Source of the DNA: Apostichopus japonicus
Taxonomy: Eukaryota > Echinodermata > Holothuroidea > Aspidochirotida > Stichopodidae
Reading direction: 5' to 3'
DNA length: 64,000 nucleotides
Assembly: GCF_037975245.1 (NCBI RefSeq)
Contig: NC_092574.1
Coordinates: 11,805,213 to 11,869,212 of the forward strand
In this document: one piece after another, positions 1 through 64,000 of the stretch
Position numbering within the stretch: the stretch's first letter is position 1
Layout: the number at the start of each line of letters is the position of its first letter
Made by a program: the position numbers and the translations under genes
Notes under the pieces: model-generated
What the model saw: only the letters and a program-made list of their open reading frames with translations
Database searches by the model: none
What the model was told of the DNA's origin: nothing

Positions 1-890
1 TCGTTGTACTCTGTGTTATACCTCGCTACTATAGAAATCACTTCATTATTCGTAGTGATGTGCATTTCGGTGCACTCTGAGTTACTGCATCTAAGAAAAC
101 ATTCATTCAACAGTGAGGTGTATTTTATTCTACTTTGAGTTATACCTGATACTAGAACACAATTAATTATCCTCAGTGAGTTATATTTTGCATAATTATG
201 AGCTATATCACATACTACTAGAACATAGTTCATTATCCATGGATTACGTATAGTGTGTTGCATTTCAGTGTACTCTTAGTTACCTCATAGAATAGTACAT
301 TCATTGCTGGTAGTCCATGAGTGGATTACGTATAGTGTGTTGCGGTGCACTCTGAGTTACCTTATAGAATAGTACACATGGTAGTCCATGGGTGGATTAC
401 GTATAGTGTGTTGCATTTCGGTGCACTCTGAGTTACCTTATAGAATAGTACATTCATTGCTGGTAGTCCATGGGTCGATTACGTATATTGCGGTGCACTC
501 TTAGTTACCTCATATAAGAATACGTTCATTGCTGGTAGTCCATGAGTGGATTACGTATAGTGTGTTGCCGTGCACTCTTAGTTACCTCATATAAGAATAC
601 ATTCATTGCTGGTAGTCCATGAGTGGATTACGTATAGTGTGTTGCGGTGCACTCTTAGTTACCTCATATAAGAATACATTCATTGCTGGTAGTCCATGAG
701 TGGATTACGTAAAGTGTGTTGCATTTCGGTGCACTCTTAGTTACCTCATAGAATAGTACATTCATTGCTGGTTGTCCATGGGTGGATTACGTACAGTGAT
801 GTGTTCCGGTGCACTCTTAGTTACCTCATAGAATAGTACATTTATTGCTGGTAGTCCATGGGTGTATTACGGTGCATGACTAACGTATAG
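1..890. repeat. Minisatellite, about 70-85 bp unit
   Basis: About ten imperfect tandem copies of a unit containing GGATTACGTATAGTGTGTTG, GGTGCACTCTTAGTTACC and ATTCATTGCTGGTAGTCCATG. Unit length varies because internal blocks (for example CATTTC and AGAATA) are present or absent. Older, more diverged copies lie at 1-240 and tighter copies at 240-880. The array lies just past the last visible exon of the TEP gene, so it is probably intronic. Confidence 0.9.
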
Positions 891-1079
891 TAATAATTCA
901 GCACTTCTATATATTCAACGCCCAACCGCGGACGAGAAAATGCGGTAAAATCGTATGTGATCCTAACTGTTATGATGTTAATACAAAAAACATTTCGTCA
1001 TAATGACGTAGAATTTTATAAGTCCTTTTGTGGCCTAACACGATTGTAATTAACAAAAGCCCACTTCAATATTGCTTAC

Positions 1080-17939
<16,860 letters not shown>

Positions 17940-18028
17940 AACGAATGGCTTCCAAGGAACGTCTGAAATCGCTGCCGAAGAAACAACTCGTTTTGTATTT
18001 TCCGTGTGTGTTTGTGTGTTGTACAGTT

Positions 18029-18815
18029 CCGGGTCGCGTAATTTTTTCCTAGGAGGGTTAGGGGTAATTATCATATATAGGCGTATACAAACCCTCGCGC
18101 ATGCGTGTTACTCGTAAAAAGTTTATGACTAGTAGTAGCAGGGAGATATTATAACACCTTCCTAGGGAGATGTTATAACAAATCCCTGGTAGCAGTACAT
18201 ACATTTTGTGCTACGCGATCCACGTTTTGCACATGTATACATATATATGCGTTCATGCAGCGACGGAGACCTGTTCGACTTACAATCCTTGCGCCAATCT
18301 TTAGCTGGAATCTTGCCCTAGATTAGAAGTTACTCGATACAATTGTATATAATAAAGTAATCCTCTCACCCAGATTTTAGACACAATGTACGGATTTCAT
18401 CCGTCGTTATCAATGTGCGCGACGGACATTAATTTAATGGTTTGGTTAATGTCATACGCAGACTATAAGTCCACCACATTAGCCATAACACCTTCAAAAA
18501 TTAATAATTGATGTGACGATTTGATCGCGCTGTAATTTGTATTTCTTTAGCCCTCATCCCATCACTTATTTTCTTCAATTCTCACTTAGTAATCCTTGGC
18601 CAAAAAGCAAACTGCATTACGTGTAAAACTGTACAGCGGATATCTATTGCTTTGTACAGCGTACATAGTGCCCACACGGCCCCCACTCGTGTATTACAGC
18701 GATCGATGAGTAACGGTGTCCATGAGTAACACGCATGCGCGAGGGTTTGGATACGCCTATATATGTTAATTACCCCTAACCCTCCTAGGAAAAAGAATTA
18801 CGCGTTCGGGTCACG
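18029..18815. promoter_or_regulatory. TEP upstream region framed by an inverted repeat with TATA-like core
   Basis: Arms of about 90 bp at 18029-18117 and 18713-18815 are inverted copies of each other. Both contain CCTAGGAGGGTTAGGGGTAA, CATATATAGGCGTA and CCTCGCGCATGCGTGTTACTC. On the minus strand the left arm supplies a TATATAT box at 18079-18073, about 135 bp before the TEP ATG, so it plausibly holds the core promoter. The arms may be the ends of a MITE, but no target duplication was recognised. Confidence 0.6.
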
Positions 18816-20092
18816 GCCTTTGAGGTGTTGTTTTATTTCCAGGGTAGATCCGTCTCTATGGGGCTGGTCGTAAACTTTTCCTGGAACACGCCAGCTTTCC
18901 CTAACAAGAATTGATTACAATTCAATCCAACGGAAACGAATTATACGGAAGACTCTAAGGGATCAGGGACGTCTCTAGAGGGGGGGGGGTGGGGTGTCTC
19001 ACCCCCTCCCCAATATTGGTAAAACTGACTATAGTTGGAACTTTCGCACTCTAATTTACCTAGGCCTATTCATATATTCTTGTAGCTGGGGTGGCTGGGT
19101 GGAGAGCTGAGCCTCCCCCTTTTCAATTTATTTGGGGTAAAGCCCCTCCTTGACGTATATGATTGGCCACAGTGGACAAAATTCGGGAATGTATGCCGAC
19201 ATATAATCGTGCCGACATAAATTCGATTTAATGGTAACATAAATTCGATTTTATGCAGACATTAATTCTGAGCTAATCAGTAGGCAGTATTTATATCTAC
19301 TTAAAATTGATTTAATGTGGACATAAGTTTGAATTCATAAAGACAAATGTTCGAATTAATGCTAGCATATATTCAAATAAATGCTATTATATTTTCGATT
19401 TAATATCAACATATATTTGATTTATTGTCAGCATATATTCGATTTAATGCTGACATAATATTTGACCAATGAGAGTGCAGGAATACAGGCCTATGTATTT
19501 CTGCATATAATCACTTCCGACAACAATTCCGCCTGATCCGTGCCTAGATGGCAATTCACCAACCATCCCCTGCACGGGGTGACAAAGGAATGATTCACCC
19601 GGTTATCGACTATAGGTACGTCACTTCTCGTCACTCTATATTAATTAATGCATGGTTCATTTATATGACCAAATCAGATAACAGGTGATAAGCTTATAAT
19701 TAGCCCTTTGTTCCTATTCCGCTTTAGGTACATGTTTATATCAGGCGCAGATCCTATAGGGGTAGGTTGTAACCACCCAACCCCACTACCCTTCCTTGTC
19801 AACCCCATACACATTTAATAAAATAGTTATAAGCAACTTTCCGGTCAAAAATTTCCATTTTATTTTTTCTGTCGAACGATCCCCAGAAAACCCTGGGAGT
19901 TGGCCTCACCGATACCACTGCCAGCTATACCCGCCTTTAGAAATGTTAGGTTCCCGCTTAGGAACGTGCAGGTCAGGAAAGGGAGAAGTACACCACAGTT
20001 TAGCAAGCACCATGCCAACTGCCAAAATATTGATCAGTGTAATATGACAAGCCATTTGTATTAGATCAAGGGCAATTTTTATATATATCGGC
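18816..20092. other. Intergenic, no gene recognised
   Basis: Apart from the minisatellite at 19180-19455 and poly-G/C-rich phrases near 18980 typical of decayed MITE ends, I see no coding or RNA feature. Confidence 0.5.
19180..19455. repeat. Degenerate minisatellite, 23-25 bp unit
   Basis: About ten diverged copies of a unit near ATTCGATTTAATGCTGACAT. No coding frame. Confidence 0.75.
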
Positions 20093-20455
20093 CAGGGGCC
20101 GAGCGAAGGTTTTTTTGTTTGGAAGGGGGTGTGGAGAATTTGATTTGCCGACGGATCTGGAAGTGGTGACTGAAATGGGGGAGGGGTCTAAGGGGAGGGG
20201 GTGTCCCCCTACCCCTTTGGAAAATTTTTAGTTTTGAAACGTCCTTAGATGCAATCTGGTGCATATTTTAAGTCAAATTTGGCACGGAAGAAGCTCCCGT
20301 TCTCCTTTTCTCTATTCAGCTTTCCTTCTTTCTTCCCCTTCCGCTCTCTTCACCTTTTCTCCTTTTGCCGACAGACCCAAAATTTGCCGACAGCGACCAA
20401 ATTATTGGGGGTGACACCCCCACCCCCCCCCCCCCCCCCGCTCGCTACGCCCCTG
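20093..20455. mobile_element. MITE (about 363 bp)
   Basis: The ends are inverted: CAGGGGCCGAGCGA on the left, and CAGGGGCGTAGCGAG when the right end is read in reverse. The interior is G- and C-homopolymer-rich. No convincing target duplication was found. It is related in style to the GTAGCCA MITEs in the TEP introns. Confidence 0.6.
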
Positions 20456-21073
20456 ATCAACATTTACTGAAGAAACTAGCTATTTATGGCAAGGTTCCTT
20501 ATCTACATATAGATGTTGGCCTGATTATCATGTTATTGTAACAGTCTGCGACCTGCGAGGTCAAGAATGTGTTACTTTAAACTTCCTGTTGTGTAGATTA
20601 TGGAGGTGACTACTTGGAATGTAATTATATACAACGGATGCCATGTTTGACATGTGCTATATTCCTTATCGAATTCAACTTTAATCGTTTCCGTTTTGTT
20701 AATTGATTTATTAAGTTGGAATGAAACCAAAAAATTCCCCTCAAAAAACGGGTGATCTTTGGGGTATATTTTGTTACATATTATCACTGTAATATTTCCT
20801 TTGCTGGTATGTATACAAAAGCCCCCGACATCCTTCCCGACAGGCATCTGGTTTCACCATATCTTGGAGGATGCCTTGGACAAATCGAGGGGTGATTTTG
20901 TGGAAATTCCGAGGGATCCATAAACTTGTACTACATCACTGTTAATCCGGCTGTTCTAACTCAGTTACGAAGTTGTCACAATATATAGAAAAAGAATGGA
21001 ACATTTTAAGCAAAGAGTGGTTAGAGCTCTATGTAATCAAATTTAGAAGGAGAGCAAAGATTTCTTATAGACA

Positions 21074-21450
21074 CACTCTTAAAAGTTGGGTAAAAATATT
21101 GACCAACACTTAACCAACACTGGGTACATATGTAACCGCTCAAAAAATGGGCAAAGTTTGCCCAACAGCAGTTGGGTAATGCATTTACCACGTAGTTGGG
21201 TAAATTATTTTACCCATTATTGGTTAATTTATAAAGTAAGTTGGGCAATTTGTTGCCCAAGATTGGTTAATGAATAAAATTGTATTGGAGTGTTTTTACT
21301 CAATGTTGGTTGATTGTTACAATTAGTTGGGCAATTTGATACCCAATATTGGTTACTGAATCTAATTATATTTGAGTGATTTTATCCAATGTTGGTTGAT
21401 TGATACAGTTAGTTGGGCAATTCGTTACCCAATATTGGTTGATGAATGAA
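21074..21450. repeat. Left terminal region with subterminal GTTGGGYAA array
   Basis: Inverted end followed by many GTTGGGTAA/GTTGGGCAA motifs in both orientations, for example TTGGGCAATTTGTTGCCCAA. Three direct repeats of about 80 bp follow, each with TTGGTTGATTG..AGTTGGGCAATT..ACCCAATATTGGTT. Such arrays are typical transposase-binding subterminal repeats (inference). Confidence 0.8.
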
Positions 21451-21481
21451 ATGAAATTTACACTAGGGTTTATATAATTAT

Positions 21482-21485
21482 AATA

Positions 21486-21516
<31 letters not shown>

Positions 21517-21886
21517 TTTTAGGTTTATAGTCTTGTTCAGGGCCAAGGCCCTCTCACACGACTTTACAACTTAACCCTGGTCATTGGTAACTTGTCACAC
21601 CTACACACCAAAGTGTGCACAATTCAATCAATCTCTCCTGGGGCACCACAGTGCACCACAACCACGTGTCCCCCGGGGGACTTCCCATAGGGTGCAGCCA
21701 CAAACCGGCGCAAACAACTATATTTACAAGTTACCTCGCAAGTCCCCATTTATACACCTGGGTGAAGAGAGGCAATGGAGATAAAGCGCCTTGCCCAAGG
21801 ACACAACGTGATGATCTGGCCAGGGCTCGAACCTGTAATCCATAGATCACAAGGCCACTGCCTTAACCACTTGACCACAACGCCCG
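21482..21886 (-). mobile_element. tRNA-derived SINE with (ATT)n tail
   Basis: On the minus strand the head at 21886 reads GGGCGTTGTGGTCAAGTGG, with an A-box-like TGGTCAAGTGG (21877-21867) and a B-box GGTTCGAGCCC (21833-21823) at tRNA-like spacing. Next comes a body phrase GTGTCCTTGGGCAAGGCGC, widespread in metazoan SINEs. The element ends in an AAT/ATT repeat (21482-21516). It is nested inside the left arm of the 16-kb element. Confidence 0.85.
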
Positions 21887-21889
21887 TTT

Positions 21890-23370
21890 AAAAATATTAA
21901 CATATAAAATAGTATTAAATTCTCATTTTATTGATGTAAACAGCTTCAAAAAGCTTCACTAGAACTAACCACACATAAAATGGTTTCACAGAATTTAGCA
22001 ACATGGTATTGTTGGTTGCAGTAATCTATTAACTTACTTTATATCATATTGTGTCAATATGTTCATCATGAAAATGTATCAATGTATGCTTTGCAAATTT
22101 GCTTTAGGACTTGGAACATGAATATTGACATACAAGTTCATCATGAAACTACAATTTATTCTCTTCATGGATAAAATTAACCTTAACCTACACAACATTG
22201 CTTGCTTCTTGCCCACTGACCAATTTGTAACAAGTGTTGTTTACAGCTAAGCCTTTTTTGCAGTTAAAGGTGATTGTTTTCACTAGACAGTCTATTAAGT
22301 GCTAAGAAATTTGAGCACAGAAGCAAGGAGTTCAACAGGAAGTGGCAAGTCCTCATAATTATTTCATGATAATTATATAGATATAACTAGTAGTGGACAC
22401 AAATATGGCTCAATGTTAGAAAAGGAGTACTATTTATGATATATCAATGGTTAATTCCAACATAAGCAGTCTTGTGCAGCTATAACATATTCTTCTTAAT
22501 GCAAACTGACTTGAATGGAACACACATGGTATCACACATACAAACCTCTCATATGTCTATAATGTCTTAATTGTTTGTAATTTGAGCACAATTTGTAAGT
22601 ATAATGATATGATATTTACAGACATAAAAGGAAAGGTCAATGATGGTGCAGGTTTACCTAGTTCTTCAAGTCAATGCACAATAAACATACCGAAATTGTA
22701 TATTTCACAGGCACCTAGGAATTTTCACACATATCAAATATGAATCCCTAACCAGTTCTCTTTAAAACTTATTTCAATGTTAAACTTTGCATACATCATG
22801 AAAAAGCATGACAATCACAAAACTTTTTAAAATCTAGCCCTAGTAGTTATAAGTGTAAATTTTTGATTACCTGCTTCCCTTCTCAAGAATAGTCAGATCT
22901 GTACATTTGACTTAAAAAAAGACCCTCAACTGTGTCATAAGCAGGATCAAAACAACATCAATGTGTACACGTTATGGAAAAAAATGATAAGATGAATTTG
23001 ATAAGCAAACGTATACAAACATTTTTTCCCATGAAGACACATAAAGTCAGTGCATGTTTATGAAAAATGATAACATGCAAAGAAGTAAAAGAATTTTAAG
23101 TTACAAAAACCAACTTAATTATTGAACCAATAAAATGATTAAAAGCAGCAAGGTCCGGATCCAAGAAGTCATAACTTTTTGTTTAAAGAAAAACTGTAAC
23201 AAAGAGAGATGTCCATCGCTGTATCGTTTATACACTGTGCTGTTTGTACTGACTGCAGCTGTTTGTACTGACTGTATACTAGTGTCTATTTACTGACGGT
23301 AGCAAGCTGTGTTTGTATTTTCTGGGATCGATGGTGGTGCCTAACACTTCTGTTACACCTCAGTCAAAAC
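21890..23370. other. Non-coding interior of the 16-kb element
   Basis: AT-rich sequence without a recognised exon on either strand. It lies between the nested SINE and the stop codon of the 115-aa gene and probably includes that gene's 3' UTR. Confidence 0.5.
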
Positions 23371-23374
23371 TAGG

Positions 23375-25692
23375 TCAGATTTCCGGCATTAGACGTTTCT
23401 TTTTGCGCGAGTCTTCACACCCTTTAAAGCAAACACCTATTGCTTTCAGTAGGGATGGTTGTGGCAGAGCATGTCTCTCGAGAATAACATAGGCCTGGGA
23501 TGGTGTTAGGTGGGTGCCTCTGCACACTACAAAGGGCTGTGGCGTCATGTCCACATTGATAGTCCTTGCGTATTCTTCTATGTCAACATCCTCCTACAGT
23601 TATAAAAGAAAAGGTACAATTTATTCCTGACTGTTACTGTAATTTATTCCTAACTGTGAGAGGGACATTTCAAAAAAAAAAAAATGCAATGCAGAATATG
23701 ACCGTGACACCTTCGTACTGAGTAGTACTAACCTTAGTTAGACAGAACAAGAAAGAATGTAACTGCTGACTGCTGAGCACACACAGCTAACAGCATCTCT
23801 GACCAGATTCCAGAATAGACAAATTATGTGAACTTGGAATTTCCGTCACATGAAGCACGAGATATTTTCTCTCATAATAGCCATAAATTCACATTCATAA
23901 CATAGGTGACCTTGCAACTTTACACAGATTCAGAATAATCTTTTGGTCATGATGCGCTTTTAGTATTTATTTCATGTAGCAACTTTGAACATTCATACAT
24001 TACAGTAATCTTACTAGTGTTTCCTCAACCAAATACTTAGACTCTGCAGTGAAGGTCAAGCGAGACATCAACATGCCTAACAGTTTTGGTATGACACGGC
24101 TGGGATTAGAAATCGAGCCCCGCCTCCTGGATGGCTCTGACCACTCGTTTTTTCCATTATGTAGCTTATATAGGTGAGCGTGGGACATGATAAATATTTT
24201 GGTGGGGTGGGGGCGGGGGGAAGGTTTCCCAGCATTTCATGACAACAAAGTTCCCTGATGAATTTTCAAAATTCCCTGATGATTAGTTCAACCTATTTCT
24301 AGTGTGATATGTCTTTGCACATTTTGGACATGAGCCAATATATAAGACTGACTGCTCTCTTGGGCCAATCAAATTCCCTAGCTTTTCCCTAATTTTTGAG
24401 ACATTTTTCTCAAATTCCCTAACTTTCCCTGACTGGAAAAAGGGAAACTAATTTTCAAGGTTCTGCTTCCATTTTCCAGGATGGCTGGCAACCCTGCTAA
24501 CCAATCTGCCCTCACAACCCCCCCCCCCCAACACCCAGGAAAATAATTCTCAATGACCTTACGGTTGAGAAACTATGATTTAATTGTTGTGTCTGTTTAT
24601 TCACCTCTCAAAAGTGGATGATTTGTACAGTTTTTAGACCCTCTAATGTGGAGAAGTTTCTTAAAAGTTAGTCATGAAAGGGAAACACAAATAACATAAA
24701 ATTTATTACTAGTTGACTACATGATCTCTGTCAAGTTAAATGTACCTTATTTGCAATGGGAATCAGATTATGAAGCAATTCCAAATTAAGATCACAAAAT
24801 TCATTGATTCATGCATGATTCCAACAAAGTTTACCTTTTTGAATAAACTACTTACCGGCTGAACAGTGATGAAGCTTTTCACGGATTGCTGTGCCAAGCT
24901 ATGGCCCCTTTTACCCTTCACACCTCGTAGTATTACTGATAGCATGAAGACTGCAAGGTTCTTCTTTTGATCTGTGAATTAGAGCATATCATACTACCAG
25001 TGTTTGTAGGTAGGTACTTAAGTTTTATGGGTAATTGTTCTCAACAAAGGTTTAATACTGCCATCCACAGCTTTTCATCCAGGTTTGGAGTGCTAAAATA
25101 GGTTTCCCTGTTACTTATTTCCTTTTCCCTGTTCCAGTTAGTGTGTATTACGTAAGAACATGTAACATTTCTCAAAAGAGCATTGCATGTACATAAATCG
25201 GAGCATGGTACCTGTAATGGGAATTTAAATTTAAATATAAAACCTAGACATTTTGTAATTCCTTGGGGACCTTGGCACATAAAATGGGTTATTTACTCTC
25301 TTTTTTTAGGTAAGAACATTCATCACTATAAAAAGAATTAAAGCAGCATTTTGCGTCATTTTCCCATGATTTTCTCAACCTCATTGACCCCACCATGCCA
25401 TAACGACATACATAATAAGCTTATCTATTCAACTCTAACTTCAAATCGTGGAATAAAAGTCGCAAAATTTAGAACTTTCAACGTTGTTTTTCTCGAAGGT
25501 CTTTTCCGTTAGGATCTCAGTAAACCCCGCCTATATATGAATATTCAAACACGATGAACGTTATTGCATAACGTGGTAAATAATAAACAATGATCAGCTG
25601 ATTGCAAGGCATCGCGAAGCGACAGATAGTGTAGGCAGGCTACATAACGTTACTTCAGCCTATACATCTACATCGTTACCAGGCTTGTCCAT
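23375..25692 (-). CDS. 115-aa protein of unknown function, 3 exons, in the 16-kb element
   Basis: Exons on the minus strand: 25692-25680 (ATGGACAAGCCTG, phase 1), 24971-24856 (acceptor TTCACAG, donor GTAAGT, phase 0) and 23593-23375 (acceptor CTGTAG, ending TGA). All phases agree. The protein has a hydrophobic/basic start (KKNLAVFMLSVILRGVKGKRG), a middle SFITVQPEDVDIEEYARTI, then FVVCRGTHLTPSQAYVILE and LLKAIGVCFK, ending in a basic tail (DSRKKKRLMPEI). From memory, the last block resembles the C-terminal part of uncharacterised transposon-linked proteins in fish and invertebrates, but I cannot name a domain. Its ATG lies 74 bp from, and divergent to, the ballast-domain gene, implying a shared promoter. 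The 13-nt first exon is the weakest part of the model. Confidence 0.65.
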
Positions 25693-25766
25693 CTCGCATG
25701 ACAGTGTGCTGATATTCTCTACTGCAAAAGAAGAATTTCGCAAGAAGAAATTTGCTCACCCTTAGC
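25693..25766. promoter_or_regulatory. Divergent start region between two element genes
   Basis: Only 74 bp separate the ATG of the minus-strand 115-aa gene (25692) from the ATG of the plus-strand ballast gene (25767). A shared bidirectional control region, probably extending under the first exons, is inferred. No TATA box is evident. Confidence 0.4.
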
Positions 25767-27534
25767 ATGGAAACAAGAAATACCAATGTAAGTTCCTATC
25801 ATTTACCAACACTGTCGGAAAATTCTTCATCTTTGTAGATGTACTCTCCGTTTTCCGCGATCGCTAGATCGCGGTATACACTAGACTATGCCTATACACA
25901 TGTGTGACCAAACTACTCTTCTGTACCGATGTTAGGGTAACTTTAGGCCTAACAACAAACCCATATCACGACGAACTTAACGTAGTGTAGTGACGTTTGC
26001 GAATATTTGCTTAGTTAAAATGAATGTCGTCTAGTGCAGTGAGTAGTTAGATTTAATGTTAGCTAGGCTTCAGGAATGTTAGTTTGACCCATGAATTATG
26101 ATGGATCATAAGCAAATATGCTCCAAAGGTTATCTCTAAAAGAAAAACAAACACTATCAGTTGGAAAGTAAATAACTATCTTATTTCTTCTGTCATAATG
26201 TAGCAGTCCTTAGGTGATTCACCAGAAACACCATCAAGGAGGACATCTGGGAGAAGGGGAAGGAGGGGTACAGGCCGTGGAGGAAGGGGCCGTGGTGGAA
26301 GAGGTGCAGGTACGCCTCGGTTGACAGCAGCTGCAGCAAGACAGCAAGTTGCTAATCAACAGCAGGAGAGGACAGAAAATATCAGGGTACATAAAGTGGC
26401 TATATTCTCATTTACTATGTTTCTTTGCTTTCATTACAAATCCTCTCAAGAACATGTACTCAAACACGGGAGTCTCTGGGTGTGTAAAAAAAAAATAGTT
26501 TGGTGTGGAAAGGGTACCAATACTATTTCTTAACTTCTATGAAATTAACTTTTCGAGTTATGAGCATCTTTCTATGTGAACCAATATGACAAATGCCCAT
26601 GACTGTAAAATTGACACTGATAATTTATCATGGAAGGAGTGGGAGAGGTGGTTGAGAGAGGATAGGAACATAAAAAAACATAAGCTTACAGTTTTTGTCA
26701 TAAGGTTATTTTGGGTATTACATTTGAAATGCAACATAACGTTTGTGGCCTCTTTCAGGAAATGATACACAGAGTGGACTCTGAACAGCTGCGAGAGCTC
26801 GTTCTGCAGTTGATGAACAGCTACCCTGCTCTCTTTTTTGATATTTGGGAACGTCAGCAGCACCCACAGCGTATGACAATCCCAGACTCACCTGGCTGGT
26901 GCACTTGTGAGAGGTGCAGAGAAATGCCAACAGTAGAGGAACGGGTGTGCTGTCTAGGGACAGGTGACAACTGTCTCTCTCTTAGACCGGTCAGTACTGT
27001 TTTCTTAATGTTTTATCTGGAACCCAAAATTTGCTTTGTGGCTAGCAATAGTGCTCAGTGATGACAGCATAGACAAATTAAATTTCTTTTACAACTCAAG
27101 ATAACAAAATATGTTGTTATGACATAACCTTCCGTGACTAAAGTGTTATTTTCAGCAATCAGTTTAAGAAGTTTATAGCATATGGCGTCAGTGACAAGAA
27201 CTGAAAGACTATAATGGGTGTTTTAATAATTGGACATAACTTTCTACAACTTCAATGTCATATTTTCCAGGAAATTGATACTGTGGTAATTGACCCTTTG
27301 GTCCTTGGTGTCGCCCGAGAACTAAGAAGAGCCATCTGTGGCGGTAACAGAGGAGAAGAGCCCAACAAAGCCAATAGACATGCTGCATACAGACAATTTG
27401 TACTGTGGCATTATGGTCGCCTTGGCAACAGAAATAGGAGAGCAGTTCCCAGTTGTGTTGTCTGGCGGATCAGGTCCACTTTTCCTGACCCACATGATAA
27501 CTATGTTGGGTACATTCCAGGTAGATTGCTTTAA
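25767..27534 (+). CDS. P2X7-type ballast-domain protein, stand-alone, 4 exons (232 aa)
   Basis: Exons 25767-25787, 26204-26386, 26759-26989 and 27271-27534 have GT..AG introns, all phase 0, and the frame is open to TAA. Residues 8-68 are an Arg/Gly-rich leader (GRGGRGRGGRG), a likely nucleic-acid-binding or disordered segment. A helix with WERQQHP follows, then the Cys cluster GWCTCERCREMPT (C116, C118, C121) and VCCLG (C132, C133). Next are ELRRAICGG (C168) and YRQFVLWHYGRLGNRNRR, then PSCVVWRIRSTFPDP (C207). This order matches the cytoplasmic ballast domain of vertebrate P2X7, which coordinates zinc and binds guanine nucleotide. No channel segments are present, so this is not a P2X receptor. 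It converges on the transposase gene. Its role in the element is unknown. Confidence 0.88.
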
Positions 27535-28946
27535 TGTTTTCATTTATCTTTGTTAGCTATTCTTGCCGGTATTCAATTTTTCTTCTTCACATTTTTCTAT
27601 TTACTTACATATATGTTTTTATACTTGCCATTAATCAGACTATTTTTTCACTTCTTTATCGTTCATTTGTTATGCCATCAAAAACTGTCATTCCAAAATC
27701 ATCTTTATTTTTATATCACATATTTTCTATTTACTGAAAAGACTTAAATCCAAAACAGTTTTTCACTGCTTCACTCACCCACCCTTCACTTCTTTCAAAC
27801 AGTAGTTTATTTTTTTAAGATGACCATCTCCATTGGTTAATATAACAAAAATCATATAAATGTCTACACACAAAAAACCTAAATTAAGAACTTTTATCAG
27901 TACTTAGTATCCTACACAGCTGCAGATTTCACCTTGACTCTACGAAGACACATTCCATGGAAACTTCTGTTTCTTCTTAAACATACTTTACCATTTGTTA
28001 CCTTGCTCTTTTGAATTACTTGTTTCTTTCTTTTTTCTAAGAGTTCTTATCAATTTGTTGTTGGAAGTTGCATTGGCCTTTCATTACTTGTGGTACTACA
28101 ATATAGTATTTTTGGTCTTTCATAATTTTTTTCTCACATATGCATGCCCAGCCTTTCTATGTATGTGAAATATATGAACAGTATTTATAAACTGCATTGA
28201 GTTTTTTGCTTTCTGTGCTATTTTGTTACAAAATATACCATTAGGCTGGAAAGGAAAAGTCTACATCGCTTGATAATGATGCCTACTTTTATGGAATGGG
28301 TCAAAGTTCATCTGGGATTAAAATTGTTAAAATTGTGAAACTTGTTAACATACTATCTCAAGGAGTACAAGTCAGGACAGATAACAGGGGTAGTAAAGTG
28401 TAAAAACATAAGGACAAGAAGCTTATTGTTTTTTGGGGAGATCAAAGTTGAGTTCAGGTCATGAAGGTTACACAATGAAAATCCTTTGAAGATTCCTAAT
28501 TAAGGGGAGCTTTGCTGTCATACAGTTGTAACACACTGCATGCACAGGAAGGTGATTTTTCTTGGGGGAGGTAAAATGGTTCAAAATGAGAGCATATGCA
28601 CAATATCTGCAAAAATCAGGAGGGGGGGGGGGTGGGAGCTGAACGATTTAACATGGTGATATATTACATTAACTTTAGGCCAAGAACGGCCGAGAATGCA
28701 ATGCTGGTCACATCTCAGTATTCTAATACTTTTTCCTGTACATATATTACATATTACAAATAATGACAGATTCGTAACAAACTATGGTACAGTAGAACCA
28801 CAATGCATTTATTTCCCATAACATTTGAGCATAAGCTTTGGGAACCATATTCGTCCACTACAACAACATGTAACAATTCTCCCACCAGCCCCCCCCCCCC
28901 CCCACCCCAACCTGAAAAAAATAAAACATTTGAGTGATGGCTAAGA
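27535..28946. other. Spacer between convergent element genes
   Basis: AT-rich interval between the stop codons of the ballast gene and the transposase gene. It presumably holds both 3' UTRs. Poly-G and poly-C tracts occur near 28620 and 28890. No further exon recognised. Confidence 0.5.
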
Positions 28947-31900
28947 TTAAAGAGATGAACTTGCTTCCATCCTGCTCTTGTGATTTTCAAGAAGTTGATG
29001 GACAGATGGTGGTTGGTTTGGGCGTATAGTCCCGGAGATGCGCCTGGGGTCATCTTCTGCCAAAACCACATGACTTCGTTGGGACTTATTATCAATGAGC
29101 CTCCTTCTGAATACATCTTTCATTAGTTCTGGAATGTACTTGAAGGTTTTTTTTTGCATGACTGGGACACAGGTCCATCTACCTGCAGATTTGGAATAAT
29201 TTCTTGTGAAACTGCAAGAGAAAATGAAACAAAACATATCAGTTCATATTTCTGTACTTGCAGGCCTTAATAAAGGAAAGTGATGTGATGATAGTACAGT
29301 ATGTAACTTACACAGGTTCCCCATCTCTTTCTGCTTGTCGTCTTCCTTTGTGGTGTTGGTAGTCGATACCAGCTAACAAATTTCTAGCCTTATACGAAGG
29401 AGGGCTGAAAAAAATGTAGGAATTGAAACATTACATGATTTCATACATGATTATTACATGATTTCAATGAGATTTCATAATAAATGAGCAGAAATCAAAT
29501 CTTGGACAACATACTTACCCATAGGCAAACCGCTTGGCAGCATAAACTAGCACATGGCTCTGGAAATTTTCTAGTGCTGATGTGTGTCTGAAAGTGATAT
29601 GAAGGAATATTCCATAATTTAAGGAGAAATTTCCACTGCAACTAGCCTGAAAGTATTTTCATACTTCTAGCTGCTCATCATTGATTACTTCACCACGTGG
29701 CAGGGCATGTGCAAGATATCTAACAATATCCTAACAAAAGGGTAACATATATTCAAGATTTGTGCACCAAAACCAGTACCTGAACTTTGTGTAGTATTTG
29801 ATGTTTCTTATAAGATTCATGTCAAGCACAATCTCTCTCAGTGCTGCATGTGCAGGAGAGTCTGGTTCAAGGTCCTTCTGACTAGCTGGTAAAGGTCCAT
29901 GCTGGCAACATGCTGGACTAACTCCATCACCTAGAGCCCATTCATGATCTCCAACAACATGGTGAAGAATTCCCTTCCAGTTTGCCTTAAAAGGAAAGAA
30001 GAGATCATGACATGACAAGGATAAAGGTGAAATAGAAAGTATAGCAGAATTCCATCACAAGAAGTATTTATACTGGCTGCCTAACTTAGTTAAAACGTTT
30101 ATGACTGAAGTGCATGTTTTGAATGTAATATTAAGTCACAAGAACATATTTAACTTACAAAAAATGTGTCTGCACTTCCATCTGCATGCTGTGAGCAGTA
30201 CCAAAAGTGCCTTGTTATGTCACTAATCCATGGCATGAGTGGCCTGTTCCTTGCCTTTTTTGCTGCCTGAAGAGAAAACAGGTAACAACAGGATGTGTTT
30301 GAGGTACATTATTTTTAGATCAAAAGAGAAAAAATAATCATGTTGACATATGAAACACAAGGCAATCGGACTTACCTCACTCAATTTCTTGCCAATATTT
30401 TTTGCCCCATGCCAAACGTCAAACGAATGAGTGGTTCCTTCAAGACCCTCTGTACAGTAGACAGAAAAGAAAAACTTCAAATATACCATGTGGGTGACAA
30501 TGGAATCCGTGTCTTGGTAACTCAGTATGATAAAGAATTAAAAAATCTGCAAATGAACATTATTCTAAATGAAAGCTTACAAAGCAATATAATTTTTCCT
30601 TGTGTTTAGTACAACCAGTCATAAGACAAGTATATGTGAACATACACACACACATGAAAAATATTGTGCCATCAACAAGCCTACGAAAGTACATCAATTG
30701 CTTACTTAGGTAAGATTTAATTTGTGGGTGAGCATCTGTAACTACTTCCTCAACCTTTACATCGCTCTTCTCTAGCGTCTCCAGTGCTCGTAAGAAAGCA
30801 ATTTTTTCCATGTTGGTCGACTTTAAGTCAGCTTCCCTCTTGTCAACAACCTGAATGTCCAGTATATCGCAGGTTTCATAATCCATTACACTGTAGGTGC
30901 AGTATTGTGCACAGTGCCCAGGACTGTCATTCCTTCCGTCACCTGTTGAAGAAGTACCACATAATCATGAACACATATCTAAACAGTAAAATTATGTACA
31001 TCATGAAAAAATTGCCATTATATATGCCCCTGACATGCAGGGCTGTAAAATATTAATTACACGACTTACCAGCGATAACTACTGTTTTCCCTTTCCTTGC
31101 AAGTAATAGCTCAGTCTGAAGCTGCTTCCAGTGTGCCTCAATTGCCGGAAAGGTGTAAGTCCTCTGGCTATAACTGTGGAGAGCAGAGTGGCACATACCA
31201 AGGTTCATAAACCTAAACATCATTTTGATTTTTGCGTAGTTATTTCCAGACAGTATAACTGCAGCTGAGACTGCTATATCTCCCGCATTATTCCCTTTAA
31301 GCTTTGGCTGAGAATGCCAAATCTTGCTCACGTGTCCATGAGCACAAATCTGGAAAAGAGACAAAAGAAGTAGTAATCAAATAAGTGAGAACTAAATATA
31401 TATAAAAAAAATATTAACAAGCAAATAAGCCTCTAACTACCGAGGGCTACAGTAGTACCAAGGTTTTTTTTGAAGGTCAAGCAACTTTACCTGCTTAAGA
31501 TATCATGTTCACAAGGTTTAGGGACTCTGACCTCAGTTGCCCTTTGATCTCCATGAAAAACAAAAGGGATCATCTACTGACCTGGCACTTAAAGATGTAC
31601 CAAGTGAAGTTTCAGTTTTATGATACAGTATTTACAGAGTTGTGTAATTTTGACCTCAAATGACCTTCGACATCCATGAAACTTACTAAGGATCACCAAC
31701 TCACCAAGGGTTACACATATACCAAGTTCAAGTAATGTTTACTTTTTTAGTTATCTTGTCTATAAGCAAGTGTCACCTCCAAGGCAAAGATGCTATTTGC
31801 CTTTGGTGAGAAATAATTTAAATTGAGGGATAACTTAAATATAGTAGCCAAATCTGGACTGACAAAATGCCAAATAGAAACTGAAACGAACCCATTTCAC

Positions 31901-34867
31901 ACCAACAGCAGTTCCGACAAATTTTGTGACCTCTTGCGGAGGAGACTGGCAAGATTCTCTAACACAAGACTTAGGTCTACAATCCTTTAGTAGTTGCAAA
32001 AGGGACTCCTTGTAAGTTATGAATAGAGTATCTTCTGCACATGCCTCTGAACCTGTCCCATCATCTACATCCTCATCTTCAGACTGATCAGTCTCTGCAA
32101 AGGAAAGAATGGTGTCCAGGTCCAAATCTGCTGGTTGTTCTGGATGACTGTAAGAGAAAAATAAAATTGACATGTGCATTTAATAAAGGCATTAATTTAG
32201 CCCTGATTCTCTTTTATTCCAACAAAAAGGAGCGGATATATATAAGATTTGAGGCTGAAGTCAAGAAGCAGACATACCTAACGTTGAGATCAACACTCAT
32301 GTCAGAGGAGTCGGCATCTTCTTCACCAGAATCCCAGTCAGGGTCAGAGTCCCTGTCAATTGAGCCTGGGGTATCATGTGGAATGATGTAGTCCCCAACA
32401 TCAGTGTAGTCAAAACTTAAACTGAAAAAAAAGTAATAACAATTTAAATTCTCTGACACATATTGGAATCATCTAAGGTAACATTTTTATATCCATATAT
32501 TTTTTGGGTGTAAAATCACAGTCTTACTGTGAAAAGCTTGACCCAGGGCTAAGACGTTTGCATATGAAAGCATTTGAAACTGTTTTGTTACACAAGCAAG
32601 ATATGTAAAAGCAATGAATGTAAATGTGAATATCTGTCGTAATGAGTGACCCCAAAGGAGTTGAAAATACAAAACCAAGGGCACCAGGTTATTGAAAAAG
32701 GATTACATGGACCCGAAAATTTGAAATGTGGGAGACTGAACCACATCGCCTTCGGGTATAACTTGACAAGGCTTAGGTACTTGATTGCAGCACCACATAA
32801 ACTGCAAAATTTTCAAGAAAGGTTTCTGCTTTTTCCATAACTATCCAAACATGCATACTTAAGTTGGTCAGCGGATGATGTTTCTCCAGATAAAAATGGT
32901 GTTGTAGCTGGCAGTGCATCTTGACTTGAAGCAGACATACTTGACACAGGTGTTGATGTCATCAGGCCTATGTTTGGTGTTTTGCAAGGAGAGTATGCAG
33001 AGTCAACTCTGAAAGTAAAAATACATGTACAGATAACACTGCAGCGAAAGCAATATATTGGAGTATATGAATAATACATTAGAGAATTCAAAGAAAAGTC
33101 TGGCAAACTCAAGCACCACAATAAATCATTTTAACTGGAGTGTGTAATTTTTACATCTTGAAATTTGATTTCCTTGTTATCATTTATTGTTGGATTAATT
33201 CAGCTTTTGTGTGACATATTAGAACAATACAAGCAAGTGCACTTGTCTTAACTATATCACAATATCTAAAACATAATGCAATGAGATGTATCTATGAAGA
33301 GATTGCTTCAGCAAGCTATTAATACAGATATAATAAAGATATTTGTGAGTAAGTGACTTTGTTGTTTGGTCTTGCCGCTCAAATTGCTAATTAGTTGTAG
33401 ATATCACCGTTGAAGCCGCTGCGAGGGAGGATGTATTTATAACTGGAACAAAGATATTAGGATATGGGATTTGTTGAATAACTTGGAATATACAGTCAGC
33501 TTAATGGGACACTGCTTCGTTCTTCTATGGTAAATTCTATTACAGTATATTGTCATGCTTTCTCAAAACTGAAAATAATAAATCTTAAACCACTATTACA
33601 ACTTTCACAGGCTTGAAATTAACCAGGCTTATTAAACAAATGGGGAAAAGGGTACAAAGCAACAATGAATGGCCACAACATCCTGTTTAGAGCTGACAAT
33701 GATGACAAGACTGTAAACATACTGTAGTGTACAATCTCAAACCACATAAAGAGAGACTCAATCTCTTGAATGATATCCTTGACCACAAGAGTTACTGTGC
33801 ATTCATTATGCAATGCTGCTTATCAACAGGGTGGTTTCATGAATAAAGACCTTTATTGTTACATTTCCCTTCTCTTTGTTCTTGCTATGATTCCCTATGT
33901 TGATACTCACGGTTTGGAGTCAATAACCAAACACTTTTACAAGCAAATACTATGGCGATCCTTCACTGATCTTGGGCACTGAAACACAATTTCTCATAGC
34001 ACTTAAAATTGAATTTGTTACCAATATTATAGGCAATTGCATTACATTGTTCTGTGGCTGCATTGAGGTAAAGTTAACTGAAGGTCTTCATATGAGGATT
34101 ATGAGTATAAAATTCGTAGTTGCTGGTGAGAGTAATATATCATTTTGGCTATAACATTCTCACCCTAGCTTCTAAGATCAATAAGATGTTAAAGGATTCT
34201 AGCCTAGCCCAAAGTACACCTGCTTTTGTCAACTTCCAAGCATGAAAAAACATGGTCACCATGCATAGGCTATGTTCCTTTACGAAACAGAAAGGTAACT
34301 AGCCTATACCAGGACACTTCTTCTTCTTTTACTTTTTTATTTTTCCTTGTTTCTGAAGAGAATATCCTTCTAAATTTTTGGTAGAAATTCATTCCGTTGT
34401 CGAGCGTGCGTATAAACGTTCAAGCATAAACGATCGTAACAGCAAATACTAAACCTAAACTGCTCTGTTCACGTTCTAAAGTCGGGTTAGGCAGGCGTAG
34501 CGTAGGCCAAAGGCTTAGGTCTAGTAACGAAGTCGTATGAATACACCGGCAGTTTGATATTCTTTTCTTGTTTCACCAATCAAGAATTTGCAGGTATGCC
34601 TTAGATTCAATGAATTCTAGAACTTTTATGTCGTAGCAAGGAAGAGATTACTCACCTATCTAGCAAATATCGAGCGACCTCCGTGTCGTTCTTCAGCCCC
34701 AACTTCTCCTTCAGTTCGGTCCATCTTTCTACTTGATTCCCTAGGTGAATACGGGTGGCTTCATACCTTTGCTTTTGAGTCTTCCGCCACTTTCTCTTTT
34801 CCAGTGAAGTAAGGTTCTTCAAACTCTTGTATTTTCCTTTTGCGCGCTTCTGTAAGTTCGCTTCCAT
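28947..34867 (-). CDS. DDE-type transposase-like protein with D(2)H motif, 12 exons (697 aa), intact
   Basis: Exons (minus): 34867-34656, 33008-32859, 32421-32278, 32147-31892, 31349-31070, 30942-30706, 30449-30376, 30266-30159, 29985-29780, 29587-29519, 29404-29312 and 29211-28947. Every phase matches and no internal stop occurs. The N-terminus is basic with a helical WTELKEKLGLKNDTEVARYLL. An acidic Ser-rich linker follows, then a metal-ligand-like C.HGH..KIWHSQPK. The catalytic region reads GDGRNDSPGH (D349, D353), VVTDAH (D417), FDVWH (D437..H440) and DHEW (E502). The D-x2-H motif is described for hAT, P, MULE and Kolobok transposases. With TTAA-flanked ends, Kolobok is the best guess. 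The donor after exon 4 (GTTCGT) is unusual. The ATG at 34867 was chosen because the upstream in-frame codon is GTG. High intron number is odd for an active transposon. Confidence 0.85.
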
Positions 34868-36958
34868 GATAGAATAAGTTTTCACTTTGCCGGAGTCGAA
34901 AGCAACCCAGTATATCGATACGTACTACAATGCAATGCTTTAGTTTGTACGGTGTATTTCCAGGGAGTTGGTATGTCTGTGATACCCACGCACACGCAAC
35001 TTTTTCGGGTTGTTGTGAATGAATCTATTTTAAGCAACGGCTCATGAATATACATACTATTCACTGATTGGTGGAATTCAAACTAGTGGATTTGGAGAAA
35101 TGAAAACTTTGTCGTGAACACTCTTACTCGTTATCGACATAAATCGTTAATTACTCGCTAATTAACGCTCTTGGCAGGGTGAAACTTGGATGGTATCTTA
35201 GTTGACTGTTTTATGATTAATACATGTAAAAAAATCGATGCACATGTTAAAAAGGTGGGAAAAAACGACCCAACGCAAAATGCTGCTTTAAGTCCTAATG
35301 TTGCCATCTACAACCCTGAGACAATTGAAAAATGTATATCCCATTTAGTTTCTTTAAAGTACCTTCTGTCACTAACCCTTCAAAAATGTCATCCTGGTGT
35401 CAATCTTTGGTATGAGCTCCTTCATAGTACTTTCATGATTCATCCAACAAGGACAACGCAGCATTGTCTATCTCATTCTTTGAAATAACAACAACAAAAA
35501 ACTAGCATTTAAAGAAAGTAGCATAAAGTTTTAAAATCAAAACAGTGCCAAAAAGGGAGGGGAGAATTCATTAAAAAAAATTGTTGCACCTTCGTCAAGT
35601 AGTGATTTTTTATGTTTTCACTGTAAGCAGATAGAGTCTTAAAATCTACATGGTTGTATGTGGTTATCGTGAAGAAAGTTACAACCGTTTTTGATACCAA
35701 AATGACACAGTTTGGGCCAAAAATGTTTTATTCAAAGAACTACATTACCCTCCATGACACCCTACTAAATGGAAATGGTTTTTTTCATTTCTTGAAAATG
35801 ATACATGATTACCACGGGTCAGATATTTGGCTGTGAGCCAGCAAAGTGATGATATATATAATATATTATAAATCAATGCAAAATTACCAAACAATTTTTT
35901 TATTATGCCACACAACTTGGTTAACCAAACCAAAAGGTCATCGAAAGTTCATTATGGTTTTAATATTTTGGATAAATGCATACACCTAGCCTTGGCATAG
36001 GCCCCTTTAAGTTTTATCATTCAATTTATTTATACCTGAAAAAGAAAATGATAGAAGGAAGAGACATATTTTTACATGTCAAAATCTTGTCTTTCTGATC
36101 ACATAGTCTCGGGCCTACAGATACGCCTACTGTACCAGTTTTGTGGAAATTTTGCAGACGTAGGATCTACTGTACACTTAAAGTTAAACCATAAATTTAT
36201 GAATATTGTGAGGCTGAGCCCCAATAAAAATCAACATTTGTAATACTGAGGCGAGGTATAAATTAGTAGTTTCTTGTCCTGCCTGCATCCTTCTGCCCAC
36301 TGGGTCAATTTCCTTCCCTTTTTTTAATTTTCAAATTTGAACAACCAATTTACCCAAATTATACCACAGAAATTCCCCTTCTGATCACACTCTCTGTAGG
36401 TTAATTGCCTGCACCCTCACTTTTTCTGAACAGTTAGGAAAAGAAACTATTTTATTTATAAAAATGTGATCAATATGGCCCAGGCAATACTAGCATTTAT
36501 TTAAGTTATATTTGTAATATATGACCCAACTATATTTTAATAGTAAGTAATATATGACACTCAAACTAAGAAGTTTTCCAAAACAATTTTCAGCAAGCTA
36601 GTATGAAGGTGACTTAGTTAAGCCTATCCTTAGTGACATCTTAATAGTTTTCTTAACTTTCTTCAGAAAACTGAAAAATGTGAGCCTAGGACTGGTGAAG
36701 TGTCATCAACATTACTTATCCCACGCCAGACACAAGCATAACGTTATACTCCGTAGCCTAACGTATACGCAAGCGCGCTCTATCTTGTGCAGCAGAGTTA
36801 GGCCTAGCCTACGCACGGGCTACGAACACAATATATACTCTTGAGTCTTGACCTAACGTTTGGAAATTGCCAAGTCTGTAGGCGGACACAGCCTAACGTT
36901 AGCTAGGCCAAGTAATATTCTAGCCAATCCGTTTGGGGGTATGAATACTATACCTTCA
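34868..36958. other. Upstream region of the transposase gene, no exon confirmed
   Basis: AT-rich sequence with short open frames lacking coding character. It may contain 5' UTR or an intron linking the exon candidate at 37041-36959 to the transposase exons. Confidence 0.4.
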
Positions 36959-37041
36959 AATGATTCCTTCAAGTCTTCTACCCCCCAACTTCGATAAAGT
37001 GTCAACACATCACCATCATCAACCGGGAACGAGGAAGACAT
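36959..37041 (-). CDS. Candidate first exon, SAM-like start, near right end of the element
   Basis: An ATG frame reads MSSSFPVDDGDVLTLYRSWG, then VEDLKESFE, before a possible donor G|GTATAG. The L..WG...L...F pattern resembles the first helix of SAM-like domains. No continuing exon was found with certainty. Splicing in phase 1 to the AG at about 34886 would join it to the transposase frame upstream of its ATG, but that acceptor lacks a good pyrimidine tract. It could equally be an unrelated short frame. Confidence 0.3.
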
Positions 37042-37219
37042 AATTCAAAATATACTCATGAATGTACCAAAGAATATTCTACTGCACATCGATCGTATGT
37101 ACCGTATCTAGTAGAACTGTGCTGTTATCACGTCGCAACGCGCAACATGCCTTCACTACTACTCCAGCGTAGTTAGTATACGAATGTACGTTCACAATGA
37201 TCACATTGCAGTTCGAATT

Positions 37220-37399
37220 GTACGACAATATTTTGGCGGGAACATTGCCCAGACGTTGGGCAAATGGACTCGTATATATACAGGATAAACGTTGGATAAT
37301 TGTTTCCAACACCATTTTACCCATAATGGTTAAAGAATTAACCAACATTTTCTTAAAACATCTCTACCCAACAAATTTTTGCCCAACGTTTTAAGAGTG
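37220..37399. repeat. Right terminal region of the 16-kb element
   Basis: Contains GCCCAGACGTTGGGCAAATG, then TTTTACCCATAATGG and TTAACCAACA, ending in GCCCAACG and TTTTAAGAGTG. These mirror the left end's GTTGGGYAA motifs in inverse orientation. Confidence 0.75.
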
Positions 37400-38015
37400 C
37401 ATGCATCGAAAGGGAACCAAGCTTGGGAGTAGATCAAGTTGCAGGTTTTTGTGCCAAGGCTCTATCTTGGGTAACTTCTCCCTTGCAATATCAAACGGTC
37501 CGACAAGTCACTGACCAGAATGTAAGTCGCTTTCGTCCAATCAGAGCGCTAGAAAATAACATGCGACACTGGTCGTTAAATGAGAGCACAAGAAGCTGAG
37601 ATATGTCAACTTAATTCGACATATGTCGATTTCAGGACTAATGGCACACTATATGCGCACCATATATGTCTCTAGATCATAACGATTCCCACAGCTGCTC
37701 GAATGGGCTTATTTCATGTTGCTATCGTTGGAATTAATATCGTTGGAATACTTTGAAAGCCTTGGTTTAGTTTGAAAAGGATGATTATGATGACACCTAC
37801 GACAAATGTGGTAACAGGTGCTTGATTTATGGTATTAGGGAAGTTAAAGGGGAACAAAAGGTAATTTGACTTCGGTTTACTAGAACCAGTGTGTCTTTAT
37901 AATGAAATATGGAAACGGTTGCAGCAAAAATAAAAGAAACAAGAAACAAGGCAAATGACATTCTAGGATTAGTGTGAAAATGTATATAAAATTTTACAGA
38001 CAAGTATGTACAATA

Positions 38016-38017
<2 letters not shown>

Positions 38018-38082
<65 letters not shown>
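38018..38082. repeat. (TA)n microsatellite
   Basis: About 32 TA units. Confidence 0.95.
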
Positions 38083-38084
<2 letters not shown>

Positions 38085-38433
38085 AGATACTGCCTAGCCA
38101 AAGGTCGTGTTCAAAATGTCAGTATCTCAGTGGCCTTATTCCAGTTTAGGACAGGAGAAGAAAATATAGATCTTTGTGCATATTTTTTATGTTTCCACCT
38201 TGCATAGTTTCATCACTGATATTGTAGTTAGACAACATGCAGTATAAGATCGAGGGAATTCAGTTACTATAGCACCGTCTCACTCCTTATCATTTTGTTG
38301 ACTAATTTTTTGTTGTCTCTTCATCTCTGTACCGTATCACTTATTGTGTGTTTTCTGTTCGTTTCATTGAAATGTCCCTTTTTTTGGTCAACTCTTGTAA
38401 GCTTTTAGTTCGTTTTTTTCTTTGTATATATAC

Positions 38434-38848
38434 CAAGGTTGTCCAACCTTTTGCAGAGGATGAGGTCACATGGAATGGTTATGATGAAGGAGGGGCCGCA
38501 TGAACCCTACGCTCCTTTTTTCGATTTTTTTGCGCGAAGCCCAAGGCAACAAAATGTGAGCACTGCGCGCGGAGTGCACTGATATATTTTCCTTCCTGAT
38601 AAAACAGATAAGTTAAGTCCAGCCGGCACCCCCCCCCCCTCCCCTCCGCTGAGAGAGTGTCACACAAACTGACCCGTATGCAGTTTTTGGACCCAGAAGG
38701 TTCGAATGATTGATTATATAGCTTCAAATTGTTATCAATAAATCTGCTCACTAAATTTTACACCGTAGAGCATCTCTGGCGGGCCGGACGCAACCCTGCG
38801 TTGGGCCGGACTGTGGCCCGCGGGCCGTAGGTTGGACATGCAACCCTG
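38434..38848. mobile_element. hAT-type MITE (415 bp)
   Basis: The left end is CAAGGTTGTCCAACC. The right end read in reverse is CAGGGTTGCATGTCCAACC. Flanking 8-mers ATATATAC (38426-38433) and GTATATAC (38849-38856) match 7/8. Near the right end GGGCCGGAC and GCCCGCGGGCC recur, a style common in hAT MITEs. No coding capacity. Confidence 0.75.
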
Positions 38849-39078
38849 GTATATACGGTACTGTTCATATTTTTGTCACTATGTTTTGATGCCCCTTTTC
38901 CGACTTTGTATGCTTTACGTTCTCTTTCCTATGCATAAACTGCTCGTTTACTGTCTAACTTTCAACCATCGACGTACTGTATACTCATTTTGTAACTCAA
39001 AGCCTCTGGGAATATTCGCCCGGTTGCGATTTTTTTTCCTCCAAAACTGAACGGACCACTGACATTTCCTCGATTCTG

Positions 39079-39439
39079 ATTGGCTGATCAAAATCGGAAC
39101 GGTAGTCTGCGTTTATCAATGAATCCGAAGTGATCCTTAGGGCATGGGTTCGAGTCCTATTTAGGTGGTAGGCCTATTTTTAATTATATATTCTTTATTT
39201 ATTTTTTCTCCAATTCTTTTTCTTCCCATGTTTCTTCCCATTTTTATTTTATATGATCATTTTCAAATTTTAACCGAGTTACCACCTTCTATGCAAAAAG
39301 TTATAAATAAATCAGTTACAACCGATTATACTGTGTACAGCAAAGCAAAGCAAACAGCGTTCCATAACAGCTTGTGGCCTTCCTTTACTATTGGCCGAAG
39401 TCAGCTGGCGCTGGATATTTAAATCTAGCAATCTTCAAA
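39079..39439 (+). promoter_or_regulatory. HMMR upstream region: inverted CCAAT boxes and CHR-like site
   Basis: Inverted CCAAT boxes (ATTGG) lie at 39079-39083 and 39390-39394. A GGCGCTGG phrase lies near 39408 and a TTCAAA (reverse of the TTTGAA CHR core) at 39434-39439, 95 bp before the HMMR ATG. NF-Y and CHR elements drive G2/M genes in animals. The match here is short and could be chance. Confidence 0.35.
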
Positions 39440-39533
39440 TTAAAAGCTACATATCAGCCGCGACAAGTAGAGTTCGAATTACGAACAAATATTGACATCG
39501 GCTGGCAGTTCGTAAGGTTATCATCTCTACATT

Positions 39534-42500
39534 ATGTCCTTTCCAAAAGCTAAGAGATTTCTAGAAGTTAAAGGTAATGATAGATCACGAAAAGTCGAAA
39601 TTTGTAGCCATAACACAAACCGATGATAGGCACAGGCTAAGCCTAACGCTAGTAAAACCTTTGCCTAACGCTAGTAAAACCTTTGACCGACATTTACTCT
39701 TCGCAACTACGCCGAAACCCACACATTAACAGTAGCCTACTTTGAGGCTAATAAAAAGCAAGACTAAGCCTAGGCTAGCTGTAGTAGTGGGCTAGTAGTA
39801 GTACTACTTAGTAGTATTTTGTTAGGATTATCGCAACTTCTCGATGCTAAGCAAACTTACTTTTAAATTAAAGCCTAGGCCTAGGTAAATGATAATATCT
39901 TTGGACTTTAAGACTAGGCTACAGTCATATGATTTCACAATTCCTTTGATCAAATTCAGCAAAGGGCATTGCTGTGAAGTTTCAACTTTAGTTTAGGCAT
40001 AGTGCTAGAGCTTGGATGCTATGTAAGTGAACAGTAATAACATGTATAGGCATAGGCTAAGCCTAGAATAACCAAAATTTCGATTTCCCTTAGGCCTAGG
40101 CCTATGCAGTTTTTATACAATTTATTGTCAGATTGTATAAACAAGTTTTCTACCCTTTTAAAAAGTACCTTACATTATTGATTTATATATCATGTTCGTA
40201 TGTATTTTACTGTAAAGCGCCTTAGAACAAATTCTGATTGGATAAGGCGCTATAGAAATTTTTATAAAATAAAATAAATAAATAAAATACATGGTCGTGG
40301 CTATTCTTACGACTAGTCATAACAATTATTTATAAACTATTCTTACGACAAAGGCGAATTCAAGAGCAGTAAAGTAAATAAAGCAACTGCACATGTAGTA
40401 TGGTAACCCTAACCCTAAACATAACCCTAAACCTCAATCCTAACCGAAAATTATTGTTACTCCTCGTCGTAAGAATAGTACTCCTGGTCATAAAAGTAGC
40501 AACTGCGCATGCGTAGTCGGAAATTATTCTTACGACTAGTCGCAAGAATAGCCACTTTGATACTACATTCATACTACTGTACATTATAGGCTAGGCCAGG
40601 CTATGTAGCAACTGTCTTCATGTGAGTTCTCATAGATGCAGAAATCATCTAAATTTCATAGAAATTGATATGTGGTTGCTTTATTAGTTGCAGTTTAGGC
40701 TAGACCTAACCGGTTCCAGTGCCATTCCGCCATTGGTACTGTACATACCGCCATACCATCCCGCCATAAGTTTCGATCCTTTATGCCATGGCGGAAAGGA
40801 TCGAGATATATGACAGAAAGCTACAATTTCTCATTTTTACACAGGAATGTATATTTCGGTGAAACTTTCATTGATTTTCGTAGAAGGATAGGTACACCGT
40901 CTTCAAATGAAATGGTTCACTGGATAGACTTTAATTGTAGTTAAGACAAGATTGAGAATAGATCTATAGTCTTTAACGTACAGGTTGAATGAATAGTTTT
41001 AATTGAAAGTTTGTAAGAGTCAATACACTGTCTTCAAATATCATTAAACTGCAGAATGAAGAAATTGACTGACAGCTGACAGTCTTACTGACCAGTGTGA
41101 ATAGCGAGTAACCAGTTGTGATTGTAGGCCTATTTTGAAAGGAGATGTAAAATATATAATATATTGTACACCTTCCTAAGCAGCCCTGATATTCAACAAT
41201 TGGTTCTGTTTGTTTGTAGATACAACCCCTGCCCCAGACCAGTACAATGTCAGTGCATCAGCTAAGCCACAGGGTGTGGCTTTGCCAACTACTGAGAGAT
41301 TCAAGGAGCCAAAAGGTACAGTTTACACCTAAGGCTTCTGGGCAGGGATGCACCACATGCCCTCTCGGGCAACCAGAAATTTGTTTCTTTCAAGCTTAAA
41401 ACTTAAGTTCCAGGTTGTTCACCTATGGCAGACTTATACAGTATGTGGTGGAAGGCGAGGCTTTAACTGGGTGCGTGTACGGGAAGTACACTGATTGTGC
41501 AGTACCTACTGTAGCTGCCTACCTTAGTAGACCTGCAGTAGATTCTAGTACAGGGCAGGTCCAAGCTATTTGCACTGTGACGTACGGGACATTTCAGAGA
41601 CTTAAATGTGTCTAAAAGTTATAAAATATCTATTTTCCAGAAACTTTTTCAGCTTTTCATATTTGTTATTGCTGCTACTTTATTACAAACTCATGAAGAT
41701 TTCCTACACTTGCTTTAATTAGGTCCCATCTTAATTAATGTACAGTGTGACGTACGGGACCAGAGAATTTTGTGTTTTTTCTTACTAAAGAGCAAAGCTG
41801 AAATCCCTATGAAATTAGGAGGGCAGTGATCAAGCTGTTTTAACTAGTGAATAGCCTAACCTTCCAAGGGCTAAACTGTAACAAATTAGAAAAAAATATG
41901 AAGCCATTCCAGTTCAGTGATTACACAAATGAAAATTGTCGTGTGACGTACGGGACATGTGACGTACGAGACAATTTGTCCAAATAACAATTGACTATGA
42001 AAACTCATAGTTTTATTCCTGAATATACCATAACAAGCTGATTTCTACATAAAAACATTCATTTGGATATGCCAGAACAATGTCATTGGTAATTTAATGC
42101 CATATTTCCTTCTTTCGGGGATCGAAAAGAGCAGTGACTGTACTTGTGAGATCATTCCACTACATAAAACATGGAATGCGTAAAGTATAAATCTACTCTA
42201 CACATTCATCAAATACTCATAACATCAATTTTAGCTTTGATAGACCACAAATGATCCAAGATGCAAAGTTTTGATGCAAAACTGTTTCGGTATATACTGT
42301 ACAACACTGTATCATACTCCCTACTATTGACTCTCAAGTTGAAATATGATCCATCCCATTCAAAACATACCAAAATGTCCACAGTAACATCCACATAATG
42401 TCCATCTATGAAACTAGTACAACAGAGAAAACTCTATAAACCTAATACTGGTTACCAGACCAAATACTCATAACATCAATTCTAGCTTTGTTAGACCACA

Positions 42501-45500
42501 AATGATTCAAGATGCAAAGTTTTGATGCAAAACTGTTTCGGTATATACTGTACAACACTGAATCATACTCCCCGCTTATGACCCTGAAGTTGAAATATGA
42601 TCCATCCCATTCAATACATACCAAAATGTCCACAGTAACATCCACATAATGTCCATCTATGAAACTAGTACAACAAAGAAAAATCTATAGACCTAATACT
42701 GGTTACCAGACCAAATACTCATAACATCAATTCTAGCTTTGTTAGACCACAAATGATTCAAGATGCAAGTTTTGGTGCAAAACTGTTTCCGGTATATTCT
42801 GTACAACACTGTATCATACTCCCCACTATTGACCCTCAAGTTGAAATATGATCCATCCCATTCAAAACATACCAAAATGTCCACAGTAACGTCCACGTAA
42901 TGTCCATCTATGAAACTAGTACAACAAAGAAAATTCTATAGACCTAATACTGGTTACCAGACCAAATACTCATAACATCAATTCTAGCTTTGTTAGACCA
43001 CAAATGATTCAAGATGCAAAGTTTTGGTGCAAAACTGTTTTGGTATACTGTATATACTGTACAACACTGTATCATACTCCCCACTATTGACCCTCAAGTT
43101 GAAATATGATCCATCCCATTCAAAACATATCAAAATGTCCACAGTAAGGTCCACATAATGTCCATCTATGAAACTCGTACAACAAAGAAAACTCTATAGA
43201 CCTAATACTGGTTACCAGACCAAATACTCATTCAATGTCAATGTTGAATAGCATTGTAGATGATTCTGTATCCCCCCCACACACACACAATTGACTTCCG
43301 ATAGTATATTGAACAACACCTGGCCGTTGGTGGTCATCAGTCAATGGTTTATTTGAAGCCATGTTGTGCTCTTCAGGCATGCAGGGATTATAAGTTGCAA
43401 CTACCATCTTTCAACAAAATAAATTTGTAAGCATTGGAAGGTTTCCAGTAAAGGTCCCCATTGGAGCCCATGCATGTTTATTATGTATAAATACAGGGTT
43501 TCCCCCACACTATGTCCCGTACGTCACATTTTGTCCCGTACGTCACATTTTTAATTTTGATAATTAGATTTGCTGTGAATATTTTTTTCAATTTTTTTGG
43601 GATGGATTTTGTTGAACAATGTTCTTAATTAGATCTTTACAGAATATCACCAAAAAAAAATTGTTCGTCCATATCAAAACTTGAAAAAAAGTGCTGAAAA
43701 TTGTGACGTATGGGACATCAGTATTTGGACACTAGCTAATTAGCATATTTAATTGATGAAGCCCTAAACATATGTCAAAATTATTGGAAGGAATGTTGTA
43801 TCATGTCCCACATAACTTATATTCAATAAGTTCATATTGCTGGCAGGGAAATAGTATTCCAAATGTCCCGTACGTCACACTGCAATTTGAATTTATGCAA
43901 ATTAGTCGGCTGTAATTGTTCGAATAGGCAAAACAATTAAAAAAAATTATGAAAATCTGAAACTTCAATAATTCAGCTTTAACATGACACCAAATTTAGG
44001 GTGCTTCAGTAAAGTTTGAAATTTGGCTTCTAGGGATACAATAGCTTGGACCTGCCCTACAGTGCCTATTCGTGATGAAAGCTTTCAAATATTAAATTAC
44101 ATTGAACATTTCCCTTACATTATGTTACTGAAGCAATGAAACATGTTAATGTGTTGTTTGTGTTTTTGGTGGAAGGCGAGGCTTATCTAGGTGCTTGTAC
44201 ACTGATTGTGCAGTACCTACTGTAGCTGCCTACCTTAGTAGACCTGCAGTAGATTCTAGTACAGTGCCTATTAGTGATGAAAGCTTTCAAATATTAAATT
44301 ACATTGAACATTTCCCTTACATCTACAGTATAGTTTCTGTAGTATGTTACTGAAGCAATGAAACATGTTCATGTGTTTTTTGTGGCCTTTGATTATATAT
44401 TGTACATAGTGTTTGTTACTGGAGCCATGAAACATGTTTCTTGTGGCCTTTGGTAATATATATGCGAATAATATAGTGTTTGTTACTGGAGCAATGAAAC
44501 ATGTTATAAGTTTCTTGTGGCCTTTGGTAATATTTTGTATGGGAATAATATAGTGTTCAAGTTGTTGTTCCGCAGCTATGTAGGCTCTGAAATTTGTCTC
44601 AGTTTAATTACTTGATCGGTTCTTGTATTACACATGTATATCCACACTTACATAGCAACTTGATCGACTGGCATCTTTGCGATGCAGTACTGGTCCGATA
44701 CATTTTCCTTGTATACTTTGTCCACACAGTGTGCCTGTTAAATACTGTTTATTCTCATTTTCTCTTTAGATCTGGCACCAAAGTCTCTTAACAACACGTT
44801 GTTGTTCATGTCACCTTTAAGAAAAGTATCATCTACTGAGTCTCTCGTAAGTGAAGCATACATCAAATAATGCATTGTCACACAACTTTGGATGTTTTTC
44901 TTAATGAATTTGTTTAACACAGCCAGGTTCTCTACTTACTCTATCAGGAGAGGCATGAAAGCTCTTCCCAAAATAGCAAAGTAGTTTCTTATAGAAAAGT
45001 AGTTTCTTTCTGCTTATTTAAGTGTAATTATTTACCCTCATTTTAGTTCAATAGCCGTTTCTGATGTGCCCATCGATGTGGAGTGGCATGATAAAAGAAG
45101 CACAAGTCCTATCTAGATATCTTTATCATCTTATATATGAACTAATATATATAAAAAATAAATTACTGCTGATAACTTACTATTAATGTCAGTTTAGAGG
45201 TGACAGAACTTTGGCAATGGGAGGGGGGAGGAGAAGGATCATGTGTGTCTTACTTTCTATGCCACTCCATGGTCTGACTGACATTCTAGTTTTTAAAAAG
45301 TGAGCAGTAGAGATAAATGAGAATTGTGATTATTACTGACAATTGATGTCAGAGCTGATGTAAGACTGCTGTTGTTGAAATGTCTGGATTTTGGAACATG
45401 CATCTTCATTTGCTCCACAGCCTCCATCTGGAAGTACACAAACAAAGAGGAGAGTTTCTCGCAGTCAATATGACAGAAGACTCAAGGAACTGGAATCAGA

Positions 45501-46863
45501 GGTTAGAAGAAAACTTGTCAAATAAGTTTGTTACCTGGTGGTAAAATGTATTTCAGAATTCAATTAACATCTAGAACAAAGTGAACAAGTTTGCAAAGTT
45601 CCTTTGTTGTTAATATTTCCAACACATTCACTTTAGATTGATTTTGTCCATTTCTGCAGAAATTTGATAACATTTAGTGGGTAACTTCCTACTTCTAGTA
45701 CTACGGAAAATCATAAAACCAAGTTCTCCGTCTATATATACTCCAAACTTATTGCAGTACAGGTTTTAAATCATAGATATACATGTGGCAAAATGTTTAG
45801 TATTCTCTACATTTTCAATCTTAATCATTTATCTCTGATGACCATGATTCAATTGTTGTGGTATATTTGAAGAGCTAGATCTTTGTGGATTATGTTACGT
45901 AAACAACATGATCTTGGTGTACACTTTATTTTCCTTGCTTTGAAAAGTACAAAGATTGGTCAAATACCAGGCTTACTTGGATCGTCAACGGCAGCAAGAG
46001 AAAGATGAAGTTACAAGACTGGAGGGTAATCTTCAGAGAACACTAAAAGAAAAGACTGAAATACACGCAACTCTGGCCAAAACCGAGAAACAACTGCTTG
46101 ACACTACCAAAGCAAGAGACACCCTGAAAGCTAAGGTAACAGATTATACCTTTAGCGATAGAAACTAACATCTATAGTCTAGAATCTAGACTATAGATGT
46201 ATCAATACTTCTAGACTCCTACATGTTAGGCATTTGTTCATTTAAAAATGCAGAAAGGTAGATAATCCGAAAACTGTAATAGCTAGAGAAACATTTCTTG
46301 CACTTGGAATGTTCCTGTTTTTGTTGGAACTAAGCATTTCCAGACTAAACTTTTTGCTTCATCTCATCCTTTAAAAGTGATCTTGTAAGTTAACTTTTGC
46401 AATTACAACTTCCTTTACTTTACGATGTACAGAATGTGTGCTTGGTATACAGCGCCTACTGAAAAGTGGCCTATATTTATTACACAAAACTGTTCAGGCT
46501 GTGACATTCGGCTGTAACTAATGCAATATGCCCCCTTTAACTGTTTGGCTTTAGAGAATTTACAATTACACTGAACATGAAGAAAACAACCTGTGTAACA
46601 ACTCATGTAGACTAATTCCAACTTTCCAAGTGAAGATTGAAGATTAGTAACCATGAGTTCACTGAATGATACAAATCCATCTCTTTCTTTTACAGCTGGA
46701 AGGAATAGAAATATCTCAGAAGCGACATGACGGCCAGCAAAACAAAGAAATGCACCTACTGCAGGACCAGCTGCAGAGTAAAACTGAGGTCAGTTATAAA
46801 CCCTAATAAATAATGTCTGTTTTAACATCCTTTCCTAACATGCTACTTTCTGACATGCTGGGT

Positions 46864-46927
<64 letters not shown>

Positions 46928-47291
46928 GTGTGTGTGACCCATTTTGCAGTTTTTGGACTCATCAGGCAAAGGTAGGAATCTGACCTCAGACCTTTGTGTC
47001 ACAGACTGGACCACAGTGAGTGTACTGGTGTGTGAATGCGTATGAACTGGCTTCCTATCAACAAGATTAGTACAGTCAGTTTCTGAAGTAAATAGAGCAT
47101 TTGTACCAATATTCTGAGATGATACACTAAGGTTCATTGACTTTGGATATACTTTAACATATTTCTAATACTTTTCTAGGAGCTACAGAGACTGGAAACG
47201 CAGATGGGCTGTAAAGTGAAATCTCTGGAAGTAGACATTATCTCTTTGAAGTCGCAGATTCAGTCGTTGGAGGAAGACAGAACGGTTTTGG
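39534..47291 (+). CDS. HMMR: Hyaluronan-mediated motility receptor (HMMR/RHAMM), N-terminal 7 exons, 3' part missing
   Basis: Exons 39534-39573, 41220-41315, 44770-44846, 45421-45501, 45971-46135, 46696-46788 and 47180-47291 join in frame into about 221 residues. The start MSFPKAKRFLEV and the second exon's P.PDQYNV echo the conserved MSFPKAPLKRF..P.PGAYDV start of HMMR. Exons 5-7 form a heptad-rich coiled coil (LEGNLQRTLKEKTEIHATL). HMMR binds microtubules and spindle poles and works with mitotic kinases. In exon 5 the acceptor CCAG at 45967-45970 was chosen because the upstream AG gives a stop. The last exon ends in phase 1 at GTAATT. The remaining coiled coil and C-terminal basic region were not found on the plus strand of this window. 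Confidence 0.8.
40190..40287 (+). mobile_element. SINE 3' end fragment
   Basis: TGTAAAGCGCCTTAGA, then AAGGCGCTATAGAAAT, then an (AAAT)n tail. This is the stem-like 3' end shared by many SINE/LINE pairs. No tRNA-like head is attached. Confidence 0.6.
40297..40555. mobile_element. MITE with about 22-bp inverted ends
   Basis: The left end is GTGGCTATTCTTACGACTAG. The right end read in reverse is GTGGCTATTCTTGCGACTAG. Further inverted TATTCTTACGAC blocks lie inside, plus ACCCTAA repeats. The target duplication is not clear. It lies in HMMR intron 1. Confidence 0.7.
40715..41135 (+). repeat. Dispersed repeat, copy A
   Basis: Shares blocks with 49240-49690 in the same orientation: CCATGGCGGAAAGG, CAGGAATGTAT, TGAATTGTAGTTAAGACAA-like and GATTGTAGG. 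It is a diverged interspersed repeat of unknown class in HMMR intron 1. Confidence 0.65.
41553..44057. mobile_element. 2.5-kb DNA transposon with 18-bp inverted ends and TACA duplication
   Basis: Perfect terminal inverted repeats GGGCAGGTCCAAGCTATT (41553-41570 and 44057-44040). TACA flanks at 41549-41552 and 44058-44061. The unoccupied copy of the same locus at 44270-44273 has a single TACA, which confirms the borders. The interior has GTGACGTACGGGACA motifs near both ends and four 251-bp tandem repeats. No transposase frame was recognised, so it is non-autonomous. Superfamily unknown. Confidence 0.88.
42211..43221. repeat. Four tandem 251-bp repeats
   Basis: Units start at AAATACTCAT (42211, 42462, 42713, 42964). 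Spacing is 251 bp, and 258 bp for the last. Each contains CATCAATTYTAGCTTTG, GATGCAAAGTTTTG and AATGTCCACAGTAA. The short minus-strand frames MDVTVDILVC.. repeat with the unit and are not evidence of a gene. Confidence 0.95.
46868..46924. repeat. (TA)n microsatellite
   Basis: About 28 TA units in an HMMR intron. Confidence 0.95.
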
Positions 47292-47448
47292 GTAATTGAT
47301 TTCTTTTTGTCTCACATTAAAGGACCTGTACTGTACTTGAACCTCAAGTTTTACCTTCATGGAAGTGATTTCAGGAAACATTGCGACCTTTACAATCTTT
47401 GCAGGTCCCGAGTTGTATGCCTTGGGCACTGTGCCATGTAGATGAAAA

Positions 47449-47450
47449 AC

Positions 47451-47482
<32 letters not shown>

Positions 47483-47515
47483 GCACACACACACACATAC
47501 ACACACACACACACA
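47449..47515. repeat. (CA)n microsatellite
   Basis: CACACA run with scattered CG and TA, 160 bp after the last HMMR exon. Confidence 0.95.
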
Positions 47516-47989
47516 GAGCCCCAGGTAACCGTAGTGACCAGAAAATACCGGAAACTGTATCAACAATATCTATTCAGGCAGACGAACTCCTTTCGCATAT
47601 AAAATGGATACATCAAAATGTTTATTGGCAGCAAGTAGAGTCAGACTGATGAAACAGATCATCCAAAATTAGGAAGAAAAAGACAGACCAATACCATAAC
47701 GGCTTCACTGTTGCTTGTTTGTTTTATAATCCATCTTGTAAACTTGAAGGAAGTCGAATTGATCCTTAAAGTACGTTCACGCTGTCAGGGTCTCAATAGG
47801 GATATGTTTTTTTTTCCGGGTTCAAGCACTTTGAGCAGTCTGGGACTTATGTTGACTAACGTGATTTCAATCACTCTTTTTACGCCTGACGAAGGACCAG
47901 GGTGTCCGAAAATTTGTGTAGCGTGTAACTATTTCTATTCTATTCTAAATATTATATTGGATTTAAAGGCATTACATGTTATCCTCTTC

Positions 47990-47992
<3 letters not shown>

Positions 47993-48066
<74 letters not shown>
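47993..48066. repeat. (TA)n microsatellite
   Basis: About 36 TA units directly beside the last SUMO exon seen, in the interval where both HMMR and SUMO are cut short. Confidence 0.95.
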
Positions 48067-48069
<3 letters not shown>

Positions 48070-48101
48070 TAGGTAGACTAAAAACGATCCTGCTTTCATA
48101 C

Positions 48102-50184
48102 CTGCTTATCACAGTATGCTTTCTTCAGCTTCCTCAAGGGTGTTGACCTTTTGATTTTAAATTGAACGGTTGAACCTTCCTGCAAGAAAAAATATATAAG
48201 ATGGTGTTGGTAAACTAATTATCTCTCACAACATCCACTCGTACACAGGAAATTCTACTGTTTAGTATACATTAGTGATGGGAACGAGTACCAGGGGACC
48301 GACCGAAAAGAAATTACTAACCAGTACACAGTAGTACATAGTGCAAGTATGATATCGTGGAGTCGTACTTTAAAGGTACCAAAACTGTCTTGTAAGAAAT
48401 TGTAAATTGTCTTGCATCAAATTGCTTAATTTGAGCAATTAAATACAAGTATATCCCCACAAATGCTTCAAGGAATTCAATCACTCAAATCCCATTTTCA
48501 CGAGTGCTGTGGTTGATGTCATTACCTCATGATGTCAGCTTTGCATAAGTTGTATTAGATATAGCTAAATAATAACTAAAATGAGTCAAACGTTGGAATG
48601 ATCAGCAGGCAAATGGTTTGACAAGCTACAGTAAATGATGTTATGTTATTACATGTCTTTAATACAAAGAAAGATTGATACTCACAGAACCAATTACCCT
48701 CAGGGTGATGTGTTCTGATTCATCTTTCACATCCTACAGACAAAAAAAAACAAATTGGAGAAAGTAACATTTTTGACAAAAAAGTCAGAAAAAATTATAT
48801 ACGCAGGTTATATGTACGCCTAGCTCACGTATGATAAATTGCAGTGCGGTATGAGTCCGGGAACTATTGGTTCACAAAATATACTGTCATACCAGAACTT
48901 AAATTCATCACAGGGCAATGCTTAGGGCGATACAAATACAAAAAATGATATGACCGAAAGGACTGAACCCCATTTTCCACTAAACAATTCCATTTAAAGT
49001 TGAAGGGTTGGGCGTTATTTGTTATGTCAGTTCTGTGTGCCGTGTACCAGTGTCTTTCCATAAGAATCCAAAGATCATTAAAGGGCTCGAGTAGTGAGAG
49101 ATGGTTAAGGAACTAGTCTGTAGAATACTTTACATTAAGTACCTTAGAAGGAGAGAAAACACTTCATGTCAGATACAAAAAAAAAGGAAGAAAAAAAAAA
49201 GAAAACATTAGTATTACTCTAAAACGGAGAGACAATACTCCATTACTCTTTCGGCCATGGCGGAAAGGTACATTTAAGGTATGGATTTGACCTTGGTGTA
49301 CAGGAATGTATCAGGGAAGCTTTCTCTGATAAGGAAAGTATACACTGCTTCAAATGTGAAGGTTCGCTGGATAGCCTGAATTGTAGTTAAGACAATATTG
49401 GGGAGTTGATGCACTGTACATGATGATTGAATAGTTTGAATTGTAAGTTCATAAGTGTTGATACATGATTGTCTTCAAATATATAATAGTTAGTTGAATA
49501 AATCGAATTAAATAAGGCTGATAGTTTATTAAAAAGTACGATTCTGATTGTAGGTTTAAATGACTGATTTTGTGGATTTTTCGGGGCTTGGTATAGTTCA
49601 TATACAAATTAATGGCTGAATGGCACATTTTCTATGGCGAAAATAGCACATTTTCTATGGCGGAAAGTACCGATGGAGGAATGACACGTCCCCCGCCTAT
49701 AGTAGTACAGGCAAAACAGTTGTAAATTGCTCAATCATTGATGTTATGTGCCTACTTTCGTGAATTCATTTAGGCCTACGTTACTATGTCTGTGTCTAGA
49801 TAATAACCTTGCGTTTGGAGAAAATTCATTTCAGTTCAACTTATATTTCCGAAAGGCATGGAATCGAGGTTATTGTTCTGGAAATGCTTATTTCGATTCG
49901 CGAATTTCGGATCGCTGCTGTGTGCATGTTGTAACGCTAGGCCCGTGTTCCTACCGTTGGGCATGTTCGAGCCCAACGGCCGGTTATAGACTTCCTAGCC
50001 TAGGCCTATATCATTGTGACTAATCGGTTAGGCCTAGCCTAACTTTTGTTAGCTTTGTTTACAAGGAACAAAAAAATATTGTTCTCGATGTTTGGTGCAG
50101 GAGTTAGACTCATATATCACATTGGGTGGTGAACTCCTCAACAGCACATGCATGGTGATACATTACCTTTTTCTGCTCAGACAT
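48102..50184 (-). CDS. SUMO (small ubiquitin-like modifier), first 3 exons, 3' part missing
   Basis: Exons on the minus strand: 50184-50167 (MSEQKK), 48733-48686 ([16 protein letters not shown]) and 48179-48102 ([20 protein letters not shown], then AYCDKQ, donor GTATGA). All joins are phase 0. The frame reproduces the start of SUMO-2/3-type proteins: acidic leader, I.L.VIG beta strand, then VQFKIKR.TPL.KL..AYC. SUMO is conjugated to lysines of nuclear proteins through its C-terminal GG. The last exon or exons (second half of the beta-grasp fold and the GG end) were not found to the left, where the HMMR gene runs in the opposite direction. This is therefore a truncated gene, a rearrangement, or an assembly join. 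It has introns, so it is not a processed copy. Confidence 0.85.
49240..49690 (+). repeat. Dispersed repeat, copy B
   Basis: Diverged relative of 40715-41135 (CCATGGCGGAAAGG, CAGGAATGTAT, GATTGTAGG). It lies in SUMO intron 1. Confidence 0.6.
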
Positions 50185-50204
50185 TTTGACAGGATAGATG
50201 AAAT

Positions 50205-50400
50205 AAACGCCGGTGTAGCAGTACAAACTGTCGCAAATATTCCATATTCAGTATAAACTGTCCCAGTCCCACTGGGACAGTTTATACTGAATTTACCAGT
50301 ACATTTAGTCTCCCGGACCTTTTGTACAAGGCCAGTTGGTACAGACTGTCTCCCAGGACAGTTTATGCTATGATGAAACGAGGGGGGACATTATTTGTTG
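50205..50400. mobile_element. Small hairpin-bearing element upstream of SUMO
   Basis: Begins CGCCGGTGTAGCAGTACAAA and contains a perfect 21-bp inverted repeat with a 3-nt loop (50247-50267 and 50271-50291). More AACTGTC/GACAGTT motifs follow. A related element lies in opposite orientation at 56300-56500. Element borders are approximate. Confidence 0.6.
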
Positions 50401-50486
50401 GTCGCATATTTGGTTGTAAATTGTGTCCCCCTGAACACTACGTCCGCATTAGCATGTACGTTCGAGTAGCAAAAATTTAATTAGTA

Positions 50487-53400
50487 ATGGACTATGGCAG
50501 TATCCGTATTTTTAGCAAACTGTCGTATTTCGGCTTCCGTATATTTAGCAGTAAAGTCGTGCGACAACTAAAAATGGAAAAGCTAACAGAAAACGTGAGA
50601 CAAATTGCAGATATTCTAAGAGATGAGAGCTATCCAAGTGGGTTTACAAGAATAAAACAGAGAAGGATCTTACGGAGACAAAGTCAGTCTTTCAGACTGG
50701 CTGAAAATGGAACTCTTGCATACCGAAAATAAAGGAAAGTTTTGCTATCTAGGGCTTCTCAACTCGCCCAAATCGAGGCAGCTCATACTGACTAGTGACA
50801 TCTATAAGGTAATGTCTGTAACTTACAGTATAGGATACACGATATGGTATTGGTTGTTAAATGGCGAACGGCCATTCCACAGTTAAACTATAACCAGGCC
50901 TCTAGGACTGATTGGTGCACAAATCATGATATTCTTTTACCACGTTTGGTTAGTTGTAAAAACTCATTCGCAAAAGTCAAGCAATTGCTTATGCAACATT
51001 ATAATCAGTTGTATGCTTGAGCAAAGTTGTAAGTGCATGAACAAAGTTGTTAGGGCCCATTTCTTTTCGTTTTGTTTACCCAATTGTCTTAACAAATTTT
51101 TGTGAAAATTATTATAAATTTCTACCTTTTATCGCCCTGCCTATCATAAAAGATAACAACAGATCACTAACGCTTACAGAGCTAGTCTGGTTTGCATGCA
51201 TGGGACACTATAAAATGCTATTATTGGACTATAGCATATAGCCTAGCCTACTTCTAGAGGAAAGTGGCACTAATACTGTACATAACAAATTCACGTTCAT
51301 TAATTTTGGTTGGTAAGAACAGATATTGAAGGCCTGATAGTACTTTTTTAGGTGTGGCATATTCTCTACATGCCAAGCCTCACTGCAGAAGAAAACTCCT
51401 TAAATATCTATAGACCCAAATAGTGGCCATGCAATATGTACAATAATGGGAATATTCCATTTCAAACATCGATATAGAGTTGTAATTCAATTTTAAGGCA
51501 CTTCAGCTAGAACTACCAATCCTGCAGCCCATATATTTGTGTGTGTGTGTGTGTGTGTGTTTTTTTTTTTTTGGGGGGGGGTGGGCAAAAAAACATGATA
51601 TCTCCTTGATCATGAATTTTCTTATCTCTTTGAAGGTGTTCATCTTTGCATAGATAAACCAGACAACAGACTATGTCTAGATTCTATTGGAAAACTATCA
51701 ACGTTGATGTAACAAGTTATGTTCAACAGGATGTCAAAGCGTCATTGTCCTGTAGACCTACGAACAAGTCTCCATAGCATTCCTGTAACTGGATTATGGA
51801 AACAGGTAAATTCTCAATCTGTTTTAATTGCACAAGATGTCCGCAGTATGCAGTGAAGGTTTGGTATAGTTAATGTCACTCTTTCTGGACAAATTCAACA
51901 TTTACAAGTTTAAAGGTAGTCTGTATTGGCCCTAAATTTTGGCCACTTTAATTGCTAAAAGTTTTCAAAAAGTACTTTCCAAGGGGTAATAACTCTTTAA
52001 ATTGTGCTCAGACATTCTAAATGATGACACGAGATATTGAATGTCCCAGTGAGGTAAATTTCCTCCAGGGAAATAAACATACTTAAAGAATTTTGTCCAT
52101 AGTGAAAATTTGGCATATTTAAGGCCTATACAGCATACCTTTAAGCCACACTCTGGCCTAACTGCAGAGCAACCATCAATATAGGAATATAACTGTAAGT
52201 TGCAAAAAGTGGCGTATCATTTTTCTGGTTTAGTGGTTGAAGAGATTGTAAATGGTACAGTATGGTGTAAGTTACATTTTCATGTTTGCAAGGTAAAAAT
52301 AATTGGCCTAAATCCACCAACACCCTGTTTCGATCAGATATCCCACTGTTTTTATCTAGATCTCTGTACAGAATGAAGCAATGGAATAGAACAACAGTCA
52401 AGGCAAAGCCTGCAACTTGTAATTGTTTTTGAAATTAGCACCTAAATGCTGTCTTCTTTCTTAACAGGTTGGTGTAGATCTTATTGGTCCTCTACCAGTG
52501 ACAGCTGCCAAGCAACTGTACATCATAACACTGTCTGACTTCTATTCAAAGTGGCCTGAGACTAAGGCAGTGCCTGAAAAGACTGCAGCATCGACTTCTT
52601 ATTGCATTACTGATGTGATGATGAGGTAAGCATGTCTTAAAAAGTGAATAATTTTCTGTAGTTAGTTCCAATATGAATGGCATCATATCTGTTATTTGTA
52701 CCATGCAAATAACTTGTAGTGCATGGCAGAATGCTGTGTTTGAGTATAAATTATTTCCCAATAGGTATTAAGCATACAGAAAGATCACGAAGGTAGGTGA
52801 GAACAGAGAAAGTGTACTGTAAATCTTTGCAGGTTAAGTCCCCATTAACAAGTTTATATGTACATAGTTTTTGTTCCTATATTTACTTGCAAAGTTTCCA
52901 CCTCTGGTTCTTAAGTAGCATATAGCCTGACAATTGTCGTCATTTGATTACATCCCCAAAAAGTGATTTTGGCTGGACATGTTTCACTGCAGCAGACACA
53001 GTTTATTTGTTCAAACAAATGATGAGTAAATAATTAAGACCACATTCCACAGCTAGACACCACCTATTGTGTGTTGTTTTTCAAAAAGGTGTTGGACAGT
53101 TTGATATTGTAACCACAGGGAACTTTTCTGTTTAGAAAGTGTGAACTTATTACCACTTGGCTGTTTTGACAGGAATTTCGACAAGATAAGAGAGATAATG
53201 TATCAACTGAGTTTTGGTACCATTTCTCTGTTAGGTCCGTTGTGGAAAATTGCTAAATGTGTTTGTGTGTGTGGTGGGGGATATTTCCTGAAACCTGGGA
53301 GAGGGACCCCTTTTTCTTTGGCAAAATAAGGCAATGTTTAGGTCTCTTGATGCAAAATGATGTATAATAGTACATTTTACTATAATAATGGTAAGCTAGC

Positions 53401-54023
53401 ATTATTTGTTTTTGCATTTGGGTCATACAGAGGGTGTTTTGAACCCCCCATGGATCCTGATTCAGGACAATTAATGTTTGATCGGCATTAAACAGTCATA
53501 CCATGCACACATACATCAATAGAGCACCAAAAGGCATCAAATTTCTGTTGTATCCTAGCTTACTCTAATTTGATAAATTTCTGATATTAAATTTAATTAA
53601 TATGCCCCAAAGTTGTATTGGCTCATGTGGTTAAAACTTTTCAGGTTTGGTAGTGAACTGTACAATATAGCGCCAAAATTATGACATGCAATCTCCAATT
53701 AATAAAATGGAGCCAGTAATCCCATAAACATGTAGGTGTCACAATAAAAGATCATCCAATTAACTCAATGCCTAAGCATAGTTCAGTTGTACACTATACA
53801 GTCTACACTTAACCAACATGGTGAATGTTAATTATCTTTGTAGTGGAGCTTACACATAACTTTTCAAGATGATAATTTATTTTATATATGACTTACAGTG
53901 TGGTATTCACTACTCATAATATTGCTTTCAACTTTTATTTTGCACAGATTTGGTTGTATTGATATCTCATCCCTGACCACCAATGGAGGGAGTATGCATG
54001 AGGTTAACAGAAGACATGTCTAG
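50487..54023 (+). pseudogene. KRBA2-like, gypsy-integrase-derived gene, decayed
   Basis: Four exon remnants are visible. 50487-50809 has the N-terminal LRDESYPSGFTRIKQRRILR motif typical of this family, then an in-frame TAA at 50730. 51663-51805 keeps RFYWK..NVDVTSYV of the H2C2 zinc-finger region but its zinc ligands are lost and a frame change follows before TGLWKQ. 52468-52625 is the integrase core start, VGVDLIGPLPV and LSDFYSKWPE. 53948-54023 has RFGCIDISSL, where the expected second catalytic Asp is not conserved, then TAG. Splice sites GTAAAT/CAG and GTAAGC/CAG persist, so this was a spliced host-type gene rather than a fresh retroelement. The C-terminal half of the integrase is absent. 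Confidence 0.75.
51537..51580. repeat. (GT)n and homopolymer tract
   Basis: GT run followed by poly-T and poly-G inside the integrase pseudogene's intron. Confidence 0.9.
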
Positions 54024-56299
54024 ACGATTTTCTTAGCAGTTAAGTTGTTACCGACAATAATCTTGTCTTTCACTCTAACATATCATGAGAGAAAATTGCG
54101 TCGGCTGCTATACGTTTAAGCAAAGACAGGCCATTGACTTTTCACGCCAGTCGTAGTCGAAGGGATGTGACGCTCGAAATTCTTTATCACCTCATTACTT
54201 CATTAAATAACAAATAAGAAGGCGTGTTTCTTGGTTCTGGAAGTTGTGTTCAAGATAAGTTCTCATAGTAAAACATATAACCGACCATATTCTTCTTCCT
54301 GTTTTAACTTTTGCTGTTATGGATTTCTGTGTAAGTCTTAACGAAAAACCCATGAGAATCAGCTATTTTATTTGTAATTAACAATCAAGATTAAATTTTG
54401 ACGGTATCAAGTTGCACATTAAAGCATTATATAGGTAATCCTACTGTTTGTGGAAAGCAGTTCAAGGGGGGAATTCTAATAGGGAAACTTCTGCATGGTT
54501 TTATTGAGGTCTTTACCAAACTCTAAAGAGGATGTTCTTCATGTGGATTATGAGAGTTTCAAGTACATATTGTTTGAAGAAGAGTGACAGTAGTATATCA
54601 TTCTAATCAAGCAATACCTCCCTGCTTGAAGGATGCTCTAGAAAGCATGGATTATCTTTAGTTGCATCAGAGCTACAAAGGGAGAGTCATCATTCCAGTT
54701 AAATTTCCCCATGCAGGGGGTAGGAAGTGAGGGTGGGCACACAACATCAGAGGGACATTTTCTCATTCCACAACCACCACTCAATATGCTATAAACCGAT
54801 ACACACCGGCCATATCACTTAAATATGATGTATGATGTGTTAGTATGTTATCAATACTATTTATTGAGATTGTTAATTGTTAAACGTGCTATAAAAAGAT
54901 ATGGGATGCCATTTAAAAATAGCATGTACAGACAGTGCCCCCCCCCCCCAGGCTCCTACCTCCCAGATCCCATGTATAATCATTTTTCACTCTTTGCCCA
55001 GTCTGATATAGATTCAGAATATTGTGTTTGTGCATGACTATCAGCCAATTTCATGTTTTGATTTTTACTATATTAACTTTCTTTTAACAAACTTTTCTCT
55101 ACAAGAATGACATATTTAAAGTGTGAGAAACATGATGAGACAAAAAATCTAGCATATTGCATCCTGCTCTGTCCTATTTGCTTTATTCTTTCCCTTGTTT
55201 GGCTTTGTTTTGTTTCCTGTATGTTTGCAGCTCTTTTGAAGAGGGTATCGTTCTAATATATCTTTTCTAATTTGAACCACTTTTGTCCAATAAGAAACAT
55301 TCATAATAAGAAACAACGAACCTTTATCACTGGAATTGCCTGGAATGCCATTTGTCTATACAAATGAAAATTTGCTTCACGCATGGCCATCACAACGGGG
55401 CTTAGGGGGCAGGGGGTGGGGGAATGGCCCTCCACCTTGTTGAGAGGGAGAAAACCTTGACGATTGAGTGACAAAAATAAGGAAGGGTAAAAAAGTAAAC
55501 AATAAAGTAGTAATGAAAGTCAATAAATAGGTGTCAAGCCCATATGGAGAGGGTTGGGGCAGTGTTGACATGTTCAAGGTCAGAGAAGTATCTAGTCCAG
55601 CTACTTCATGGTTGTTATTAGCAAACAAAAATATTTTGTAACTCATCACAGATAGGTCACAGACTTAAGAAGACCCCTCCCCAGGACACAAATTCGATAA
55701 CTTACCATCCCAACTCCCCCCCCCCCTTATCCGTAACTTGAAAACACCCTCGGTTCCCGTCCTATAATGAGCTTTACGCAGGGATGAAATTTCATATTGC
55801 CTAGGCAACTCTCGTAGACCCATGAAGTACAGTTACCATACTTGCCAAAACTTACCCACTGTGTGTTAGGGAAATACGGCAACAATGAAGTTTGGACTCC
55901 TAAAGTTCGTAATATTTTACCTCTGCAATTATCATTTTTTGTTGTAGCTGTTGCATTCCCTATCCCGTACCCGCCCTCCGTTGGGAGGGGGGGAGTAAGG
56001 TTTATACTATCTCTCCCTCTGTAAAGATGACTATGAACGCAATGTAGTTGCCGAATACAACATGCAACATATACGGAGGATGAAATAGCAGCAATCACAA
56101 CAAAAACATGATTAACATCTTCTACAGATGGAAGATTTGTTTCTTTTTCTTCTTCTTTTTTTCCCCTTTTATTTTTTGTTTTGCAGCAACGCACAACGTC
56201 TCATTTATTTCCTGTAACATTTAACTCTGATGTACGCATCTGCTCTAATTATTGATATAATGAACTCAATTGCCTTTTGAATGTCGAAATGCTTAAATT

Positions 56300-56500
56300 T
56301 TATGCGGGACAAAAGATGCTATGAAGTATTTGCGGACATTCTGTACCAGGACATTTCGTCCGGTGGGACTATATTTGCTGTGAGGGTGGGACACAATTTT
56401 CAGCAGATAATGTCCGACCGGACTAAATATGCTGGTACAAAGTGTCCGCGGAGACACTTTGTACAGGGGGACACTCTGTACTGTCACACCGGCGGTTGTT
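56300..56500. mobile_element. Hairpin-bearing element, second copy
   Basis: Ends, read in reverse, with CCGCCGGTGTGACAGTACA, matching the start of the 50205 element. It contains GTACAAAGTGTC (56435-56446) facing GACACTTTGTAC (56453-56464). Repeated TGTCC/GGACA motifs surround it. Confidence 0.55.
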
Positions 56501-56764
56501 TGACTGCGTGCTGACTTCCCGCACTTCGTCTTCAGGGCATACACTAGCAAGTACCAATGCCGCTTCACATGCCATAGGTCGGATCCGATCTTCGCGGTGC
56601 TAGAGTATGGCGCGCCGTATGTATTACTTTATTTATGTTGTCGTCGCGGAGACTTAGGTAGTCATATTGAAGTGATCTTGATAAATCCATGTCGATTAGA
56701 TTCATAGCATAAAACGCGAAATGTCATGTCAGATGCATGCTCTCTAATACGAATATGTAAGAAA

Positions 56765-57190
56765 GACGATAATCCAAGTTCAACGATGATATTCCAAGTT
56801 TTTCGAGCGATGATACAGGTTTATCGTTGAGGAACCTGGATTTTCGACCTGTAATGCAAGTTAGGTTTAGCGGTTGATACTACAGATTTTGCGACCGATA
56901 ATCCAAGGTTTTCCATTGATAATGCAAATGTATATGGACGATAAACCTTCTTCCTTTCTTTTTATCCTAGCGACAATCCAGATTTATCTTTTCTGTTGAA
57001 AACCTAAGAGATAAATTTATTAGTATATAGATATTCCAGGTTAATCGTGTCGCTCATCCGGGTTTTTCGACCGAAAATAGGTTTATCACCAGATAATCTT
57101 AGATTATCAGTCGAAAGCCTGGATTTTTGACGTAAACCTGGATTTTCGATGAAAAGCTGGATTATCGGCAAAAACCGTTATGGACATCGT
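56765..57190. repeat. Degenerate minisatellite, about 20-24 bp unit
   Basis: Many diverged copies of a unit near GATAATCCAGGTTTTTCGAC. No coding signal. Confidence 0.7.
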
Positions 57191-60100
57191 AATGCTGATA
57201 TATTCGAGATATTCCAGGTTCATGGATTGGTAATCAAGGGTTTTAAACTGTAAACCGGGAACATTCATTATTAGGCATTTGGTCTGCCGCATACGAGTAT
57301 CAAGCGTAATAGCTGTTCCTTCCATGGGATTCGTGATTCACATTTAAAAGGAAAGAGGACTGGGGTTGAGAATGAATTAGTTAGAATTCGTGCCCAGGCT
57401 ATATATTGGGTGACTTATCCTTAAAAGTATCACAAATATACATCATGACACAAACACACTTACACACGCATGAGAGCCAAAAATACGCGACGCATCGTCA
57501 AATTGATAATAGAAATTTTTGTATATTTCTGAAACAAACAACTGTTGAACATTTAAACTATAACTGTACCAAGATTATCAGTTTAGGAGCATATTGCGCT
57601 TAAGTACCATTCCTGCATACCATTAATTATGACCCGTTAGCTGCTCAAGTTAAACATGCACCTAACATATTTTGCGCGAAAATCGTCTCGAATGTTACCA
57701 AATTTAGCAAAAGGATGAACGTTTTCGTCAGCAAAATGGCTAAGTATCTAACGATAAGTCATATAAACGTTATATGTATTACATATGCATTGTTCATGCA
57801 TAAAGGTCACGTTGGGCTGCCTCAGTACTGCGCAATAAGTGTTTATTTTCGGAATTACTGACCACCCCTTATACTGTTCCAGTGTGCGAACGCCGTTTGA
57901 TGCACACATCAGTCGCACATGTTCGGTTTATAGGTTTATAGGCTCCAGTTTGGTGACTACGGTTTGTCCTTAAGTTGCCAAATGGTTTCCGTTTGCTCCT
58001 TGAATCTCAAACATCGGTTGTTAAAACTTCTACCCAAATATGCTAGGTAACTCACACAATATTTGTCAGCCATATATAGTCCTGTTTTACTGCCTCATGA
58101 TTTATCTAATCTCACAATCATATCGAGGTAATAAACGGATGATTTGGATTCACGAAGAGCAATGAAAAAGGAGGCAATATGTTTGTATCAATTCACCTAA
58201 ATATTTGATTATACAATTTCACATGTAGTTTAGGCCACCTTGCTTAAAGTCTCTTAGTGAACCATTCACCTTGCAGTAGCTGTTGTATAGTGAAATCGTT
58301 ATGACGATCTATTGTTTCATATCAAAGATTTATATGGTTAATGTTTATTTCCAGTTGCCATCGGAATTTGATTATGCGTAATATATCAATCAGAAACTAA
58401 CATTGAAATATGTCATATTATTTCAGAGGTCTTTCTTAATTGTTTCATTGCAAGACGTTAGGTAAATAACACACCTCGTATTATGTTGACAAACTCCGGT
58501 GCAATTTTACTGTTTTAAAAACTTTCCTGCATTTAAATACAGAATTTGCCCCTACTTGATACTACAAGTCATAGTTTTACTTAATCAACATGATTAAAGT
58601 AAATCCAAACCCCTCTTTAATCGCATTCACCCTAGTTAATCCTTTCAATAATGTTTAGAGAACAAGTTACAAAACTGGTTTAAAAGGTGAGTTTTGATGT
58701 TGATCCACTTCCCCATATTAACCTGTCAGCCCATTCACTAGCTGTTGTGAGTTTCGTGTCAGATGACGTGGATTCAGCATTAAGTTGAAAATCTATACTT
58801 TTAAAGTAAATTTTATTTGTAAATATGTGAAATAATTAAGTATTTTTGTTAATTAATTAATGAGATGTCTTCTTTGTCGTCTATATGTAGACCTAATTCG
58901 TTTTAAGAGCCATCTAAAATAACAAAGACGCCTTTATATCATGAAAAGTTCATATTCGCGTATTTATTGTTATATAAATCGGCACATTTTAAATGTTTTT
59001 AATATCTTCGTCAACTTGCATTCTCAAAGAAGATTTTTAGTACATATTCTTATATTTAGTACATGATCATAGAACCATCCCCTAAGAGCGTATGTGCCCA
59101 AATGCTAAAGGATAGTTGCGACATATTGCTAATAATTTAAGTAAAGTGTAGCATAAGTTAATCTTCGTTAGCCGAAATAAAGATAAACTTCATATTGAAA
59201 AAGAAATGCGCTTCGTAAGAACACCAAAACATGCATACTTTGGTCTCGTTCTGCCAACACATACTTTCAATTGGTCGTTCTGCGTTCAACTTGACGGATA
59301 GGTACAGAGTGCGTCAAAACAACGGATGCTCCTCTTGCAGTTTTAGATATTACTCTGTTAAAATTCTTTTAATAATTGAAGTTAACTTCTGTAGTAATTA
59401 ACGCGTCACATTCAGTTTCTAAATACGAAATCCGGCAGAGAGAAACAGATCGCTTAAATTGTTTAGGAAATGAAAACTTTTTAAAGATTCTTTTGAAGTC
59501 TTATTGTAACCTAATTGTGTATTGGACTTTTATACAGTACATAGGTTGTATTAGAGAACGTGTATGTATATACTTTTATGTAATATCTGGTGCGTTTGTT
59601 CATGCAGTATACATGCGTAAAGCTTAACCAGCTCGCTTCCAAGTATATAAGGGTAGAATTAACAGGAAAGCTACCAACTCATGTTAATCAGCATTCTTGA
59701 AGCATTCAGTGCAAGGCATACAGAATTTGCTATCTGCAGGTTAATTGTGACGAATGACGAGGAAAGATATGAGGATTGAGGCTTTCGGGGCGTTTGGGCC
59801 TTGATAGATACGGGGAAAGGAAATGTCGGTTCCTGCCTGGAATCATGGAAATTTATATTTACCCCTTTTGCAGTTTGTTTGAAAAAAAAAAGAAGCTCAT
59901 AGAAAATAATTTTGAGAAACATTACTTTATTGTCAAAGACAAAGCTATATAACTATAGCACTGTTCATGAGATGTTTAGCCTACTACTACCACTTACACA
60001 TTTAAAAAAGCTCGATTAATTAGTTTTCAAAAAATCATCGAATATCTACTTCAAACTAATAACTAGAAGTATAGTTAATTGATGGCGAATCACTTCATTA

Positions 60101-61642
60101 AAATTCTTTAGGATGTCTCTTGTTCCAAAGATTTCCACCTTCCGGTTGCAGTTTGCAATCTCGCTCATTGGTCCCAAAGTGATACATATCCTTAATTGAC
60201 CTTTCTTCTCTTGATATATCCTATTCATGGGATCAAACAAACGACAAAACGACATATTGATTTATAGCATGGCGACATTGGCGACAAAACTGCAGATTAT
60301 TTATTGAAAGCAATTCTCCGTTCTCTAGTTATAAGAGGAAAATACATAAAATGAAATCTAGGAAAGTTGTAAGACGTGCTACCCGGCTAAGTTTAACTCT
60401 AAAATTATGGATAAAAGTGATTGGAAAAATAGATTATTAATAGCAATACCAGCTGCCACATATTCTCTAAATAATTTTAATTCCAAGTTGCTGCTTCAGG
60501 AATTAAAATTCAACGCGTTTCAATTAGTTGCAGCCACTGTTACCATCGCGGATAGGTATTCGGACTTCCCTGTGATATTTATTTCTCCAACGTGTCATGA
60601 TTGAATTGTTGTCAATGACGTAGCGATACCTACAGATAAATAAAAACAGAGGTTTAGACGGTTGGTGGTAGTATAATGAGATGTTGTGATACTGGACCTA
60701 AGCATTTGTACTATACACCCAATAAGTAGTGATTACCATCCACAAAAGTATATATATATATATGTATTGCAGACAACGCTTACATTTCTAACCAATTAGT
60801 GAGCTGTTGGCCTTAAAAATAACTGCAGACATGTTCGGCTAATTTTATTACTTTTGAAGCTAAAGGAAAGTTTTCTCTTCATGATATCAAAATCTCATGT
60901 CTTATTAAAGTAAAGCACGTAAAGATATAGCCATGTTACACTGAAAAAGAACCACTTGCGTACCAGCATTGAAGACCACACTGTATTCATATTATTCGTG
61001 GTAATTCTGGGAACAAGGCAATTTTCCTATGTGTGATATAACTGTTAGTCGAAATGTTACTATCATAAGCATTATATATAGTCTTATGACTTATTTCACA
61101 GAGTATCCCAGTGGTAGAAAGTACGACATGTAAGTTGTTATCTTATTATTACATATATGAAGATTTTGTTTGAAACACTAGACATTGTTGATGGTTACTT
61201 ATTCCCACCAGACAAACTGTATACTTTACTCAAATACATTTATCACACGCCTATATCTTTTCTACTAAAATGTTAGCGGGTTGTCCTTGAAATGTTTCAA
61301 AAAAAGTTCACAATTAGACATCATAAATTCAACAGACAGACAAGATTAACTAGTATGGTATTTCCCTAATGTTGTGGTTCATTAATTAAGTAACATAATA
61401 AACTTACAATTTATACCAGTATTTTGTCCATTATGCCTGTCTATTTGCAAGAAAAGTAGCTACAAATATGCTGTTAAGAGACATGTCTTCGCAAATGTGT
61501 AAAACAAATTCAGTTTTGTCAACGGACAACCCATCTAATGAAATTCAAAGTTCGCCCCTTTCATCGTTATATATATATATGTTACAGTATTACGTAACAT
61601 AACATATCATGTTATGCTTCGTTGGAATCTACATACACTTAC

Positions 61643-62873
61643 CCTTTAACCGCACCATTCCCGTCTGGTTCTGTATACTCCAATGTATTACTGCCAATTA
61701 ACAAGTACCGCCTAAGTCTTATATCGGGACAACGACAAGCTCTGCTGAGCCAGAACTCACGAGAGTCATGCATATGGACATCTCTTTCATCACCTTTGGA
61801 ATCGAAAGAAAGGCTTGTAATTAGATATCGTTTTCTATGGAATACTGGAAACATCATACAAATGGCAGCATTAGTTTAAACCCTTGATGGTTGAAATGTA
61901 TAAATAAATGTCTTCAAATATAAACAGAAAGTTAAGTTGGCGCACGTTTTGGACATCATGAGATATCGCAGAATTAATTTAAAGAAAATTGTGTTGATTC
62001 TGTGCAGCTTCGATACTGTTATAAAAACTAAAATCGGACAAATCGTAAATCGTACCAAAATCAGACAATTTCGATAGCAATAAGTGTAGCAAGTCAACAC
62101 ATGGGCTGCCATCGTTTATAACATCTGGTTTTTTGGTTCCTGTGCGATTAAAGTCTTCTTTTTAATCTTTTGTGCTTATTTAATGTTCTTGGTTTCCATT
62201 TAAGGCTATTGATGTCAAGACCACAACTATACTCACTGCTACGTGGAATCCATTACAATGTTCCCTAATTCTGACTGCAGATTGAAGTTTACAGAATGTT
62301 TGGTATCTGTCGGTTGTTTCGTACAGTATTTCTATAGTATAGTCGTTGCTGACTATTACAGAGGACCATCCAACAAACAACAAATTAATACGTTGAATGG
62401 CAGCGATTAGTAACCATATTATACCAGCAAGTCTATTTTTGAACTGTACAAATGGGGTTACCACGACTAGCATTTTATAACACAATATATATATAGCATT
62501 TATATTGTTGTAGTAATGTTGAAGTTCCTCCATAAATCCGTCTGCAAATGTCTTTTTAATACTGCATAAACATTCAAATTATTAATTGTCGGCACAGCGA
62601 GTGGTAAGTCATAGCCTTTATACTTTCTGGTTTATTTTCAAGTAATTCGACGTTTGAATAATGCTGTGTCCAAAAATGTCAAGGCAACGAAAGTTTCTCT
62701 TTCGAATGTAACTTAATTAGTGCTATCTAAAGATGTTCATTTGGTGAACGAAACTATATATTTCGTACTATTTTTAACGTATATTTCCTCCGTTTGTCAT
62801 TACCTTTCTTAATTGGATGCAAAATAGTTGCGTTGACGACTTTGTATCCGTCTTCCTCTCGTATGTTCGTAAC
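61643..62873 (-). CDS. NTR/C345C-domain protein, two 3' exons of a gene entering from the right
   Basis: Exons on the minus strand: 62873-62804 (VTNIREEDGYKVVNATILHP then IKKG, acceptor TTTGCAG, donor GTAATG) and 61793-61643 (DERDVHMHDSREFWLSRACR, then CPDIRLRRYLLIGSNTLEY, donor GTAAGT). The phase-1 join creates the Gly of IKKG. The beta-strand / IKKG / FW..C.CP / YLLIG layout is that of the netrin-like module at the C-terminus of C3/C4/C5, netrins and PCOLCE. Same strand and proximity favour the end of a second TEP in tandem with the gene at 17.9 kb. The CRCP cysteine pair and YLLIGS are closer to netrins. The terminal exon (phase 2) was not found between 57 and 61.6 kb. Confidence 0.65.
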
Positions 62874-63244
62874 CTGCAAATGATAAACTAAACGAAGAAG
62901 AACAAAAGACATCGAAATATTATGAAAAAATATCTTGGACATGTTTTGAATAGACTGTAGGATAAACAAACACCATGGTACTGTGATAATTGTCAATATT
63001 TTGTGTATAAAGTCAAAACGCTAATAATTGCTAGTCAAACTAAAGTGTGCGCTACCATGCTATTTGTTGCATCATCACTACTTGCAAGCATGGAACTAAA
63101 GGATAAACTTTAGACAGAATTTTAGTATGGATGGTTGATAATCCAATAAGAAATGCAATAATTTCAACGGCTGGTGTTAATGTTATCGGTTTTCAAGAAG
63201 TTCACTTTTAAAATATTTTGAAATGACCAGAATATATCATTTGC

Positions 63245-63800
63245 ATATTCTGATGACTCAACCACTATAGCAGTTATGTATCTGAGACCATATCTCCTTG
63301 AAAAGTTAAGTCGTACATTCTGATGACTCAACCTCTATAGCAGTAATGTATCTGAAATCCTAATTTCCTTGATAAATTAGGTCGTACATTCTGATGACTC
63401 AACCACTATAGCAGTTATGTATCTGAGACCATATCTCCTTGAAAAATTAAGTCGTACAATCTGATGACTCAACCTCTATAGCAGTAATGTATCTGAGATT
63501 CTAATTTCTTTGACAATTAAGTCGTTCATTCTGATGACTCAACCACTACAGCAGTAATGGATCTGAGACCATATCTTCTTGAAAAATTAAGTAGTACATT
63601 CTGATGACTCAACCTCTATAGCAGTAATGTATCTGAGATCCTAATTTCCTTGATAAATTAGGTCGTACATTCTGATGACTCAACCACTATAGCAGTAATG
63701 TATCTGAGACCATATCTCCTTGAAAAATTAAGTCGTTCATTCTGATGACTCAACCACTATAGCAGTAATGGATCTGAGACCATATCTCCTTGACAAATAA
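63245..63800. repeat. Minisatellite, about 70-bp unit, 8 copies with alternating variants
   Basis: Each unit contains TTCTGATGACTCAACC.CTA and GCAGTAATGTATCTGA. Variant 1 continues GACCATATCTCCTTGAAAAA. Variant 2 continues TCCTAATTTCCTTGATAAAT. The two types mostly alternate, giving a dimeric repeat of about 140 bp. Confidence 0.9.
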
Positions 63801-64000
63801 CCTGTGAGTATCTTCTCGCTCACTGTAAGGTGCTAGTGAGAAGTTGCTCACTGTCATACTCATGAGAAGTTGCCCACTGCCTTAATGCTTTCTACTAATT
63901 AGGGATTTCGATTACTCACTGTTGGAACAAAAGAATTTACTCGGGAGGAATCTTAATTTTCTCACTTGCTCATAGTTGTGCAGTTGAGTTTGTGTTGAAT

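Follow-up and report, generated by a model that had tools for sequence, protein, structure and literature searches.

Do the matching inverted ends of this locus in the sea cucumber Apostichopus japonicus frame one large transposon with three genes, or has one element entered another? The window, which is the whole stretch of 64,000 nucleotides that was analysed (C14:11805213-11869212), had been predicted to contain a single 16-kb unit that combines an intact DDE transposase, a P2X7 ballast-domain gene (KolX, below) and a small orphan gene. We conclude, with high confidence, that 21074-37399 consists of two nested DNA transposons, a young two-gene Kol0-type Kolobok inside an older outer element. 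As predicted, the transposase and the ballast-domain gene do reside together in one mobile unit. However, that unit is the inner element (25338-35290), which has its own TTAA borders and is separate from the outer ends. The two elements and the borders between them are as follows.

21074..37399: outer element, unclassified; terminus CACTCTTAAAA...GTTGGG; CA 2-bp target duplication in the window
25334..25337: left TTAA target-site duplication of the inner element, from border comparison
25338..35290: inner element, Kol0-type Kolobok, 9,953 bp, 15-bp terminal inverted repeat AGCAGCATTTTGCGT
35291..35294: right TTAA target-site duplication of the inner element, from border comparison

The two elements were separated by searching the window's own assembly (671.6-Mb, 35-contig) with four queries: the left end, the right end, the ballast gene and the transposase. 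All counts are lower bounds; 40 of 3030 candidates were scored for the left end, and all first-look candidates for the ballast gene, right end and transposase (7, 20 and 10, respectively). When 20 extracted stretches were aligned, copies of the ballast gene and transposase matched window ~25335-35293 and not the outer parts, with the exception of one 220-bp outer piece in L011. Eight outer copies aligned only outside ~25335-35293, and none of the eight matched the inner genes.

The inner element is bordered as TTAA-AGCAGCATTTTGCGT ... ACGCAAAATGCTGCT-TTAA, and its termini are AG...CT. Near-full copies with TTAA on both sides are present on C16 (9,917 bp), C21 (10,062 bp) and C17 (two, 9,943 and 9,947 bp), and these four and the window copy are 98.2-99.9% identical pairwise. 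A fifth other unit, on C7 (C7:10.55-10.57 Mb), is also TTAA-bounded (4935-14835 of the joined stretches L018/L017) and is a mosaic Kolobok: the first 3 kb, with KolX, is 97% identical to the window, and the transposase half has ~68-79% DNA identity. The two genes are not single-copy; the TTAA-bounded transposase-ballast pair recurs at five other loci, in four different flanks. Compared over 800 bp, the flanks are alike in just one pair, the two C17 copies (99.5% and 98.3%), which are therefore probably one insertion that was later duplicated, leaving five independent insertions when the window is counted. The duplicated locus (C17:4.37 and 4.49 Mb, L013-L016) holds Kolobok copies that are 115 kb apart and 99.9% identical, with matching flanks. 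Nested in the C7 element is a ~620-bp internal-deletion derivative (L018 7053-7673) that keeps the two Kolobok ends and is flanked by TTAA left and right.

Among the five aligned copies, both frames are open only in the window on our exon map. C17a keeps KolX open, and the remaining other copies are broken in one or both frames. Ballast DNA occurs at six other loci in the same genome, five at 98-99% identity and one degraded, and the transposase gave no match in the stretch read at the degraded locus (L019/L020). Transposase and KolX do not always go together: of the ten loci with transposase DNA, nine were read (all except C16:30.70); six of these have KolX in the same unit, one (L034, below) is without KolX exons 2-4, and in L032 and L033 the 4.6 kb read towards KolX contained none.

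An empty site records the insertion. A second C14 locus (12.25-12.28 Mb) holds just one TTAA at the point occupied by the inner element in the window, and is 99.2% identical to window 22834-25341 (2,514 aligned positions), 99.3% to 35288-37381 (2,096 aligned positions) and 97.2% to 37512-38500. Window positions 25341 and 35288 meet there with a 4-bp overlap, TTAA: the empty site reads AAAGAATTAAGTCC, and the window reads AAAGAATTAA-(inner element)-TTAAGTCC. The window's outer copy lacks a ~0.38-kb piece, including part of an exon, that is present in other outer copies, and the empty-site locus shares this loss by comparison with L021 and L027. Everything of the outer element upstream of 22834 is missing from this locus, as are the final 18 bp of the outer right end, and we therefore consider it a rearranged duplicate and not an allele.

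The outer ends are genuine. CACTCTTAAAA is found at 21074-21084 (+) and 37389-37399 (-), as the original prediction had it, although these ends do not bound the transposase/ballast unit. The terminal arms, 28 nt long, are 75% complementary, and the terminus is CACTCTTAAAA(A)GTTGGG. The predicted GTTGGGYAA arrays also hold up, with 9 matches in 64 kb compared to 1.15 expected (at least 9 in 0/100 shuffles), all of them in 21085-21420 and 37255-37387. TA flanks both outer ends in all five other copies with both borders read (L021, L022, L025, L026 and L028), and CA flanks both sides in the window. The left terminus in L021 is CATTC. The TTAA beside AAGTTGGG (inside CACTCTTAAAA) was rejected as a target duplication; it is constant in outer copies, and the sequence beyond CACTC varies. 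The outer element in the window is interrupted twice, by the inner element and by a short repeat near its left array.

21085..21452, + strand: outer element, left subterminal array with GTTGGGYAA motifs, 2.9 copies of an 86-bp period
21473..21885: ~413-bp dispersed repeat in the outer element; other outer copies match the left-end query at 1-399 and then from 813 on

The ~413-bp repeat is present in at least 25 other places in the same genome at 95-99% identity. To our eye it has a tRNA-like look; comparison with Rfam and ARAGORN gave no matches. In L024, a 1013-aa open reading frame that is reverse-transcriptase-like (named by eye) interrupts an outer copy at 2279-5317.

The small orphan gene belongs to the outer element, with which it travels, and not to the transposase/ballast pair with which it had been grouped. 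That there is a third spliced open gene agrees with the short open exons found.

23420..23593, - strand: orphan gene exon; all eight outer copies and the empty-site locus have it, some of them with stops or gaps
24856..24972, - strand: orphan gene exon, from exon comparison across outer copies
36952..37041, - strand: orphan gene first exon (MSSSFPVDDGDVLTLYRSWGVEDLKESFEG), from exon comparison across outer copies

A further exon, with what appears to us to be a C2H2-like pattern, is present in L021, L023 and L024; Pfam assigned it to no family, and the window has no match to it. None of 529 candidate homologues reached E <= 0.001, the candidates being limited to 0.55-1.75 times the query length, so that long relatives could be missed. 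Pfam gave no families for two of the exons; for an earlier joined version of the gene it gave two, with E above 0.07 and below their cut-offs.

At least 14 other loci in the same genome carry the left end, and at least 13 carry a near-complete right end, with fragments besides. Other copies of the ends were expected to carry both genes, and none does: neither the ballast gene nor the transposase is within 30 kb of the end at any of the 14 left-end or 13 near-complete right-end loci, and for the left end neither is found within 4 Mb. The closest that an inner gene comes to any other outer end is 34 kb, the distance between a transposase and one of the right ends. Both outer ends are present and matching in the window, and they could thus be imagined to form a composite in which the CACTC ends now mobilise the whole 16 kb, with the Kolobok as cargo. 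We consider this very improbable, since the end searches of the genome found the whole 16 kb in no second copy, the open reading frames read in outer copies included no recognisable transposase, and the retrotransposon-like insertion in one outer copy is what passive targets would show. A single 16-kb transposon with TTAA-flanked GTTGGG ends and three genes aboard fits the real and matching ends and subterminal arrays but has next to no chance of being correct, as the 11 left-right pairs of outer ends span 3.3-10.2 kb and none is near 16 kb, neither gene is at any of the 14 left-end loci, the inner copies have unrelated flanks, and the reading is refuted by the empty site with its single TTAA.

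Among known systems, the outer element of this nested pair comes closest to CACTA/EnSpm-type transposons, with which it has in common a CACT-type terminus, subterminal repeats and a short 2-bp duplication. It differs in that no transposase was recognised, by eye, among the open reading frames read in outer copies, and it is treated here as unclassified.

The inner element can be placed more closely. As set out by Kojima & Bao 2022 (PMC9587614), Koloboks have 5'-RR ... YY-3' termini and a DDD/E transposase with a C/DxxH motif between the second D and the last E, and in almost all lineages there is a zinc finger between C/DxxH and E. Families of the Kol0 lineage, known from vertebrates, annelids, cnidarians and sponges, have one gene for a DDE transposase and a second for KolX, a protein with the cytoplasmic ballast fold. 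In the sea cucumber, the 4-bp TTAA duplication flanks the window, C16, C21, both C17 and the C7 copies, with a single TTAA at the empty site; AG...CT is of the RR ... YY type; the transposase has D349, D417, D437-VW-H440 and E562, and its DDE fold matches have low TM; and KolX has the P2X7 ballast fold. The inner element thus matches a Kol0-type Kolobok, the lineage being placed by features and not by a tree. It is like the Kol0 lineage (Kolobok-1_XT type) in its TTAA duplication, RR/YY termini, C/DxxH DDE transposase and KolX, and is set apart from the named Kol0 families as a separate family, in a sea cucumber. The family is new; the pairing of transposase and ballast is already in print (PMC9587614).

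The same paper traces P2X7 to a fusion between a P2X4-like gene and KolX. The suggestion that receptors captured the ballast domain from such elements matches this published view, and the main biological surprise of the original prediction had therefore already been reported. What the locus adds is a clean example, with its empty site, of a ballast-carrying Kolobok with both frames open, and a false 16-kb composite unit is removed from the record. In addition, the published claim that the tail of P2X7 came from KolX becomes testable, in that one can ask what KolX did before its capture. Rump et al. 2020 (PMC7016195) describe ballast genes throughout Metazoa as linked to two markers, and these two markers might be candidate neighbours inside the same transposon.

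The transposase gene is open and spliced, as predicted, with 12 exons, 697 aa and no internal stop.

28947..34867, - strand: DDE transposase, 12 exons, 697 aa, from the exon map
34867-34656, 33008-32859, 32421-32278, 32147-31892, 31349-31070, 30942-30706, - strand: transposase exons 1-6
30449-30376, 30266-30159, 29985-29780, 29587-29519, 29404-29312, 29211-28947, - strand: transposase exons 7-12

An additional exon at 29730-29665 was rejected; the frame breaks there, and it is absent from the protein P0001. Using a query that included an 18-residue stretch from this rejected exon, we found at least 147 homologues at E <= 0.001 (7,990 candidates scored) in holothurians, bivalves, a brachiopod, hemichordates, urchins, a crinoid, amphioxus, fishes, lungfish and others. 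An alignment and tree were made with 30 of 120 listed homologues, which were not classified by lineage. D417 and E562 are invariant in the 30, and D349, D437 and H440 are kept in at least 90%; the C/DxxH motif, D437-VW-H440, lies between D417 and E562. The columns of H495/H496/H501 and C514-x-H516 are also conserved in these homologues, and could be candidates for the zinc finger of the published description. In the tree, the inner-element transposase sits with Holothuria and one other A. japonicus protein, beside Pecten and one further sequence, with support of 100 for those five sequences. An A. japonicus relative of the transposase, P0009 on C3, has AAGTR in place of the GDGR motif and lacks the H of DxWH, and may be decayed or domesticated.

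A weak structural model made from P0001 (pLDDT 74.9) had three PDB matches at <=0.001, namely ISCth4 (2.2e-6 and 7.8e-6) and the P element transposase (8.4e-4), and TM (query) to the best matches was only 0.26-0.30. In Pfam, the nearest transposase model (Mutator) fell below its cut-off. The P element transposase (6p5a) is like the inner transposase in the DDE fold match (8.4e-4) and in the C/DxxH signature class that Kolobok and P are reported to share (PMC9587614), but identity is 10% and TM is low (0.26). The P element enzyme binds GTP in cis (PMC7776569).

KolX is likewise an open spliced gene, as predicted, of 232 aa in 4 exons.

25767..25787, + strand: KolX exon 1 (METRNTN), from protein P0121 and copy alignment
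26204..26386, + strand: KolX exon 2, Arg/Gly-rich leader, from protein P0121 and copy alignment
26759..26989, + strand: KolX exon 3, first 6 of 7 zinc-site cysteines, from Pfam and P2X7 comparison
27271..27537, + strand: KolX exon 4, RHAAYRQ...PSCVVW...IR, stop included, from Pfam and P2X7 comparison

Its product is the NCBI A. japonicus protein P0121 (100% identity over 100% of length). The gene model matches Pfam P2RX7_C at 9.1e-26, and the 232 aa of P0121 contain this domain and a below-cut-off PRR20 only, the P2X channel domain being absent. All 38 homologues found at E <= 0.001 have PF20478, and phmmer relates KolX to P2X7 at 3.3e-10. Similarly, all 14 Foldseek matches of the KolX model at <=0.001 are P2X7 (the model is a weak one, with pLDDT 70.4, compared to 48.5-63.6 for the other four). 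The seven zinc-site cysteines are in register with those of the rat P2X7 ballast (PF20478; 6u9v). With pocket residues taken from PMC7016195, P2X7 R546, H547 and R578 correspond to KolX R181, H182 (10/10 aligned rows) and R213 (9/10), and at R574 and K583 KolX has V209 and D218, so that two of the five pocket residues have no counterpart. KolX differs from the receptor in having no channel domain and in the Arg/Gly-rich leader in front, a leader also present in relatives from mussel and amphioxus (P0125, P0150).

How might such an element move? The empty site documents that the Kolobok inserted into a TTAA of an older outer element, the one with the orphan gene. The Kolobok's own transposase would cut the AG...CT ends, insert into TTAA and leave a 4-bp duplication. 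Precise insertion into TTAA with a 4-bp duplication is seen, recurrently, at several sites; from the fold and residues D349, D417 and E562, we infer cut-and-paste catalysis by the DDE transposase. KolX could help the transposase to bind or assemble the ends, with the Arg/Gly-rich leader perhaps contacting nucleic acid, and on balance we lean towards KolX being an accessory transposition protein of this kind.

It is less likely, in our estimation, that KolX is a regulator or an anti-host-defence cargo protein and not part of the transposition machinery. In favor of such a role, the copy in L034 (C17:19.03 Mb), with ~88-92% identity, is without window 26204-27520, which is almost exactly KolX exons 2-4, and the deletion junction has a few bp of overlap. 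This copy shows that an element can persist without KolX in cis. However, the association of KolX with Kol0 has been reported across vertebrates, annelids, cnidarians and sponges (PMC9587614), and the same paired arrangement is kept with the diverged transposase half on C7, findings that a regulator could also accommodate.

More speculatively, the accessory protein that we favor might be a trans-acting guanine-nucleotide module that binds GTP/GDP through R181, H182 and R213 and helps to position the transposon end. It would then be a separate-protein counterpart of the in-cis GTP-binding insertion domain of the P element transposase. We raise this rather improbable idea because guanosine nucleotides have a binding site in the P2X7 ballast (PMC7016195), because the insertion domain of the P element transposase employs GTP when the DNA end is positioned (PMC7776569), and because Kolobok and P fall in one C/DxxH class (PMC9587614). 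In the literature collection searched, we found no paper that joins Kolobok, GTP and P2X7, and the main text of PMC9587614 uses neither GTP nor guanosine. If the idea were true, the guanine pocket of P2X7 would have come down from a site that once served a transposition cofactor.

A search of viral_contigs gave 19 pattern matches to KolX, none of which was confirmed. On an ENA contig of 55,834 bases, one protein (P0155) is listed with both a piggyBac-type DDE domain (PF13843) and a ballast domain (PF20478), a pair that agrees with a published note on piggyBac families (PMC9587614).
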